From NCBI RefSeq assembly GCF_014127285.1, contig NZ_CP059901.1, positions 3,162,001-3,226,000 of the forward strand: DNA of 64,000 bases. Direction: 5' to 3'. The position numbers and the translations under genes were made by a program. The stretch's first letter is position 1, and each line of letters starts with the position of its first letter. The notes beneath the pieces are model-generated. The model was given only the letters and a program-made list of their open reading frames with translations. It was not told the origin of the DNA and did not search any database. Below are positions 1 to 64,000 of the stretch, in pieces. Source of the DNA: Mumia sp. ZJ1417 (GTDB lineage Bacteria > Actinomycetota > Actinomycetes > Propionibacteriales > Nocardioidaceae).

Positions 1-1
1 C

Positions 2-331
2 CGGACGATGCCGGCGGAGATGCCGGACTTCATCAAGCGGCTGACCGGCGACACGGTCGAGGTCCGCCAGATCGAGACCTGGGGCCCCGCCGCTGCAGAC
101 GGCTCCCGTGCTGGCACCGTCCGGCTGACGATCAAGGGCCAGCCTGCGTCGATGGACGGCACGATGGCGATCCACCCGACGGCATCGGGCGCCGAGCTGG
201 TCGTCGAGGGTGACCTCAAGGTCAAGATCCCGCTGATCGGCAGGAAGGTCGAGCCCGAGGTCGCGAAGGCCATCGTCGCCGCCCTGCGCGTGGAGTCCGA
301 GGCGGGCCAGGCGCGGTTCGCCGAAGGCTGA
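2..331 (+). CDS. DUF2505 family protein, 5' end cut by window edge
   Basis: This is the C-terminal 109 residues of a DUF2505-type protein; the frame is open to the left edge, so the true start lies outside the window. The family is a small (about 160-170 aa) actinobacterial protein of unknown function with a START-like look. Visible hallmarks are a conserved W in the segment ETWGP, a GQPASMDGT segment, and the IPLIGRKVEPEVAKAI stretch near the end. No signal peptide can be judged. It converges on the RDD gene, 33 nt away. Family assignment comes from recognised sequence pattern only; the function is unknown. Confidence 0.75.
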   Translation, partial: RTMPAEMPDFIKRLTGDTVEVRQIETWGPAAADGSRAGTVRLTIKGQPASMDGTMAIHPTASGAELVVEGDLKVKIPLIGRKVEPEVAKAIVAALRVESEAGQARFAEG

Positions 332-364
332 CCGCCCGTACGGTCACCGCCGTGCGTCGGCGCC

Positions 365-838
365 TCAGGGACGGACGTCGGTACGCCAGGCGTAGACGAC
401 CGACGTGCGTATCACGAGGTCCTGCGCCGACCGCGCGCGCACGTCGACCGCCGACCAGAACAGCCCGATCGGGAACGCCACGACGACGACCGCGCGGGCC
501 AGCGCACGCAGGACGTGCACCCGCTCGCCGTCCCGTACGACCCGCGTGCCCATCACCTGACCGCCGAGCGTCTTGCCGCTCGTGGCCCACGTCGCGGTCA
601 GATAGGTCACCATCGACAGCGCCCCCAGGATCAGCACCGCCCCGAACGACCATCGCGGCCACTGCCACTCGACCGGGTTGTAGAGGAAGCTGAGCGCCGC
701 CACGCCGACGTACACCCCCGCCGACCACAGCCCCACGAGCATGTAGTCGAGCCCGCCCGCGATCACCCGCGTCACGACGCCGGCGGGCTGCCCCTGCAGC
801 TGCGCGCCCGGCCCGACCGGATGCGCCGCCGGGCTCAT
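365..838 (-). CDS. RDD family integral membrane protein
   Basis: This 157-residue protein carries an RDD domain with about three hydrophobic segments: residues about 24-50, 60-88 and 115-135 from the chosen start. The usual family feature, an early R-x-x-A-x-x-x-D stretch, appears as RVIAGGLDYMLVG. RDD proteins are membrane proteins with no single agreed function; some act in ion exchange. I chose the ATG at 838 because it overlaps the TGA of the upstream repeat gene in an ATGA junction; an in-frame ATG at 868 also exists. The tight coupling suggests the two proteins act together in the membrane. Confidence 0.8.
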   Translation of the reverse strand: MSPAAHPVGPGAQLQGQPAGVVTRVIAGGLDYMLVGLWSAGVYVGVAALSFLYNPVEWQWPRWSFGAVLILGALSMVTYLTATWATSGKTLGGQVMGTRVVRDGERVHVLRALARAVVVVAFPIGLFWSAVDVRARSAQDLVIRTSVVYAWRTDVRP

Positions 839-1548
839 CGCGGACCGCCCTCGCGGCGACGACGCCACACGAGCACCCGGTCGACGGCACGCGCGACGAC
901 CTCGTCGGCCGTCGCCGCCCCCGTACGCGCCTCGATGACGAGGTCGGCAGCGATGCCGCTGGAGGAGTCACGGATGATCTCGGGGAGGTCGACGTCGTCG
1001 ATCACCTCGTTGGCGAGGGCGTCGAGGTCGACCCTCTCGCGCACGAGCGCCGTCAGGTCGAGCCCGTCGAGGACGTGCGTGACGACGCGCTGGAGGTCGA
1101 CACGGTCGAGGACGACCTCGGTGAGGTCGAGCTGGTCGAGCGCGGTGCTGACGACCTGGCCGAGGTCCACATGCTCGGTCACGACGGCGGTGAGGTTCAG
1201 CTCGTCCAGGGCGGTGACGACGACATGCGCGAGGTCGACACGGTTGAGCACGAGCCGCGTCAAGTCGATCTGGTCGAGCACCTCGTCGACCACGACGGGC
1301 ACGGCGGCGCGGGCACGCTGGACCAGCACCTCCTGCGCGAGCAGCCGCGTCGCCCGTCCGCGGACGACCAGCAGCCGCGCGACGGTGCCGGGTGCGAGCT
1401 CGAGCGGGACCAACGGCGGGTACGCCAGGCGGCGCCCGACATGGATCGCCCCCGGGGCGAGCGCTCGGGCCGCGCCGACGAGAGGGACCGCCACGGCGAC
1501 GGTCGCGCCGACGGCCAGGTCGACGAGCCGTACGACGTGGTCCTGCAC
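835..1548 (-). CDS. Protein with tandem 23-residue leucine/valine/aspartate repeats
   Basis: This 237-residue protein has no family name I can assign. A hydrophobic N-terminus (residues about 8-35) precedes a central tract of 4.5 tandem repeats, about residues 89-190. Each unit is 23 residues and follows the pattern aLDxLDLTxVVxxxVDLxxVVxx. Asp-Leu pairs recur every 10-13 residues with Val/Leu between, as expected of an amphipathic solenoid or long helix. The C-terminus is Arg-rich (VWRRRREGG). It is translationally coupled to the RDD gene. Similar Asp-Leu repeat proteins beside RDD genes are known in actinobacteria, without function. Confidence 0.7.
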   Translation of the reverse strand: MQDHVVRLVDLAVGATVAVAVPLVGAARALAPGAIHVGRRLAYPPLVPLELAPGTVARLLVVRGRATRLLAQEVLVQRARAAVPVVVDEVLDQIDLTRLVLNRVDLAHVVVTALDELNLTAVVTEHVDLGQVVSTALDQLDLTEVVLDRVDLQRVVTHVLDGLDLTALVRERVDLDALANEVIDDVDLPEIIRDSSSGIAADLVIEARTGAATADEVVARAVDRVLVWRRRREGGPR

Positions 1549-1557
1549 GAGTCGAAT

Positions 1558-2661
1558 CTAGAGGAAACGCGCCCCCACGGCGCGGCCCATGCGTTCGAGC
1601 AGCTGCGGCGCGTCGGCCATGCAGCGGTGGGGATCGCTCTCGAGGTCGGTCAGCGCGAGCACCTCGGCGAACCCTTCGGCGCGGGCCCGAGCGGGCGACA
1701 ACGTCGTCCGGCCGCAGACGACCACGACGGGCACGCCACGCGCTCGGGCCCGTCCGGCGACCACCGCGGGCGCCTTGCCGCGCAGGGTCTGCTCGTCGAA
1801 CGCCCCCTCCCCAGTGATCACGAGGTCGACCTCGTCGAGCGCCGCGTCGAGGCCGACGAGGTCGAGCACGAGATCGGCCCCCGACCGCAGCCGGGCTCCG
1901 AGCAGCGCGACCGCAGCGAACCCGACACCGCCCGCAGCACCAGCTCCCGCAGCGTCGCGCAGGTCGCGTCCGGTCGTCGACGCGACGACGTCGGCCCACC
2001 GGGTGAGTACGGCATCGAGGGTACGGACCTGCTCGAGGTCGGCGCCCTTCTGCGGGGCGTAGACCGCCGCCGCACCCTCGGGTCCGGTCAGCGGGTTGTC
2101 CACGTCGCACGCGACCTCGAGCGTCACGCCCGCCAGGTCGAGTCCGTCGAGGTCGAGGGAGGCGACATCCGCCAGCCCTGCGCCCCCGGCGGGCACCGGC
2201 GCCCCGGCTGCGTCGCGCACGCGCGCACCGAGGGCGCTCACCATGCCCGCGCCGCCGTCGGTCGAGGCGCTCCCGCCGATCCCGACGACGACACGCATGG
2301 CCCCGTCCGCGATCGCGGCCGCGATCACGTCGCCGAGCCCGCGCGAACTGGCCGCCATCGGCGCGAGCGGCCCGTCGAGCCGCCGCATCCCGCAGGCGTC
2401 CGCCATCTCGACCACCGCGTCCACGCCGCGGCGCGCGAACGTGGTCGCCACCGGCTCACCGGTCGGCCCGCTGACGGTGACCGTCTCCGGCGCCCAGCCC
2501 GCGGCGAGCGCGGCAGCGACCGTGCCGTCGCCGCCGTCGGCCACGGGCAGCTCCACGGCCTCGGCCCCGGCCGTACGGAGGCCTCGGGCGAGCGCGGACG
2601 CGACCTCAGCCGCGTCCGCCGAGCCCTTGAACTTGTCCGGCGCGACGAGGACCCGCGTCAC
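1558..2661 (-). CDS. glxK: Glycerate kinase (GlxK/GarK family)
   Basis: This enzyme phosphorylates D-glycerate with ATP to 2-phosphoglycerate, linking glyoxylate or hydroxypyruvate use to glycolysis in the cytoplasm. Family hallmarks are the N-terminal APDKFKGS, a DGGDGT segment, GIGGSASTDGGAG near the middle, and VITGEGAFDEQTL towards the C-terminus. At 367 residues it matches the family length of about 370-380. I chose the GTG at 2661 because it places the protein just before APDKFKGS and overlaps the upstream stop as GTGA. Its upstream neighbour is the remnant of a sugar isomerase, so this may once have been a hydroxypyruvate isomerase/glycerate kinase pair. Confidence 0.92.
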   Translation of the reverse strand: MTRVLVAPDKFKGSADAAEVASALARGLRTAGAEAVELPVADGGDGTVAAALAAGWAPETVTVSGPTGEPVATTFARRGVDAVVEMADACGMRRLDGPLAPMAASSRGLGDVIAAAIADGAMRVVVGIGGSASTDGGAGMVSALGARVRDAAGAPVPAGGAGLADVASLDLDGLDLAGVTLEVACDVDNPLTGPEGAAAVYAPQKGADLEQVRTLDAVLTRWADVVASTTGRDLRDAAGAGAAGGVGFAAVALLGARLRSGADLVLDLVGLDAALDEVDLVITGEGAFDEQTLRGKAPAVVAGRARARGVPVVVVCGRTTLSPARARAEGFAEVLALTDLESDPHRCMADAPQLLERMGRAVGARFL

Positions 2662-2834
2662 AGGTACGGCTCGACGAGCTCGGCGTAGCGTCGTGCCATC
2701 GTCTCGACCACGTCCTCCCCGGCTGCTGCCCATACGTCGGCGTTGACGATCTCGACCTCCACGTCGTCGGCGTAACCGGTCGCGGCGACCGCGCGGGTGA
2801 ACGCCGCGAAGTCGACGTGCCCGTCGCCCATCAT
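2658..2834 (-). pseudogene. C-terminal remnant of a sugar (phosphate) isomerase/epimerase
   Basis: Only about 58 codons remain. They read like the last part of a TIM-barrel sugar isomerase of the xylose-isomerase-like or hydroxypyruvate isomerase type: MMGDGHVDF, then a GY-x-DDVEVEIVNADVW segment and a RRYAELV ending. The rest of the barrel (about 200 residues) is missing; upstream bases carry 21-nt direct repeats and then the end of the next gene. It still overlaps the glycerate kinase start as GTGA, which shows the original operon junction survived. A short peptide could still be made from the ATG at 2834, but no functional barrel could form. Confidence 0.7.
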
Positions 2835-2850
2835 GCCGCCCTGACGCTCG

Positions 2851-2901
2851 CGGGTCACTCTTTCCCGACCCCGGGTCACTCCCGCGGCACCGCGGGTCAG
2901 T
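2851..2901. repeat. Three 21-nt spaced direct repeats (CGGGTCAST)
   Basis: The 9-mer CGGGTCACT occurs at 2851 and 2872, and CGGGTCAGT at 2893, spaced exactly 21 nt. The last copy contains the stop codon of the DUF6912-like gene. The repeats sit at the scar where the isomerase gene lost its 5' part. Confidence 0.7.
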
Positions 2902-3226
2902 CGCCGAGGGCGGCCAGGACGTCGTCGAGCTCCTGCGTCGCGTACCACGCGAGCTCGTCCCCGACGTGGATCGCCTCCACGTCTCGCAGCGCGACCGGAC
3001 TGCTCATCTCGCTGCCAGCCCCCCCGGGTGCCTCGATCGCGAGCACGAGGACGGTCCCCCACCGCTCCTCTGCGATCTCGCCCGCGACCGCCATCGCGTC
3101 GTACTCGTCCTGCTCGTCGTCGCTGGCCGCCACGACACCCTCGTACGCGTCGGCAGGCAGCCTCTCGTCGCCCGCGAGCCGGCGCAGCGCCGCGGGGTCA
3201 ACCGCCAGATAGGCGCGCACGCTCAT
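2897..3226 (-). CDS. Small DUF6912-like protein
   Basis: This is a 109-residue acidic cytoplasmic protein. It begins MSVRAYLAVDPAALRRLAG and has the EYDAMAVAGEIAEE segment, resembling the actinobacterial DUF6912 family. No catalytic motif, membrane segment or signal peptide is visible. The ATG at 3226 overlaps the stop codon of the upstream acyltransferase gene (ATGA), which fixes the start; longer in-frame extensions would run inside that gene. Function is unknown. The family assignment is moderate and rests on the N-terminal pattern. Confidence 0.6.
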   Translation of the reverse strand: MSVRAYLAVDPAALRRLAGDERLPADAYEGVVAASDDEQDEYDAMAVAGEIAEERWGTVLVLAIEAPGGAGSEMSSPVALRDVEAIHVGDELAWYATQELDDVLAALGD

Positions 3227-4695
3227 GCGGTGCTGCCGGCGTCGTCCACGCTCGGCGCGTGCTGGTCCCAGACGGGAGCGAGGCCGCCACGAGGAGCCCG
3301 TTGCCGGGTCGGGCTGGCCGTCTCGACCAGCTCGGCGAGCGCCTCCTCGAGGCACTGTCCGAGGATGTCGGCCTCAGGCACCGCCTGGCGGTCGGCAACG
3401 AGGCCGTAGTAGACACCTCCCGCGTACGAGGTGATGCCGATCGACAGCGTGCGGCCGTGCGAGAGCGGGATCGCGGGGTACGTCTCGACGATCTGAGCTC
3501 CCCCCATGAACATCGGCTCCTGCGGGCCCGGGACGTTGGTCACGATCAGATCGTACGGGTGGTGCGCCTGCGTCTCGGCCACGCGTGCGCCGACGGCGTG
3601 GAACGTCGTCGGGGCGAACCCAGGCAGCGACGCGAGGGTGTTGGCGGCGACCGCGACGCCGGTCTCGCGGTGCGCCTTGAGCGCGTACGACACCTGGTGC
3701 AGGCGGACGACCGGGTTCGTCTCGCCGACCGGCAGCGACAGCAGGTGACCGCGCACCGTCGACCCGTACGAGGTGGGGACCCCGTCGGGCGCGGCGACCG
3801 ACATCGGCACCATGGCGCGCAGGCGGGTCTTGTCGCTGACCGGCTCGGCCTGCGTGAGCATCCAGCCCCGGATCCCCCCGGCGATCGTCGCCAGGATCAC
3901 GTCGTTGACCGTGCCGCCGTGCACGTCGCGCACCCCGCGGTACTGGTCGAGGCGCGTGCTCACGGTGACGTAGCGACGGTGCTGGCTGAGCCTGCCGCTG
4001 AACGGACCGGGGGCATCGGCGGCGACCGGGCCGACGACCGGGAGCGTCTGGACGACCTTGCCGACCCGCGCCTGCACCTTGTCGAACCCCGACCTCAGCC
4101 GACTCGCCGCACGACGCGGGTCGAGGGCAGCGTCGACGAGCGACCCCGCGACCAGCGACGCTCCGCCCGGCTCGGAGCGTGGTTTCCAACCGTCGGATGG
4201 GACATCGCGGTCGTGCGCGCTCTCGTCGAGGAGCACCTGGGCGAGGTCGACCGTCACCGAGCCGTCGACGAGCGCCTGGTGCGACTTGATGAGGACGGCG
4301 CAGCGACCGCCTTCGAGCCCTTCGATGAAGTAGGCCTCCCACAGCGGCCTCGTCAGGTCGAGGCGTCGCGCGATGAGACGGCTGACCAGCTCGCGCAGCG
4401 CGGCGTTGGAGCCGGGAGTCGGGAGTGCGGAGCGCCGGACGTGGTACGACAGGTCGAACGACGCGTCGTCGACCCAGACCGGAGAACCGATCCCGCCCGG
4501 AACGGCGGCGACACGCTGGCGGTAGCGGGGCACCAGCCCGATCCGCTCGTTGACCACCTGCACGAGCGTGTCGTAGTCGAAGGGCCGCTCGCCCGGCGCG
4601 ACGACGGCAAGCGTCATCACCTGGCGCGGCGTGGCCGACGTCTCCTCGTCGAGGAACGTCACGTCGAGCGCATCGAGACGTCGGGGCACGGGCAC
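3223..4695 (-). CDS. Wax ester synthase/diacylglycerol acyltransferase-like protein (WS/DGAT)
   Basis: Members transfer acyl groups from acyl-CoA to long-chain alcohols or diacylglycerol to make storage lipid at the membrane face. The 490-residue length and two-domain layout (acyltransferase, then WS_DGAT C-terminal domain with an NVPGPQEPMF segment near residue 390) fit the family. The catalytic HHxxxDG motif reads H139-Q-A-L-V-D-G145, so the second His, normally the general base, is Gln. The protein may therefore be a diverged paralogue with altered or lost activity. The start is GTG at 4695, with a second GTG at 4689. It lies 3 nt after the CpaE-like gene. Confidence 0.88.
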   Translation of the reverse strand: MPVPRRLDALDVTFLDEETSATPRQVMTLAVVAPGERPFDYDTLVQVVNERIGLVPRYRQRVAAVPGGIGSPVWVDDASFDLSYHVRRSALPTPGSNAALRELVSRLIARRLDLTRPLWEAYFIEGLEGGRCAVLIKSHQALVDGSVTVDLAQVLLDESAHDRDVPSDGWKPRSEPGGASLVAGSLVDAALDPRRAASRLRSGFDKVQARVGKVVQTLPVVGPVAADAPGPFSGRLSQHRRYVTVSTRLDQYRGVRDVHGGTVNDVILATIAGGIRGWMLTQAEPVSDKTRLRAMVPMSVAAPDGVPTSYGSTVRGHLLSLPVGETNPVVRLHQVSYALKAHRETGVAVAANTLASLPGFAPTTFHAVGARVAETQAHHPYDLIVTNVPGPQEPMFMGGAQIVETYPAIPLSHGRTLSIGITSYAGGVYYGLVADRQAVPEADILGQCLEEALAELVETASPTRQRAPRGGLAPVWDQHAPSVDDAGSTA

Positions 4696-4698
4696 AGG

Positions 4699-5946
4699 TT
4701 ACGCCAGTTCGTGAGCTCGAGCGCCGAGATCGTCTGCCAATCGTGAGACCGCCCGTTGAAAGGCCGACCCGGCTGCTCCCTCGTACGACGTCAGGCCGTG
4801 CACGAGGCAGTGGTCGAGCGCCGTGCGGTCGTACGGGAGGAACGCTGTGGGGATGACACCCGTGAACCGCTCGACGGCCTCGCCGACCTCGTGTGTGCTC
4901 CACCCGAGCGTCGACCGCATCTGGTTCACGACGACCGTCGCCTCGACGTCGCACCGGGCGCGCAGGTCCAGCACCGCCCGCGCGAGGCGCGACAGGCCGA
5001 CCGGGTCGGGGAGACCGACGAGCACGATCTCATCGGCGGTCGCGAGGGTGTGCCGCGCGACGGCGGTGCGTCGTGGCGCGACCCCGTCGAAGCCCTGCTC
5101 ACCCGTGTCGTCGAGACAGAAGCCGAGATCGACGACGACGTCGTCGGCGAGGTCGCGCGCGGTCGCCAGGACCCCTTCGTAGGCGGTCGCCCGCAGACCG
5201 GGCCATCGCTCCGCGCGGGGCAGCCCCGTGAGGACGCCGAGCTCGGGACCGATCCAGCGGAGGTGGCCGGCGAGCGCCCCAGTCGAGAGGACCGCTCCGT
5301 TGGCGTCCCGGGCGGCGGCGAGCAGCCCGCTCACCTCGTCCAGGAGGGCAAGCGCGGCGGCCTGCGTGCCGCCGTCGACGTCGGCGTCCACCAGCACGGT
5401 GCGACGACCGCGCGCAGCGAGCTCGGCCGCCAGGCCGCGTGCGACCGTGCTGCGCCCCGGCGAGCCGGCCGGCCCCCAGACCGCCGTGAGCCGCCCTTCT
5501 CGCGGCGGGGCGTCGAGCGGGAAGCCTGTCGCGGAGGCGGCCTCCGTCGCTGCCCCGGTCGCGACAGCTCCGCCTGGCCGAGGGTCGGCCCCTGCGTCGC
5601 CGCGGCGTGCGAGTGCCACGACGCTCGCGAGCCGACCGAGCGGCACGACGGCCTCGATGCCCAGCGCGGCGGCGATCCGTGCGGCCTCGTGCATGCCTGC
5701 GTCGGGCGCGATCGCGACGACGACCACGCCGCGGCGCGCGATCCTTTCGACTGCATCAGGGTCGAGGCCGGGCAGCTCCACGCTCACCAGCGCGAGCGCG
5801 ACCGCGCCGCTGACGGCGGTGGCGACGGCGTCAGCGACATCGACGCAGCGGCGGACGACGGTGATGCCGCGTGCCTCGACCGCAGCCGAGACCAGCTCCG
5901 CCTCCCACGCGGCGTCGCCCGCGGCGATGAGGACCGGGACGCTCAC
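4699..5946 (-). CDS. CpaE-like P-loop ATPase (MinD/ParA superfamily)
   Basis: This 415-residue protein has an N-terminal receiver-like region (1-125), as in the Tad pilus localisation protein CpaE, and a MinD/ParA-type ATPase half from about residue 150. The Walker A region reads GPAGSPGRST (158-167) rather than the standard KGGxGKT, so the signature Lys is replaced; VDADVDGG follows as the switch region. CpaE proteins place pilus or secretion machinery at the pole. The GTG start at 5946 overlaps the SAF gene stop (GTGA). No tadA, tadB or tadC gene is present nearby, so a pilus role is unproven. Confidence 0.8.
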   Translation of the reverse strand: MSVPVLIAAGDAAWEAELVSAAVEARGITVVRRCVDVADAVATAVSGAVALALVSVELPGLDPDAVERIARRGVVVVAIAPDAGMHEAARIAAALGIEAVVPLGRLASVVALARRGDAGADPRPGGAVATGAATEAASATGFPLDAPPREGRLTAVWGPAGSPGRSTVARGLAAELAARGRRTVLVDADVDGGTQAAALALLDEVSGLLAAARDANGAVLSTGALAGHLRWIGPELGVLTGLPRAERWPGLRATAYEGVLATARDLADDVVVDLGFCLDDTGEQGFDGVAPRRTAVARHTLATADEIVLVGLPDPVGLSRLARAVLDLRARCDVEATVVVNQMRSTLGWSTHEVGEAVERFTGVIPTAFLPYDRTALDHCLVHGLTSYEGAAGSAFQRAVSRLADDLGARAHELA

Positions 5947-6626
5947 GCGTCGGCCCCGCCACGTCGTACCAGGGTGACGGTGCCGGAGTCGAGCGCGGCG
6001 AGGGCCTGGGGCAGCAGGTCCTCGTCGTCGACGCGGACGACGATGCCGCGCATGGTCGAGTCTCCCCAGGCCGTGCCGGCCCCGTGGACGGCGACGACCG
6101 TGACGTCGTCGAGGACCCGGCGCGCCTCGGCGGTCGGCTCGACGGAGGACTCGCCGGGAGCGACCCAGACGTCCACCCGGTGCCCCTCGCCGAGATCGTC
6201 GGGGACGGAGGCGTGCGACACCTGCAGCGGCAGCTCGACGCCGCCCTTGACGGACGCGTCCACGAGTGCGGCGTCGGGAACGAGCTCGCCCGCGGCCATG
6301 TCACGGCCCCACACCGCCGACGCCGCCCTGTCCACGAGGGCGTCCGTCTCGCTCGCGGCGAGGTAGTGGGCGCGCGCGTCGCCCCCGAGCCGGGCGTCGA
6401 CCCGCTCCAGGTCGTCCACGCGCACCGGCTCGCCAGCACGGACGTCGGCCCGCAGTGCCCAGAGCTCGGTCGTCTCCGACACGCGCGCCATGAGCAGGCC
6501 GCCGAGCACGACACAGATCGCCACCAGGGCGACTCCTCCGAGGGCGCGGGGATGGGTCCAGCGTGGCCGTTGAAGTCGGCGAGTGTCCGCGCGCACAGAG
6601 TCGGTGCGCTGCGAGAGGGTCAGCAT
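5943..6626 (-). CDS. SAF-domain membrane protein (CpaB/RcpC-like)
   Basis: This 227-residue protein has a basic N-terminus, one membrane segment (about residues 29-48) and an extracytoplasmic SAF domain beginning LRADVRAGEPVRVDDLERV. SAF domains occur in CpaB/RcpC of Tad pili and in sialic-acid-type or antifreeze-like proteins, where they probably bind carbohydrate or peptidoglycan. I chose the ATG at 6626, which leaves a short cytoplasmic tail before the membrane segment. It overlaps the CpaE-like gene, supporting a common operon. It is divergent from the BldC-like HTH gene, 103 nt away. Confidence 0.78.
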   Translation of the reverse strand: MLTLSQRTDSVRADTRRLQRPRWTHPRALGGVALVAICVVLGGLLMARVSETTELWALRADVRAGEPVRVDDLERVDARLGGDARAHYLAASETDALVDRAASAVWGRDMAAGELVPDAALVDASVKGGVELPLQVSHASVPDDLGEGHRVDVWVAPGESSVEPTAEARRVLDDVTVVAVHGAGTAWGDSTMRGIVVRVDDEDLLPQALAALDSGTVTLVRRGGADA

Positions 6627-6729
6627 GGAGCCTATTGATGCCGCATCCGATGCCCGCGCGTCCACCCGTTGTCCACAGTCCGTCGCGGCACGGGCTGATC
6701 CCCGGGAGGTCGACTGGCACAATCAGCAC

Positions 6730-7011
6730 ATGCCCGTCGGATCCGAGTCACCCCGATTCCTGCGTCTTTCGGACGTGGCCGACATCCTCAACGTCTCCGA
6801 GCGGCAGGTCTACGCCCTCGTACGCCGCGGGGACCTGCCCGCGATCCGCGTCGGCGGGCGCGGCGTGTGGCGGGTCGAGAGCGAGGCGCTCGAGCGCTAC
6901 ATCACCGACCAGTACACCGCGACGCGCGACCACATCGCCGCCCACCCGTTCGTCGACGAGGAGACCGAGGCCGACGCGCGGACCGAGTCCGGCGTCAACG
7001 CGGACACCTGA
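6730..7011 (+). CDS. Excisionase/BldC-type helix-turn-helix DNA-binding protein
   Basis: This is a small (93-residue) MerR/excisionase-superfamily winged helix. Residues about 10-55 carry LRLSDVADILNVSERQVYALVRRGDLPAIRVGG followed by a GVWRV wing and EALERYI. This is the layout of actinobacterial BldC and of helix_turn_helix-17 proteins. The C-terminal 35 residues are acidic and look disordered. The ATG at 6730 is preceded closely by CACAAT (6 nt spacer), a weak -10 for a leaderless message. It is divergent from the SAF/CpaE operon, which it could control; this is inference. Its last 17 nt overlap the end of the convergent gene. Confidence 0.8.
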   Translation: MPVGSESPRFLRLSDVADILNVSERQVYALVRRGDLPAIRVGGRGVWRVESEALERYITDQYTATRDHIAAHPFVDEETEADARTESGVNADT

Positions 7012-7504
7012 TCGCCACGACGGCGTCGTACGGCATGATCTCGCCCGCGATCTCAACGTGGTCGAGCCCCGTCACCACCGGGACTCCGCGGACGCTCGAC
7101 CCGTCGCGGCGGAGCACGTGCACCTCGTCGCGGTCGCGGACGAGCGCGCCCCACGCCTGACGCCAGGTCATCCGCCGCTGCACCTCGCCTCGTGACGTGC
7201 GCGGCGTGCCCTCGCTCGGCACCACTGCGACGACGTCGCGCAGCGCGACGACCCAGTCCGTGACGGCGTCGTGGTGGACCAGCGCCCAGTCCGCGGTCAC
7301 CATCGCCAGCTCGCCGCGGATCGTGCCGACCGACACGACGCGCATCGTCACCGCAAGCCCCAGGCACCGGTCGGCCCACGGAAGCTGAGCCGAACGCTCC
7401 GCAGCAAGGTCGCTGATCTCTTGGTCGCGCTCTGCGTGGGCCTCGCCCTCCGCCTGGAGCGCGAGGTCGTGCTCCAACGCCACGAATCGGTCGTCCCACG
7501 GCAT
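6995..7504 (-). CDS. Conserved actinobacterial protein of unknown function
   Basis: This 169-residue cytoplasmic protein has no recognised catalytic motif. It has an N-terminal helical part (MPWDDRFVALEHDLALQAEGEAHAERDQEISDLAAER), then a beta-rich part with repeated short hydrophobic strands ending HVEIAGEIMPYDAVVAIR. That suggests a coiled N-terminus joined to a small barrel. The ATG at 7504 has TAGAGT seven nt upstream (7512-7517 on the other strand), so a leaderless transcript is likely. It overlaps the HTH gene tail to tail. Homologues beside LysM genes are common in Nocardioidaceae-type genomes; no function is known. Confidence 0.65.
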   Translation of the reverse strand: MPWDDRFVALEHDLALQAEGEAHAERDQEISDLAAERSAQLPWADRCLGLAVTMRVVSVGTIRGELAMVTADWALVHHDAVTDWVVALRDVVAVVPSEGTPRTSRGEVQRRMTWRQAWGALVRDRDEVHVLRRDGSSVRGVPVVTGLDHVEIAGEIMPYDAVVAIRCPR

Positions 7505-7511
7505 GGCGAGC

Positions 7512-7517
7512 ACTCTA
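7512..7517 (-). promoter_or_regulatory. Leaderless -10 element TAGAGT
   Basis: On the minus strand TAGAGT lies seven nt before the ATG at 7504, too close for a ribosome binding site, so transcription should begin at or near the start codon. Confidence 0.5.
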
Positions 7518-7546
7518 GCGATTCCCCAGGCTCTGTGGATGAACGA

Positions 7547-7588
7547 TTGACTGCGTCCTTCACCGTACGCAAATGTAGGCAAACGTAA
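7547..7588 (+). promoter_or_regulatory. Promoter region with two 10-nt direct repeats upstream of the LysM gene
   Basis: TTGACT at 7547-7552 is a good -35. Within the expected -10/start region lie two abutting direct repeats, GCAAATGTAG (7569-7578) and GCAAACGTAA (7579-7588), one helical turn apart. Head-to-tail repeats on a 9-10 bp pitch are the kind of site bound by BldC-type proteins. A ribosome binding site, AAAGGGGAAG, follows. Confidence 0.4.
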
Positions 7589-7601
7589 GAAAGGGGAAGA
7601 G

Positions 7602-8342
7602 ATGCTCCGTACCGGTGCAGTGATCGCCGTCCCGTGGGGTGCGCTCCTCCTGCTCGCCGAGCAGGTGCCGCCGGCGGTGACGCGACTCGCCGGGGCGGCC
7701 GGGCCGGCCGCTCCGCGCCTCGACGTACTCGTCGGCGATCTCGGCCTCGTCGTTGCGACGTTTTCGACGGGCTGGCTGGCACTGCTGACGATCGGGGCGG
7801 CTGTGTGCCGGGTGAGCGGGCACCCGCTGCCGCGCGTCCTCCTCCGGTTGTCGCCGGGGCCGTGGCGGCGCGTGATCCTGGCGGTGGCGGGGTCGTCCTT
7901 GGTTCTCGCGGGGCCCGCAGCAGCGGTCACCGGCGCCCCGGGCGCGCCGGGTGAGCCCGCCGGGCCGCGTGCCGCGCAGGTGCCGGGCTCGGCCGCATTG
8001 CGCGGCCTCGCGCTGCCGGACCGACCTGCCGCGCTTCGACCCGCCTCGTCTCATCCCGTCGGACAGCGTCCCGCCGCCGGGCCCGTCGGACGGTCGGCCG
8101 CACGATCTGGCGCGACCCACCGGGTCCGCGCGGGCGACTCGCTGTGGGAGATCGCCGCAGCGTCCTGGGAGGGGACTGGTGCCGAGCCGACCACGGGACA
8201 GCTCGACCGGGAGTGGCGCCGCTGGTACGCAGCCAACCGCGCCCGCATCGGTGCCGATCCCGACGCGCTCCGGATCGGCATGATCCTGCGGGCCCCTTCT
8301 TCACGTGCCGCCAACCGCATGCCCGACGACCCCCGTCCTTGA
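7602..8342 (+). CDS. Membrane-anchored LysM-domain protein
   Basis: This 246-residue protein has two or three N-terminal hydrophobic segments (about residues 5-25, 45-68 and 88-110). A Pro/Ala-rich linker follows, then a C-terminal LysM domain (about 166-230: HRVRAGDSLWEIA through RIGMILRAP) that binds peptidoglycan. Family proteins tether to, or act on, the cell wall. The ATG at 7602 has a strong ribosome binding site (AAGGGGAAGAG). It is followed 39 nt later by the DUF6459 gene, the usual order ahead of secA in actinobacteria. The enzymatic partner, if any, is unknown. Confidence 0.82.
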   Translation: MLRTGAVIAVPWGALLLLAEQVPPAVTRLAGAAGPAAPRLDVLVGDLGLVVATFSTGWLALLTIGAAVCRVSGHPLPRVLLRLSPGPWRRVILAVAGSSLVLAGPAAAVTGAPGAPGEPAGPRAAQVPGSAALRGLALPDRPAALRPASSHPVGQRPAAGPVGRSAARSGATHRVRAGDSLWEIAAASWEGTGAEPTTGQLDREWRRWYAANRARIGADPDALRIGMILRAPSSRAANRMPDDPRP

Positions 8343-8381
8343 CACCACACAGAGCGACCACACCCCAGCGAGGAGACTTCG

Positions 8382-8906
8382 ATGACCGACACACGCGCAG
8401 CACTCCACGATCTCTCGATCCCGTACGCCGCCGACGGCCGCACGCGACACTCCATGGCAGCGCAGTGGTCGCTCCCCCTCGTCGACGGTTCGCTCGCGCT
8501 GTCGACGGACGTACGACCGTCGCTCCCGTCTCGCCCCCACCTCACCCTCGTTCCCCCGCAGGCGCCGGTTCCGGACCAGCGTGCGGCGAAGTTCGTCCGC
8601 GCGCTGCTCGAGGTCTCGTCAGGCACCCGACCACTCCAGCAGCTCGCACGGGTGCTGACGCCGGAGGTGTACGAGGAGATGCAGCACCGGGTCGCCGTCC
8701 TCGCACGCGCCCGCACGCGCGAGCCGCGACAGGCACCGGTCAGCCGGCTGGCGAGCATCCGGGTCTCCCACCCGCGCGAGGGGGTCGCCGAACTCAGCGC
8801 CCGTATCGCCCAGGGCACGCAGTCGCGGGCGCTCGCTGCCCGGCTCGTCCACGACATCGATCGGCGCGACCCGACCTGGGTCTGCAGCGCCCTGTGCTGG
8901 GTGTGA
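8382..8906 (+). CDS. DUF6459 (Rv3235-like) family protein
   Basis: This 174-residue protein has a low-complexity first half and a conserved C-terminal domain from about residue 64 (AAKFVRALLEVSSGTRPLQQL) that ends in VHDIDRRDPTWVCSAL. That matches the DUF6459 family found near secA in many actinobacteria, including mycobacterial Rv3235. No signal peptide is seen and its role is unknown. The start is well set by GCGAGGAGAC six nt before the ATG. It converges on secA, with a long hairpin between them. Confidence 0.75.
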   Translation: MTDTRAALHDLSIPYAADGRTRHSMAAQWSLPLVDGSLALSTDVRPSLPSRPHLTLVPPQAPVPDQRAAKFVRALLEVSSGTRPLQQLARVLTPEVYEEMQHRVAVLARARTREPRQAPVSRLASIRVSHPREGVAELSARIAQGTQSRALAARLVHDIDRRDPTWVCSALCWV

Positions 8907-8928
8907 GCGGAGCTGGAGCCCTGCTTAC

Positions 8929-8983
8929 GACGAAGGACCCGACCTCGCGACCAACAGGTGGCCGCGAGATCGGGTCCTTCGTC
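8929..8983. terminator. Bidirectional hairpin terminator between DUF6459 and secA
   Basis: Arms 8929-8949 and 8963-8983 pair over 21 positions with one mismatch around a 13-nt loop. The hairpin sits between convergent stop codons at 8906 and 9002. No long T run follows on either strand. Confidence 0.8.
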
Positions 8984-9001
8984 AGAGGTGGTGCGTGAGG
9001 C

Positions 9002-11731
<2,730 letters not shown>

Positions 11732-11863
11732 GGAATCGCACTCCTGAGACTTGCTCCGAAGCCGCCCAGGGCCCGGAACACGCCGGATCGGCCCCGCAAC
11801 GGCAGAATCGCGTCCATCCTAGGCGACCGACGGGGGCAACCGTAACTGCCTCAGGGATCTGGG

Positions 11864-13111
11864 TCACACCGCGGAGGGATCAGGCACGGGGACGGCGGCC
11901 GGGACAGCAGCCGGCACGGCGGCGGCGAGCGCCGGCGCGAGATCACCCCGTGGCTCCACCTCGAGGGCGTCCAGCCCCAGCCATCTGGCCGCGGCCCACA
12001 GCTGCTCGGCCAGAGCAGCCGCCACCCGCCCGGTATCGACCCCAGGCTCGGCCCACGCGGCACGCGCCAGGAGGCGCCCCGTCGCCCGGTCGGCCTTGAG
12101 GTCGACCCGCGCGACGATCGCGTCGTCGAGCAGGAACGGGAGGACGTAGTAGCCGTGCACCCGCTTGTGGGCCGGGACGTAGATCTCGATCCGGTAGCGG
12201 AAGCCGAACAGGTCCTCGGTGCGTGCCCGCTCCCACACCAGCGGGTCGAACGGGCTCAGCAGGGCGGCTGTACGGATCCGGCGCGGCGTCGCAGCGGCGA
12301 CGTGCCGATAGGCGAGACGCTGCCATCCCTCGACCCGTACGGGCTCCAGCGCGCCCTCCTCCACGAGCTCATGCACCGCGGCCCGCGTCTCGCGGGCACC
12401 CATCCGGAAGTAGTCGCGCAGGCTCGCCTCGGTGGCCACGCCGCTCGAGATCGCCGCGCGGCGCACCAGCGTCCGTGCCGCCTCCGGCGCGTCGAGGTCC
12501 GGCGCATCGAGGACCGCGGCGGGAAGGACCCGTTCAGGGAGGTCGTACACGCGCTCGAACGCACCGTTGCGGCGCGCGACGGCGAGCTCGCCGGAGAGGA
12601 AGAGGTATTCGAGCGCCTTCTTGGTCTCCGACCAGTTCCAGCCCCACTGGTCACGCGGGCGGCCGGTGGCCGGGTCGAGCTCACGCGCGGTCGCGGCGCC
12701 GCGGCGCTCCACCTCGACGAGCAGCGCATCGGCGAGGGCGGGCCTGCCGGCCTCGCCGCTCCAGGCGTGGCCGCGCTCGCGGTAGCCGAGCATGCGGTGG
12801 CGCATCGCCGGCCACAGCTCGACAGGCATGTATGCGGCGACGTGCGCCCAGTACTCGACGAGCCGGCGTGGACGCTTCTCGGCCGCTCGGTGCAGGAGCG
12901 CGGTGTCGTACGGGCCGAGACGACTGAAGAGCGGGAGGTAGTGCGCCCGCTGCATGACGTTCACCGAGTCGATCTGGAGCACGCCCGTCCGGGTGAGGGC
13001 GCGGTCGAGCGTCCGCATCGTCACCTTCGTGTGAGCAGGGTCGTTGAATCCCTGAGCGGCGAGCACGGTCCGCCTGGCGGTCGAGGCCGCCATGTCCTGC
13101 GCTCGCGTCAC
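11864..13111 (-). CDS. YcaQ/AlkX-type winged-helix DNA glycosylase
   Basis: This 415-residue protein belongs to the HTH_42 family of DNA glycosylases that unhook alkylated bases and interstrand crosslinks. The catalytic QxD motif appears as LQIDSVN near residue 46, the Q-phi-D form typical of YcaQ/AlkX; AlkZ enzymes have Q-phi-Q. Other conserved pieces are QRAHYLPLFSRLG, YWAHVAAYMP and SPFDPLVWER. The last 25 residues are an AVPAAVP repeat that looks disordered. The GTG at 13111 overlaps the response-regulator stop; an ATG at 13093 is an alternative start. The fold and motif are secure; the substrate is inferred. Confidence 0.85.
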   Translation of the reverse strand: MTRAQDMAASTARRTVLAAQGFNDPAHTKVTMRTLDRALTRTGVLQIDSVNVMQRAHYLPLFSRLGPYDTALLHRAAEKRPRRLVEYWAHVAAYMPVELWPAMRHRMLGYRERGHAWSGEAGRPALADALLVEVERRGAATARELDPATGRPRDQWGWNWSETKKALEYLFLSGELAVARRNGAFERVYDLPERVLPAAVLDAPDLDAPEAARTLVRRAAISSGVATEASLRDYFRMGARETRAAVHELVEEGALEPVRVEGWQRLAYRHVAAATPRRIRTAALLSPFDPLVWERARTEDLFGFRYRIEIYVPAHKRVHGYYVLPFLLDDAIVARVDLKADRATGRLLARAAWAEPGVDTGRVAAALAEQLWAAARWLGLDALEVEPRGDLAPALAAAVPAAVPAAVPVPDPSAV

Positions 13112-13779
13112 GGCAGGTCGAGCAACCGCTCGCGGACCGCGTACGTCGCGGCCTCCACCCGGGACCGCAGCTGGAGCTTCTCCAGGATGTTGCGGACGTG
13201 GTTCTTGACGGTGTTCTCGCTGATGAACAGCTTCTGTCCGATCTCTCGGTTGTTGTTGCCCACCGCGACCAGGCGGAGCACCTCGAGCTCTCGATCGCTG
13301 AGCTTGGTGCCGCGTGGCGGCTCACCGCGCGTGGCCAGCAGCCGGAACTCCTCCAGAAGACGGGTCGCCATCGGAGGGCTGATCAGCGACTGTCCGGTCG
13401 CCACCCGCCGCACGGCGTCGCTGACCTGGTCGACGGACGAGTCCTTGAGCAGGTAGCCGGACGCGCCGTTGCGGATCGACTCCAGGAGGTCGCTCTCTTC
13501 GTCGCTGGCGGTCAGCATGATGATGCGCGCGGACGGCGCGACCTCCTTGATCGCCGCTGCCGCCTGGGGCCCACTCATGCCGGGCATCCGGACATCGAGG
13601 AGGACCACGTCCGGAGCGCTGGCCGTCGCCTGAGCGACGCCCGACGGACCGTCGTGGGCCTCCTCGATGTCGAGCCCCGGATCGGCTTCGAGCACCATCC
13701 GCAGACCGCGCCGGAACAGCTCCTGGTCGTCGACGAGGAGGACCCGGACCGTCTCAGTCGGCACGTCTGCAGCGTCCAT
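13108..13779 (-). CDS. NarL/LuxR-family response regulator
   Basis: This 223-residue two-component regulator has an N-terminal receiver with acidic pair D17-D18 and phosphoacceptor D62 (LLDVRMPG). A C-terminal LuxR helix-turn-helix follows (LSDRELEVLRLVAVGNNNREIGQKLFISENTVKNHV). No sensor kinase gene is adjacent, so the partner is elsewhere or absent. The same orphan regulator sits between hpf and a DNA-repair gene in several actinobacteria. It overlaps the glycosylase start by GTGA, so the two are probably co-expressed. Confidence 0.93.
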   Translation of the reverse strand: MDAADVPTETVRVLLVDDQELFRRGLRMVLEADPGLDIEEAHDGPSGVAQATASAPDVVLLDVRMPGMSGPQAAAAIKEVAPSARIIMLTASDEESDLLESIRNGASGYLLKDSSVDQVSDAVRRVATGQSLISPPMATRLLEEFRLLATRGEPPRGTKLSDRELEVLRLVAVGNNNREIGQKLFISENTVKNHVRNILEKLQLRSRVEAATYAVRERLLDLP

Positions 13780-13804
13780 CGCAGCCGATCATGCCACGGA
13801 AAGG

Positions 13805-14464
13805 TCAGCCGACGCTGTCGTCGAGGCCCTCGAACCCTCCGGATGTCGGCTCGATGTGGATGACTCCGTAGTCGTATCCCCGCCTCCGGTAGACGACGCT
13901 CGGGTGTCCGGAGTCCTTCTCCACGAAGAGGTAGAAGTCGTGCCCCACCATCTCCATCTCGTACAGCGCCTGGTCGAGCGTCATGGGGGCGGCGCGGTGC
14001 GTCTTCTCGCGAACGACCAGCGGACCCTCGCCGCGGACCTCGACGGGGCCGGCGTAGTGGACGGCGTCGATCGGCTCCTCGTCGGGCTCGGCCGTCGATG
14101 CACCGTCGGTGGCGGCGGCGAACTCAGAGACCGACATCGGCGTACGGCTGCCGTGGTGGACGCGACGGCGGTCCTTGGCCTTCCTGATCTGCGCCTCAAG
14201 CTTGTCGACGGCCTTGTCGAGCGCGGCGAGCGGGTCGTCGGAGCAGGCTTCGGCGCGCATCGCGGGCCCTCTGCCGCGAAGGGTGATCTCGACCCGCTCG
14301 CAGCGTCCGCTCTGGCGGGGGTTGTACTCCTTGGTGAGCTCGACGTCGACGCGCTGGATCTTCTTGCGATGGTCGTACTTCTCGATGCGAGGTGTCTTCT
14401 CGTCTACGTAGTCGCGAAAACGCTGGCTGATCTCGCAGTTCCTACCCTTGACGACAATGTCCAC
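13805..14464 (-). CDS. hpf: Long-form ribosome hibernation promoting factor
   Basis: HPF binds the small ribosomal subunit and, in the long form, joins two ribosomes into inactive 100S dimers during stasis. The N-terminal S30AE domain (1-105, starting MDIVVKGRNCEIS) and the C-terminal dimerisation domain (about 155-210, with KTHRAAPMTLDQALYEMEMV and DFYLFVEKD) are both present. The length of 219 residues is normal. The mycobacterial counterpart is under stress control; no regulator site is evident here. It lies between comF and the response regulator. Confidence 0.95.
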   Translation of the reverse strand: MDIVVKGRNCEISQRFRDYVDEKTPRIEKYDHRKKIQRVDVELTKEYNPRQSGRCERVEITLRGRGPAMRAEACSDDPLAALDKAVDKLEAQIRKAKDRRRVHHGSRTPMSVSEFAAATDGASTAEPDEEPIDAVHYAGPVEVRGEGPLVVREKTHRAAPMTLDQALYEMEMVGHDFYLFVEKDSGHPSVVYRRRGYDYGVIHIEPTSGGFEGLDDSVG

Positions 14465-14525
14465 GAAGCCTCCTCGAATGAGCGACTGCCACCGCTGACC
14501 GGTGGCGAGTCGCGGCGGATGACGT

Positions 14526-15311
14526 TCACATGTCTCGACCGTAGACCCGGTCAGGACATTTCTCCAGAGATGGCGGACACACGGGACGAAGGTCCCGACG
14601 CGCCGAACTCCTCCGCACGGTCGCAGCCACCGTGGCGACGGCGATCGGGCGCGTTCCCGCCGCCCCGAGCACCCTCACGGCCTCCGCCGCGCTGGCACCG
14701 GTGGTCAGGACGTCATCGGTCACGACGACGGCGCAGGCCGCCCCAGCACGGCCGACGGGTGAGCCGCGGAGCCGGTAGGCCCCGGCGAGGTTGGTCGCCC
14801 GCTCGGCCGCACTCAGCCCGGCCTGGTCGCGGACCGACGTGTCGACCGCCAGCACGCGCGACGTCCGCACGGGCAGGCCGCGCCGCCGCAGGTCGGCCGC
14901 CGCCCGGAGCGCGAGCTCGCCGCCGGCGTCGAACCCACGCGCGCGTACGGCCGAACGCCGCGACGGCACAGGGACCAGGCGGATCTCGCGCCCGGTCGCG
15001 CCGGTCAGAACCAGCGCGTGGAGGACAGCGTCGGCCAGCGCACGGCCCAGCGGTGCCGCGAGAGCGGTGCGAGGCTCCTCCTTGTAGGCGTGGAGCGCCG
15101 CGGGGACGACATCCTCGTACGGACCGGTCGACACCATGACCACCGGCGGAGCGCGCGTGAGCGCACGCGGAGCCGGATCGGGGCTGCGTACGGCCGGGGC
15201 GCCCCGCACGCGCGCCTCGCACCCGGCGCACAGGACGACGCCTGGGTCCTCGCAGCCGGCGCAGCGCACGCCGAGGAGGAGATCGGCGGCAGCCTTGAGG
15301 AGTTCTCGCAC
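14526..15311 (-). CDS. ComF family phosphoribosyltransferase-like protein
   Basis: This 261-residue protein has an N-terminal zinc ribbon made of two CxGC pairs (CAGCEDPGVVLCAGC, about residues 17-31). A type I phosphoribosyltransferase domain carries the PRPP-binding motif VVVTDDVLTTGAS near residue 200. In naturally competent bacteria ComF helps import DNA; in most actinobacteria its role is unclear. The locus hpf-comF-lpqB is conserved. The last 30 residues are basic and variable. Confidence 0.9.
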   Translation of the reverse strand: MRELLKAAADLLLGVRCAGCEDPGVVLCAGCEARVRGAPAVRSPDPAPRALTRAPPVVMVSTGPYEDVVPAALHAYKEEPRTALAAPLGRALADAVLHALVLTGATGREIRLVPVPSRRSAVRARGFDAGGELALRAAADLRRRGLPVRTSRVLAVDTSVRDQAGLSAAERATNLAGAYRLRGSPVGRAGAACAVVVTDDVLTTGASAAEAVRVLGAAGTRPIAVATVAATVRRSSARRDLRPVCPPSLEKCPDRVYGRDM

Positions 15312-15407
15312 GTCTTCAGGGTGGCGTCAGCGGGTGGGTCGCGAGGGGCGGCAGCGCTCCCCTGGGGACAGGGTCGCTCGTCTCCACCTTGTGGACGGGC
15401 GGCCGGC

Positions 15408-17189
15408 TCAGCCCGCGAACGCCGCGAGGCTCACCGGCTCGTCGCTGGCCTCCGCCCAACGACCGTCACCGTTCTGCGTCCAGAGCATGCCCTCGGCATC
15501 GAGCACGAAGATCGGCGACGAGAGCAGGCCCGCGCTCAGCACCTGGCGTGCGCCGTCCTGCGGCAGCAGGCCGACCCGGACAGCTCCGGTGACGCTGCTG
15601 GACCCGTCGACGGCGACGATCGCGACCTGCGGCACCCGCTCCTGCGCGCGGGCCAGCAGGGCGATCGTCGTGCTCGAGCGCCACGCCGCCGACAACGGCA
15701 CCCCGGTCTCAGTCGGCAACGGGATCTCCGCGATGTCGACGAGACCGACCACCCCGCCGCCCTCGGCGTCGTAGCGGATCGCCCCCACGTACAGCGCGTC
15801 GCGGGCGCCGACGCGTGCGGTCGCCGTGAAGCGCGCACCGTCCGGCGAGAGCTCGAATCCGGTCACTCGACCGCCGGCGAGCGGACCGAGGTCGATCGAG
15901 CGCGGAGGCTCGTCGGCGGGCCCGACGGTGAGCCGCGAGCCGCCCCGGACACGGTCGATGGTCCACAACCGGCCTGCGGCGTCCCAGCTCGGCCGGAGCA
16001 GATCGGTCCCCTGCCGTGCGGGGACCAGCGCAGGTTCACCGGCCAGCGGTGACACCGAGACGACACGACGACCGCCTGTCACCAGCGCGATGCGCTCCGC
16101 GTCCACCGCGACCCGGAAGTCGTCGGCGGGCACCGGGTCGCGCCCCCACGCGCCCGCGAACGGCCCCGTGCTCGAACGCCCGACCACCAGCAGCCGACCC
16201 TCGCGCATCGCGAAGAGCTGTGTCGGGCGGTCGGCAGCGGGGTCGAACTGGTCCCATGCGTCGATGCGTTGGACCTCGGGGGTGTTGGGCAGGGCGATCG
16301 GGCGGTCACCGATGCGGATCTCCACCCCGGTGACCGTCGAGATCTGCCGCAGGCTCCACACCAGCTGGGCGGACAGCCGCTCACGGTCGCCGACCGAGAC
16401 CCCCGAGTCGGATCCCGCGAACCTCACGAGTGCCACGCCCTGGTCGTCGACCTCCACCGGCGCGGCGAGCTTCCAGGTGCTGGGAAGGAAGCTGCGCGCC
16501 TGTCCACCGAGCACTCCGTCGGGCCCTCCCAGCAGGGACGACACGAGATCGGTGGGCCGGCCCTCGTCATCGGGAAGGTGGACCGGTGCCGCGACGAGCT
16601 GCTCGCCCGCCGAGTCGAAGTAGTACGCGTTGACCGCGTCGTAGTAGTCCTCGAAAAAGGCGTCGGTGATCAGCGCACCCGGTGGTGGGTCCGCGATACG
16701 CCACTGCTCGTCCTCCTGAACCAGTGTCAGGTCGAAGTGCTGCTCGCGCGCGGCGGGCACCGTGAAGCGGCCCTGCTCGGTGAGGACGGCCTCGCGTGCG
16801 ATGTCGACCGCGACGCTCTCGGCGCCGGAGCGCTCCTCCGGCTCTGCGACCGACGACAGCGAGTAGACGGTCACCGACTCCTCCGGACGCCAGTCGTCGC
16901 CCGCCCCGTCGGTGAGGAAGCGGCGAGCGATGTCATAGCGCACCGGCGACGACATCATCGCCTGGAGGAAGCCGTTGACGATGTCGCGCGGCGAGGCCCC
17001 GTCGGCGGGACCGGCCGGGCGGATGCGCGCCGGCGAGACCTGCTGGGGACGGCCGTCCTCGACGACGCGGACCGGTCCGCCGTCGGGGATCGAGACGCAG
17101 CCGGCGAGAAGCGCACCCAGTGAGAGCGCCGCGCCAAGCCGCACGAACGGGCGGATGGCCGTACGCGAGGTCGAGATCGGCCGCGTCAT
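15408..17189 (-). CDS. lpqB: MtrAB-associated lipoprotein LpqB
   Basis: LpqB is an extracytoplasmic lipoprotein that modulates the MtrB sensor. The 593-residue product has a signal peptide ending in the lipobox LLAGC (about residues 27-31). A GerMN-type domain lies at about residues 75-330, followed by a C-terminal beta-propeller-like LpqB domain. The ATG at 17189 overlaps the mtrB stop (ATGA). The order mtrA-mtrB-lpqB is the standard actinobacterial operon for cell-wall and division control. Confidence 0.95.
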   Translation of the reverse strand: MTRPISTSRTAIRPFVRLGAALSLGALLAGCVSIPDGGPVRVVEDGRPQQVSPARIRPAGPADGASPRDIVNGFLQAMMSSPVRYDIARRFLTDGAGDDWRPEESVTVYSLSSVAEPEERSGAESVAVDIAREAVLTEQGRFTVPAAREQHFDLTLVQEDEQWRIADPPPGALITDAFFEDYYDAVNAYYFDSAGEQLVAAPVHLPDDEGRPTDLVSSLLGGPDGVLGGQARSFLPSTWKLAAPVEVDDQGVALVRFAGSDSGVSVGDRERLSAQLVWSLRQISTVTGVEIRIGDRPIALPNTPEVQRIDAWDQFDPAADRPTQLFAMREGRLLVVGRSSTGPFAGAWGRDPVPADDFRVAVDAERIALVTGGRRVVSVSPLAGEPALVPARQGTDLLRPSWDAAGRLWTIDRVRGGSRLTVGPADEPPRSIDLGPLAGGRVTGFELSPDGARFTATARVGARDALYVGAIRYDAEGGGVVGLVDIAEIPLPTETGVPLSAAWRSSTTIALLARAQERVPQVAIVAVDGSSSVTGAVRVGLLPQDGARQVLSAGLLSSPIFVLDAEGMLWTQNGDGRWAEASDEPVSLAAFAG

Positions 17190-18823
17190 CGGACACCCTC
17201 CGTACGGTTGAGCCCGGCCCCGGCGTCGGGGACCAGCGGAAGCGGTGAGCGCTGCGGGTCGTCGCCGGCGTGCCGCGGCAGCGTGAGACGGAACTGAGCA
17301 CCTTGCCCCGGCTCGCCCCACGCCTGGAGCCAGCCGCCGTGCAGGACGGCATCCTCGAGCGCGATCGCGAGGCCGAGGCCCGTGCCGCCGCGGCTGCGCT
17401 CACGCGCCGGATCGGCACGCCAGAAGCGGTTGAATACCAGCTGCGACTGGCCCGGCTCGAGACCGACCCCGAAGTCGCGGACGGCGATCGCCGCACTCGT
17501 CGCGCCGTGTGCCACGAGCAGGTGCACCTGCGACGAGCCGGAGTAGTGGATGGCGTTGGCGACCAGGTTGCGGACGATCCGCTCGATCCGGCGTACGTCG
17601 GCGTCGACGATGGCAGGCCCGTCGCGGTTCACCACGCGCAGCTCGACGCCGTGCCGCGCTGCCAGCGGCGCGTACTGGGCGCAGACGCGTTCGGCCAGGT
17701 CGACGAGGTCGACCGCCTCGAGGTCGAGACGTGCCGCGCCCGCGTCGAAACGGCTGATCTCCAGCAGGTCGCTCAGCAACGCCTCGAACCGGTCGAGCTC
17801 GGTCTGCAGGAGCTCGGCGGACCGCTCCGAGCTGGGGTCGAAGTGCTCGCGGTTGTCGTACAGGACGTCGGCGGCCATGCGCACGGTCGCGATCGGGGTG
17901 CGCAGCTCGTGCGAGACGTCGGACACGAACCGGTGCTGGAGGCGGGACAGCTCCTCGAGCTGACGGATCTGCCGCTGGAGGCTCTCGGCCATCTTGTTGA
18001 ACGACAGGCTCAGGCGTGCGATGTCGTCCTCGCCGCGCACCACCATGCGCTCCTCGAGCCGGCCGTCGGCGAGGCGCTCGGCGATGCGCCGTGCGAGGCG
18101 CACCGGGGTCACCACCTGCCGGGTCACCAGCCAGGCCACCCCCGAGGAGAGCAGGACGAGCGCGAGCCCCGCATAGAGCAGCGAGTTGCGTACGAGCGAC
18201 AGCGTGCGCTCCTGGTCGGTCATCGGGAACGCGTAGTAGAGAGCGAACTCCTGGTCGCCGTCCGGCATCCGCAGCAGGTCGCCGACGATGATCGCTGCCG
18301 CATTCTCGTCGGACCCCTCGATCTCCATCCGAGTGAACGTGTACGCCGCGTGCTGACCGTCGGCGACTGCCTGCGCGAGGTCGTCGGGGATGGCGGGCGA
18401 GGCGATGCCGGCCGAGGCGAACGCCGCCTCGCCGTCGCCCGACGGATCGAGCGGCCCCTCCAGCATGACCTGGTACGAGGGAGGCGAGCCCGACCGCGCC
18501 GCGAGGTCGTTGACCAGCGTGCGCAGGGCATCGATCTCCGAGGACGCCTCGGAGACCGAGCTGACGTCGAGGGACTGCTGCGCTTGGCTGAACCCTGCCC
18601 GCGCCTCCGACAGCGCCACCGCGCGACGTGCCTCGACCATGCCGTCGGCCACGCCCTGCAGCATCAGCCAGCCGACGCCACCGATCACGAACGCGCTGAT
18701 CGCCATCGTCGTGATGACGACGCGCGCCTGGATCGAACGACGCCACAGCGAGACGACGGGAGACAGCACGTTGCGCACCCGCAGCAGCCCCCGGCGCAGC
18801 CACCTCGGCGCCCGTCGCGCCAT
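17186..18823 (-). CDS. mtrB: Sensor histidine kinase MtrB
   Basis: MtrB phosphorylates MtrA in response to envelope state. The 545-residue protein has membrane segment 1 at about residues 35-56, an extracytoplasmic sensor domain, membrane segment 2 near 200-222 and a HAMP linker. The dimerisation/His box is FVSDVSHELRTPIATVRMA, and the ATPase domain carries the GTGLGLAIA lid. I took the ATG at 18823, five nt after the mtrA stop; upstream in-frame codons lie inside mtrA. The C-terminus lacks any extra domain. Confidence 0.96.
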   Translation of the reverse strand: MARRAPRWLRRGLLRVRNVLSPVVSLWRRSIQARVVITTMAISAFVIGGVGWLMLQGVADGMVEARRAVALSEARAGFSQAQQSLDVSSVSEASSEIDALRTLVNDLAARSGSPPSYQVMLEGPLDPSGDGEAAFASAGIASPAIPDDLAQAVADGQHAAYTFTRMEIEGSDENAAAIIVGDLLRMPDGDQEFALYYAFPMTDQERTLSLVRNSLLYAGLALVLLSSGVAWLVTRQVVTPVRLARRIAERLADGRLEERMVVRGEDDIARLSLSFNKMAESLQRQIRQLEELSRLQHRFVSDVSHELRTPIATVRMAADVLYDNREHFDPSSERSAELLQTELDRFEALLSDLLEISRFDAGAARLDLEAVDLVDLAERVCAQYAPLAARHGVELRVVNRDGPAIVDADVRRIERIVRNLVANAIHYSGSSQVHLLVAHGATSAAIAVRDFGVGLEPGQSQLVFNRFWRADPARERSRGGTGLGLAIALEDAVLHGGWLQAWGEPGQGAQFRLTLPRHAGDDPQRSPLPLVPDAGAGLNRTEGVR

Positions 18824-18828
18824 GGTCG

Positions 18829-19542
18829 TCAGGAGCTCCCGGCCTTGTACCCGACACCGCGCACCGTGACGATCACGGTCGGGTTGTCGGGATCGGGCTC
18901 GACCTTCGAGCGCAACCGCTGCACATGGACGTTCACCAGGCGGGTGTCGGCCGCGTGACGGTAGCCCCAGACCCGCTCGAGCAGCACCTCGCGGGTGAAC
19001 ACCTGCCGTGGGGAACGGGCCAGGCACACGAGCAGGTCGAACTCCAGCGGCGTGAGCGACAGCTCATGCTCACCGCGGACGACGGTGTGGCCCCGGACGT
19101 CGATCTGGAGGTCACCGATGGTGAGCAGCTCCGGCTCGGCCTGCTGATGCACGCGGGTGCGGGCACGTACCCGCGCGATCAGCTCCTTGGGCTTGAAGGG
19201 CTTGACGACGTAGTCGTCGGCACCCGACTCCAGCCCGAGCACGACGTCGACCGTGTCGGTCTTGGCGGTGAGCATCACGATCGGCACGCCGGACTCGGCC
19301 CGGATGAGCTTGGCGACGTCGATGCCGTTCATCCCCGGGAGCATCACGTCGAGCAGGACGAGATCAGGCGTGTACGCGCGGAACGCATCGAGCGCCGCCG
19401 TCCCCGTGGAGGCGACCGAGGTGTCGAACCCCTCGGCCCTCAGCACGATCGTGAGCATCTCGGCAAGCGCCCGGTCGTCGTCGACGACCAGGATGCGGCC
19501 GTTGTAGCGACCGCTGTCCTTAGCAGCCTCGTTGCTGTCCAC
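18829..19542 (-). CDS. mtrA: DNA-binding response regulator MtrA
   Basis: MtrA is an OmpR-type regulator of cell-wall, division and replication genes. The 237-residue protein has a receiver with DDD at 21-23 and phosphoacceptor D65 (LLDVMLPG), Lys in VVKPFKPKEL, and a C-terminal winged helix (LTPLEFDLLVCLARSPRQVFTREVLLERVWGY). The GTG at 19542 is chosen because AGGAG lies about nine nt before it and no other start precedes the RILVVDDD strand. It starts the mtrA-mtrB-lpqB operon, 20 nt after ahcY. Confidence 0.97.
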   Translation of the reverse strand: MDSNEAAKDSGRYNGRILVVDDDRALAEMLTIVLRAEGFDTSVASTGTAALDAFRAYTPDLVLLDVMLPGMNGIDVAKLIRAESGVPIVMLTAKTDTVDVVLGLESGADDYVVKPFKPKELIARVRARTRVHQQAEPELLTIGDLQIDVRGHTVVRGEHELSLTPLEFDLLVCLARSPRQVFTREVLLERVWGYRHAADTRLVNVHVQRLRSKVEPDPDNPTVIVTVRGVGYKAGSS

Positions 19543-19562
19543 GCCCGATCTCCTCGCCAGCC

Positions 19563-20993
19563 TCAGTAGCGGTAGTGGTCGGACTTGAAGGGGCCCTCCA
19601 CCGGGATGCCGAGATACGCGGCCTGGTCGTCGCTCAACGTCGTGAGCTCGACGCCGAGCGACCCGAGATGAAGCCGCGCGACCTCCTCGTCGAGGTGCTT
19701 CGGGAGCGTGTAGACACCGACCGGGTAGTCCTCGTTCTTGGTGACGAGCTCGATCTGCGCGAGCACCTGGTTGGTGAACGAGTTGGACATCACGAACGAC
19801 GGGTGGCCGGTGGCGTTGCCGAGGTTGAGCAGGCGTCCCTCGCTCAGCACGATCACGGTGTTGCCGTTCGGCAGCGTCCACAGATCGACCTGCGGCTTGA
19901 CGTTCTTGGTGGTGACGCCGGGCGTCGCGGCGAGACCGGCCATGTCGATCTCGTTGTCGAAGTGACCGATGTTGCCGAGGATGGCCTGGTGCTTCATGCG
20001 GCCGATCTGCTCGGCGGTGACGACGTCCTTGTTGCCGGTGGCCGTGACGACGATGTCGGCCTGCTCGATGACCGAGTCGAGGTGCGCGACCTGGTAGCCG
20101 TCCATCGCGGCCTGGAGCGCGCAGATCGGGTCGATCTCGGTGATGATGACGCGGGCGCCCTGGCCGCGCAGCGACTCGGCGCATCCCTTGCCGACGTCGC
20201 CGTAGCCGCAGACGACCGCGACCTTGCCGCCGATCAGGACGTCCGTCGCACGGTTGATGCCGTCGATGAGCGAGTGGCGGCAGCCGTACTTGTTGTCGAA
20301 CTTCGACTTGGTGACCGAGTCGTTGACGTTGATCGCCGGGAAGAGCAGCGTGCCCTCCTTGAAGCGCTCATAGAGCCGGAGCACACCGGTGGTGGTCTCC
20401 TCGGTGACGCCCTGGACGCTGTTGCCGATCCGGGTCCAGCGCTCCGGGTCGGTCTCGAGGCTGCGCGCGAGGACCCGCAGGACCTCCTTGAGCTCAAGGT
20501 TGTCGGTCGTGTCGGGCGACGGCACCTCGCCGGCCTTCTCGTACTCCACACCGAGGTGGAGGAGCATCGTGGCGTCGCCGCCGTCGTCGAGGATCATGTT
20601 GGGGGTCTCGCCGTTCGGCCAGACCAGGATCTGCTCGGCGAGGTCCCAGTACTCCGCGAGCGTCTCGCCCTTCCACGCGAAGACCGGCACGCCCTGGGGA
20701 TCGTCGACGGTGCCGTCACGGCCCACGACGACCGCGGCGGCGGCCTCGTCCTGAGTGGAGAAGATGTTGCAGCTCGCCCAGCGGACGTCCGCTCCGAGGT
20801 CGACGAGCGTCTCGATGAGGACAGCAGTCTGCACTGTCATGTGAAGCGAGCCGGCGATTCGCGCGCCGGTGAGCGGCTTGCTCGTCCCGTAACGCTCGCG
20901 CATGGCCATCAGGCCGGGCATCTCGTGCTCGGCGAGGGTGATCTCCGTACGGCCGCGCTCGGCCAGGGACAGATCGGCAACCTGGAAGTCCAT
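19563..20993 (-). CDS. ahcY: Adenosylhomocysteinase
   Basis: The enzyme splits S-adenosylhomocysteine into adenosine and homocysteine, keeping methylation reactions free of product inhibition. The 476-residue protein shows the NAD-binding GYGDVGKG motif, a [17 protein letters not shown] active-site stretch and the C-terminal KSDHYRY that closes the NAD site of the neighbouring subunit. The ATG at 20993 has TACGAT six nt upstream, so the message is probably leaderless. It is followed directly by mtrA, as in other actinobacteria. Confidence 0.97.
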
Positions 20994-20999
20994 TGCCCC

Positions 21000-21005
21000 A
21001 TCGTA
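21000..21005 (-). promoter_or_regulatory. Leaderless -10 element TACGAT of ahcY
   Basis: TACGAT on the minus strand ends six nt before the ahcY ATG; the spacing leaves no room for a leader with a ribosome binding site. Confidence 0.5.
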
Positions 21006-21053
21006 GCCACGAGGCGCACACCACCTGACCAACATGGGCCGGTCGGGCCGGTC

Positions 21054-22215
21054 TCATGAGGTACGACGTGCCCCGACCCGTGCCTGCACGTCGCCGACCT
21101 GCCGGGTGAGGGCGGTGCCCACGAGGAAGCCCAGAGCGATTGCGAACAGGGACATGAACGTGTCGATGAGCACCTGCACCCCCGCCACAGATCCGCTCGC
21201 AGCCTCTCCCAGACCGACGAAGCCCAGCGCACCCGGGACGAGGAACCAGAACGAGGCCAGCAGCATCACCATCGACGTCGGCGCCGTCCGGAACGCGGTG
21301 GCGAACCGAGTGAACGGGACGACTGCGAGGGCGCCGACGAAGCCTGACAGGGTCGCGCCGAGGCGGCGACTCGCACGCCGGCCACCACACCGAACGCGAG
21401 CAGCAGAAGCTGGGCGGTGCCATAGACGATGCGCGATGCACCGGCGACCACCTGGTTGCTGGTCAGCTCCACCGCGGCGACCGTCATCGTGAGACCGGGC
21501 AGGAACGTGACGAGCGCGGGCGCGATGAGCCGGAGGGGCTCGTCGCCCACAGCGCCGGCGACGAACGTGCACGTGAGCACGGTGACGAGGAACGCGGCAA
21601 AGACCGGCAGCGCCGTCTGCAGCGTAGGCATGGCACGGGCGAGCATCCGGAGCAGGCCGACCGCGAGGCCGAGCAGGGCGTACGAACCGAGCGCCGCCGC
21701 CGTCGGGTTGAGGGAGAGCCCGAAGCCGACGCACAGCACGACATACCCGGCCAGTCTCGTGAGCTGTCCGAAGCGCGGTGGCGAGGCTCGCACCGCCTCG
21801 ATGCGCGCCACACCTCGGCCGGAACGAGGTGATCGGCCATCCCTTCCGTGACGAGGTGCTCAATGGCCCGAGCCTGGTCGAGACGCGCCTCCGCGGACGG
21901 GACGGGCTCGAGCTCGGTCCGGTGACCGGAGCCGTCCGTGTCGGTGCTGTCGATCTCGATGAACACGACCGTTGGGAGCACGACCGCACGGAGGGTGTCG
22001 ATGCCGTACGCGCGCGCGATGACGTGAAGGCTCTCTTCGACGAGGTTGGCCGGCTGCCCGACCTCGAGCTGCGCGACCGCGAACGCGCGCAGCATCGTCA
22101 GGACCTCGGCCTCCGAGGGCGCCGTGTCCGGGGCGGGCACCTCCTCCGGCTGCTTGAGCACGCGCCGGGCGAGGGCTTCGACGCCGGAGCGCCACCACCG
22201 ACCGACCCGGCTCAT
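21054..22215 (-). pseudogene. Frameshifted threonine/serine exporter (ThrE-like, DUF1212/DUF3815)
   Basis: Three frames must be joined to read one protein. The N-terminal DUF1212 part is intact from the ATG at 22215 to about 21800 (ends AEVW). The membrane segment block (about 21800-21370: ARIEAVRASPPRFGQL onward) is in the next frame, and the last block (about 21370-21054, ending VGTALTRQVGDVQARVG) in the third. Both shifts look like loss of one base; the first fits TGGGCGCGC shortened by one G. An intact relative would be about 385 residues with ten membrane segments and export threonine. Either a true pseudogene or two assembly errors; other genes nearby are intact. Confidence 0.75.
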
Positions 22216-23225
22216 CGTCCCAGGCCGATCCCGACGTAGGCCGCGACGTACTGGCCGGTGAGGGTCAGCCCCGCGTAGCGCGCGAGCGGGCCGCCCTCGA
22301 GCGCGGCCACGCGGTCGTGGCGTACGCCGGAGCGTTCGGCGGCGGCGACCAGCTCGCCGTTCTCGACGCGCACCCTGGCAGCGTCGACGCCGTCGTCGAG
22401 CACCACCAGGTAAGGCTGCACGTCAGCGGGCGGGTCTTCGTACGGGTCGGCGAAGACGTCACGCGGCGTGCTCGACTCCAGCAGCGCGGCGAGGTCGGAC
22501 GACTCGGCTGCGAGCGCGGGGCGACCGGCGGCTCGGCGCAGGCCTTCGGCCCACCGCCGCGCCGAGCGCGCGGCGAGCACGGTCCCGCCCCACAGCAGCG
22601 GCGTCGCGTCCGCGAGCGCGGTGGCGACCTGCTTGGCACGGTTGCTGCCGAGGTCGCGGAACGGCGAGCACGCGACCGCCACGTCGTCGAGGGTGCGGGC
22701 GACCTCGTCAGCGTCGACCGGCGGTGCGAGCCCGAGTGCCTCGAGCGCCTCGAGCGCGACCACCGTCGTCGCCAGCACGTCGCCCGTCGACGTGGGCAGC
22801 AGCGTCGTCCAGCGGGACGCGCCGAGCTCGGCGAGCGGGGATCCCGCGGAGGCGACGAGGATCAACGGGCAGCCGCGGCGCACCGCGTCGGTCACCGCGA
22901 GCTGGGCCGCGGCACCGTCGGGCGCGCCGGTCACGACCACGAGGTCGAGGCTGCCGGTCCAGCCGGGAAGCCCGGGCCCTGGCCAGGCGACGAACGGCAC
23001 GGGACAGACAGGTTCGAGCACGGCGCGCAGCAGGCGTGCTCCAGGACCGGCGGCGACCACTGCGCGCGGGCGCTCATCCCTGCCAGCACCGCTCAGCGCC
23101 GCGATCGCCTCACCCGCGGCGTGCGCGTCGACCCGGACGCGCGCCCCCGACCCCGCCAGCTCGCGCATCCCCGCGTCGGCGCGCGCCAGAGCCTGCTCGT
23201 CGTCGAGCCTGCCGTCGTCGAACAC
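22212..23225 (-). CDS. SIS-domain phosphosugar isomerase-like protein (phosphoglucose/phosphomannose type)
   Basis: This 337-residue protein resembles the bifunctional phosphoglucose/phosphomannose isomerase-like protein that sits beside manB in actinobacteria (mycobacterial Rv3256c position). An N-terminal SIS-type half (LDLVVVTGAPDGAAAQLAV) and a C-terminal half with TPLLWGGTVLAARSARRW are visible. The usual catalytic residues are hard to place, so activity is uncertain. It would supply mannose-6-phosphate or act as a regulator for ManB. It overlaps the broken exporter gene (ATGA) and follows the Trm112-like gene. Confidence 0.75.
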   Translation of the reverse strand: MFDDGRLDDEQALARADAGMRELAGSGARVRVDAHAAGEAIAALSGAGRDERPRAVVAAGPGARLLRAVLEPVCPVPFVAWPGPGLPGWTGSLDLVVVTGAPDGAAAQLAVTDAVRRGCPLILVASAGSPLAELGASRWTTLLPTSTGDVLATTVVALEALEALGLAPPVDADEVARTLDDVAVACSPFRDLGSNRAKQVATALADATPLLWGGTVLAARSARRWAEGLRRAAGRPALAAESSDLAALLESSTPRDVFADPYEDPPADVQPYLVVLDDGVDAARVRVENGELVAAAERSGVRHDRVAALEGGPLARYAGLTLTGQYVAAYVGIGLGR

Positions 23226-23252
23226 CGCGCCCCCCAGCGTCCCGCCCGGCGC

Positions 23253-23426
23253 TCAGTCTGCCAGGCTGCGGGCCTCGTCGACGAGCATCACGGGGATGTC
23301 GTCACGGACGGGGTACGCGAGGCGGCACAGGTTGCACACCAGCTCGGCGCGGTCGACGTCCACGGCGAGCGTGGCGCGGCACTGGGGACACACGAGGATG
23401 TCGAGCAGCGTCGGGTCGAGGTTCAT
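23253..23426 (-). CDS. Trm112-like zinc-ribbon protein, 57 residues
   Basis: This short gene translates to [16 protein letters not shown] and onward for 57 residues. It has four zinc-ligand cysteines at positions 13, 16, 31 and 34 (CPQC and CNLC), then [17 protein letters not shown], the standard Trm112/YcaR pattern. In eukaryotes Trm112 activates methyltransferases; in actinobacteria small Trm112 proteins lie between manB and the isomerase gene and their partner is unknown. The ATG at 23426 overlaps the manB stop as ATGA, with GGAGG in the manB end as ribosome binding site. Confidence 0.9.
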
Positions 23427-24814
23427 GAGGACTCCTCCTGGTGGACGAGAGCGAGGACGGCGTCACGCACCGACTCCATGGTGGCCTGGTCGTCGGCCTC
23501 GACGTTGAGCCGCAACAGCGGCTCGGTCTGCGAGCTGCGCAGGTTGAACCACCAGGAGTCGGCGGTGACGGTGAGCCCGTCGAGCCGGTCCTGGTCGTAT
23601 GCCTCGTACGTGGCCGCGACACGCTCGGTCACGACCGCTGCGTCGGCGACGCGGCTGTTGAGCTCGCCGGAGGCGGGATAGCGCTCGTACTGGGCGACCA
23701 GCTCGGACAGCGCCGTCCCCGCCTCGTTCATCGCGGCCATGACGTGCAGAGCGGCAAGCATGCCCGAGTCAGCGAGCGAGAAGTCGCGGAAGTAGTAGTG
23801 GCCGGAGTGCTCACCACCGAAGACCGCGTCGGTGCGCGCCATCTCGGCCTTGATCAGCGAGTGGCCGACCGGCGTACGGACCGGGGTGCCGCCGTTCTCG
23901 AGGACCACCTCGCGCACCGCACGCGACGTGATCACGTTGTGCAGGACAGTGGCGCCGGGGTGGACGGCGAGCTCGCGTGCGGCGATCATCGCGGTCACCG
24001 CCGACGGCGAGACCGGGTCACCGTGCTCGTCGATGACGAAGCACCGGTCAGCGTCGCCGTCGAAGGCGAGGCCGAGGTCGGCGCCTTGGTCACGGACGGC
24101 GCGCTGGAGGTCGACGAGATTGGCGGGGTCGAGCGGGTTGGCCGGGTGGTTCGGGAAGGTGCCGTCGAGCTCCATGTACATGCCGTGCAGCTCGACGTCG
24201 AGGTGGGCGAACACGGCCGGGACGATGAGGCCGCCCATCCCGTTCGCGGCATCGACGACGACCTTCAGCGGACGGGGCCCGGGCGGCACCACGACAAGCT
24301 CGGTGACCCGTAGCGCGTACGCGGTGAGCGCGTCACGCGCGATGACCGAGCCCTTGGCGAGGACCGGCTCGACGCCCTTGACAGCACGGTCGGCGATCGC
24401 GGCGAGTCCGGTGTCGCGCCCGATCGGCCGGGCGCCGGCACGGCACAGCTTGAGGCCGTTGTCGCCGCTCGGGTTGTGGCTGGCGGTGACCATGATGCCG
24501 GGCAGCTCCCACGCCCCGGAGGCGAAGTAGAGCATGTCGGTGGACGCGAGGCCGATGACCACGACGTCAGCGCCGGTGCTCGTCACGCCGTCGGCCAGCG
24601 CGTCGGCGAGCTCGGGCGAGGTCACCCGCATATCGTGGCCGATCACGACCGAGCCCGCGGCTCCGTCGTCGCCGGGAGCCGCGCCGGTCTCGTGCGCGAA
24701 CGCCGCACCGAGGGCACGGGCGACGTCGGCGTCGAGGAGGTCGGGGGCGGCGCCACGCACGTCGTACGCCTTGACGAGCTGCGAGAGCCGTTCAGCCAGC
24801 AAAGTCTTCTCCAT
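23423..24814 (-). CDS. manB: Phosphomannomutase/phosphoglucomutase ManB
   Basis: ManB interconverts mannose-6-phosphate and mannose-1-phosphate, feeding GDP-mannose for glycolipids and glycoproteins. The 463-residue alpha-D-phosphohexomutase has the phosphoserine loop [13 protein letters not shown], the Mg-binding DGDADRC and the sugar-binding [13 protein letters not shown]. The C-terminal phosphate-binding part reads [15 protein letters not shown]. It starts three nt after the DUF3499 stop and overlaps the Trm112-like gene, so DUF3499-manB-trm112-isomerase form one operon. Confidence 0.95.
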
Positions 24815-24817
24815 CGA

Positions 24818-25168
24818 TCAGTCTTGGGGTCCGAGAACGCGCAGGTGTCCCCCGCGACGACCCGCCGGGGGCCGGTCCGACGACGGTGGCGGCACGTGGG
24901 CGGCCTCGCGCACCGCGTCGGCGAGGGCCTCCAGGTCGTCGGCTGAAGGCGCCTGTGTCGCCGTCGCGTCGAACTGCAAGCGCAGCACCTCCCACCCCTT
25001 GGGGGCGGAGAGCCGCTCGGCGTGCGCCGCGCACAGGTCGTAACTGTGCGGCTCGGCATAGACCGCGAGCGGCCCGAGCACGGCGGTCTGGTCGGCATAG
25101 ACGTAGGTCAGCGTCGCGACGGCGGGGCGCAGGCACGCGGGGCGGGTGCATCGACGCAGGGGGCTCAC
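24818..25168 (-). CDS. DUF3499 family zinc-ribbon-like protein
   Basis: This 116-residue protein opens VSPLRRCTRPACLRPAVATL, with a C-x4-C pair followed by YDLCAAHAERL, giving a likely metal site of Cys and His. This is the DUF3499 pattern, conserved next to manB in actinobacteria and of unknown function. The GTG at 25168 is chosen because it starts the conserved block and TAATCT lies seven nt upstream (leaderless). The last 25 residues are variable. It leads the manB operon. Confidence 0.85.
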   Translation of the reverse strand: MSPLRRCTRPACLRPAVATLTYVYADQTAVLGPLAVYAEPHSYDLCAAHAERLSAPKGWEVLRLQFDATATQAPSADDLEALADAVREAAHVPPPSSDRPPAGRRGGHLRVLGPQD

Positions 25169-25175
25169 CCCGCCG

Positions 25176-25181
25176 AGATTA
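25176..25181 (-). promoter_or_regulatory. Leaderless -10 element TAATCT of DUF3499-manB operon
   Basis: TAATCT on the minus strand lies seven nt before the GTG at 25168. Confidence 0.5.
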
Positions 25182-25275
25182 GCGTGCCCCACCCTCGGAC
25201 CGGGACGCGGCGCACCGCCACGCAGGCGGACCCCTCGGCTTGCGCAGCACTCCGTACGCGAGGTAGGACGTTCGC

Positions 25276-25731
25276 ATGGCGCGCCGGAGCAGTCCCAGGG
25301 TGGTCCCGCTCGACGAGCCGCGTGGAGGCAGACGGCGCGACCGCCGTGGGCGTGGGTTCCGCGGGCCGGTCGCCCTGCCGGGGCCACTGACGCCGTCGGG
25401 CATCCCTGTCGGGTGGGATCGCCGTGCCCAGTTCGACACCGCGGTCCTCGGCGCGGTCGCGCGCCTGCGTCCCCGCCATGCAGCCGCGTTGGAGCTGCTC
25501 GACGTCGCCGTGGAGGACGTACCGGTGCTGCCGCGCCGATGGCGCGACGAGGTGCCGCTCGGCACGGTCGTCCCCGATCGTGAGCGGCCGCGGGTCGTCC
25601 TGTTCCGACAGCCCGTCCAGCACCGCGTGGAGTCGCGGGCCGACCTCGACGACCTAGTCCTCTCGGTTCTCGTCGACCAGCTCGCGACCTTGTGGCGGTG
25701 CGACCCCGACGACCTCGACCCCCGGATGTGA
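25276..25731 (+). CDS. Degenerate metallopeptidase-family (zincin-like) protein
   Basis: This 151-residue protein looks like the actinobacterial metallopeptidase family usually placed next to DUF3499. A basic N-terminus is followed by RRAQFDTAVLGAVARLRP and LELLDVAVEDVPVLP, then VVLFRQPVQHR. The C-terminal helix that carries HExxH in active zincins reads VLSVLVDQLATLWRCDP here, so no zinc site is present. It is probably a non-catalytic homologue. The ATG at 25276 keeps the Arg-rich lead-in, and a later start is possible. It diverges from DUF3499. Confidence 0.65.
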   Translation: MARRSSPRVVPLDEPRGGRRRDRRGRGFRGPVALPGPLTPSGIPVGWDRRAQFDTAVLGAVARLRPRHAAALELLDVAVEDVPVLPRRWRDEVPLGTVVPDRERPRVVLFRQPVQHRVESRADLDDLVLSVLVDQLATLWRCDPDDLDPRM

Positions 25732-25733
25732 CT

Positions 25734-25784
25734 GCGCCCCGTGAGCCTCTGAGCGCGTGAGCCACGAGGCGGCTCAGGGGGCGC
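25734..25784. terminator. Hairpin between convergent genes at 25.7 kb
   Basis: Arms 25734-25747 and 25771-25784 pair over 14 positions with one mismatch; the loop is 23 nt. The right arm includes the stop codon of the DUF5719 gene, so it can serve both convergent transcripts. Confidence 0.6.
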
Positions 25785-27294
25785 CGGGGCGGACGACCGG
25801 CGCCGCCTCGCGGACGGGTGCCGCGCTCAACGGCACGGAGGCGAGGCCGCGCCCGCTGTAGACCGCCGCGGCGCGGACCGGCGCCTCGGAGGCGACCGTG
25901 AGGTACGAGACCTGTGCGGCCGCGACACCGACGCCGCCGGACCCGAAGGGGTTGAGCGCCGTCGTCGTCCCGGCCGGGGCCTCGAGCTGCGCGCTGCCGA
26001 CCTCGGCACCTGTCTCGTCGTGGGCGGTCACGGCGAGCGAGGCTGCCGCGTCGCCGTCGGGCGACACGAGGAGCCCGGCGCCACCGGCACGCAACGCCGA
26101 CCCGATGCCGACGGGCATCACCGCGGTGCCCTCCCACGGCGCGGTCGCGACGGCGTACGCGTGGTCGGCACCGATCGTCGTGCGCACCGACGCGGTGACG
26201 GCGATGTCGGAGGTGAGACGGACCGAGTACGCCCGCGCGCTGACGTTCGCGGGAAGCGTCACGCTCGTCAGCGCCTGCGGGGCGACGTCGATGCTCTCCA
26301 GACCTGTCGGGGTGAAGACGCCGTCGTTCGTCGCGACCGACAGCGCGACCGTCGCGGTGCGGTCGGACGGGTTGGCGACGAGCAGCGTGCGCGCACCCCG
26401 GTGGGCGGGGACGCCGGCCACCGTCGTCGTGGTCGAGGGCAGCGCCGAAGGCGGCATGAGCTCGCTGCCTGCTGCTGCGGTCCCGACCGACGAGGCGTCG
26501 GTCGCGGCGACGGCGACGGCGCCGCGCCGGACGACGACCCGCACGGCCATATCCGACTCCCCTGCGGCGACGTCCTCGAGGCGGACGACACGCGAGGTCT
26601 GCGGCTCGACGACGATGCCCGTGGCGCCGACCCCGTCGACGTCTCCGGCCGTGCCGTACATCGAGAGGTCGACCACGCCAGGGTTGCTGGAGGTGTTGGT
26701 GAGCACCAGAGCCGTGCGATGCTGCGCGGTGCTGCCGGCGCCCACGAACCAGCGCTCGGGCGCGGGGCGCGGGCACGCCCCCACGGCGGTTCCCCCACCA
26801 TCTGACGCTTGGGCGACGGAGGCGCTGAACGCGACCGTTCCGGGCGCCTGGGCCCCGGTCGCCTCAACCAGCACCGCACGTGCGCGCCGCCCGGTCAAGG
26901 CCGTCGCCCATGTGCCTCGCGGGGCGCCGGCGAGCGCGGCGACCGGGTTGGCACCCGGAAGTCGGACGGCCTCGCGCGCTCCCCCGTCGGAGGAGTCTCC
27001 CGGCAGGCTGGTCACGGCGACGGTCGTGGCCGAGGCCGCACCCCGCTGGACGAAGGACGGGCAGCCGTACGCGACCGTGCTGACCTCCTGGGCCGACGGA
27101 CCGCTGCCGGTCGTCTCCTGAGACGCCGTCCGCAGCTCGCCGACACCGAGCAGCAGCCCAGCGATCACCACGGCACCGATCACCAGGCGGCCCGAATGAG
27201 CTCCGAGCGCGAGCGCAGCCGACGTCGTCTCGACGACCTGATCCTTGACGCGCCGACCACCGGCCTGACGTCGTGACTTCTTCTTCGGACTCAT
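25774..27294 (-). CDS. DUF5719 family membrane-anchored extracytoplasmic protein
   Basis: This 506-residue protein has a basic cytoplasmic start (MSPKKKSRRQAGGRR), one membrane segment at about residues 38-56 and a long Thr/Ala/Val-rich beta-sandwich region outside the cell. Motifs such as TALVLTNTSSNPGVVDLSMYG and RTLLVANPSDRTATVALSV recur, suggesting repeated Ig-like modules. DUF5719 is actinobacterial and of unknown role. Its ATG overlaps the stop of the large glycosyltransferase gene (ATGA), so it may assist transfer of sugar to the envelope; that is inference. Confidence 0.8.
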   Translation of the reverse strand: MSPKKKSRRQAGGRRVKDQVVETTSAALALGAHSGRLVIGAVVIAGLLLGVGELRTASQETTGSGPSAQEVSTVAYGCPSFVQRGAASATTVAVTSLPGDSSDGGAREAVRLPGANPVAALAGAPRGTWATALTGRRARAVLVEATGAQAPGTVAFSASVAQASDGGGTAVGACPRPAPERWFVGAGSTAQHRTALVLTNTSSNPGVVDLSMYGTAGDVDGVGATGIVVEPQTSRVVRLEDVAAGESDMAVRVVVRRGAVAVAATDASSVGTAAAGSELMPPSALPSTTTTVAGVPAHRGARTLLVANPSDRTATVALSVATNDGVFTPTGLESIDVAPQALTSVTLPANVSARAYSVRLTSDIAVTASVRTTIGADHAYAVATAPWEGTAVMPVGIGSALRAGGAGLLVSPDGDAAASLAVTAHDETGAEVGSAQLEAPAGTTTALNPFGSGGVGVAAAQVSYLTVASEAPVRAAAVYSGRGLASVPLSAAPVREAAPVVRPGAP

Positions 27295-30101
27295 CGCACC
27301 TCCCTCGCTCGTCCCGGTGCGGCCACGACGACGGCCACGAGCAGCAGCGCCAGCTGGCCGCGCGCCACCCACGGACGCACCGCCGACGACGGCGGCTCGT
27401 GCGGCTCGCCGGCGACGGTGAAGGTCCAGACCCGCGACCCTTCGGGACTGCCAGAGGGCTCCAGGCCGGGCGCGGCCTCGAGGGCGTCGACAAGATCAGG
27501 GTCAGCGGGGGCGGGCAGGTAGATCGACTGGATCCCGTACGAGCCGAGCCGCTCGAGCACACCCGTCGAGGGGTTGGACAGCAGCAGGCGGACGTCCACG
27601 TCCAGGGACCGCAGGTCCTCGGGCGACGGCATGACTGCCTCGTCGCCGAGGCGCGTGCCGTCGCCGGACACGACGCGCTGGGTCACGCCTTCCTCGCGCG
27701 TGCCGGTGAGGACGAGCGTGGACCTGCCGTCCTCGGCCCGCGCCGCGAGGTAGGCAGGGATCTCGTCGGGCGTGCCACGCTCGAGCGGGTCGCCGTCGCC
27801 GCGGACCGCCCACCACGTGAGGGCGACAGCAGGGCCGACCAGGGCGAGGACCACGAGCACGGCGAACGCGCGCCGTCGCACGGGACGGTCGGCGAGGCGT
27901 CCGTGGAGGCCGTCGGCGGCGCTCCCTGCCGCTGCGGCGAGGGCAGCGATCCACAAGGTGGCCGGCACTCCCACCCAGACCGGGCCGCCCGAGATGCCGT
28001 CGGTGAAGGTCGCGCCGGCGCCGAAGCTCGCCCACCCGAGCACCCAGAGCCCGGTCGCCCACGCGACGAGGACGGCAGACCGGGTCTCCCTGCGCAGCAG
28101 GGCCAACACACCGAGCAGCAGAAGACCCGCGGTGGCGTACGTGGCGATGCCCGGACCGCCCGCGTGCCCGAGGGCGAGCTGCCAGGTCGGCGGGTCGAGG
28201 TCGCCGACATCGGCGTTGGCGCGCCCCGCCTCCCACCACCAGGCACCGGGGTCGAGCGCGCGCCGCCACATCCAGGAGCCCAGCAGCAGCCATGGGAGGA
28301 GCAGCGCGGTCGCGATGCTCGGCCAGCCGCGGCGGCGCAGCAAGATGGCGCCGGCGACGAGCAGCGGTCCCGCCGCGAGCAGGTACGTGACCGGGGCGAA
28401 CGCCGTCGCGAGCGTGAGCCACAGCCCAAGACGCAGACCGTCCGTGACCCGCGGCCGCGTCATCAGCAGGTAGGCGGAGTTCACGATCGCCGGGGCCGCC
28501 GCGAGGGCGACGACCGTCCCGATCCGTCCCTGGACCAGGGCGCCGGACGTCGCGACCAGCAGGCCGTACGTGGCTCCCCACCACAGCCGGACCCCCGGGG
28601 AGGCGAACAGGCGGCGGCCGAGACGGTGGGCGGTGAGCGCGGCGAGCAGGGCGCCGGCGAGGACCACGATGCTGACGGCCAGGTCCGCATTGCCGCCCAG
28701 GAGGGTGGCCAGGAGGGCCAGCGGGACGACGTAGCCGGGTGCGGGCACGTCGCTGCCGATGCTGACATCGTGCGAGCCGGCGGTGAAGAACGACCACCAC
28801 GCTCCCGCCCCGTCGGGGGCGGGCAAGAGCGCCCCGCCCATCAGGAAGCCCGAGCCGATGACGCTGCGCGAGGCGACGAACGCGACGAGCGTGAGGACGA
28901 GCATCGTCGTCAGCCACGGGTGCCGTGACAGGTACGAGCCGGTGGTCGGGAGTTCCTCGTCGTCGTCCTCCGGGCGCAGCTCGACCGCGGCGCGCCGGCC
29001 GGTCATCTCTGGCGCAGGACCGACGAGGGTGTTGACGAGCTCACCGAGGGCGTCGAGGCCGTGCCGGTACGGGATCAGGGGCGAGGGCAGCAGACGCTCA
29101 CGGACGCTGCGCGCGTCGACGCGGGCAGCGGCGGCACGACGCCGTCGCGCCGCCAGCATCGCGAATGGCCTGCGGTAGACCGCCAGGACACCGAAGATCT
29201 CATCGGCGGCCTCGCGCGGGGCCTTGGCGAGCAGCAGCACGAGGGCGCGCAGGAGGGTGCCGAGGAACAGGCGTACGGACTGCCAGAAGAAACCGGGCCG
29301 GCTCGCGTTGGCGAGCAGCGTGTACGTCGCGGCGCGGCGCATCTCGCGGCGTGGCCTCGGCGCCAGCGACCCCGGACGCAGCCCGGTGGCAGCGGCCTCG
29401 ACGTGGAAGAAGACCGACGACGGGGCGACGCGCACACGGTAGCCGCGGCGTGCGGCGCGCCACCCGAGGTCGATGTCGTCGAAGAACAGCGGGAGCCGGG
29501 GGTCGAAGCCGCCGAGGTCCTCGAGGACGCGTCGGCGTACGAGCATCCCGGCGGTGCTCACGGCGAGGACGTCGCGCGGGCGGTCGTGCTGGCCCTGGTC
29601 GGGCTCGCCGCGCTCCAGACCTGTCTCGCGCGCACCCGTCCCGCTGATCGTGACCCCGACCTCGAGGAGGCGCTTGAGGGACGGCCACTCGCGGAGCTTG
29701 GGCCCCGCGATGCCGATGTCCTCCGACTGCGTCGCCTGGTCGAGCAGGTGCGCGAGCGCGTCAGGACCGGGCGCCGAGTCGTCGTGCAGCAGCCAGACCC
29801 AATCGGTTGGCGCCGACCCCTCCAGCGCCACACGGACCGCATCGCCAAAGCCGGTGCCCGGCGGCGCCGTACGGATCGATGCAGAGTGCAGGTAGCGCGC
29901 CAGGATCTCGCGTGTCTGGTCGGTCGACGACACGTCGACCGCCACGACTGCCTGCGGGAGGTGGGCGAGCGACGCGAGCGCATCGAGCACCAGTGGGAGC
30001 CACCCTGCACCGTTGCGGCACACGATGACGGCCGTGACGCTGGGTGGGGCGGCGAGCCAGTTCCGGGAGGGGACAAGGCCCTCGTCGACGCCTTCGATCA
30101 T
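27291..30101 (-). CDS. Large polytopic membrane glycosyltransferase, GT2 family
   Basis: This 936-residue protein has a cytoplasmic GT2 domain at about residues 20-290 and then many membrane segments (about residues 300-320 and 395-760) plus an extracytoplasmic tail. GT2 marks are VIVCRNGAGWLP, the metal-site region LLHDDSAPG and the LFFDDIDLGWRAARRGYRV acceptor motif. It probably adds sugar to a lipid-linked envelope polymer. TAGACT lies nine nt before the ATG at 30101, so the transcript may be leaderless. The partner gene DUF5719 overlaps it downstream. Confidence 0.88.
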   Translation of the reverse strand: MIEGVDEGLVPSRNWLAAPPSVTAVIVCRNGAGWLPLVLDALASLAHLPQAVVAVDVSSTDQTREILARYLHSASIRTAPPGTGFGDAVRVALEGSAPTDWVWLLHDDSAPGPDALAHLLDQATQSEDIGIAGPKLREWPSLKRLLEVGVTISGTGARETGLERGEPDQGQHDRPRDVLAVSTAGMLVRRRVLEDLGGFDPRLPLFFDDIDLGWRAARRGYRVRVAPSSVFFHVEAAATGLRPGSLAPRPRREMRRAATYTLLANASRPGFFWQSVRLFLGTLLRALVLLLAKAPREAADEIFGVLAVYRRPFAMLAARRRRAAAARVDARSVRERLLPSPLIPYRHGLDALGELVNTLVGPAPEMTGRRAAVELRPEDDDEELPTTGSYLSRHPWLTTMLVLTLVAFVASRSVIGSGFLMGGALLPAPDGAGAWWSFFTAGSHDVSIGSDVPAPGYVVPLALLATLLGGNADLAVSIVVLAGALLAALTAHRLGRRLFASPGVRLWWGATYGLLVATSGALVQGRIGTVVALAAAPAIVNSAYLLMTRPRVTDGLRLGLWLTLATAFAPVTYLLAAGPLLVAGAILLRRRGWPSIATALLLPWLLLGSWMWRRALDPGAWWWEAGRANADVGDLDPPTWQLALGHAGGPGIATYATAGLLLLGVLALLRRETRSAVLVAWATGLWVLGWASFGAGATFTDGISGGPVWVGVPATLWIAALAAAAGSAADGLHGRLADRPVRRRAFAVLVVLALVGPAVALTWWAVRGDGDPLERGTPDEIPAYLAARAEDGRSTLVLTGTREEGVTQRVVSGDGTRLGDEAVMPSPEDLRSLDVDVRLLLSNPSTGVLERLGSYGIQSIYLPAPADPDLVDALEAAPGLEPSGSPEGSRVWTFTVAGEPHEPPSSAVRPWVARGQLALLLVAVVVAAPGRAREVR

Positions 30102-30110
30102 AGGTGCTGG

Positions 30111-30116
30111 AGTCTA
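30111..30116 (-). promoter_or_regulatory. -10 element TAGACT before the GT2 gene
   Basis: TAGACT on the minus strand is nine nt from the ATG at 30101. Confidence 0.45.
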
Positions 30117-30211
30117 GCCATCCGCCTGGTGCACGGACGTCCCGGCACCACCGCGCGGCGCCCGATCGCCGCCGTGCGAGGGCCGGGCGCCACGCTGCGG
30201 CGCCCGCCGCG

Positions 30212-30460
30212 TCAGATCGCGCGCTTCTTGAGCTTGCGACGCTCCCGCTCGGACAGCCCGCCCCAGATCCCGAAGCGCTCGTCGTTCTCGAGCGCGTACT
30301 CGAGGCACTCGCCACGCACGTCGCACGTCAGGCAGACCCGTTTTGCCTCTCGCGTCGAGCCGCCCTTCTCTGGGAAGAACGCCTCCGGATCCGTCTGCGC
30401 GCACAGTGCGCGGTCCTGCCAGCCCATCTCCTCGGCGTCTGCGTGGAAGAGATCTTCCAT
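30212..30460 (-). CDS. whiB2: WhiB-family iron-sulfur regulator (WhiB2/WhmD type)
   Basis: This 82-residue transcription factor binds a [4Fe-4S] cluster through C20, C43, C46 and C52 (spacing C-x22-C-x2-C-x5-C) and has the GIWGG turn at about 64-68 followed by a basic ERERRKLKKR helix for DNA contact. WhiB2/WhmD controls septation in mycobacteria and sporulation-specific division in Streptomyces, and the position beside fbiA and manB matches that subfamily. The ATG at 30460 is preceded by AGGAGG with an eight-nt spacer. Confidence 0.93.
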   Translation of the reverse strand: MEDLFHADAEEMGWQDRALCAQTDPEAFFPEKGGSTREAKRVCLTCDVRGECLEYALENDERFGIWGGLSERERRKLKKRAI

Positions 30461-30599
30461 CAGTCTCGCCTCCTGCCCCTCGTGATCCCCGTGGTCAGCG
30501 CCGCCCTTGACCGGACGCGGGCCCCGACCCCTCGAGGACCCACTGCCGGTGACGACATCGCCCCCGACTTGCATCCGGCCGTCCAAGAAAAGGACGACA

Positions 30600-30640
30600 C
30601 TAATGAAATTACAAGCCTGTCAATACCGATCCGTCAAGCC
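30600..30640 (-). promoter_or_regulatory. AT-rich promoter region of the whiB2-like gene
   Basis: The minus strand shows TTGACG (complement of 30632-30637) and TTGACA (complement of 30618-30623), each followed by AT-rich sequence with TGTAAT or TAGTGT as possible -10s. The start codon is about 130 nt downstream, so a long leader is likely. Confidence 0.4.
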
Positions 30641-30658
30641 GAAGAGTGCTAATGCGAA

Positions 30659-30683
30659 GGCCCGCACCACTGTGGTACGGGCC
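30659..30683 (-). terminator. Hairpin after the Trp/Gln-rich membrane protein gene
   Basis: GGCCCGCACCAC (30659-30670) pairs with GTGGTACGGGCC (30672-30683) except at one position. It lies 23 nt past the stop codon at 30706 and separates that gene from the whiB2-like promoter. Confidence 0.6.
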
Positions 30684-30705
30684 AACGCGTGCAGATCGGG
30701 GTTGC

Positions 30706-32007
30706 TCAGGCGCCGTTCCCCGGCGACCACCACGAGCTCGGGCCGGGCTGGCCGTCGTCGCGTCCGTCGCCCTGCTCGGCATCGCTCGCCGACTCGGACC
30801 CGGGGTCCGTGCTCGTGGCGTCGGCGGCATCGGCGTTGTCGAACGTGGCGTCACCCAGACGGGACCCGCCCCACGAGACATCGCCCCCGCCCCACGGCTG
30901 CTGCTCGCTCGCCGGCTCAGGCTGGTAGGTGGGCTGCTCAGGCTGGTAGGTGGGCTGCTCGGCCTGCGGCGCCCACGAGGAGCCGTACTCGGTCGGCGCC
31001 TGCCACGAAGGCTGCTCGGTCGCCTCCTGTGCCCACGCCTGCGGCTGCGCGGGCTCGGAAGAACCCCACTGCGCGTCACGCGCCCACGTGGACTCCTGGC
31101 CACCCCAGCCCGACTGCGCGGGCTGTGCCGGCTGCTCGGCGGCGGGTGCGACCCAGGAGGACTGCTCCTGCGGCTGCCACGCCGACGGGGCCGCGGCCTC
31201 GGCGGGGGGGCTCCACACCGCGGTGGACTGCTCAGCGGGCTCCACCTCGGGAGCGGCCTCCACCTGCGGCGCGGGCGCCTCGTGCTGCGCGGGCTGCTGT
31301 GCGGGCGTGCTCGGAGCGGGCGAGCCCCAGGCCGACCCTGCGGCCTCGGCTCCCACAGCGCCTGCCGCCGCGGCACCCGCGGCGCCGGCGGCGTACCCGC
31401 CGTACTGCTGCCAGCCCTGCTGCGGCGCGGCCGGCTGCGCACTCTGCTGCGGCCCCTGCGGCGCCTGCTGCTGCCAGCCACCCTGCTGCGGCGCCTGACC
31501 GCCCCACTGCTGGGCCGGCGCTGCGGGCCAGCCGCCCTGCTGCTGCCCCTGCTGCGGCTGACCACCCCACTGGCCACCCTGGCCGCCCTGGGCGGGCGAC
31601 CACTGCGGCTGACGGACGGGCGCCGGCAGCTCCCGGAGGACGACGACCGTGTAGAAGAGCGCGACTCCGACGAACCCGAGCGCCGCGAGCATGTCGAGCA
31701 CGTAGGACGCCTTGGCCGGCAGGAGATCCTCGCCGAGGACCTTGATCAGGCCCCACAGCGTCAGGACGGCCGCGACACCGAGGACACCGAGGCCCACGAA
31801 GGTGATGAGGCGTGCGTGGGGGCTCAGGTCGTCCTTGCGCGTCGCGAGCGCCACGGCGGCCACGACCGCCACCACACCCACGCTCAGGCGTGTCTCGAAC
31901 GGTCCGTCGTCGATCAGCGCGATGAGCGCCGCGAGCAGCGAAACGGCGACGACGCCGAGCAGCGAGTACGACAGGATGTCGCGGTACTTGCGTAGTGAGT
32001 CGGTCAC
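30706..32007 (-). CDS. Four-helix membrane protein with long Trp/Gln/Pro-rich tail
   Basis: This 433-residue protein has four membrane segments in residues about 12-32, 40-55, 66-88 and 102-125. After them about 300 residues are low complexity: Gln, Ala, Pro, Gly and an unusual number of Trp, in units such as QGGWQQQAPQ and TYQPEQPTYQPE. The tail looks disordered and cytoplasmic. This layout resembles the actinobacterial DUF5336 / 34-kDa antigen type, but I cannot confirm homology. The GTG at 32007 has AGGAG about 12 nt upstream. Function is unknown. Confidence 0.65.
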   Translation of the reverse strand: MTDSLRKYRDILSYSLLGVVAVSLLAALIALIDDGPFETRLSVGVVAVVAAVALATRKDDLSPHARLITFVGLGVLGVAAVLTLWGLIKVLGEDLLPAKASYVLDMLAALGFVGVALFYTVVVLRELPAPVRQPQWSPAQGGQGGQWGGQPQQGQQQGGWPAAPAQQWGGQAPQQGGWQQQAPQGPQQSAQPAAPQQGWQQYGGYAAGAAGAAAAGAVGAEAAGSAWGSPAPSTPAQQPAQHEAPAPQVEAAPEVEPAEQSTAVWSPPAEAAAPSAWQPQEQSSWVAPAAEQPAQPAQSGWGGQESTWARDAQWGSSEPAQPQAWAQEATEQPSWQAPTEYGSSWAPQAEQPTYQPEQPTYQPEPASEQQPWGGGDVSWGGSRLGDATFDNADAADATSTDPGSESASDAEQGDGRDDGQPGPSSWWSPGNGA

Positions 32008-32139
32008 GGATCCCCATCTCCTGGTTCGGGCGCAGAGCCATGCCCTGTCCCAGTGGACGGGCCTACCCTACGCAGTCCCCGGCTCATCGGTCTCCCCCGG
32101 GCGTGCGGGTTCTTCGTCCCCGGAGGGGAGAATGGCTGC

Positions 32140-33117
32140 ATGAGGATCACGGTTCTGTCCGGAGGCATCGGCGGCGCGACCTTCGTCGGCGGACTGCTCG
32201 ACGAGGTGGGCGACGACGCCGACGTGACCGTCGTCGGCAACACCGCCGACGACATCTGGTTGTTCGGGCTCAAGGTGTGCCCTGACCTCGACACGCTGAT
32301 GTACACCCTCGGCGGCGGGATCGACACCGAGCGCCGGTGGGGCCGCGCCGACGAGACGTGGAGCGTCAAGGAGGAGCTCGCCGCGTACGGCGCACAGCCG
32401 ACGTGGTTCGGCCTGGGCGACCGCGACGTGGCCACCCACCTGGTCCGGACCCAGATGCTCGAGGCGGGCTACTCCCTCAGCGACGTCACCCGCGCGCTGT
32501 GCGTGCGGTGGGAGCCGGGGGTCACGCTGCTGCCGATGACCGACGACCGCGTCGAGACCCACGTCGTGGTCGAGGAAGGCGGACAGCGCAGCGCGATCCA
32601 CTTCCAGGAGTACTGGGTGCGTCTGCGCGCCTCGGTCCCCGCGCACGGCGTCGTGATGATCGGGATCGACGACACCAAGCCCGCGCCCGGCGTCGTCGAG
32701 GCGATCGCCGACGCCGACGTCGTCCTCGTGCCTCCCTCGAACCCGGTCGTCTCGGTCGGCCCGATCCTCGCGGTTCCGGGGATCGCCGACGCGCTGCGGT
32801 CGACGTCTGCCCCGGTCGTCGGGGTGTCGCCGATCATCGGCCCCGGTGCCGTACGAGGCATGGCGGACCAGCTCCTGACCGGTCTCGGCGTCGAGGTCAG
32901 CGCCAGTGCCGTCGCCGCCCGGTACGGCGCCCGCTCACGCGGCGGCGTGCTCGACGGCTGGCTCGTCGACACCTCCGACGCGTCACAACTCGCGGCGGTC
33001 GCCGACGCCGGCATCGAGGGGCGCGCCGTCCCTCTCTACATGTCCGACGCCGCCACGACCCGTACGCTCGCCGCCGACGCGCTCAGGCTCGCCCAGGAGA
33101 TCGGGTCGCGCCCGTGA
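32140..33117 (+). CDS. fbiA: 2-phospho-L-lactate transferase (F420 biosynthesis)
   Basis: FbiA/CofD joins the phosphoenolpyruvate or lactyl moiety from its guanylyl carrier to the deazaflavin Fo, making (dehydro)F420-0. The 325-residue product starts with the GGIGGA loop (LSGGIGGATFVGGL), then VGNTADD, PDLDTLMYTLGG and the GDRDVATH region, all typical. The ATG at 32140 follows GGAGGGG. It overlaps fbiB (GTGA), as in other actinobacteria, where the two genes lie beside whiB2. Confidence 0.95.
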   Translation: MRITVLSGGIGGATFVGGLLDEVGDDADVTVVGNTADDIWLFGLKVCPDLDTLMYTLGGGIDTERRWGRADETWSVKEELAAYGAQPTWFGLGDRDVATHLVRTQMLEAGYSLSDVTRALCVRWEPGVTLLPMTDDRVETHVVVEEGGQRSAIHFQEYWVRLRASVPAHGVVMIGIDDTKPAPGVVEAIADADVVLVPPSNPVVSVGPILAVPGIADALRSTSAPVVGVSPIIGPGAVRGMADQLLTGLGVEVSASAVAARYGARSRGGVLDGWLVDTSDASQLAAVADAGIEGRAVPLYMSDAATTRTLAADALRLAQEIGSRP

Positions 33118-34100
33118 GCCTGACCCTGTGGCCGGTCACCGGCGTCGGCGAGGTCGGGCCCGGCGACGACCTCGTCAGCCTCCTTCTCGAGCGACTCGAC
33201 GAGCCGCTGCGGGACGGCGACGTCGTGGTGGTCACCAGCAAGATCGTGAGCAAGGCGCTCGGGCTCTCGACGGCCGCCGACCGCGATTGCGTCATCGACG
33301 CCGAGACCGTACGGGTCGTCGCGCGCCGCGGTGCGACCCGCATCGTCCGCAACCGTGCGGGCCTCACGATGGCCGCTGCCGGCGTCGACGCCAGCAACAC
33401 CGCACCCGGCACCGCGCTCTGGCTTCCTCACGACCCGGACGCGGCCGCGCGCGACCTGCGGGTGCGGCTGCGCCGCCGCGCCGGCGTCGAGATCGCCGTC
33501 GTGCTCTCCGACACGGCCGGACGTGCGTGGCGCCGCGGGCAGACCGACATCGCCATCGGGAGCGCCGGCCTCAAGGTCGTCAACTCGCTGTCGGGGACGC
33601 AAGACACCTTCGGCAACGCCCTCCACGTCACCGAGCCGGCCGTCGCCGACGAGATCGCGGGTGCCGCCGAGCTCGTGGCCGGCAAGACGAGCCAAGCACC
33701 GTTCGTCGTCGTACGGGGGCTCCCCCGGCACTGGGTCGGCGATCACTGGGCCCACCCGCAGTCAGGCGCCGCCACGCTCCTGCGCCCCGACGACGAGGAC
33801 CTCTTCGGGCTCGGCGCACGGGACGCGGTCGAGGTGGCCGTCGGGACCGGGAGGCCTGTCGGGTTCCCCGCACCCGAGCCAGACGCGTACGACCGGGTCC
33901 TCGCGCTCGCCGCGCCCGCGGAGGCTCTTGTCGAGGTGACCGCGACCGACCCCGCGACGTTCGTGGTCGCGGTCAAGGACGACTCCGACGAGGCGCTCGT
34001 GGAGGCCGGTCGCGTCTCCGAGCGGCTGCGCGTGGCTGCGCGTGCCCATGGGGTGGACGTCGCGATCGAGGTGCGACCCTCAGGTGCCCGCGGCCGTTAG
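33114..34100 (+). CDS. fbiB: F420-0:gamma-glutamyl ligase, short form without nitroreductase domain
   Basis: The N-terminal CofE domain (about 1-245) adds gamma-linked glutamates to F420-0: VVVTSKIVSKALG, GTALWLPHDPD, SDTAGRAWRRGQTDIAIG and the HWVGDHW region are seen. Mycobacterial FbiB is about 448 residues because a C-terminal FMN-dependent domain reduces dehydro-F420-0. Here the protein ends at 328 with about 80 residues of another kind (AYDRVLALAAPAEALVEVTATDP onward). The GTG overlaps the fbiA stop. Either a separate enzyme does the reduction or the route differs. Confidence 0.88.
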   Translation: MSLTLWPVTGVGEVGPGDDLVSLLLERLDEPLRDGDVVVVTSKIVSKALGLSTAADRDCVIDAETVRVVARRGATRIVRNRAGLTMAAAGVDASNTAPGTALWLPHDPDAAARDLRVRLRRRAGVEIAVVLSDTAGRAWRRGQTDIAIGSAGLKVVNSLSGTQDTFGNALHVTEPAVADEIAGAAELVAGKTSQAPFVVVRGLPRHWVGDHWAHPQSGAATLLRPDDEDLFGLGARDAVEVAVGTGRPVGFPAPEPDAYDRVLALAAPAEALVEVTATDPATFVVAVKDDSDEALVEAGRVSERLRVAARAHGVDVAIEVRPSGARGR

Positions 34101-34103
34101 GGT
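34098..34103 (+). promoter_or_regulatory. Leaderless -10 element TAGGGT
   Basis: TAGGGT overlaps the fbiB stop codon and lies six nt before the GTG at 34110. Confidence 0.45.
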
Positions 34104-34109
34104 GGCACC

Positions 34110-34817
34110 GTGACGATCGCCGACCTGCTTGCACGGGCCACCACTGTCGATCCGTCGCGGCCCGCCGTCACGTTCTACGACCTGACCACCGGCGAGCGGG
34201 TGGAACTGAGCCTGACGACCTGCACCAACTGGGTCGCCAAGACCGCCAACATGCTCCAGGACACCCTCGGGTGCGACGAGGACACCACCGTCGACGTTCT
34301 GCTCCCGGTGCACTGGGAGACGGTCATCTGGTTCTTGGCGACGTGGGTCGCAGGGGCGACCGTCAGCCTGCGCCCGGGTGACCGGCTCGCTGTCGTCGAC
34401 CCGGCGACGCTCGAGGAGGCGGCGAGCGCCGACGACGTCGTCGCTCTCTCGCTGCGCCCGCTCGGCGGCCGCTTCACCACACCGTTGCCCGGCGGCGTCC
34501 TCGACTACAACGCCGAGGTGCCCGCGCACGGCGACCACTTCACCGCGTACTACCCACCCGCCCACGGCTCACCGGCGCTCATCACCGACGACGGCGTGCT
34601 CAGCCACGAGGAGCTCACGGACCGCGCGAGCGGCACGTACGCCCCGGGCGCGCGCGTGATGATCGTCGGAGACCGCGACCTCGGCCCCTTGGTCGATGCG
34701 GTCCTCGCCGCGCTCGACGCCAACGGATCGCTCGTGCTGGTCCGGACGCCGGACGCCGACGCGCACCGCGACCAGCTCGCCGCGATCGCCGAGACCGAGC
34801 GCGTCACCGTCGCGTGA
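34110..34817 (+). CDS. TIGR03089 family protein
   Basis: This 235-residue protein belongs to the actinobacterial TIGR03089 family, which looks like the N-terminal part of AMP-binding enzymes but lacks their catalytic core. Recognisable segments are TIADLLARATTVDPSRPAVTF, NWVAKTANML and LLPVHWETVIWFLATWVAGAT. Function is unknown. The GTG at 34110 is nine nt past fbiB; a TAGGGT just upstream could give its own leaderless message. It converges on an LCP gene. Confidence 0.85.
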   Translation: MTIADLLARATTVDPSRPAVTFYDLTTGERVELSLTTCTNWVAKTANMLQDTLGCDEDTTVDVLLPVHWETVIWFLATWVAGATVSLRPGDRLAVVDPATLEEAASADDVVALSLRPLGGRFTTPLPGGVLDYNAEVPAHGDHFTAYYPPAHGSPALITDDGVLSHEELTDRASGTYAPGARVMIVGDRDLGPLVDAVLAALDANGSLVLVRTPDADAHRDQLAAIAETERVTVA

Positions 34818-34823
34818 CGCGGG

Positions 34824-36284
34824 TCAGCAGACGTCGCCGAGGTCCTCGGCGTCGTTGATCCGAGCCGAACGCTCTTTGTCGGGATCGGCCCCGGCCTTCT
34901 CCGACTTCGCAGTCTTCTCATTCGCCTCGCCGTCTCCCGACGTGCCGGCCGCCTCGGATGTCTTCGCCGGGGGCTTCTCCGAGCGCGCGATCCCCTTGTC
35001 GACCATGCGGCGGATCTTGTCGAAGTCCGGGTCGCCGGTCTGGATCGCCGGCGGGACCAGCGACACCGTCGACACCTTTGCCCCCCGCGCCTTCAGCGCC
35101 AGCTCGACGAACGTGTCGAGGTCCGCGGCGGGGATGTCGGTGCTCAGCATCTTCTTGCTCGAGTCGGCGATGCTGGTCGCCTTGAGGAGCACGGTGTTGG
35201 GGTCGAGCTGGGTCAGCATCGCGCTCATCAGGCACTTCTGGCGCGCCATGCGCGAGTAGTCGGAGTTCTGGACGCGGCTGCGGGCGTACCAGAGCGCCTC
35301 GCGACCGTCGAGCTTCTGGCGCCCCTTGGGGATCCAGTCGGTGATCGGCGAACCGATGCCACCGATCGCGGTGCGCTCACGGACCCGGATCTTCACGCCG
35401 CCGACCGCGTCGACGAGCGAGGCGAAGCCCTTCATGTTGACGAGCACGTGGTAGCTGATTTTGAGCCCGGTGATCTCCTCGACGGCTGCCCGGGTCGCGT
35501 CGATGCCTTCGTGGTCGCTGCCCTCGAACAGGTCGGGGTGGTCGTCGGCCCACGTGTTGACGCTGTTGAGGTAGCAACCGTCGCAGTCGAAGCCGCGCGG
35601 GAACTCCTCCTTCATCGGGTGCCCGTCGGGGAACGGGACGTCGGCAAGGTTGCGCGGCAGGCCGACGAGCACGGTGTCCCCGGTCTCGGTGTCGATGCTC
35701 GCGACGGTCAGCGAGTCCGGTCGCAGACCGTCACGGCCCTTGCCCGAGTCGCCTCCGAGGAGCAGCACGTTGTAGCGCCCATGCTCGGCCTCGCGGACGA
35801 CCGAGGAGCCGAAGACCGTGCTGATGAAGTCCTGCTGGACGGCCATGAGGTTGGAGGCAACGAACAGGGCACCCGCGGTCACGAAGCACAGCAGGCCGCT
35901 GACCCCACTGACGGCGAGGCGGTGCTTGCGCTCGAGCCGCAGCGGGGTTCCGAGACGCCAGGAGTCGGCGAACAGGGCCACCCACCCGAGGGCGAGCGCG
36001 ATGAGGGCGAAGCGCATGAGCCACAGCAGGCCGGTCGACGTGAGGAGGGAGATCACGATGCCCCGGTCGATCCATGCCAGCAGGAGGAGCAGGAGGACGA
36101 GACCCCACAGGCCGGCCCAGATCCGCAGCGCCACGCGTCCGACCTGCTTGTTGCCGGCCAGCAGCTGCGCCGAGCCGGGGGCCACGAGCGTCATGACCAT
36201 CAACGAGAGCGCTCTGCGGAATCGGACGCGGGCCGAGTCCACCTCTGCCTGCGTTCGTCCGTACGAGTCTTCGCGGTCGGACAT
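34824..36284 (-). CDS. LCP (LytR-CpsA-Psr) family protein with four N-terminal membrane segments
   Basis: LCP proteins attach glycopolymers to peptidoglycan at the outer membrane face. This 486-residue member has four membrane segments (about residues 28-48, 55-78, 80-110 and 128-150); typical members have one. The LCP domain follows (VLLLGGDSGKGRDGLRPDSLTVASID, GLPRNL, LWYARSRVQNSDYSRMARQ), holding the conserved Arg/Asp pyrophosphate-binding residues. The C-terminal tail is acidic and disordered. The ATG at 36284 diverges from a second LCP gene, 137 nt away. Confidence 0.88.
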   Translation of the reverse strand: MSDREDSYGRTQAEVDSARVRFRRALSLMVMTLVAPGSAQLLAGNKQVGRVALRIWAGLWGLVLLLLLLAWIDRGIVISLLTSTGLLWLMRFALIALALGWVALFADSWRLGTPLRLERKHRLAVSGVSGLLCFVTAGALFVASNLMAVQQDFISTVFGSSVVREAEHGRYNVLLLGGDSGKGRDGLRPDSLTVASIDTETGDTVLVGLPRNLADVPFPDGHPMKEEFPRGFDCDGCYLNSVNTWADDHPDLFEGSDHEGIDATRAAVEEITGLKISYHVLVNMKGFASLVDAVGGVKIRVRERTAIGGIGSPITDWIPKGRQKLDGREALWYARSRVQNSDYSRMARQKCLMSAMLTQLDPNTVLLKATSIADSSKKMLSTDIPAADLDTFVELALKARGAKVSTVSLVPPAIQTGDPDFDKIRRMVDKGIARSEKPPAKTSEAAGTSGDGEANEKTAKSEKAGADPDKERSARINDAEDLGDVC

Positions 36285-36408
36285 GTACCCCCGTGATGTC
36301 GCTGTCGGTGCGGCGCCCACCCCTGGACGCCCCGCCAGTATCACCAGCGGACCGGCCTCGACCGGGACGACGCGCCGAGGAGGGCGCAGCACGCGCGACG
36401 TCGTCCGG

Positions 36409-36414
36409 TACCTT
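36409..36414 (+). promoter_or_regulatory. Leaderless -10 element TACCTT of second LCP gene
   Basis: TACCTT lies seven nt before the ATG at 36422. Confidence 0.45.
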
Positions 36415-36421
36415 CGAACGC

Positions 36422-37636
36422 ATGCCCGAACGCGATCCGAACCCCCGGGACGAGGCCGGCTACGGCTGGCTCTACGGCCCCGACGACGATGCCACGCAGG
36501 TCGTGGGAGCCTCGTCGTCATACCCTCCTGGCGGACCCGGCGCGTACTCCGCTCCCCCGCCCCAGGGGCCGCCGAACGAGCCACACCAGCGGCCTTCGGA
36601 TCTGCCGCCGATGCAGTACCCCGATGCCGCACCGCCCTCGCAGGGCGGCGGCGGGCGCGGCGCAGGGACGCGTGGCGGCGGACGGCGTTGGCTGCGGCCG
36701 GGGCGGATCATCACGCTCCTGCTCGTGGCGTGGCTGGTCTTCCTGATCGCCGTTCCGGTGTGGGCGTGGGGCAACATCGAGAAGGTCGACGCCTCCCCCG
36801 GCGGTGAGCGTCCGGCCGACCAGCCCGGCACCACGTACCTGCTCGTCGGCTCCGACAGCCGCGAAGGCCTCACCAAGGAGCAGCGCAAGGAGCTCGCGAC
36901 CGGTGACGCCGAGGGGCGCCGCACGGACACGATCATGATGATGCACGTCGGCAGCGGGCCGACGACGCTCGTGTCGATCCCCCGTGACTCGATCGTCCCG
37001 ATCCCCGGCCATGGCCGGACCAAGATCAACGCCGCGTTCGCGTACGGCGGGCCGAAGCTGCTCGTCGAGACGCTGGAGAACACGACCGGCGTCCGGATCG
37101 ACGACTACGTCGAGATCGGGTTCGGCGGCTTCGTGAACATGGTCGACGCCGTCGGTGGGGTCGAGATCTGCCCGAAGAAGGCGATCAAGGACAAGGACGC
37201 CGGCCTCAAGCTCGCGAAGGGGTGCCAGGAGGTCGGTGGTGCGACCGCGCTCGGCTATGCGCGTTCACGGCACACGTACGCGACGCAGGACCTGCAGCGC
37301 GTCCAGTCTCAGCGCGAGGTGCTCGGGGCGATCGCCGGCGAGGTGAAGTCGCCGTCGACGTTCCTCAACCCGTTCCGGTACGCCGGCGTCGTGACCTCGG
37401 CGACCGGGTCGCTGCGCATCGGCGACAACGTCGGCCCGCTGTCGCTCGGCCGCTTCGCCTGGAACCTCTCGGGTGCGATGGGCGGCTCGGGCAACAACTG
37501 CACGGTCCCGATCGCCGACGCCTCGGTGCGCTGGGACAAGGAGCGGGCGCTGCAGCTCTTCGAGTACATCAAGACCGACAAGACGGACAAGATCACCAAG
37601 GCCGTCTGCACCAAGGACGGCCTGCCGGCGAGCTGA
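36422..37636 (+). CDS. LCP (LytR-CpsA-Psr) family glycopolymer ligase
   Basis: This 404-residue protein has a Pro/Gly-rich cytoplasmic lead (1-95), one membrane segment (about 97-118) and an LCP domain. Marks are YLLVGSDSREGL, RRTDTIMMMHV, SIPRDSIVPI, DAVGGVEIC and LGYARSRHTYATQDLQRVQSQ. It likely joins a teichoic-acid- or arabinogalactan-like polymer to peptidoglycan. A TACCTT seven nt before the ATG suggests a leaderless mRNA. Divergent pairing with the four-helix LCP protein points to overlapping roles. Confidence 0.92.
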   Translation: MPERDPNPRDEAGYGWLYGPDDDATQVVGASSSYPPGGPGAYSAPPPQGPPNEPHQRPSDLPPMQYPDAAPPSQGGGGRGAGTRGGGRRWLRPGRIITLLLVAWLVFLIAVPVWAWGNIEKVDASPGGERPADQPGTTYLLVGSDSREGLTKEQRKELATGDAEGRRTDTIMMMHVGSGPTTLVSIPRDSIVPIPGHGRTKINAAFAYGGPKLLVETLENTTGVRIDDYVEIGFGGFVNMVDAVGGVEICPKKAIKDKDAGLKLAKGCQEVGGATALGYARSRHTYATQDLQRVQSQREVLGAIAGEVKSPSTFLNPFRYAGVVTSATGSLRIGDNVGPLSLGRFAWNLSGAMGGSGNNCTVPIADASVRWDKERALQLFEYIKTDKTDKITKAVCTKDGLPAS

Positions 37637-37749
37637 CGCGGGCGTTCGCGAGCGAATCTGCGGGAGGCCCTGTCGGCGCGCGGGGATCTCTGCTAATTTC
37701 AGCCGTCTCACCGGCGGGCAGCGATGCCTCGGACTGATCGGAAATCGCT

Positions 37750-39573
37750 GTGGTGCGTCGAGCTGTCGTAGGGGTGCTGACCGCTGCCGTGCTGGTGGCT
37801 TCCGGTGCAGGGCCAGTTTCTGCGGGCGCAGCGGAGGACTGGGCAGCACCCGTCCTGACGTCGCCGGCCCCGGACACGCTGCTCACAGGGACGGCCGAGC
37901 TCACCGCGACGTCGGAGTCGCCGTACGTGGTCTTCGAGCTGGCGACGTCGGCAAGCTCGACGTGGATCGTCCGGCGCACGCCGGTGGCTGCAGGCCCGGA
38001 CGGCATCTTCCGCGACACCCTGCCGACAGCCGGGCTCCCCCCACGGTTCGTCGCGTGGGTCCGGGCATGCTCCGATGCGAGCCTGGAGTCGTGCACGACC
38101 GTCAGCGAGCCCGTCCCGGTACGGGGACCGCGGCCGACGCTTACGCCCACGAAACCGTTGCCTTCGGTGATCGACCCGTCGGTCACCAAACAGGTCTCGC
38201 TGCGGGTCACAGGTCTCGGCGGGTCCCCGGCGACGGTCGACGGTGACGTCACGAGCAGGCAGGTCCATGACGGCGACGTGATCGATGTCGCCATCTCGAG
38301 CACGTCGAGTGTCGACCTCTTCGTGTCGCTGCGGCAGTGCAATTCGCTCAACGGGCAGGTGTGCGAGAGAACCGGGCTCTCCCTGACGGTTCGCAAGGAA
38401 CCGGACCTCACCCTGTGGGGGCCGAGCACGATGCTGCTGAGCCAGAACGGCGACGGTCTATGGGAGACCGCGACCAGCCAGGTGAGCCTGGACTCCCGTA
38501 CTCCGCTCACAGCCCGTTGGCGGATCATCTCCGCTGCCGGTGCGACAGTTGCCGGCCCGTACGAGTTCAGTGCAGACCAGATCAGGGAGGCACGCAACCC
38601 AGCCCCGTGGGGCACGCGCATCCTGATCGACCCGAAAGAACGTCTGGGTCGTCCGCTGCCAGCCGGTGAGTACCGGTTCGAGGTCGAGACCACCGCGACG
38701 GCACCCGACTTCAAGAAGTCCACCCGCAAGAGCGAGACGCTGTTCATCAGCAACGCCGCGCCGATGACCAGGCTCACCCCGAAGACCTCGGTGTTCTACC
38801 CGCAGGCCGTCGCCGCGACCGGTGTGCCGCGGGTGATGGAGCTGAGTCCTCGGATCGACTCCTACGAGGCGAGGATGACAGGCTTCCGCTATCGCGTGCT
38901 CACGGCCGACGGCAAACCTCTGGGCGACCCGATCGGCGGGATCGGCTGGGACCAACCAGTGATCGCCTGGGACGGAGCGATCCGTCGGGAAGGGCGGCCC
39001 GCGACGACAGCGCCTGAGGGCACCTACCGCATCGAGCTGATCAGGACGATCAGGACCGGGGCGGGCGTTGACGAGTCGGACGTGTACGGGCCGGTGTCCG
39101 CCCCCTTCACCCTGCGTCGCGGATATCCGGACTCGGTCACACGCTCGGTCGCCGCCTCCGCGCGCTCGTCGTGGCAGCGGACCGCGGTGAAGCAAAACGC
39201 CCGCGTCCAACGCGGCAAGCACGGCGTACTGCGATTCCGGCGCAAGGCCGCCGGCAAGGGCGCGGCGCGGGTCACGTCCGTGCACTCCGTCCGGATACCG
39301 CGTGATCGCCTCAAGGATCGCCGGATGCGCATCCGGCTGCACGGCGCCTGGGGCAACCCCGGCGACGTCAAGATCGCGGTGATCGCGCCGTGGGGCGAAA
39401 CCCTCCAGCGCCGCGCCCTCACCCGCAACCGACGGCACCTCGAGGTCGCGGTCCCCGAGCGATGGGTCCGTGCCGACGGCCGCCTCCGGTTCGCGGTGCA
39501 GTGGAAGGGCACGAAGCCCGCACGGCTGGACCGCGTCGTCGTCAGATACCGCAGGTACGACCTCACGTCGTGA
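37750..39573 (+). CDS. Exported protein of unknown function, Ig-like repeats
   Basis: This 607-residue protein has a clear signal peptide (AVVGVLTAAVLVASGAGPVSAGA, cleavage near residue 27). The mature part is beta-rich: several Ig-like or FlgD-like modules ending in phrases such as LPAGEYRFEVET (about 315) and APEGTYRIELI (about 430). A basic Arg-rich C-terminal domain follows (from about 465). Cys pairs at CSDASLESC and CNSLNGQVC may form disulfides. No catalytic motif is seen. GTG at 37750 and 37753 are both possible starts; TAATTT at 37694 may be a -10. Confidence 0.7.
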   Translation: MVRRAVVGVLTAAVLVASGAGPVSAGAAEDWAAPVLTSPAPDTLLTGTAELTATSESPYVVFELATSASSTWIVRRTPVAAGPDGIFRDTLPTAGLPPRFVAWVRACSDASLESCTTVSEPVPVRGPRPTLTPTKPLPSVIDPSVTKQVSLRVTGLGGSPATVDGDVTSRQVHDGDVIDVAISSTSSVDLFVSLRQCNSLNGQVCERTGLSLTVRKEPDLTLWGPSTMLLSQNGDGLWETATSQVSLDSRTPLTARWRIISAAGATVAGPYEFSADQIREARNPAPWGTRILIDPKERLGRPLPAGEYRFEVETTATAPDFKKSTRKSETLFISNAAPMTRLTPKTSVFYPQAVAATGVPRVMELSPRIDSYEARMTGFRYRVLTADGKPLGDPIGGIGWDQPVIAWDGAIRREGRPATTAPEGTYRIELIRTIRTGAGVDESDVYGPVSAPFTLRRGYPDSVTRSVAASARSSWQRTAVKQNARVQRGKHGVLRFRRKAAGKGAARVTSVHSVRIPRDRLKDRRMRIRLHGAWGNPGDVKIAVIAPWGETLQRRALTRNRRHLEVAVPERWVRADGRLRFAVQWKGTKPARLDRVVVRYRRYDLTS

Positions 39574-39600
39574 CCCTGGGCCGACGGCCAGAGCGGCGAC

Positions 39601-40026
39601 CTACTCGTCGTACCACCAGCAGGCGTTGTCCTCGTAGTAGAGAGGCCAGCAGATCGCGTCACGGGTCTGAGACCCGTAGATGCCGTCGGCCTTGATTCCT
39701 AGGCGCCGCTGAAGACTGGTCAGCGCGCTCTGCGTCGCCGGGCCGAAGTCACCGTCCACCGCGATGTTGTAGTCGTAGGTGTCCCGCATGACCTGCTGGA
39801 GGTACTTGACCGCGTTGTTCTTGTGCCCGCGCTTCATCACGCAGGTGGGACTGAGCGTGGAGTACTGGACGGGGATGAACATGCGCTCGCCGCTGGCGCT
39901 GTACTTGCGGACCGCCTCGGTACAGGTCGGCGTGGCCGCGTGAGCCGGTGTGGTGACGATGCCTCCAAGAGTCGTCACCAGCACTGCTGCGGCGGCTGTG
40001 CTGAGCAGCCGGGTTCGATGTCGCAT
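39601..40026 (-). CDS. Secreted peptidoglycan-binding domain protein
   Basis: This 141-residue protein has a signal peptide (cut near residue 30, AHA), then a PG_binding_1 domain at about 60-130: a KYLQQVMRDTYDYNIAVDGDFGPATQSALTSLQRRLGI core followed by GIYGSQTRDAICWP. It has four Cys and would bind the cell wall without a catalytic domain. The ATG at 40026 has AAGGAG nine nt upstream. It converges on the 607-residue exported protein, 27 nt apart. Confidence 0.85.
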   Translation of the reverse strand: MRHRTRLLSTAAAAVLVTTLGGIVTTPAHAATPTCTEAVRKYSASGERMFIPVQYSTLSPTCVMKRGHKNNAVKYLQQVMRDTYDYNIAVDGDFGPATQSALTSLQRRLGIKADGIYGSQTRDAICWPLYYEDNACWWYDE

Positions 40027-40152
40027 GATGCGAGGCTCCTTTCTGCCGTGGACCCTGAGGGGCCCTTGGGCATCGAGCCTCGGTCGACCGAGCCCGCTCC
40101 CGCCACACGATTCGATCAGGTTCGAAGGCAGAGGCCGGCCCAGCCCGGAACG

Positions 40153-40188
40153 TCAGTGGGCGGCCGGTTGCGACCGACCGCCCACTGA
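40153..40188 (-). terminator. Terminator of the first acyl-CoA dehydrogenase gene
   Basis: TCAGTGGGCGG (40153-40163) pairs perfectly with CCGCCCACTGA (40178-40188), and the loop can form a further four-bp helix. It lies 24 nt past the stop codon at 40212. Confidence 0.75.
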
Positions 40189-40211
40189 CACACCACAGCC
40201 CCCAGAGCGTG

Positions 40212-41384
40212 TCAGAGCTCGGACTGGATCCCGGCCAGGAGCTGGCGCGCCATCACGATGCGCTGCACCTGGTTGGTGCCTTCGTAGATCTGCGTGATCT
40301 TGGCGTCGCGCATCATGCGCTCGACCGGGTAGTCGCGCGTGAAGCCGTAGCCGCCGAGCAGCTGGACGGCATCGGTCGTGACCTGCATCGCGGTGTCGGA
40401 CGCAAAGGCCTTGGCGGCAGCACCGAAGAAGGTGAGGTCCTTGTCGCCGCGCTCGCTGCGCCCGGCGGCTGCGTACGTGATCTGGCGCGCGGCCTCGACC
40501 TTCATGCCCATGTCGGCCAGCATGAACTGAAGACCCTGGAACTCCGCGATCGGCTTGCGGAACTGCTGACGCTCCTTGACATAGCCGAGGGCATAGTCGA
40601 GCGCCCCCTGTGCGACGCCGACGGCCTGTGCGGCGATCGTCACGCGGGTGTGGTCGAGGGTCTGCATCGCGGTCGCGAAGCCCGTACCCTCGGCGCCGAT
40701 CATGCGGTCGGCGGGGATGCGAACCTTGTCGAGGTAAACCTCGCGCGTCGGGGAACCCTTGATGCCGAGCTTCTTCTCCGGAGCACCGAAGGACACCCCC
40801 TCGTCGGACTTCTCGACGACGAACGCACTGATGCCCTTCGACCGCTTCTCGGGGTCGGTCACCGCCATGACGGTGTAGAAGTCCGACTCGCCGGCGTTCG
40901 TGATCCAGCGCTTCACGCCGTCCAGGACCCAGTGGTCGCCGTCGCGGACCGCGCGGGTCTTCATGCCGGCGGCGTCGCTGCCGGCGTCCGGCTCCGAGAG
41001 GCAGTACGAGAACATCGACGTGCCCGCAGCGACGGCCGGGAGGTACTTCTGCTTCAGCTCCTCGCTGCCGGACAGGATCACCGGAAGGCTGCCGAGCTTG
41101 TTCACCGCGGGGATCAGCGACGACGAGACGCACGCACGCGACACCTCCTCGATGACGAGCACGGTCGCGAGAGCGTCCGCTCCGGCGCCGCCGTACTCCT
41201 CACCGATGTGGGGCGCGTGGAAGTCGGACGCGACCAGCGCGTCGTACGCCTCCTGCGGGAAGCGCGCCTCCTCGTCGACGGCGGCGGCGAATGGAGCAAC
41301 CTTGGCGTCGCAGACGGCGCGGACGGCCTCGCGGATGGCCTGGTGCTCCTCGGACAGAGCGAACATGGGCTGGTCAGTGGTCAC
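40212..41384 (-). CDS. Acyl-CoA dehydrogenase (FadE25-like)
   Basis: This FAD enzyme makes the alpha-beta double bond of acyl-CoA in beta-oxidation or branched-chain breakdown. The 390-residue protein has the CLSEPDAGSDAAGMKT substrate/FAD loop, WITNAGESDFY, and the catalytic Glu in QIYEGTNQVQR near the C-terminus. Its place beside purE-purK matches mycobacterial fadE25. An upstream ATG at 41393 is in frame, but it lies inside the -10 TAGCAT, so I take the GTG at 41384, seven nt after that element. A GTTAAC-type operator covers the promoter. Confidence 0.93.
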   Translation of the reverse strand: MTTDQPMFALSEEHQAIREAVRAVCDAKVAPFAAAVDEEARFPQEAYDALVASDFHAPHIGEEYGGAGADALATVLVIEEVSRACVSSSLIPAVNKLGSLPVILSGSEELKQKYLPAVAAGTSMFSYCLSEPDAGSDAAGMKTRAVRDGDHWVLDGVKRWITNAGESDFYTVMAVTDPEKRSKGISAFVVEKSDEGVSFGAPEKKLGIKGSPTREVYLDKVRIPADRMIGAEGTGFATAMQTLDHTRVTIAAQAVGVAQGALDYALGYVKERQQFRKPIAEFQGLQFMLADMGMKVEAARQITYAAAGRSERGDKDLTFFGAAAKAFASDTAMQVTTDAVQLLGGYGFTRDYPVERMMRDAKITQIYEGTNQVQRIVMARQLLAGIQSEL

Positions 41385-41391
41385 ACCCCCC

Positions 41392-41410
41392 ATGCTAATG
41401 ACGGTTAACC
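41392..41410 (-). promoter_or_regulatory. Operator and leaderless -10 of first acyl-CoA dehydrogenase
   Basis: The plus strand reads GCTAAT-GACG-GTTAAC (41394-41409), two hexamers four bp apart. The minus-strand -10 TAGCAT (41392-41397) overlaps one half. The same layout precedes the second acyl-CoA dehydrogenase, so a shared repressor is likely. Confidence 0.55.
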
Positions 41411-41427
41411 AGCTACCCGCAGGGCCC

Positions 41428-41433
41428 TAGGCT
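41428..41433 (+). promoter_or_regulatory. Leaderless -10 element TAGGCT of PPOX gene
   Basis: TAGGCT lies six nt before the ATG at 41440. Confidence 0.5.
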
Positions 41434-41439
41434 TGCGCC

Positions 41440-42081
41440 ATGCCCGTGAGCACCCAGCCCTCCGCACCCGTCACCGAGATCACGTCCGTCGACGAGCTCC
41501 GCGCTCTCGTCGGAGATCCGCTCCCCCGTGTCCGCGACAAGGTGCGCGCCGAGCTGCTCGAGGACCACGTGGCGTGGCTGGCCGCGTCGCCGTTCTGCCT
41601 GGTCTCCACGTCCGACACGTCGGGCCGCTGCGACGTCTCGCCCAAGGGCGACCCCGCCGGCATCGGCCACGTCGTCGACGCCACCACCGTCGCGATCCCG
41701 GAGCGCCCCGGCAACCGCCGGGTCGACGGATTCCTCAACGTCCTCGAGAACCCGTACGCCGGTCTGCTGTTCGTCGTGCCCGGCCGCGGGGACACGCTGC
41801 GGATCAACGGGCGGGCGCGGATCGTGACCGACGCGCCGTACTTCGACGCCTTGACGGTCAAGGGCCACCGACCGATCCTCGCGTTGGAGGTCGCGATCGA
41901 GGAGGTGTTCTTCCACTGCGCGAAGGCGTTCTTGCGCTCACGCCTGTGGAACCAGGAGTCCTGGCACCCCGAGGTCCTCGCCAGCCGCGCCGAGGTGGCC
42001 CAGCGCCTCGAGCGACCTCAGGACTCGCTCGAGGCACTGGAGGCCTACTACGGCGAGGCGTACTCCAAGAACCTCTACTGA
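41440..42081 (+). CDS. Pyridoxamine 5'-phosphate oxidase family FMN-binding protein (MSMEG_1061/DR2398 type)
   Basis: This 213-residue split-barrel flavoprotein matches the TIGR04025-like PPOX group: CLVSTSDTSGRCDVSPKGDPAG, then IPERPGNRRVDGFLNVLENPYAGLLFVVPG and RINGRARIV. A HCAKAFLRSRLW segment follows. Such proteins bind FMN or F420 and reduce small molecules or degrade haem; the substrate is unknown. TAGGCT six nt before the ATG signals a leaderless transcript. It is divergent from the acyl-CoA dehydrogenase. Confidence 0.88.
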   Translation: MPVSTQPSAPVTEITSVDELRALVGDPLPRVRDKVRAELLEDHVAWLAASPFCLVSTSDTSGRCDVSPKGDPAGIGHVVDATTVAIPERPGNRRVDGFLNVLENPYAGLLFVVPGRGDTLRINGRARIVTDAPYFDALTVKGHRPILALEVAIEEVFFHCAKAFLRSRLWNQESWHPEVLASRAEVAQRLERPQDSLEALEAYYGEAYSKNLY

Positions 42082-42091
42082 CCGCCGCGGC

Positions 42092-43093
42092 TCAACCGAT
42101 CAGCTGCATGTTGCCAGTCAGCGGTGCCTGCGGATAGCACCAGACACGGTGCTGCCTGGTCGGATCGAGGGCGTTCATGACGATCTGCGCGACGTTCTTG
42201 GAGTACGTGATCGACACGTGCTCCGAGAGATCGATCGGGCAGACGTCCTGCAGGCGGATGTTGTCGACAGCCGAGCCGCCACCTTGGATGTACGCGCGCT
42301 CCCACGGCGTGACGACCTCGTCGTACTGCGTCGCGATCACGGTGTAGTCGATGCCCGGCACCGTCTCACCCGCGTCGTTGAGCTGCCGGTAGAACGGCGA
42401 CTGCGGCGCGGGGCTCTTGTCGGCCTGCTGCTGCGCGGCCGGCATGTCGACCAGCTCGAGCAGGCCCATCGCGAGGCCGAACAGGCGCAGCGTCTTGCCG
42501 AGCTCAGTGATGCCCGACAATGTCGTCGGGTGGTTGGACGGGGCGATGCCGATCACCTGGTCGACCTTTGCAGCGCCACCGATCTTGTTGGCGTAGTAGC
42601 GCGCGACGGCACCGCCCTGCGAGTGGCCGATCAGGTCGACCTTCGACGCGCCGGTCGCGGCGCGGACCCGGTCGACGAACGGGGCAAGCTCCTGCGCGCT
42701 CGCGATCATGTCACCCGTGCCGTTGAGGAACGCGATGCCCGTGGAGTTGCCGTAGTTGAGCGCGAAGACGCAGTAGCCCTGGTCCTTCAGCACTGGCGAG
42801 AGCCCGTTCCAGTTGTTGTAGGCGTTCTCCCAGGTGCCGTGGACCAGGACGACGGGGACCGGATGGCGGCTCGACGGCCGGCAGCTCCAGTCGTTGGCGC
42901 CGATCGGGTTGCGGTTCGGCTGGACGAGCGTACGGGCGAAGGCGGCGGGGAACGAGGAGTCCTCGCCCAGCGGCGCGAACCGCATCGGGCGCGGGAGCGG
43001 ATTGACCCAGGCCGCCTCGGCAGGCCCGGGCACAGCGGTCAGGCAGAGGATCGTGGTGGCCACCACGGCCAGCAGTCGAGAGAGCTTCTTCAC
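42092..43093 (-). CDS. Secreted class 2 lipase/esterase
   Basis: This is a 333-residue alpha/beta-hydrolase with a signal peptide (cut near residue 28, AEA-AW). The oxyanion loop is VVLVHGTWEN and the nucleophile elbow GHSQGG places Ser at 158. The family (Lipase_2, EstA/LipA-like) hydrolyses triacylglycerol or esters outside the cell. The GTG at 43093 has GAGGTG upstream. A CRP/GlxR-like box lies about 88 nt upstream, so cAMP control is plausible, which would fit carbon-source regulation of lipases. Confidence 0.88.
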   Translation of the reverse strand: MKKLSRLLAVVATTILCLTAVPGPAEAAWVNPLPRPMRFAPLGEDSSFPAAFARTLVQPNRNPIGANDWSCRPSSRHPVPVVLVHGTWENAYNNWNGLSPVLKDQGYCVFALNYGNSTGIAFLNGTGDMIASAQELAPFVDRVRAATGASKVDLIGHSQGGAVARYYANKIGGAAKVDQVIGIAPSNHPTTLSGITELGKTLRLFGLAMGLLELVDMPAAQQQADKSPAPQSPFYRQLNDAGETVPGIDYTVIATQYDEVVTPWERAYIQGGGSAVDNIRLQDVCPIDLSEHVSITYSKNVAQIVMNALDPTRQHRVWCYPQAPLTGNMQLIG

Positions 43094-43180
43094 GGTGCGT
43101 CACCTCACGGTGCGAGATGGCGACGCCAGCGCCAGACCGGCGGCCAGACGCAGGAGGAACGGGCGTCACCAGGACTGTAC

Positions 43181-43196
43181 TGTGACGCACCTCACG
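43181..43196 (-). promoter_or_regulatory. CRP/GlxR-like site upstream of the lipase
   Basis: TGTGACGCACCTCACG fits TGTGA-N6-TCACa with one mismatch. It lies 88 nt before the lipase start, in the 129-nt gap after purE. Confidence 0.5.
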
Positions 43197-43222
43197 TGTG
43201 CAACGGATCGTGAAACTACGGT

Positions 43223-43735
43223 TTACGTAGCCGAGTCGCCGCGCGCCTTTCGTACGACTGCACCCTTCGCCCGGGCGGCGTCGGCGAGGCGCTCCTGGAA
43301 CGCCACCATCGCCTCACTCAGCGCCGGGTCGCAGGCCGCGAGGATCCGGACCGCGAGGAGGCCGGCGTTGCGGGCGTTGCCGATCGCGACGGTCGCGACC
43401 GGGACGCCGGCAGGCATCTGCACGATCGAGAGCAGCGAGTCCATCCCGTCGAGATACTTCAGGGCGACCGGGACACCGATCACGGGGAGCGGGGTCACCG
43501 CCGCGAGCATGCCAGGCAGGTGCGCCGCTCCCCCGGCTCCGGCGATGATCACCTGCACGCCGCGGGCATGCGCCTCGCGACCGTACGCGAGCATCTCGTC
43601 GGGCATGCGGTGCGCCGACACGACGTCGGCCTCGTACGAGACGCCGAACTCCTCGAGCGCCTCCGCCGCTGCCTTCATCGTCGGCCAGTCGGAGTCCGAC
43701 CCCATCACGATGCCGACCTTCGGTGTCTCAGTCAC
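43223..43735 (-). CDS. purE: N5-carboxyaminoimidazole ribonucleotide mutase
   Basis: PurE moves the carboxyl group of N5-CAIR to form CAIR in purine synthesis. The 170-residue protein has [13 protein letters not shown] and the catalytic SAHRMP, then [12 protein letters not shown] and [22 protein letters not shown], the class I (bacterial PurK-dependent) pattern. The GTG at 43735 overlaps the purK end by eight nt. Together they run the two-step carboxylation. Confidence 0.96.
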
Positions 43736-44915
43736 GCGGGGCCTCCTGAGCCTCGTCCTCGATCTCGTCGTCCAGCCGTCCCTCGAACCACGCCGCGGCG
43801 TGACGCGCACGCTCGAGCAGGTCGTCGAGGTCGTCGCCGTACGCATTCACGTGCCCGACCTTGCGGCCGGGCTTCACGGCCTTGCCGTACAGGTGCACCT
43901 TGAGGTCGGGGTCCCGCGCCATCACGTGCGCGTATCCGTCGTACAGGCGTCCGACCTCGCCGCCGAGGATGTTGACCATCACGGTGTACGGGGCACGCGC
44001 ACGCGGCGACCCGAGTGGCAGATCGAGCACGGCCCGGAGGTGGTTTTCGAACTGGCTCGTGACGGCGCCGTCCATCGTCCAGTGCCCGGTGTTGTGGGGA
44101 CGCATCGCCAGCTCGTTGACGAGGATGCGCCCGTCGGTGGTCTCGAACAGCTCGACCGCGAGGATCCCGACGACGTCGAGCGCGGCGGCGACCTTCATCG
44201 CCAGCATCTCGGCCTCGGCGGCGAGCTCTGGGGCGAGGCCGGGCGCCGGTGCGATCACCTCGCGGCAGACGCCGTTCTCCTGGCGGGACTCCACGACCGG
44301 GTACGCCGCGACCTGGCCTGACACCGAGCGCGCGACGAGCGCGGAGAGCTCTCGGCGGAAGTCGATCTTCTCCTCGGCGATCAGCGGCACGCCCGCGGCG
44401 AAGGCCTCGGCGGCAGCAGCAGCGTCATCGACCACCCAGACGCCCTTGCCGTCGTAGCCGCCACGGGTCGTCTTCACGACCACGGGGAAGCCGTCGCCGG
44501 CGGCGGCGAACCGCTCCAGGTCGGCAGCATCGGCCACAGGCGCCCACCGGGGGCATGGGACGCCGAGCGCGGCGAGACGCTCGCGCATCTCGCGCTTGTC
44601 CTGGGCGTACAGCAGCGCGTGCGGGCCCGGCCTGCAGGCGTGACCCTCCGCGTCGAGCGTGCGCAGGTGCTCCGGTGGGACGTGCTCGTGGTCGAAGGTG
44701 ACGACCGCGCACTCGGCCGCGACCGTACGGAGCGTCTCGAGGTCGCGGTAGTCGCCGACGGTGGTCCTCGGGTTCACCTGGGCGGCGCTCACGCCAGGCG
44801 CCTCGGCGAGCAGGCTCACGGGGACCGCGAGCGACACGGCGGCCTGCTCCATCATCCGGGCCAGCTGCCCGCCTCCGACGATCGCGAGCACAGGGCTGTC
44901 GATGGGGCTGTCCAC
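43728..44915 (-). CDS. purK: N5-carboxyaminoimidazole ribonucleotide synthase
   Basis: This ATP-grasp enzyme carboxylates AIR with bicarbonate and ATP. The 395-residue protein has the N-terminal [27 protein letters not shown] loop, [11 protein letters not shown] and the [13 protein letters not shown] active-site region. An in-frame ATG at 44924 lies inside TAGCAT, which reads as a -10 seven nt before the GTG at 44915; I prefer the GTG. It is the first gene of purK-purE. Confidence 0.94.
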
Positions 44916-45016
44916 GGGCCTCATGCTAACGGGCGGCTACGGCTGCAAGGGCTGAGCCCGGAGGGGACGCGGGCGCCGGAGCGCGTGGACGGTCCGGCGC
45001 CTTCTCCCTGTCCACG

Positions 45017-45022
45017 TAGGCT
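45017..45022 (+). promoter_or_regulatory. Leaderless -10 element TAGGCT of GtrA gene
   Basis: TAGGCT lies six nt before the ATG at 45029. Confidence 0.5.
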
Positions 45023-45028
45023 CGGGTG

Positions 45029-45490
45029 ATGACGACGACGGCGGGGCGTGCCAAGGAGCGGGTCCGCGAGGTCGGCGCCTTCGGGATCGTGGGCCTGGCT
45101 GGATACGTCACCGATGTGGTGGTGTTCAACCTGCTCCGGTACGCGGGTGATCCCGGACTTCTGGAGCACAAGCCGCTGACGGCCAAGGTCATCTCGGTGG
45201 CCGTGGCCATGTGCGTGACCTACTTCGGCAACCGGCAGTGGACATGGCGCGGGCGCGGCCGGCACACCGCACACCGCGAGGTCGCGCTGTTCGTCGTGAT
45301 GAACGGCATCGGGATGCTCATCGCGGTGGGGTGCCTCGCGTTCTCCCACTACGTGCTCGGGTTCGACAGCGCCCTCGCCGACAACATCTCGGCGAACGTC
45401 GTGGGCCTGGGGCTGGGCACGCTGTTCCGGTTCTGGGCGTACCGGACCTTCGTGTTCCCCGAGAGTGACTCGCGAGCACCCGCGGAATGA
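45029..45490 (+). CDS. GtrA family membrane protein
   Basis: This 153-residue protein has four membrane segments (about residues 14-36, 48-68, 82-104 and 112-134) with the GtrA marks FGIVGLAGYVTDVVVFNLL, TYFGNRQWTW and RFWAYRTFVF. GtrA proteins flip lipid-linked sugars used in envelope glycosylation; the mycobacterial counterpart sits at the same spot beside purK. The ATG at 45029 has TAGGCT six nt upstream. A GTG three nt earlier is also possible. It converges on the cyclase gene. Confidence 0.88.
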   Translation: MTTTAGRAKERVREVGAFGIVGLAGYVTDVVVFNLLRYAGDPGLLEHKPLTAKVISVAVAMCVTYFGNRQWTWRGRGRHTAHREVALFVVMNGIGMLIAVGCLAFSHYVLGFDSALADNISANVVGLGLGTLFRFWAYRTFVFPESDSRAPAE

Positions 45491-45494
45491 CTCG

Positions 45495-46472
45495 TCAACC
45501 GTTGTAGGACCAGCGGTGGCGTACGGTCAACGGCTCCATCGTGCCGAAGCCACGCAGATGACGTTGCGCCATCGCCCGAGTCTCGAACCGGTCGCTGAGG
45601 CCGTCAGCGGTCGCGCGATCGATGATCACGCGGTTGCGTCGGGCCACCGCGGTCAGGCGTGAGGCCAGGTTGACCGGCGGGCCATAGACGTCGCCGAGAC
45701 GGGAGATGACCGGCCCCGTCCCCAGGCCGACCCTCACGTCGGGCAGGTCTCGGTCTCCACCGATCTCCGCGACGACGGCGAAGGCGATGTCGGCCGCGAG
45801 CTCCGGGGTCTCGGCCACGAACAGCACCGCATCACCGAGCGTCTTGATCGGACGCCCGCCACCCTCGGTGATGATGTCGATGCACCGGCTCTCGAACTCC
45901 TCGACGAGGTCGGCGAGGCCGTCGTCGTCGAGGCCGTTGGACAGCTTGGTGAACGCGACGAGATCAGCGAACCCGACCGTCACCACCATGCGGAGGACGT
46001 CCTCCTCGTCCGCGGCCAACGCCTCTGCGCGGCTGGCCGACGCGGCGAGGTGACGGCGCCACGCGTAGACGAGCAGCCGCTCGAAGACCGGGCCCATCGC
46101 CTCCGCGACAGCGCGACCCGAGGTCGACCACGCCACACGTTCGAGTTCACCGGAGCCGGTCCGTCGCTCGAGCACCTCGGCGATCGTCGAGACCTGCCAG
46201 TCGGCCAGACGCGACATGGTCGAGCCGAGCGCACGCGTGAGGCGGACGACTGTGTCCTCGTCGATGACGCCCGTGCCGACGATCGCGCGCACCGTCTGCA
46301 GCGCGTCGAGGTCGGCGGGGACGAACGCCTTCGTGCCTGCGGAGTCGGGGAACCCGAGGGCCCGCCACAGCCGGCGCGTCTCCTCGTACGACAGCCCCGC
46401 GGCGGCCGCGATCTCGTCGCTGGTGAAGGTGGGTTCCGCACCGAGGATGGCGCGGGCCAGGTCGTCTGCCAC
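45495..46472 (-). CDS. Class III adenylate cyclase with N-terminal regulatory domain
   Basis: This 325-residue protein makes cAMP from ATP. Its N-terminal half (1-155) looks like the Ad_Cy_reg domain that gates mycobacterial Rv1264 in response to pH. The catalytic domain has all key residues: metal Asp170 (VGFADLVAF) and Asp214 (KTLGDAVLFV), adenine-specifying Lys210 and Asp261, and transition-state Asn268 and Arg272 (NLASR). No membrane segment is present. The GTG at 46472 follows the PH-domain gene stop by one nt. Confidence 0.9.
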   Translation of the reverse strand: MADDLARAILGAEPTFTSDEIAAAAGLSYEETRRLWRALGFPDSAGTKAFVPADLDALQTVRAIVGTGVIDEDTVVRLTRALGSTMSRLADWQVSTIAEVLERRTGSGELERVAWSTSGRAVAEAMGPVFERLLVYAWRRHLAASASRAEALAADEEDVLRMVVTVGFADLVAFTKLSNGLDDDGLADLVEEFESRCIDIITEGGGRPIKTLGDAVLFVAETPELAADIAFAVVAEIGGDRDLPDVRVGLGTGPVISRLGDVYGPPVNLASRLTAVARRNRVIIDRATADGLSDRFETRAMAQRHLRGFGTMEPLTVRHRWSYNG

Positions 46473-46473
46473 G

Positions 46474-46977
46474 TCAGATCTGCTCGTCGCTCATGGTGGT
46501 CGGATGGTGCGCGGCGAAGACGAGCGAGGTCAGCTCGCGGTGGACGTCCTCGACGCGCGGGACATCCCGGATGCGGAGCCCGGCCTGCTCGCTCGCGTCG
46601 TGGACGATCAGCGTGCCGCAGCCGAGGATGCGGTCGCTGAGGTGCTTCTCGTACGAGACGTCGTTGATCCGGTTGAGCGGGATGATCCGGCCCGTGCGGG
46701 TCAGGATGCCCTTCTGCTCGATCAGACGGCGGTTGGTGATCGTGTAGGTCCAGGTGAACCACCGCAGGAACGGCAGCACAGCCCAGACGACGATCACGAT
46801 CAGCGCGACGACGAGCACCCCCGTACGCACGACGCCGTCGGTCACGGCGGCCCCGAACCCGCCCGCGCCGGCAACGACCACGAGCACCAGGAAGGCGCCG
46901 AACAGCGCTTTGACGTGCGTACGGACCGTCAGGATCTCGTGCTCACCCTCGATCAGCAGCTTCTTTGAGACACCCAC
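46474..46977 (-). CDS. PH domain-containing membrane protein (YdbS-like, bPH2)
   Basis: This 167-residue protein has two membrane segments (about residues 25-45 and 50-72) and a C-terminal bacterial PH domain ([34 protein letters not shown] onwards). YdbS-like proteins are of unclear function and sit at the membrane. It lies between birA and the cyclase; the mycobacterial counterpart is Rv3278c. The start is GTG at 46977 and the gene follows birA's stop by 12 nt, so all three may be co-transcribed. Confidence 0.85.
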
Positions 46978-46989
46978 GGGGTCATCGTG

Positions 46990-47820
46990 TCATGCCGGGG
47001 TGCGCAGATGGGTGATGTCTCCGGCGCTGACTGCCGTGACCTCGCCGTCGTGGCTGACCTGGAGCCGCCCGCTCTCGTCGAGCCCCACCGCGGTGCCCTC
47101 GAGCGTGGTGCCGTCGGGGTAGAGCACGGACACCTCGCGCCCGAGCGTCGCGCTGACGTTCTCGTACGCGGCGCGCAGTCCGGCCTCGGGGTCACCGCCG
47201 GCTTTGGTCCACCCGTCGTACAGCGCCTCGAACGCCTTCGCGTACTCGCTCACCAGCCCCGTCCGCTCCGCCGTCGGCGATCCCTCGTGGGTGAGGGACG
47301 TGGCGTTGGGGACGCCGATCTCCTCAGGCGTCACCGAGACGTTGATGCCGCAGCCGACCACGGCGGCGGGACCACTCGGGGTGTCGACGCGTTCGACAAG
47401 CAGCCCACCGAGCTTGCGGTCCTCGACGATGACGTCGTTGGGCCACTTCAGCTCCGCGATCACCCCCGCCTGACGTGCGGCGGCGACCGCAGCGAGTCCG
47501 GCCAGCAGCGGCAGCCACGTCCAGCGGTGCCCTTCGACGCGCGGGTGGACGAGGATCGACACCGCGACGGCCGAGTACGGCGGCATCTCCCATTTGCGGT
47601 CGAGCCGACCACGACCCGCGGTCTGGTGGTCCGTCGTGAGCAGCGTGCCCTCAGGCGCGCCGGCCCGCGCGAGCGCGGCGAGGTCGGCGTTGGTGCTCGC
47701 GGTCTCGGGCACGACGCGGACGTCCTGCCACCAGGACCGCAGGGTGATCAGGGCCTGCTCGAGCCCCGCGGCATCGAGGGGGCGTCGGACGAGAGGAGAG
47801 TCGAGTGGCAAGTCGCTCAT
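46990..47820 (-). CDS. birA: Biotin-[acetyl-CoA-carboxylase] ligase BirA
   Basis: BirA adds biotin to the carboxyl-carrier lysine of the acyl-CoA carboxylase. This 276-residue form lacks the N-terminal winged helix of E. coli BirA, so it is not a repressor. Catalytic motifs are [46 protein letters not shown] and VGCGINVSV. It is divergent from accD by 66 nt, and its substrate is probably the AccA protein encoded in this window. Confidence 0.95.
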
Positions 47821-47874
47821 GGGGCCACTGTCCCACGATCCGCGCCCTTCGGCGGACCGGCGACGCCCGGCGGC

Positions 47875-47880
47875 TACCCT
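47875..47880 (+). promoter_or_regulatory. Leaderless -10 element TACCCT of accD
   Basis: TACCCT lies six nt before the GTG at 47887. Confidence 0.5.
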
Positions 47881-47886
47881 GACCCC

Positions 47887-49485
47887 GTGAGCGAAGCAGT
47901 GGTACCCGAGCCGGGTCAGATCGACACGCACACGACGGCCGGCAAGCTGGCCGATCTCGACCGTCGCCTCGACGAGGCGGTGCACGCGGGATCGGCGAAG
48001 GCCGTCGAGAAGCAGCATGCGAAGGGCCGTCAGACCGCGCGCGAGCGGATCGAGATGCTCTTCGACGAGGGCTCCTTCGTCGAGATCGACGAGCTGGCGC
48101 GGCACCGGTCGACAGCGTTCGGGCTGGAGAAGAACCGCCCGTACGGCGACGGCGTGATCACCGGCTATGGCACGGTCGACGGCCGTCAGGTCTGCGTCTT
48201 CAGCCAGGACTTCACCGTGTTCGGCGGATCGCTGGGCGAGGTCTACGGGGAGAAGATCACCAAGATCATGGATCTGGCGATCAAGACCGGCTCCCCGATC
48301 GTCGGGATCAACGAGGGCGCCGGCGCCCGCATCCAGGAGGGTGTGGTCTCGCTCGGTCTGTATGGCGAGATCTTCCGCCGCAACGTCCACGCCTCCGGTG
48401 TGATCCCGCAGATCAGCCTGATCATGGGCTCGTGCGCGGGCGGTCACGTCTACTCCCCCGCGGTCACCGACTTCACCGTGATGGTTGACGGCACCTCCAA
48501 CATGTTCATCACCGGCCCCGACGTGATCAAGACCGTCACCGGCGAGGACGTGACGATGGAGGAGCTCGGCGGCGCGCGCACGCACAACACCAAGTCGGGC
48601 AACGCCCACTACATGGGCGCCGACGAAGAAGACGCGATCGAGTACGTCAAGGCGCTGCTGTCCTACCTCCCCCAGAACAACATGGAGGACGCTCCGGTCC
48701 ACGTCGAGGAGGCGGACCTCGACATCTCCGACGAGGACCGCTCGCTCGACACGCTGATCCCGGACTCCCCCAACCAGCCGTACGATATGCACACCGTCAT
48801 CGAGTCCGTGCTCGACGACGGGGAGTTCCTCGAGGTGCAGCCGCTGTTCGCGCCGAACATCCTCATCGGCTTCGGCCGCGTCGAGGGCCGCTCGGTCGGC
48901 GTCGTGGCCAACCAGCCGATGCAGTTCGCCGGCACCCTCGACATCGACGCCTCTGAGAAGGCCGCACGCTTCGTCCGTACCTGCGACGCGTTCAACGTGC
49001 CCGTGCTGACCTTCGTCGACGTGCCGGGCTTCCTGCCAGGCACCGACCAGGAGTGGAACGGCATCATCCGCCGCGGCGCCAAGCTGATCTATGCCTATGC
49101 CGAGGCCACCGTCCCGCTGGTCACCGTCATCACCCGCAAGGCGTACGGCGGCGCGTACGACGTCATGGGCTCCAAGCACCTCGGCGCCGACCTCAACATC
49201 GCCTGGCCGACGGCGCAGATCGCGGTCATGGGCGCCCAGGGCGCGGTCAACATCCTGCACCGTAAGACCCTTGCTGCCGCGGACGATCCCGAGGCGACGC
49301 GGGCGGAGCTGATCGACGCGTACGAGCAGACGCTCGCCAACCCCTACATCGCGGCAGAGCGCGGCTACATCGACACCGTCATCCAGCCCCACGAGACCCG
49401 CACCGAGATCGTCCGTGCGCTGCGCCTGCTGCGCAGCAAGCGCGAGACGCTCCCACCCAAGAAGCACGGGAACATCCCGCTGTGA
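47887..49485 (+). CDS. accD: Acyl-CoA carboxylase beta (carboxyltransferase) subunit
   Basis: The subunit moves the carboxyl group from biotin to acetyl- or propionyl-CoA. The 532-residue protein has both carboxyltransferase halves with the oxyanion Gly-Gly pairs: [17 protein letters not shown] and [28 protein letters not shown] near residue 50 is typical of the PccB/AccD5 type. The GTG at 47887 follows TACCCT at six nt, a leaderless start. It overlaps accE. Confidence 0.96.
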
Positions 49486-49745
49486 GCACCTCGTCGGTCG
49501 AGCCTGTCGAGACCGCAACCTCGTCGGTCGAGCCTGTCGAGACCACTCCTCTCCTCCGCGTCGTCAAGGGCGACCCCACCCCCGAGGAGCTCGCTGCCCT
49601 CATCGCGGTCGTCGCGGCGCGTGGAGCGGCGGTCGCCGCAGCGCCCGCGGCGCGCCGCTCGGCATGGGGAGACCCCGCCCGCGCCACGCGCCCGACGCAC
49701 ACGCATGGGCACGACGGGTGGCGCAGGTCGGCGTTCTCGCGCTAG
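49482..49745 (+). CDS. accE: Acyl-CoA carboxylase epsilon subunit with inserted N-terminal repeat
   Basis: AccE is a small actinobacterial subunit that helps the alpha and beta subunits assemble. Residues about 24-50 show [23 protein letters not shown], and the C-terminus ends with the WRRSAFSR motif. Before them lies [20 protein letters not shown], a nine-residue unit repeated, which comes from a 30-nt DNA repeat (see repeat). The GTG at 49482 overlaps the accD stop (GTGA). The core is intact, so the subunit should still work. Confidence 0.88.
49489..49544. repeat. Two tandem copies of a dispersed quasi-palindromic element inside accE
   Basis: A 26-nt sequence from 49489-49514 recurs at 49519-49544, period 30 nt. 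The core GGTCGAGCCTGTCGAGACC is a near-palindrome often found scattered in high-GC actinobacterial genomes. Here it lies in frame in the accE coding region. Confidence 0.65.
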
Positions 49746-49755
49746 AACCGAAGGC

Positions 49756-50370
49756 GTGACCCTTCGTCCGCTCGCCGACGTCGGTGCCGCCGACTGGCTC
49801 GTGTCGTCGGGCGCCCACTGGTTCGACCTCGCCTCGTACGGACCGCCAGGCTTCGCCTCGTACGTGCGGCTGGTCGGTCGCGGTCGCACGGCGCAGGGCG
49901 CGGAGGGCGGCGACCTCGACGACGAGGACGTGCGGGCCGCGCTCGTCGAGGTGCTCGCCCTGCACACGACGTCGGCCGCCGAGGCGTACTTCTGCCTGTG
50001 GGAAGGCGGCGGGCTCGAAGGGTCGGGAGCCCAGGGATTCCCTGATGCCTTCCCACCTGCGGTCACGCGGATGCCACGGGTGACCCTCGGCATGTTCGGG
50101 GAGCGCTGCTATCTGATGTTCGGGGGCGCACTGGGCGAGATCGGCCAATGGGGAGACGACCCCGGGCACGGCGGTATCGGCGGGCCGCACCTGTTCTGGC
50201 CGGCCGACCACGCATGGTGCGTCGCCTCCGACGTCGACGGCGACGGCAGCCAACGGGACATCCGGTGGGTCGGCGTCGGCGGGACCTCCGCCCTGATCGA
50301 GGCGTTGCGCGCCGACGGTCGGTTCGAGCTCGAGCACACAGGCCCGGACCATCCGCATCCCTACCGGTGA
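49756..50370 (+). CDS. Conserved hypothetical actinobacterial protein
   Basis: This 204-residue cytoplasmic protein has no known motif. It is Trp- and Gly-rich with fixed-looking phrases: WLVSSGAHWFDLASYGPPGFASYVRL, YFCLWEGGGLEGS, and WPADHAWCVASDVDGD with WVGVGG near the end. Such proteins of about 200 residues are found in many actinobacteria without function. The start at GTG 49756 puts the first conserved residues at the N-terminus, with TAGAAC seven nt before it. It lies between accE and maf. Confidence 0.6.
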   Translation: MTLRPLADVGAADWLVSSGAHWFDLASYGPPGFASYVRLVGRGRTAQGAEGGDLDDEDVRAALVEVLALHTTSAAEAYFCLWEGGGLEGSGAQGFPDAFPPAVTRMPRVTLGMFGERCYLMFGGALGEIGQWGDDPGHGGIGGPHLFWPADHAWCVASDVDGDGSQRDIRWVGVGGTSALIEALRADGRFELEHTGPDHPHPYR

Positions 50371-50379
50371 CGGCCGCCG

Positions 50380-50385
50380 TACGCT
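50380..50385 (+). promoter_or_regulatory. Leaderless -10 element TACGCT of maf
   Basis: TACGCT lies seven nt before the GTG at 50393. Confidence 0.45.
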
Positions 50386-50392
50386 GGCTCGC

Positions 50393-50986
50393 GTGACTCG
50401 ACCCCGCCTCGTCCTCGCCTCCCAGTCCCCCGCTCGTCTGGCCACGCTGAGGAGTGCTGGGCTCGAACCAGAGGTCATCGTCTCCGGTGTCGACGAGTCG
50501 GTCATCGTGTCGGACGATCCGGTGGTGGTGGCGACGGAGCTCGCGCGACTGAAGTGCCGGGCGGTCGCCCACCGGCTGAACAGTCCCGACGACACGTTGG
50601 TGGTCGGCTGCGACTCGGTGCTCGCCTTCGACGGCGAGGTCCTCGGCAAGCCCGCCGACGCTCAGACGGCGATCGAACGATGGCGGATGATGCGCGGACG
50701 CACAGGGGTGCTCCACACCGGACACTGCGTACGTCTCGGCGAGCGGGAAGTCTCCGACGACGCAGCAACGACGGTGCACTTCGCCGACCTCGATGACGCC
50801 GAGATCGAGGCGTACGTCGCGACCGGAGAGCCGCTGCACGTGGCGGGCGCGTTCACCGTGGACGGGCTCGGCGGCGCGTTCGTGGAGAGGATCGAGGGCG
50901 ACCACCACAACGTGGTCGGCCTCTCGCTCCCACTGCTGCGCACGATGCTGGCCGGACTCGGTGTCCGGTGGACCGACCTGTGGTGA
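50393..50986 (+). CDS. maf: Maf family nucleotide pyrophosphatase
   Basis: Maf proteins hydrolyse non-canonical or excess nucleoside triphosphates (dTTP/UTP or modified pyrimidines). The 197-residue protein has the N-terminal SQSPARLATL phosphate motif, GCDSVLAFDGEVLGKP and the Lys/Asp-bearing C-terminal AFTVDGLGGAFVERIEGDHHNVVGL. Position beside accE matches the mycobacterial order. The GTG start has TACGCT seven nt upstream. Confidence 0.93.
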   Translation: MTRPRLVLASQSPARLATLRSAGLEPEVIVSGVDESVIVSDDPVVVATELARLKCRAVAHRLNSPDDTLVVGCDSVLAFDGEVLGKPADAQTAIERWRMMRGRTGVLHTGHCVRLGEREVSDDAATTVHFADLDDAEIEAYVATGEPLHVAGAFTVDGLGGAFVERIEGDHHNVVGLSLPLLRTMLAGLGVRWTDLW

Positions 50987-51016
50987 TGACGCTCGTCTGA
51001 GCTGGCGGCGTCCGGC

Positions 51017-52418
51017 TCAGCTCCGCAGGTGCAGGAGCCGATCGAGGTGCGTCTCCACCGGCGAGCGACGATCGGGTCGCGGTCGGTGGAGCGTGGAGGT
51101 CCTCGCGTGGTCACGAGTCCGAGCGCGCTCGTGGACCCCTGAGCCCTGCGGCGTGCGAAACTCGCGCAGGCGATCGCTCAACCGTTGGCGCTGCACGCGA
51201 TGACGATCCTCGATCTCGAGGATCCTCGCGCCCTTGCGGCGGCTGAAGACAAACCCTCGCTCGCCGTCAGGCGCCACCCAGAGCTTGCCGAGGTGGATCA
51301 GCTGGTGGCACCGGGGGCACAGCCCGACGAGGTTGTCGAGATCGGTCCGGCCGCCGTCACGATCCCACCACGCCACGTGGTGCAGCTCCAGGTGAGTGCC
51401 CCCGCAACCCGGGTTGGCACAGACCCAGCCCTGCCTCGCGTGAACCGCCTGCCGCTGCTTGTAGGTCGCCAGCCGGTGGGTGCGCCCGACATTGAGGACG
51501 TCGGCCTGTGGGGTCGGGCCGGTCGTGTCGCCGGCGACAAGGAAGTCGGTGCGATCGGCGTCGCAGCTCAGATAGTCGAACAGCTTGGGTCCGACAGGCC
51601 CCCACCCCGCGAGGACGGGCGGCTCGGCAGCGGGCTGTCCGGCGAGCCACGACGCCTCGACCATCACCCCGACCTGTGGTCGAACCCTACGATCGGCCGG
51701 CAGGCCGTGCTCGAGCGCGGACGCAGCGAGGTCCCCGATCGCGTCGACCCGGCGCTGCGCAGGCGTGCGGGGGTCGTCGGATCCACGTGGCGCCGATGCT
51801 GCCGTCAGCCACGTCTTGAGTCGCGTGCCGGCGACGGCGTCGAGGAACCCGTTGACGTGGAAGCCCTCACCGCAGCGAGCGATGGTCAGGTCGTGCTTCT
51901 CCATGCCCGCGGCATAAGCGCGGTCAAGCTCCTCCGGGTGAGCCGTGTCGACCAGCATCGTGAGCTGCCGGGTCAGCTCGGCCGGCTCGCAGACGCGCGC
52001 GACGTCGAGCATCACGTCCTCGGCAGCCTCGACGATCTCTCGATCAGCCTTTTTGAGGGCGACCGTGAACGCGTCCACGTGTCCACCACGGATCTCTCCC
52101 GCCCGACGCGCCGCACCGACTGCCGGCAGGACCCGCATCGTGCGTCCTGCCGCGACCGCCGCGCGCGACTGCTTCACGTCCCACCGCAGCTCGCGGCGCG
52201 CCCATGCGGCCGTCGACGAGGCGCCCTCCACCTCGTATGAACGTCGCTCCTGCATCTGGTCGAACCACCTTGGCCTGCAGCCCACCCAAGCGGTCTGTCG
52301 CCGCCGCCAGCCGACGCTGCATCTCGCACGTCTGCTCGTCCGAGGCCAGACCCGCGGGCTGGTCGGCGAGCGCGTCCAGCGCCGCGTCCAGCAGGTCCAT
52401 CGCCTCAGGATCGAACAC
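51017..52418 (-). pseudogene. Frameshifted DUF222/HNH endonuclease (13E12 family)
   Basis: The N-terminal part (VFDPEAMDLLDAALDALADQ through LQAKVV) is in one frame from the GTG at 52418. From about 52262 the next part (DQMQERRSYEVEGASSTAAW and onward) is in another. One extra base in the run GTGGTTCGACC explains the shift; without it VVDQMQERRS would read through. The C-terminal HNH domain is complete (CANPGCGGTHLELHHVAWW to LCPRCHQLIH). These genes are multi-copy, possibly mobile, in actinobacteria. TAGAAT lies seven nt before the GTG. Confidence 0.8.
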
Positions 52419-52425
52419 AAGTATG

Positions 52426-52431
52426 ATTCTA
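52426..52431 (-). promoter_or_regulatory. Leaderless -10 element TAGAAT of the HNH pseudogene
   Basis: TAGAAT on the minus strand, close to consensus, lies seven nt before the GTG at 52418. Confidence 0.5.
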
Positions 52432-52452
52432 CTGCGGCACGAGGTCCGTCGG

Positions 52453-52902
52453 CTACCCCTCGTACGGGGCTGTGCGTATCCATCTCCGCCACTCGCCCTG
52501 TGGACGAAAACCAGCCGCGTCCCAGAACGCAGCCCCCTGCTCGTTGCCCTCGAGCACCATCGCGTCGATCCGGCCAGCACCTACCTGCCGCGCACGCTTC
52601 TCTGCGTACGCGATCAAGCGATGTGCCACGCCGCTCCGTCGCACCTCCGGGCCGACGGCCAACCGGTAGAGATGAAAACGCCACCCGTCCCATCCGACGA
52701 TCAGCGAGCCAACGATCCGCTCGTCGCATTCGGCGACCACGAGCGCGTCGGCGTCTCGCTCCAGGAGCCGTCGGATCGCACCCTCGGTGTCGGCCGGGCG
52801 AGCGTCGTTCTCCCCTGCCCGTGCCCAGAAGGCGATCAGCGCCGCAGCCTCGTCCGCACGCGCGGGCCTGATCGTCTGCCGCGAGGGGCGCGATGATGTC
52901 AC
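52453..52902 (-). CDS. GNAT family N-acetyltransferase
   Basis: This 149-residue GNAT protein uses acetyl-CoA to acetylate an amine or amino group of unknown substrate. It has a conserved motif A: YRLAVGPEVRRSGVAHRLIAYAE, with the pyrophosphate loop at VRRSGVA, and a C-terminal FWDAAGFRPQGEW typical of the beta-strand B end. The start is GTG at 52902. It sits just upstream of the HNH pseudogene, in the same direction, and does not appear linked in function. Confidence 0.85.
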   Translation of the reverse strand: MTSSRPSRQTIRPARADEAAALIAFWARAGENDARPADTEGAIRRLLERDADALVVAECDERIVGSLIVGWDGWRFHLYRLAVGPEVRRSGVAHRLIAYAEKRARQVGAGRIDAMVLEGNEQGAAFWDAAGFRPQGEWRRWIRTAPYEG

Positions 52903-52958
52903 GGCGCCGTTCTATTACCGCGCAGCGACACCGCAGCGCGAAGAGACCGACGTGCCGC

Positions 52959-53522
52959 TCACCGCAGGGCGAGCACCATCTCCTGCTCCACGCCGTCGTG
53001 CAGGACGGCCGGGAAGGACTCCCCGGTCGCGACGAACCCCCGCCGTCGGTAGTACGCCGCGGCCCGGACGTTGTCCTCGTGGACGTGCAGGAACAGCCGG
53101 TCGAGACCCTCCTCGTCATGCGCCCACATGGCGACGGCATCGAGGAGCGCGTCCGTCACACCCGCGGCGCGTCCACGCACCTGGGGGTCGACGAAGACAC
53201 CGACGAGGTTGGCCCGTGGCGGTGCGTCCGGGTCGGTGCCTGCGCCGCCGGTCGCGTACGCCGGAAGCCCAGGCGAGACGAAACCCGCCATCGACCCGAT
53301 CCAGCGACCGGCGTCGTCGCCGTCGACGAATCGCGCGACGACCTGGACGTTGCCCGGAGAGGCGCTCCGCGCCGCGCGGTCACGCCAGTCCTCCTCGCCT
53401 GCGACCACCGCGTCGTCGTACCGCTCGCCGTACGCGATCGGCGTGTCCTTCAGAGCCCGGAGCCGCAGCTCGCGCACCCGCTCCCAGTCGCCCTCGACGG
53501 AGCGGAACACCTCGTACGCCAT
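52959..53522 (-). CDS. GNAT family N-acetyltransferase
   Basis: This second GNAT protein has 187 residues. Conserved pieces are LRLRALKDTPIAYGERYDDA at the N-terminus, GVFVDPQVRGRAAGVTDALLDAV (acetyl-CoA loop RGRAAGV) and the HEDNVRAAAYYRRRGFVATG end. The substrate is unknown. The ATG at 53522 has TAGGGT eight nt upstream (overlapping the stop of the following dehydrogenase gene), suggesting a leaderless mRNA. Confidence 0.85.
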   Translation of the reverse strand: MAYEVFRSVEGDWERVRELRLRALKDTPIAYGERYDDAVVAGEEDWRDRAARSASPGNVQVVARFVDGDDAGRWIGSMAGFVSPGLPAYATGGAGTDPDAPPRANLVGVFVDPQVRGRAAGVTDALLDAVAMWAHDEEGLDRLFLHVHEDNVRAAAYYRRRGFVATGESFPAVLHDGVEQEMVLALR

Positions 53523-53530
53523 GATCGCCG

Positions 53531-53536
53531 ACCCTA
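53531..53536 (-). promoter_or_regulatory. Leaderless -10 element TAGGGT of second GNAT gene
   Basis: TAGGGT on the minus strand lies eight nt before the ATG at 53522 and includes the TAG stop of the upstream gene. Confidence 0.4.
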
Positions 53537-54703
53537 CTCGACCGGCAGGCCGAGCCCTCGCGCGATGAGCATGCGCTGCACCTCGGACGTCCCCTCGCCG
53601 ATCTCGAGGATCTTGGCGTCGCGGTAGAACCGGGCCACGGGGTACTCCTCCATGAAGCCGTACCCACCGAACACCTGCGTCGCGATCCGCGTAGCGGTCA
53701 CGGCCTGCTCGGTGGCGTACAGCTTCGCGATGGACGCGGCCTGCTTGAGCTCCTGCCCGCCGATGCCGGCGTCCTTCATCGCGGCCGCCTCGTACGTGAG
53801 GGCGCGCGCGGCCCGTGCGGCGACGGCCAGGTCGGCGATCTGGAAGGCGACCCCCTGCTTGCGCCCGATCGGGCCGCCGAACGTCTGGCGGTCGAGGGCG
53901 TACTCGCGGGACATGTCGAGGCACGCCTCGATGCAGCCGACCGCGAGCGCAGCGATGGCGATGCGGCCGTCGTCGAGGGTGGCGAGGAACTGCGCATAGC
54001 CGCGGCCGCGCTCGCCGAGGAGGTTCTCTGCGGGGACGCGGCATCCGTTGAAGCTGAGCGGGTGCGTGTCGGAGATGTGCCAGCCGAGCTTGTCGTACGG
54101 AGCCTCGGCGACGAAGCCCGGAGTGCCGGACGGGACGATGATCGTCGAGATCTCCGGACGACCGCCGTCACGGACGCCAGTGCGCGCGGTCACGGTCACC
54201 AGCGACGTGATCGCGGAACCGGAGTTGGTGATGAACTGCTTGGCACCGTCGATCACCCACTCCCCGTCGACGAGCTCGGCCCTGGTCGCGGTCGCTCCGG
54301 CGTCAGACCCTGCGCCCGGCTCGGTGAGCCCGAAGCCCGCGAGCGTCCGTCCGGCGACGAGGTCGGGCAGCCACTGCGCCTTCTGCTCTTCTGTGCCGAA
54401 GGTGAGGATCGGGTTGATACCGAGTCCGACAGCAGCCTCGAGCGTGATGCCGACCGACTGATCGACGCGCCCCAGCTCCTCGATGGCGACGCACAGGCTC
54501 GTGAAGTCGCCGCCGGAGCCGCCGTACTCCTCCGGCGCGGTGAGCCCGAAGAGCCCCAGCTCCCCCATCCTGGCGACCAGGTCCACCGGGAAGTGGTGGT
54601 CGCGGTCCCACTGGGCGACGTGGGGGGCGATCTCGGCCTGGGCGAAGTCACGGACGACCTTGCGGAAGGCCTCGTGCTCGGAAGAGAGAGTGCTGTACGC
54701 CAT
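53534..54703 (-). CDS. Acyl-CoA dehydrogenase
   Basis: This 389-residue FAD enzyme of acyl-CoA or branched-chain acyl-CoA oxidation has FGLTEPGAGSDAGATAT, FITNSGSAI and the catalytic Glu region EIGEGTSEVQR. It is a different subfamily from the enzyme at 40.2 kb. The ATG at 54703 has TAACAT six nt upstream, inside a GTTAAC-N4-GTTAAC operator, so the gene is probably leaderless and controlled by the same repressor as the first dehydrogenase gene. Confidence 0.93.
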   Translation of the reverse strand: MAYSTLSSEHEAFRKVVRDFAQAEIAPHVAQWDRDHHFPVDLVARMGELGLFGLTAPEEYGGSGGDFTSLCVAIEELGRVDQSVGITLEAAVGLGINPILTFGTEEQKAQWLPDLVAGRTLAGFGLTEPGAGSDAGATATRAELVDGEWVIDGAKQFITNSGSAITSLVTVTARTGVRDGGRPEISTIIVPSGTPGFVAEAPYDKLGWHISDTHPLSFNGCRVPAENLLGERGRGYAQFLATLDDGRIAIAALAVGCIEACLDMSREYALDRQTFGGPIGRKQGVAFQIADLAVAARAARALTYEAAAMKDAGIGGQELKQAASIAKLYATEQAVTATRIATQVFGGYGFMEEYPVARFYRDAKILEIGEGTSEVQRMLIARGLGLPVE

Positions 54704-54709
54704 CCGCTG

Positions 54710-54727
54710 ATGTTAACAGTCGTTAAC
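54710..54727 (-). promoter_or_regulatory. GTTAAC operator and leaderless -10 of second acyl-CoA dehydrogenase
   Basis: GTTAAC-AGTC-GTTAAC (54712-54727) has two identical hexamers four bp apart. The minus-strand -10 TAACAT (54710-54715) overlaps one half; the ATG is six nt away. The GT4 stop codon also falls here. Confidence 0.6.
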
Positions 54728-55865
54728 GTACGGGTACACCCGTGCCGGCCGTCCCGTCGTTCATGGCCGGCGCGGCGCGGGTCGGGGTCACCGCGGGCGC
54801 CGCGATCAGCTTCTCGAGCTCGCGGACGATCGTCGCCGGCGAGATCGGCCTCGGGCGGTCGAACACCTCGAGAAGCGCATCCACCGACTGAGCGACGGTG
54901 AACATCGCTCCCGCGGCTCGCCGCGTGGCGTCCGGGAGCGCCCCGCTCTCGATCGCGCGGCGCAAGCCCCACGCGAGTGCCTCGGCATCGTCGGGGGCGA
55001 CGAGCAGCACTCCCCCACAGTCGGTCTCGGGCAGACCGCCGTCGTCCGAGGCGACGACCCGGCACCCTGCGTGCTGAGCCTCGATGGAGACGATGCCGAA
55101 GGTCTCGTGCCAGTACTGGCCGTTGGACGGCATCACCACGACGTCGTGCGCCGCCATCAGCGCGGCCATCGTCTCCGGGGTGGTGCGGCTCGCGACGACG
55201 GAGATCCCGGGGTGGACGCCGAGCATCTGCTCGATGATCCGCCCCTGCGGCTTGTCCGCCCCTGCTGCCGTCGCCGTGAACAGGAGCTCCACGTCGTCTT
55301 CGATGACGTCGATGTGGAGCATCGACAGGAGGGTGTAGACGCCCTTCTCGGGACTGAGCCTGCCTGCGAAGAGGATCCGCGTCTTGCCGGTCATGTTCAC
55401 CGGACGCGGCTCGTTTGCGAAGCACGGCTCCGCAAACGGATAGACGACGCTGATCGTCGCCACGTCGACGTCCAGGAAGTGCGCCCACAAGGCAGCGGCG
55501 TACTGACTCGTGGCGATGAGGGTGAGGTCGCGCGTGCCGTCGACCGCGAACGCCCGCTCGTGCGCTCGCAGGGGCGGCGGGTTGTGCAGGATCAGGAAGG
55601 CCGGTTCGCGCGTGCGTACGACATGCGGCTCGTTGACGAAGACGACCGTCCCGTCGAGACTCCCGACCTCGGCGAGGGTCGACAGAGAGTGGAAGGGGAG
55701 GTCGGCGAACTCTTCCCGACCATCGGCGTCGTCGAGTCCGATCGTGACCACCTGCGCGGGCACGCCGCGGCGGTTCAGCTCGCGGACCTGACCGACGGTG
55801 TAGTTCTCAGAACCGCCGGTGCCTGCCGGCAGTCGGTTCCCTGGGGACCAGATGAAGGAGATCAT
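54723..55865 (-). CDS. Glycosyltransferase family 4 (GT-B fold)
   Basis: This 380-residue cytoplasmic glycosyltransferase has an N-terminal acceptor domain (FIWSPGNRLPAGTGGSENYT with an early GTGGSE) and a C-terminal donor domain. The donor domain has ILFAGRLSPEKGVYTLL and the EX7E region HETFGIVSIEAQHAGCRVVASDDGGLPE. It transfers sugar from a nucleotide donor to an unknown acceptor. I chose the ATG at 55865 as the first residue of the strand; a longer frame from 55967 has no conserved residues. Its end overlaps the dehydrogenase operator. Confidence 0.88.
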   Translation of the reverse strand: MISFIWSPGNRLPAGTGGSENYTVGQVRELNRRGVPAQVVTIGLDDADGREEFADLPFHSLSTLAEVGSLDGTVVFVNEPHVVRTREPAFLILHNPPPLRAHERAFAVDGTRDLTLIATSQYAAALWAHFLDVDVATISVVYPFAEPCFANEPRPVNMTGKTRILFAGRLSPEKGVYTLLSMLHIDVIEDDVELLFTATAAGADKPQGRIIEQMLGVHPGISVVASRTTPETMAALMAAHDVVVMPSNGQYWHETFGIVSIEAQHAGCRVVASDDGGLPETDCGGVLLVAPDDAEALAWGLRRAIESGALPDATRRAAGAMFTVAQSVDALLEVFDRPRPISPATIVRELEKLIAAPAVTPTRAAPAMNDGTAGTGVPVR

Positions 55866-56190
55866 GCGTACCACCCATGTGTCTGCGACGAGCTCAATCG
55901 GGTGGCGGACGAGAGGACCGCGGCCGCGGGTCGGATTCGGACCCCACACATGAGGAGAGAGCATCACGCCGGCGATCCGCGACCCGGGTCTCGGCGTGGA
56001 CGAAGCTCTGCGAAGCAGCGAACCTGCAGCACCCCATCGTCGGCACCTGCAGGTATTTCGACACTAGCACGCACCCACACCCCCCCGTTCGTGACACCGA
56101 ATCTCCCTAAGGTGTTCTCCGCCTGAAGACTTGACAGGTTTGCGATCGCAAATAAAGATGTTTGCGAAAGCAAACGGAAGGAACCTCCTC
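55866..56190. other. Intergenic region between GT4 and VWA genes
   Basis: This 325-nt divergent region holds the VWA promoter and operators (56131-56175) at its right end. ACCTGCAG occurs at 56022 and 56045. The rest, including a C-rich run near 56083, shows no gene or clear structure. Confidence 0.5.
56131..56175 (+). promoter_or_regulatory. VWA gene promoter with two palindromic operators
   Basis: TTGACA at 56131-56136 (-35) is followed 16 bp later by TAAAGA (56153-56158). A perfect 14-bp palindrome TTTGCGATCGCAAA (56139-56152) fills the spacer. GTTTGC-GAAA-GCAAAC (56160-56175) covers the likely start. Centres are 22 bp apart, two helical turns, a typical repressor layout. Confidence 0.7.
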
Positions 56191-58170
56191 GTGCTCTCTC
56201 CCACCTCGCCCCGCGCCCTGCGTCTCCTCGCGGGCACAGCGGCACCCCTTCTCGCCTCGACGCTGCTCTTCCTCCCGCAGCCGGCAGCCGCCGACGGCGA
56301 GACGCCGCAGAAGATGCAGCTGGTCCTCGACGCCTCCGGCTCGATGGCCGAGAACGCCAAGGGCGGAGGCACCAAGATCACCGCCGCCCGCACCGCCCTC
56401 ACCCGCGTCGTCGACACCCTCCCCGACGAAGCCGTCGTCGGCATGCGCGTCTACGGCGCCACCATCGACACCGGCAAGGGCGCCTGCACCGACTCCCAAC
56501 AGGTCGTTGAACCCGGCACCGACAACCGCGACGCACTGAGCACCGCCGTCGGCAACTACAAACCCCTCGGCGAGACCCCCATCGGCTACGCCCTCGCGCA
56601 GGCCGGCAAGGACCTCGGCACCGACGGCAAGCGCACCATCGTCCTGGTCTCCGACGGCGAGTCCACCTGTGACCCTGACCCCTGCAAGGTCGCCCGCGAC
56701 CTGTCCAAGGACGGCATCGACCTCAAGATCGACGTCGTCGGTCTGTCCGTCGACGCCAAGACCCGCAAACAGCTGCGCTGCATCGCCGACGCCGGGCACG
56801 GCACCTACTACGACGCCGACGACGCCGCGTCGCTCACCGAACGCCTCGAAGTCACGTCCACTCGCGCCTTCCGCCCCTTCGACTTCACCGGCACACCCGT
56901 GACCGGCACCGCGAGTGCCTTCGACGCTCCCGAGATCGGAGTCGGGCAGTGGCTGGACAAGGTCCCGATCCGCGACACCGTCGCCTTCTACAAGATCCCC
57001 CGTACGATCCCCGGCTCGACGATCCACGTCGGGGCGACGACCCAGACCCCGGGCGACAGCCTCGGCAGCGGGCTGGTGCTCGACCTGACCGGCACGGACG
57101 GCACGACCTCGTGCGGCAGGGGTACGGCGTTCGAGAGCGCGATCGGCGGCACGAACCTCGTCAGCGGGAGCGTCAACAGCTGGTCGAGGGCACCGAAGCC
57201 GGTCTGCGACGACGCAGAGGAGCTGACTCTCAAGATCGAGATCTCCGTCGACGACAGCCTCGCGGGCGCTCCGGTCGAGATCGTCGTGTACGAGGAGCCG
57301 CCGCTGGCCGAGGGGACGCTCGCGCAGCTCCCCGCCGAGGAGGGGACCCCGCAGTGGGAGCACATGGAGCCCGGGACCGCGACCGCTGAGGTCATCCCCG
57401 GGAGCAGCATCGCGAATGCGCCGGTCATCCAGGCCGGCACGTACCGCCTCGACATCCGATCCGGCGAGCGCCAGGTGCTCGCCGTGCCGCTCGCGTGGGG
57501 TCAGCACCTCCAGGCGCAGATCGACGCGACGCTGACCAAGCCCGCGTACGACGGCGCGGGCGCCTGGAGCGGCTTCGACGTCCACGTGGTCGGCCCGACC
57601 CGTTCCGACGCCACGGCGACGCTGTTCCCCAACCCGCCGGACGACTGGCGAGCCGGGATCCCGTTCGGGAACATGTGGATCGAGGACGACAAGCACTGGC
57701 GTCGCGGCGCCACGACGGTGCCGGTCACCTACCTCAACCGCGCCTCGGCGAAGGGCGAGGTGAGCGCGTCGACGCTGCCCGGCTACCGGTACGTCGACGT
57801 CGGATTCGTCAACCGGGCCAACGACTCGGCCGTCATCACGTACGACCTCACGGTGAAGGTCTTCGGCGAGGAAGGCGCAGGTGCACCGGAGTACGCCGAC
57901 GACGCGAGCCTGCTGACGCCGGACACGGACGACTCTGGTCCGGCACCCACCGAGACGTCGACCGATGACGACGGGGACCTCACGGCAACGGCGGCGCGCG
58001 ACGACGGCGACGACTTCCCTTGGCTGCCAGTCGGTGTCGGCTTCGCCGGTCTGCTGCTGGTCGCCGGCGGCGGCCTTGCGGTGCTGCTGACGCGGCGCCC
58101 CAAGCCCACCACGCCTCCGACCCCACCTCCGCACCAGCCCTGGAACGGACCAGGTCCCGGCGGTTGGTGA
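56191..58170 (+). CDS. Membrane-anchored extracytoplasmic VWA-domain protein
   Basis: This 659-residue protein has a signal peptide (cut near residue 35), a VWA domain (about 41-215) with the metal site D47-A-S-G-S and LVSDGEST, then about 390 residues of beta-rich modules. An acidic Asp/Thr linker leads to one membrane segment (611-633) and a Pro-rich cytoplasmic tail. It probably binds a surface or protein partner. The GTG at 56191 has GGAAGGA eight nt upstream; upstream codons lie in the promoter. Codon use shifts sharply near 56,900. Two palindromes on its promoter imply tight repression. Confidence 0.88.
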   Translation: MLSPTSPRALRLLAGTAAPLLASTLLFLPQPAAADGETPQKMQLVLDASGSMAENAKGGGTKITAARTALTRVVDTLPDEAVVGMRVYGATIDTGKGACTDSQQVVEPGTDNRDALSTAVGNYKPLGETPIGYALAQAGKDLGTDGKRTIVLVSDGESTCDPDPCKVARDLSKDGIDLKIDVVGLSVDAKTRKQLRCIADAGHGTYYDADDAASLTERLEVTSTRAFRPFDFTGTPVTGTASAFDAPEIGVGQWLDKVPIRDTVAFYKIPRTIPGSTIHVGATTQTPGDSLGSGLVLDLTGTDGTTSCGRGTAFESAIGGTNLVSGSVNSWSRAPKPVCDDAEELTLKIEISVDDSLAGAPVEIVVYEEPPLAEGTLAQLPAEEGTPQWEHMEPGTATAEVIPGSSIANAPVIQAGTYRLDIRSGERQVLAVPLAWGQHLQAQIDATLTKPAYDGAGAWSGFDVHVVGPTRSDATATLFPNPPDDWRAGIPFGNMWIEDDKHWRRGATTVPVTYLNRASAKGEVSASTLPGYRYVDVGFVNRANDSAVITYDLTVKVFGEEGAGAPEYADDASLLTPDTDDSGPAPTETSTDDDGDLTATAARDDGDDFPWLPVGVGFAGLLLVAGGGLAVLLTRRPKPTTPPTPPPHQPWNGPGPGGW

Positions 58171-58188
58171 CGGCTGGTTGGTGGCGGC

Positions 58189-59196
58189 TCAGCCGAGCAG
58201 CAGCACGCCCATGACCGCGAGAAGGACGATCCCGAGCGCGATCGAGGCATAACCCGCGCTCCTCAACGGGGCACGCCCACGCGTCGTCGCCGGAGCCTGT
58301 ACGGGTTCCGGCGGCGGCGTGCCGGACTCCTCCGGCTCAGGCCCCGCACCGACGGACTCGCGAGCGACGTGTTCGAGCACCTCGATCTCGCGACCCTCGT
58401 CGTCCGGGATCGCGTCGCCCGCAGGCACTAGTGCCGTACGGGCCAGCAGTGCCCGTGCGGCACCGGCCGAGGCCGGTCGGGCTCCGGGATCGGGAGCGGT
58501 GAGCGCCACAGCCACCTTCCAGAGCGCGGGGTCGACACCGGACGGCGGCTTCTCGACCAGGCGTCCGGCGCCGTCCGGAGGGCGGTCGCCGGTCAGCATC
58601 TGGACCAGGACGACGCCCGCTGCCCAGAGGTCCTGCGCGGGGTCCGGCTCGGCGCCGACGAGGACCTCCGGTGCTCGATAGCCTCTCGTCCCTAGTACGA
58701 CCGCCGGGGCGGTCATCCGCGGCTCATGGACCGGGGCGGCGACTCCGAAGTCACCGAGACGCAGGTACGGCCGCCCGGCACCGGTGGGCTCGAGGAGGAG
58801 ATTCGCGGGCTTCACGTCCCGGTGCACCACGCCCGCCGCGTGGACAGCCGAGAGGGCGTCGAGCAGCTGGTCGAGCAGGCAGGCGACCCACTCGGGAGGC
58901 AGGCTGCCGTAGTCGCGCAGCAGGTCGTGCACCGATCCGCCCCGGACGACGTCCATCGTGAACAGCACGGTGTCGTCCGCACCGGCCCATCCACGCGGCG
59001 TCACGGTGTGCGGATGGTCGATCCGCACACTCTGCTCGCGCACGAACCGCAGCAGAAGGGCTGCATCGGCCTGCCGGATCATCTTTGCTGCACGACGGAC
59101 GCCGTCACGTCGGTCATGGACCAGCCAGACCGTGCCCATGCCGCCGGACCCGATCGGCTCCAGGAGCTCGTACCGGCCGGCGAAAACCTCACCCAT
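58189..59196 (-). CDS. Membrane-anchored serine/threonine protein kinase
   Basis: This 335-residue PknB-like kinase has the glycine loop GSGGMG (16-21), Lys38, catalytic HRDVKPAN (H125, D127, K129) and DFG at 149-151, so it should be active. A short Pro-rich linker follows the kinase domain, then one membrane segment at about 312-334 with almost no outside part; no PASTA repeats. The ATG at 59196 overlaps the upstream XRE gene by eight nt. Its targets are unknown; the XRE protein is an obvious candidate. It converges on the VWA gene. Confidence 0.92.
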   Translation of the reverse strand: MGEVFAGRYELLEPIGSGGMGTVWLVHDRRDGVRRAAKMIRQADAALLLRFVREQSVRIDHPHTVTPRGWAGADDTVLFTMDVVRGGSVHDLLRDYGSLPPEWVACLLDQLLDALSAVHAAGVVHRDVKPANLLLEPTGAGRPYLRLGDFGVAAPVHEPRMTAPAVVLGTRGYRAPEVLVGAEPDPAQDLWAAGVVLVQMLTGDRPPDGAGRLVEKPPSGVDPALWKVAVALTAPDPGARPASAGAARALLARTALVPAGDAIPDDEGREIEVLEHVARESVGAGPEPEESGTPPPEPVQAPATTRGRAPLRSAGYASIALGIVLLAVMGVLLLG

Positions 59197-59647
59197 CGGC
59201 GCCGTACCTGCGCAGCAGCGCCGCGATCCGCGGTTGGGCGTCCGCGACGAGGGCGGCCGCCTCCTCGAAGTCCGACGCGGAGCCCTCCGTACGGAACAAC
59301 GCGCGCACCGCGCTCGCCTCGGGCGTCGTCCACGAGGTCACGACCGCGACCCCCTCCTGGGACGCGAGACCGGCGAGCGCCTCCTCACGGGTCGCCCGAC
59401 CGGACGCGACCCCCTGTGCCGCGGCGTACATCGCCTGCAGCCGAGACACCGCAGCCGGGTTGCCGATCTTGACGCGGTGCCCGTTGGCCAGCTGCGACAG
59501 CATCGGCGCGGAGATGCCGAGCGCCGCCGCGACCCTCGCCTGGGTCAGCCCGAGCACCTCCGCGCAGCGCCGGACGATGACCCCGAGCGGCTCCCCGTAC
59601 AACGCCGCCTGCGCGCGCTGGTTCGCCTCCACGTCGGGTCCGCTCAT
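59189..59647 (-). CDS. XRE-family helix-turn-helix regulator
   Basis: This 152-residue protein has an XRE/Cro-type helix-turn-helix at about residues 20-60 (LGVIVRRCAEVLGLTQARVAAALGISAPMLSQLANGHRVKIGNP). A C-terminal helical half has RATREEALAGL and an acidic end. It likely represses or activates neighbouring genes. TAAGGT seven nt before the ATG at 59647 indicates a leaderless message. It is translationally coupled to the kinase. No DNA site could be assigned. Confidence 0.85.
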   Translation of the reverse strand: MSGPDVEANQRAQAALYGEPLGVIVRRCAEVLGLTQARVAAALGISAPMLSQLANGHRVKIGNPAAVSRLQAMYAAAQGVASGRATREEALAGLASQEGVAVVTSWTTPEASAVRALFRTEGSASDFEEAAALVADAQPRIAALLRRYGADG

Positions 59648-59654
59648 GCTCCGC

Positions 59655-59660
59655 ACCTTA
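59655..59660 (-). promoter_or_regulatory. Leaderless -10 element TAAGGT of XRE-kinase pair
   Basis: TAAGGT on the minus strand lies seven nt before the ATG at 59647. Confidence 0.45.
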
Positions 59661-59740
59661 GCCGGGGATGGACTCCTGCCGGGGGCGTGCGGCGGGCGCT
59701 CTAGACTCGACGGGCAGCCAAGGCACCATGAGGAGCTTCC

Positions 59741-61522
59741 GTGACCCACACCCAGGGCATCCGTCCACTGACCAAGGTCCTCATCGCCAATCGTGGCGAG
59801 ATCGCGGTCCGTGTCATCCGCGCCTGCAAGGACGCGGGGATCGGCAGCGTCGCGGTGTACGCCGACGCCGACCGTGACGCGTTGTTCGTCCGGCTCGCTG
59901 ACGAGGCGTACGCCCTGGGGGGCGCAACCCCGGCCGAGACCTACCTGTCGATCGACAAGATCCTCGACGTCGCCCGGCGCGCCGGCGCCGACTCCGTCCA
60001 CCCCGGCTACGGCTTCCTCGCCGAGAACGCCGACTTCGCGCAGGCCGTCATCGACGCCGGGCTGATCTGGATCGGCCCGCCGCCGCACGCGATCGAAGCC
60101 CTCGGCGACAAGGCGAAGGCCAAGCACATCGCCGAGCGGGCCGAAGCCCCCCTGGCCCCGGGCACCAAGGATCCGGTCGCCAACGCCGACGAGATCATCG
60201 CCTTCGCCAAGGAGTACGGACTCCCGGTCGCGATCAAGGCGGTCTTCGGCGGCGGTGGGCGAGGGCTCAAGGTCGCACGCACCCTGGAGGAGATCCCCGA
60301 GCAGTTCGACTCCGCCGTCCGCGAGGCGGTCACGGCGTTCGGGCGCGGTGAGTGCCTCGTCGAGAAGTTCCTCGACCAGCCACGCCACGTCGAGACCCAG
60401 TGCCTCGCCGACTCCCACGGCAACGTCGTGGTCGTCTCCACGCGCGACTGCTCGTTGCAGCGCCGCCACCAGAAGCTCGTCGAGGAGGCGCCCGCGCCAT
60501 TCCTGACCGACGACCAGATCGAGCGCCTCTATGCCTCCTCCAAGGCGATCCTGCGCGAAGCCGGCTACGTCGGTGCCGGCACGTGCGAGTTCCTCGTGGC
60601 GCGCGACGGCACTATCTCGTTCCTCGAGGTCAACACCCGCCTGCAGGTCGAGCACCCGGTCTCGGAGGAGGTCACCGGCATCGACCTCGTCCGCGAGATG
60701 TTCCGCATCGCCGCCGGCGAGGAGCTCGGCTACGACGACCCTGAGATCCGCGGGCACTCCATCGAGTTCCGCATCAACGCCGAGGACGCCGGACGCAACT
60801 TCCTTCCTGCCCCGGGCACGCTGACCGTGTGGGACCCGCCGGCCGGCCCGGGCGTCCGTGTCGACTCGGGCTACGTCGTGGGCGAGACCGTGCCGGGGTC
60901 GTTCGACTCCCTGATCGCCAAGCTGATCGTCACCGGCAACAGCCGTGAGCAGGCGATCGAGCGCTCGCGCCGCGCGCTCGACGAGTTCGCCGTCGACGGC
61001 ATGCCGACCGTGATCCCGTTCCACCGCCGCGTCCTCGACGACCCCGCGTACCTCGGTGACGGCGAGCGCTTCGACGTCTACACCAGCTGGATCGAGACCG
61101 AGTTCGACAACACCATCGCCCCGTACGCCGGTGGCGCCGCGGAGGCGCCCGAGACGGCCGAGCGCGAGACGGTGGTCGTCGAGGTCGGCGGCAAGCGCCT
61201 CGAGGTCGTCCTGCCCGCAGGGCTCGGCGCCGTCCCCGGAGGAGCCGCCGCAGGTGCCGCCAAGAAGCCGAAGCGCACCGCCAAGAAGGCCGGCGCCGCC
61301 GCCAGCGGAGACGCCCTCGTCTCGCCCATGCAGGGCACCATCGTCAAGGTCGCCGTCACCGACGGCCAGGTCGTCGCCGAGGGCGACCTCGTGGTCGTTC
61401 TCGAGGCGATGAAGATGGAGCAGCCCCTCAACGCCCACAAGGCCGGCACCGTCACCGGACTCGTGGCGATTGCGGGCGAGACCATCTCCGCCGGTGCGGT
61501 CGTGGTCGAGATCAAGGACTGA
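59741..61522 (+). CDS. accA: Acyl-CoA carboxylase alpha subunit (biotin carboxylase plus carrier domain)
   Basis: The 593-residue subunit carboxylates biotin with ATP and bicarbonate. The ATP-grasp biotin carboxylase covers about 1-450 ([48 protein letters not shown]). A Lys/Ala-rich linker leads to the biotinyl carrier domain with modified Lys558 in EAMKM. It pairs with AccD and AccE encoded 10 kb away; in mycobacteria this is AccA3. GTG at 59741 follows GAGGAG by about six nt. TAGACT at 59702 may be the -10. Confidence 0.95.
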
Positions 61523-61528
61523 CCCGCG

Positions 61529-62851
61529 GTGCGGGGGGACGCGGCGCGGCGACGCGTCGCACGGGAGGCTGTGCGGACGGCGGGTGCCGTGCTCGTGCTC
61601 GGCGTCGTGCTCATCCCCTCCCCCGCCCTCGCCTCCGCAGAGCCTGCGTCATCGCGCGATGCCGCCCGTACGGTCGACGAGATCGCTGCAGCCTTGAAGG
61701 AGGACCCGGTCCTCGTCCAGCAGGTCCTCGGCAACGGCGACGCTGCGGGCGCGGAGGAACGGATCAGCGACGCGATCGCCGACGCCGACGTCCCGGTGTA
61801 CGTGGCCCTGGTGACCAAGCCCGGCGGACTCTCGGCGAGCGCCGCGTCGAAGGATCTCGCGATCCGCCTCCACTCGCGTGTCGGAGACGGCATCTTCATC
61901 GTCGGGATGCCGAGCGAGGTGCTCGCGCTCGAGGCGTGGGGGGCGCCCGACGCTCTCGGGCTCTCCGGTGCCCGGTACGACGCTCTCGAGAAGGCCCACC
62001 CGATGGTGGACTCCGACAAGGGGCTCGCCGATGTCGCCGAGGCCCAGATCGTTGCGACGATCGCGGCGGGCGGAGATCCCTGGGGGATCGACGACTCCGC
62101 GCTCAGGGAGATCGCGAGCGCGCCGTGGGCAGTGCGGCCGGACTCGCTCCCCCGCGACTACGACGCCGCCACACCCGGAGGCCGAGCCGTCATCGCGACG
62201 GTCGCCGGGCTGGGGGTCCTGCTCGTCGGTCTGCGCGCCCTCCTGTGGACGACCGCGCGCCGCGACCCGGCAAAGGCGAAGACTCCTCCGCTGACCGTGT
62301 CCGACCTCGACCTTGCCGACCTCGTCGCGAGAGCGAACAGCGAGACCACGCGTCTCGCGGAGGCGCTGGCCAACGCACGCTCGTCGTCGTACGCCGACAC
62401 CGCGACGGGATATCTCGGGGCTGCCGAGGCCGTGCTGCGCGGTCTCGATCCGCTCGTCGAGCCCCGGGCCCCCCGGGCGTACGGGCGCCAGCTGCGCGAC
62501 GCCGTCGGAGCGCTCGTGCTCGCCCGCTCCGGGCTGTACGAGCTCGACCGCGACGGTCGCAAGAACGACCGCGGTCGTTATGTCACCTGCTTCTTCAACC
62601 CTCTCCACGGCCGTGCGGACACCTCGCTCGAAGTCCCTGGGAGGGGCGCCGTCGTCGTCCCGGCATGCCGGCAGTGCGCCCACGCTGCGAAGCACGGCAA
62701 GCTCCCCGACGCGCTGGTGTTCGCGTACCCGTCGCGCCGACCCAAGCCGTACTACGAGGAGAAGTCCGTGTGGGCGCGCTCCGGCTACGGCGCCCTCGAC
62801 GGTGAGCTGTGGGCTACCGTGACCGCCGAGTCTGCAGGGGCCGGCCGATGA
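61529..62851 (+). CDS. Membrane protein with divergent TPM-like N-terminal module and CFFNPLHG motif
   Basis: This 440-residue protein has a signal or anchor segment (about 18-36), an extracytoplasmic alpha/beta module (about 45-200, with VPVYVALVTKPGG and GDGIFIVGMP), and a membrane segment at about 208-230. The cytoplasmic part carries a three-Cys motif, CFFNPLHG then PACRQC, perhaps a metal site. The module resembles the TPM/YgcG fold loosely; homology is uncertain. The GTG at 61529 lies 7 nt after accA. It overlaps the next gene (ATGA). Function is unknown. Confidence 0.65.
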   Translation: MRGDAARRRVAREAVRTAGAVLVLGVVLIPSPALASAEPASSRDAARTVDEIAAALKEDPVLVQQVLGNGDAAGAEERISDAIADADVPVYVALVTKPGGLSASAASKDLAIRLHSRVGDGIFIVGMPSEVLALEAWGAPDALGLSGARYDALEKAHPMVDSDKGLADVAEAQIVATIAAGGDPWGIDDSALREIASAPWAVRPDSLPRDYDAATPGGRAVIATVAGLGVLLVGLRALLWTTARRDPAKAKTPPLTVSDLDLADLVARANSETTRLAEALANARSSSYADTATGYLGAAEAVLRGLDPLVEPRAPRAYGRQLRDAVGALVLARSGLYELDRDGRKNDRGRYVTCFFNPLHGRADTSLEVPGRGAVVVPACRQCAHAAKHGKLPDALVFAYPSRRPKPYYEEKSVWARSGYGALDGELWATVTAESAGAGR

Positions 62852-63522
62852 CGTGGGTGCGCACGATCGGTGCTGTCGTCGTCACTGCCGTGGCAGCGAG
62901 CGCTGCCGTCCTCGCCGTCCAGGTCTACGAGGGCAGGCACCCCGACTCCGACGGACCCCTGCCGCGTCCAGGTGATCGGGCGACGGACGCCGTCGCCGCG
63001 CTGACCGAGAGCCACCTGTACGTCGCTCCGGAGCTGCAGGGCCTCCTCACGCCCGAGGAGCAGGCACGCGTTGCTGCCGCAGCAGCGGCGTCGGAGCCGG
63101 CGGCGTTCATCGCGCTCGCAGGCAAGGGCCAGGCCGGCTACTACCTCGACGCCGACCTCCAGGAGTATCTCCTCGACGGCGTCGCGGTCGACGGGTCGTA
63201 CCTCGTGTGGGACGGCGAGAGCCTGTACGCCGACGAGAAGACACGCGGCGGCCAGCTCGACGACATGGCCGAGACGGACATGGCGGGCAAGACCGAGGCC
63301 GCGCTGATGCGCTACGTCGACTCGGTCGACGGCAACGAGATCAGGCCGTTCGAGCGCTTCGACTACTGGGGAGGTCCCGGCGGTGGATTCACCGCCGGTC
63401 TGCTCATGGTGTCCGGCGGCTACGCGGCACTCATGCTGCTGCTCGGCACCGTCCGCGCCCTCGGCGGCGCCTCGTTCCTCCTGCCAGGACGCTGGCGCGA
63501 CTTCTTCCGGAGCACCGCATGA
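62848..63522 (+). CDS. Membrane protein sharing the TPM-like module
   Basis: This 224-residue protein has an N-terminal membrane segment (about 5-26), an extracytoplasmic module (about 42-130: ATDAVAALTESHLYVAPELQGLLTPEEQARV and PAAFIALAGKG), and a second membrane segment (about 184-206). The C-terminus is short and basic. The module matches its two neighbours in phrase order: an AL segment, a YV-x-P-L strand, TPE, then a hydrophobic strand. ATG 62848 overlaps the previous stop (ATGA). Function is unknown. Confidence 0.65.
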   Translation: MTWVRTIGAVVVTAVAASAAVLAVQVYEGRHPDSDGPLPRPGDRATDAVAALTESHLYVAPELQGLLTPEEQARVAAAAAASEPAAFIALAGKGQAGYYLDADLQEYLLDGVAVDGSYLVWDGESLYADEKTRGGQLDDMAETDMAGKTEAALMRYVDSVDGNEIRPFERFDYWGGPGGGFTAGLLMVSGGYAALMLLLGTVRALGGASFLLPGRWRDFFRSTA

Positions 63523-64000
63523 CCACAGAATCCTCGCGTGCCGACCTTGACGCCATCTGGGCCGCGCTGACGGACTCCGGCGTGTACGTCCACCCCTCGC
63601 TGGCCTCCAAGGTCACGCCGGAGCACGTGAGCCAGATCCAGGCGAACGTCGCGCGGATCGACGAGCCGGTCTTCGTCATCGCGTACCCGCTCAACTACGA
63701 CGACGAGTTCAACGGCGGCGTCGACGACCTCGTCGCCACGCTGCACGACCATGACCCGCAGCCCGGGATCTACCTCGCGACCGACACGAAGTTCGGCGAG
63801 GTCCGCATCGGGGGCAAGTCGTGGGACACCGACACCGACGACTACGGCGTCTCCCAGGCCGGCTACGCAGCCGGCCACAAGGAGCCGGACAACCTCGGCG
63901 ACCAGCTCGTCGCCGCGACGCAGATGATGGCGGACGGGACTGTCGCCGAGGGGTACGCGGCTTTCGAGGAGGCGGCCGCCGCCAGGCGCGAGTCCTCGCA
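63519..64000 (+). CDS. Third member of the TPM-like cluster, 3' end cut by window edge
   Basis: This frame is open from the ATG at 63519 to the right edge (160 residues so far). It begins MTTESSRADLDAIWAALTDS and continues VYVHPSLASKVTPEHVSQI, then PVFVIAYPLNYDDEF and GIYLATDTKF, the clearest version of the shared module. No signal peptide is seen, so the module may be cytoplasmic or attached later. It overlaps the previous gene as ATGA. The C-terminal part is outside the window. Confidence 0.65.
   Translation, partial: MTTESSRADLDAIWAALTDSGVYVHPSLASKVTPEHVSQIQANVARIDEPVFVIAYPLNYDDEFNGGVDDLVATLHDHDPQPGIYLATDTKFGEVRIGGKSWDTDTDDYGVSQAGYAAGHKEPDNLGDQLVAATQMMADGTVAEGYAAFEEAAAARRESS

Follow-up and report, generated by a model that had tools for sequence, protein, structure and literature searches.

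A three-gene cassette at the window edge

The window is a stretch of 64,000 nucleotides from the 4.19 Mb genome of Mumia sp. ZJ1417 (contig NZ_CP059901.1, positions 3,162,001 to 3,226,000). At its right-hand end lie three genes, P1, P2 and P3, that form a three-gene variant of the TPM-fold membrane proteins. The last of them runs past the edge and was completed from the genome sequence beyond it. The features are as follows, in window coordinates.

59741..61522, + strand: biotin carboxylase with biotinyl domain; upstream neighbour, 6 nt before P1, recurring beside the cassette in many relatives
61529..62851, + strand: P1, GTG start, 440 aa; signal-like N-terminus, TPM-type module, one membrane helix and a probably cytoplasmic helical domain with a putative zinc-type site
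61667..61948, + strand: N-terminal TPM-type module of P1 (about residues 47-140), assigned by profile-profile homology to the P3 and P2 modules
62177..62233, + strand: membrane helix of P1 (about residues 217-235), from hydropathy
62588..62677, + strand: site C354-x5-H360 ... C380-x2-C383 of P1, invariant in 28/28 P1 rows
62848..63522, + strand: P2, 224 aa; membrane helix, TPM module, membrane helix and short tail, without a zinc-type domain
62971..63345, + strand: TPM module of P2 (about residues 42-166), from an AlphaFold model; VIA Z 11.7 to 5anp, 11.6 to 7tbr and 11.3 to 3ptj
63519..64712 (the window ends at 64000), + strand: P3, 397 aa; TPM-type module, then one membrane helix and a zinc-type domain past the edge

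An earlier note on this DNA had described three overlapping genes, and both junctions, P1-P2 and P2-P3, are indeed ATGA overlaps when read from the window together with the genome beyond its edge. Such overlap of stop and start suggests translational coupling. The equal expression that the note had drawn from it is too strong a claim, as an exact four-nucleotide overlap is found in only 35 of 50 P1-P2 junctions and 26 of 47 P2-P3 junctions as called, in a set that holds some genomes twice. Gene starts were taken from an in-house caller, which missed P1 at three loci (L046, L089, L157) and P2 at one (L161), all recovered by a six-frame search. Downstream of the cassette the host genome carries genes for a universal stress protein and a pyruvate carboxylase.

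Pfam and NCBIfam give nothing over cut-off for the window's P1, P2 and P3, and PADLOC has no match for the cassette proteins. Candidate families such as Croc_4, YlxR, PrgU and RnpM all fall below their own cut-offs. A search with 35 aligned P3 rows lists six NCBIfam families, each in 1-4 of the rows with E between 4e-4 and 9e-3, and these are not read as relations. A sequence search of the PDB returns no match for P3, and the best E for the P3 profile is 0.12.

Arrangement and distribution

When the P3 alignment is used to search named genomes, 38 loci emerge, in Mumia, Nocardioides, Jiangella, Phytoactinopolyspora, several MAGs and one Streptomyces. Arrangement was read from a set of 38 loci that includes the window and excludes the Streptomyces pair; two of these are cut by contig ends (L068, L072), leaving 36. 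The three genes are contiguous in all 36, a count that necessarily concerns sets with P3, since P3 was the means of finding them. The order is P1-P2-P3 in 31 and P3-P1-P2 in the other 5. Doubled triples occur in one genome (G107) and in Nocardioides sp. zg-DK7169, and N. solisilvae holds two triples; extra P3-type copies are seen at L039 and L080, and the P3 frame is broken at L075 and L087. At L162, a locus of family f20, a TPM-only gene follows a biotin carboxylase and precedes two zinc-type genes.

The cassette occupies several genomic sites. Immediately upstream lies a biotin carboxylase gene in 21 of 35 loci (L063 being left out for too little upstream sequence), and a pyruvate carboxylase is found within about 6.3 kb downstream in at least 15 of 36. 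The first of these associations invites a role in carboxylation. It was rejected because the upstream gene is ileS in 6 of the 35 loci and neither of the two in 8, so that the biotin carboxylase is probably no part of the cassette's function.

Judged by strong matches, family genomes carry either the entire cassette or none of it. Separate searches of 149 such genomes with P3, P1 and P2 return the same 22 as strong matches and leave 127 without a strong match to any of the three, at cut-offs (P3 below 1e-40, P1 below 1e-70, P2 below 1e-27) that were set after inspection of the match lists. The gaps are wide: the best genome outside the strong set reaches 2.8e-13 with P3, 6.5e-18 with P1 and 1.8e-6 with P2. 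At a threshold of 0.001 weaker matches appear in 73 genomes for P3, 82 for P1 and 25 for P2, chiefly hitting stand-alone relatives in their inner domain, and a class-wide sample gives some P3 match in 79 of 197 genomes. Lone TPM-like matches are seen in G015, G012 and G034, and a diverged P1/P2-like pair lies in G098 at 1277056-1278440. Within the host genus, five of the six sampled genomes carry the cassette. The sixth, Mumia G038 (99% complete), presents a clean empty site in which the homologous flanks stand 20 bases apart, compared with 3,216 in the window, and it retains the stand-alone relative.

A module shared by three proteins

P1, P2 and P3 contain homologous modules. Profiles built from the N-terminal parts of 35 P1, 39 P2 and 45 P3 proteins (N1, N2 and N3) match one another with E values of 5.9e-10 for N1-N2, 1.6e-16 for N1-N3 and 3.1e-17 for N2-N3, and with scores of 67.4, 105.2 and 110.6, respectively. 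The best of 40 column shuffles reaches 18.8 for N1-N3, 14.8 for N2-N3 and 17.1 for N3-N1, the three comparisons that shuffling covered. One wrongly chosen row was taken out of the P2 set, and inspection by eye reassigned five rows that had been left unsorted and three P1 rows. Single sequences reveal less, as BLASTP detects the similarity of the P2 and P3 modules at 1e-5, confines its P1-P3 match to the C-terminal half and gives no match of P1 to P2. The module common to all three proteins that the earlier note had proposed is thus real, the profiles matching at E 6e-10 to 3e-17. Its motif strings hold literally for P3 alone: P1 has neither VYV-x-P-L nor TPE and reads IAAALKEDPVLVQQVL...PVYV...GIFI, while in P2 an A replaces the I of I-x2-AL and AAFI replaces PVFV.

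A predicted TPM fold outside the PF04536 family

AlphaFold models were built for two of the three modules, using alignments of proteins from the window and from the named loci: alignment A4 (35 rows, headed by the Mumia xiangluensis P3, a stand-in 67-70% identical to the window's P3) and alignment A5 (31 rows, headed by the window's P2). Mean pLDDT is 88.7 for each model; blocks of the modules lie mostly at 90-98, and the lowest are 85 and 81. Both models predict the same core, in the order helix, short strand, helix, strand, helix, two strands and helix, with an additional short helix in P2 and an extra helix at the end in P3.

In structural comparison by VIA-align, the P3 model is closest to AtTLP18.3 (3ptj; Z 12.0, 2.9 A over 132 residues), followed by cg2496 of C. 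glutamicum (11.3), PG_0361 (11.1), Psb32 (10.9), BA41 (10.8) and the TPM domain of Rhom172_1776 (9.7). Two chains of mycobacterial supercomplexes, 6adq chain J (M. smegmatis) and 6hwh chain O, score 8.5 and 8.2. The P2 model aligns with 5anp (Z 11.7, 2.9 A over 117 residues), 7tbr (11.6), 3ptj (11.3) and Psb32 (9.1); its best seven rows are all TPM proteins, with Z from 11.7 to 9.1, the eighth is LMTP1 (9h70) at 7.5, and the next, at 3.9, is the first that is clearly unrelated. Foldseek also ranks TPM proteins first for both models, with E values of 1.1e-2 (P3) and 0.34 (P2), and by itself gives no match at E 0.001 for either. On the strength of these models, the modules of P2 and P3 have the predicted TPM fold. 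For P1 a TPM-type fold is suggested through the profile homology of its module with the other two. The earlier guess of a TPM-like fold is supported accordingly, and the two modelled modules do not show the unrelated folds that would have spoken against it. In the helical part of the P3 model, likeness to DUF357 (2oo2; Z 9.4) and to DnaK lids (about 8) falls short of the 13 asked for helical bundles, and no relation is claimed.

At the level of sequence the tie to known TPM proteins is weak. A TPM sequence profile scores 26.5, 22.0 and 23.0 against the three modules where the best of 40 shuffles scores 21.5, 16.9 and 21.7; these matches have a probability of 4-18% and are no proof. Profile-profile comparison of the modules with 30 related TPM sequences gives E values from 1.3e-3 to 9.3e-3. 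The search with PF04536 that the earlier note had suggested finds no match in the host genome; the profile returns no row for the window's P1, P2 or P3 at E up to 1, nor for any of 35 P3, 28 P1 and 31 P2 rows at E up to 0.1. The cassette thus has the predicted TPM fold yet lies outside the PF04536 family.

The modules conserve few polar residues. No column of the P3 module holds a charged, amide, His, Cys, Ser or Thr residue at 90% or more. Its best polar groups, both reaching 86%, are Asp/Glu (position 77) and Asp/Glu/Asn (position 125), and Tyr85 is kept in 33 of 35 rows. The P1 module keeps D59 in 28/28 rows, and the P2 module keeps Q107 (28/31) and, at its edge, D43 (29/31). D59 and D43 occupy different alignment columns, and no polar residue set common to all three modules was seen in the alignment columns of the P1, P2 and P3 rows.

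An inner domain with an invariant C/H/C/C site

The C-terminal domains of P1 and P3 are homologous as well (BLASTP 2e-12, profile E 2.6e-41). This inner domain, absent from P2, consists of helices, a C-x5-H motif, a hairpin and a C-x2-C motif at the start of a helix. The earlier note had assigned CFFNPLHG and PACRQC to the first protein as an addition of its own; P3 carries the counterparts CYFHPLHG and CTQC past the window edge, at residues 314-344 (C314, H320, C341 and C344). All four residues are present in the 34/34 P3 rows that reach the site and in 28/28 P1 rows, the window's own P3 row ending at the edge and its site being read separately. A regular expression for the site missed 2 of 45 P3 proteins (L059, L082), in both of which the alignment shows the four residues. 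In the inner part of P3 this site and the residues E248, D267 and D286 are conserved at 97-100%.

In the model of the Mumia xiangluensis P3, the site has the order of a treble clef: C316 and H322 precede strands 327-333 and 336-342, which are followed by C343, C346 and a helix at 344-351. This order is read from the predicted model itself, the CHCC part being barely covered by the fold searches. The site presumably binds zinc.

Membrane orientation

The distribution of Lys and Arg suggests how the proteins are inserted. The C-terminal side of the membrane helix carries more of these residues than the N-terminal side in 45/45 P3 and 30/35 P1 proteins, and likewise at the second helix of 36/38 P2; at the first P2 helix the bias is slight (17/39 one way, 12 the other). 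This pattern would put the zinc-type domains in the cytoplasm and the modules on the other side of the membrane. In families f20 and f22 (the latter taken as Streptomyces, its proteins grouping with those of Streptomyces sp. JJ38) related proteins start with signal-like stretches. The modules are therefore probably extracellular and the zinc-type domains probably cytoplasmic, as judged from charge bias and the N-termini of relatives. The earlier description of the module as extracellular gains from both lines of evidence, whereas P3 itself sits awkwardly with it: signal-like starts are found in 0/45 P3 and in 6/35 P1 proteins, the P1 count depending on the in-house gene caller, so that the N-terminus of P3 would have to cross the membrane with no signal to guide it.

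Age and rate of evolution

A tree of 117 inner domains has two sides. On one are the P1 proteins of Nocardioidaceae and Jiangellaceae, joined by a single paralog from f20 and one from Streptomyces; the other holds P3 of the same families, the second f20 and Streptomyces paralogs and a clade of stand-alone proteins (100/100). P1-type and P3-type proteins are thus likely to be ancient paralogs common to Nocardioidaceae, Jiangellaceae, Streptomyces and family f20. Support for separating the two sides is low (74/47) and long branches come together, so a duplication that predates these families is probable and not proven.

The cassette evolves rapidly. Against three relatives of the genus, identity is 57-58% for P1, 49-64% for P2 and 68-70% for P3; the neighbouring biotin carboxylase, pyruvate carboxylase and stress protein keep 90-93%, 93-95% and 74-89% with the same relatives. 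Within the genus the P3 module (52-61%) varies faster than the P3 inner part (74-84%), and for P1 the contrast is small (module 50-57%, inner part 57-62%).

Proposed role and alternatives

How might these features fit together? The reading that we tentatively prefer, with somewhat less than even confidence, is that the cassette is a non-enzymatic membrane scaffold, an assembly or stability factor of three subunits. P1, P2 and P3 would have been duplicated from one TPM-fold ancestor and would be subunits of one membrane assembly, each with its TPM module exposed on the outer side. P1 and P3 would span the membrane and carry, at their cytoplasmic ends, a helical bundle with a zinc-type C-x5-H/C-x2-C knuckle, and P2 would be held by a membrane helix on either side of its module. 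The outer modules may bind each other and hold the outer part of some complex of the envelope or membrane, in the manner of Psb32/TLP18.3 and PRSAF1; on the inside, the invariant zinc domains would dock a cytoplasmic partner. That P1, P2 and P3 form a heteromeric complex, as the earlier note had proposed, we infer; it fits their occurrence in the same 22 of 149 genomes and their joint absence from Mumia G038. The client and the assembly role itself are guesses, made by analogy with the other TPM proteins. An enzyme is unlikely given that the modules conserve few polar residues and the C/H/C/C site is invariant. A fixed set of three TPM modules with so few conserved polar residues favours binding over catalysis.

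Several observations speak against an assembly factor. Neighbours vary and no client gene is fixed at the loci; the absence of the set from 127 of 149 family genomes and its fast evolution (49-70% identity, compared with 90-95% for the carboxylases) are surprising if the factor attends to a core complex; and it would be unusual for some 180 residues of P3 to cross the membrane without a signal-like start. Fast change and frequent absence also fit a sensor or a niche function, which is why confidence in the scaffold stays limited.

A transmembrane sensor, possible but doubtful in our estimate, would use the outer TPM modules to sense the state of the envelope or a ligand and the inner thiol or zinc site as a redox or metal switch towards a cytoplasmic partner. 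An invariant inner C/H/C/C site beneath faster-varying outer modules would be expected of a receptor whose output is fixed and whose input changes, as seen in P3 and, with the small contrast noted above, in P1. CHCC sites of treble-clef order are structural more often than not, which argues against a switch, and with neighbours that differ between loci no fixed output gene is evident. TPM proteins do adjoin PspA in other bacteria (excerpts of PMC11237479), in keeping with a sensing role. A more elaborate version, in which an undescribed actinobacterial heterotrimeric TPM-fold receptor would read an envelope signal or partner with its faster-evolving outer modules and relay it through two conserved inner CHCC zinc domains, is unlikely.

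It is quite improbable that the three paralogs lie side by side through tandem duplication and act separately, their linkage reflecting descent and no complex. Their common ancestry, the variable order (P3-P1-P2 in 5 of 36 loci), the extra P3-type copies, the lone TPM-like matches and the G098 pair would all be expected on such a view; yet the three separate searches converge on the same genomes, the triple is found at different sites, doubled or missing as a whole, and overlapping stops and starts are common. Least probable are membrane-bound TPM-type hydrolases, phosphatases or nucleotidases, for which the Pfam name of the founding family (TPM_phosphatase) and the activities reportedly found in AtTLP18.3 and in a Bizionia TPM domain may be cited, against a P3 module with no polar column of 90% or more except Tyr85 and acidic residues in P1 and P2 (D59, D43) that fall on different columns. 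Published opinion is also divided, as excerpts of Ravi et al. give phosphatase as one of several competing hypotheses (PMC11237479) and part of the lipocone paper deems that role unlikely for TPM.

The cassette adds an unannotated branch to a fold whose role, phosphatase or assembly helper, is disputed, and its three genes in the window lack a Pfam or NCBIfam match over cut-off. Its presence or absence as a whole set makes it testable by simple deletion.

Comparison with known systems

No paper on a three-gene TPM set was found among titles and the starts of abstracts in the open-licence PMC literature, within which the cassette seems undescribed. Among its nearest likenesses are stand-alone membrane proteins encoded by single genes in the same genomes (CFFDPRHG...VPAC..D; the host copy lies at 4025200), which have a homologous inner domain and in some cases a TPM-type module too. 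Of 17 such proteins classed, 12 have D as the fourth site residue and 3 have C, the latter being broken or cut pieces of P3; two Streptomyces proteins are off-pattern. The clade of the D-type proteins (100/100) includes some C-type proteins of families f20 and f23.

The Rv1476 family (PF20381) resembles the cassette in having an N-terminal module followed by a membrane helix. Its cut-off of 26 bits is passed by 1 of 35 P3 rows (L070, Nocardioides solisilvae, 30 bits, residues 4-59) and by 0/28 P1 and 0/31 P2 rows, the window's own proteins being unmatched; one f20 relative reaches 20.2 bits, below the cut-off. Against an Rv1476 profile N1 and N2 do not rise above shuffles and N3 does so slightly (21.7 versus 19.7). 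Unlike P3, the genes matched by PF20381 end soon past the helix and have no zinc-type domain.

In fold, the P3 module is also similar to the supercomplex chains 6adq J and 6hwh O (Z 8.5 and 8.2), which we take to be PRSAF1, and we know of no zinc domain in that protein. PRSAF1 is part of the mycobacterial respiratory supercomplex (excerpts of PMC11189923), a TPM domain is present in Msmeg_4692 of that supercomplex (excerpts of PMC8267372), and TLP18.3/Psb32 act at photosystem II (excerpts of PMC13089150). Ravi et al. (2024) propose a helper role for TPM domains in the assembly of membrane complexes (PMC11237479). With the TPM domain proteins of PF04536 (AtTLP18.3, Psb32, cg2496, BA41/BA42), the cassette shares its predicted fold at Z values of 12.0 and 11.7; L094 likewise has a TPM module, then a membrane helix, then a long inner part. 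What sets the cassette apart from them is the combination of three paralogs in one operon, a zinc-type domain on the inside and a sequence on which PF04536 is silent.

Cassette integrity and upstream genes

Two Nocardioides loci carry a disrupted third gene of the cassette: in N. lianchengensis (L087) P3 is interrupted by an in-frame TAG, and in N. alcanivorans (L075) it is split into three pieces, with the frames of P1 and P2 intact in both. These broken P3 copies may reflect either decay or sequence error.

Upstream of the cassette in the window lie the following genes:

within 56131-59647, + strand, von Willebrand factor A protein
within 56131-59647, - strand, serine/threonine kinase
within 56131-59647, - strand, small HTH-like protein (Pfam score slightly below the cut-off)

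The kinase and HTH genes are likewise found upstream in three further loci (L043, L044 and L045) and in G038, the Mumia genome with an empty site.

Related proteins outside the cassette

Partial relatives of the cassette proteins also occur apart from it. One family genome holds a diverged pair, P1-like and P2-like, separate from its main cassette (G098:C1:1277056-1278440). Single matches to the TPM part, in frames of about 208-230 aa, are present in three genomes without the cassette (G015:C202:21954-22565; G012:C4:29050; G034:C4:168395).

The inner domain has stand-alone relatives as well. In the window's own genome, at position 4025200, a stand-alone membrane protein (L036 7201-8046) bears a related inner domain in which the fourth Cys of the site is replaced by D, followed by a tail rich in Gly, Asp and Phe; many family genomes hold proteins of this kind. 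A TPM-type module is present in three such relatives (L082 8808-10061, L083 10344-11591 and L162 13387-14661), and near them lies a flavoprotein gene whose product, judged from the start of its sequence, looks like a putative dihydrolipoamide dehydrogenase.

Other families contain differently composed gene sets. A triple of reverse composition, in which two members are TPM-only and the third is of the zinc type, occurs in an f22 genome (L166 6693-9510), and another pair of neighbouring proteins bearing the zinc-type site, distant from both P1 and P3, in an f23 genome (L168 5548-8267).
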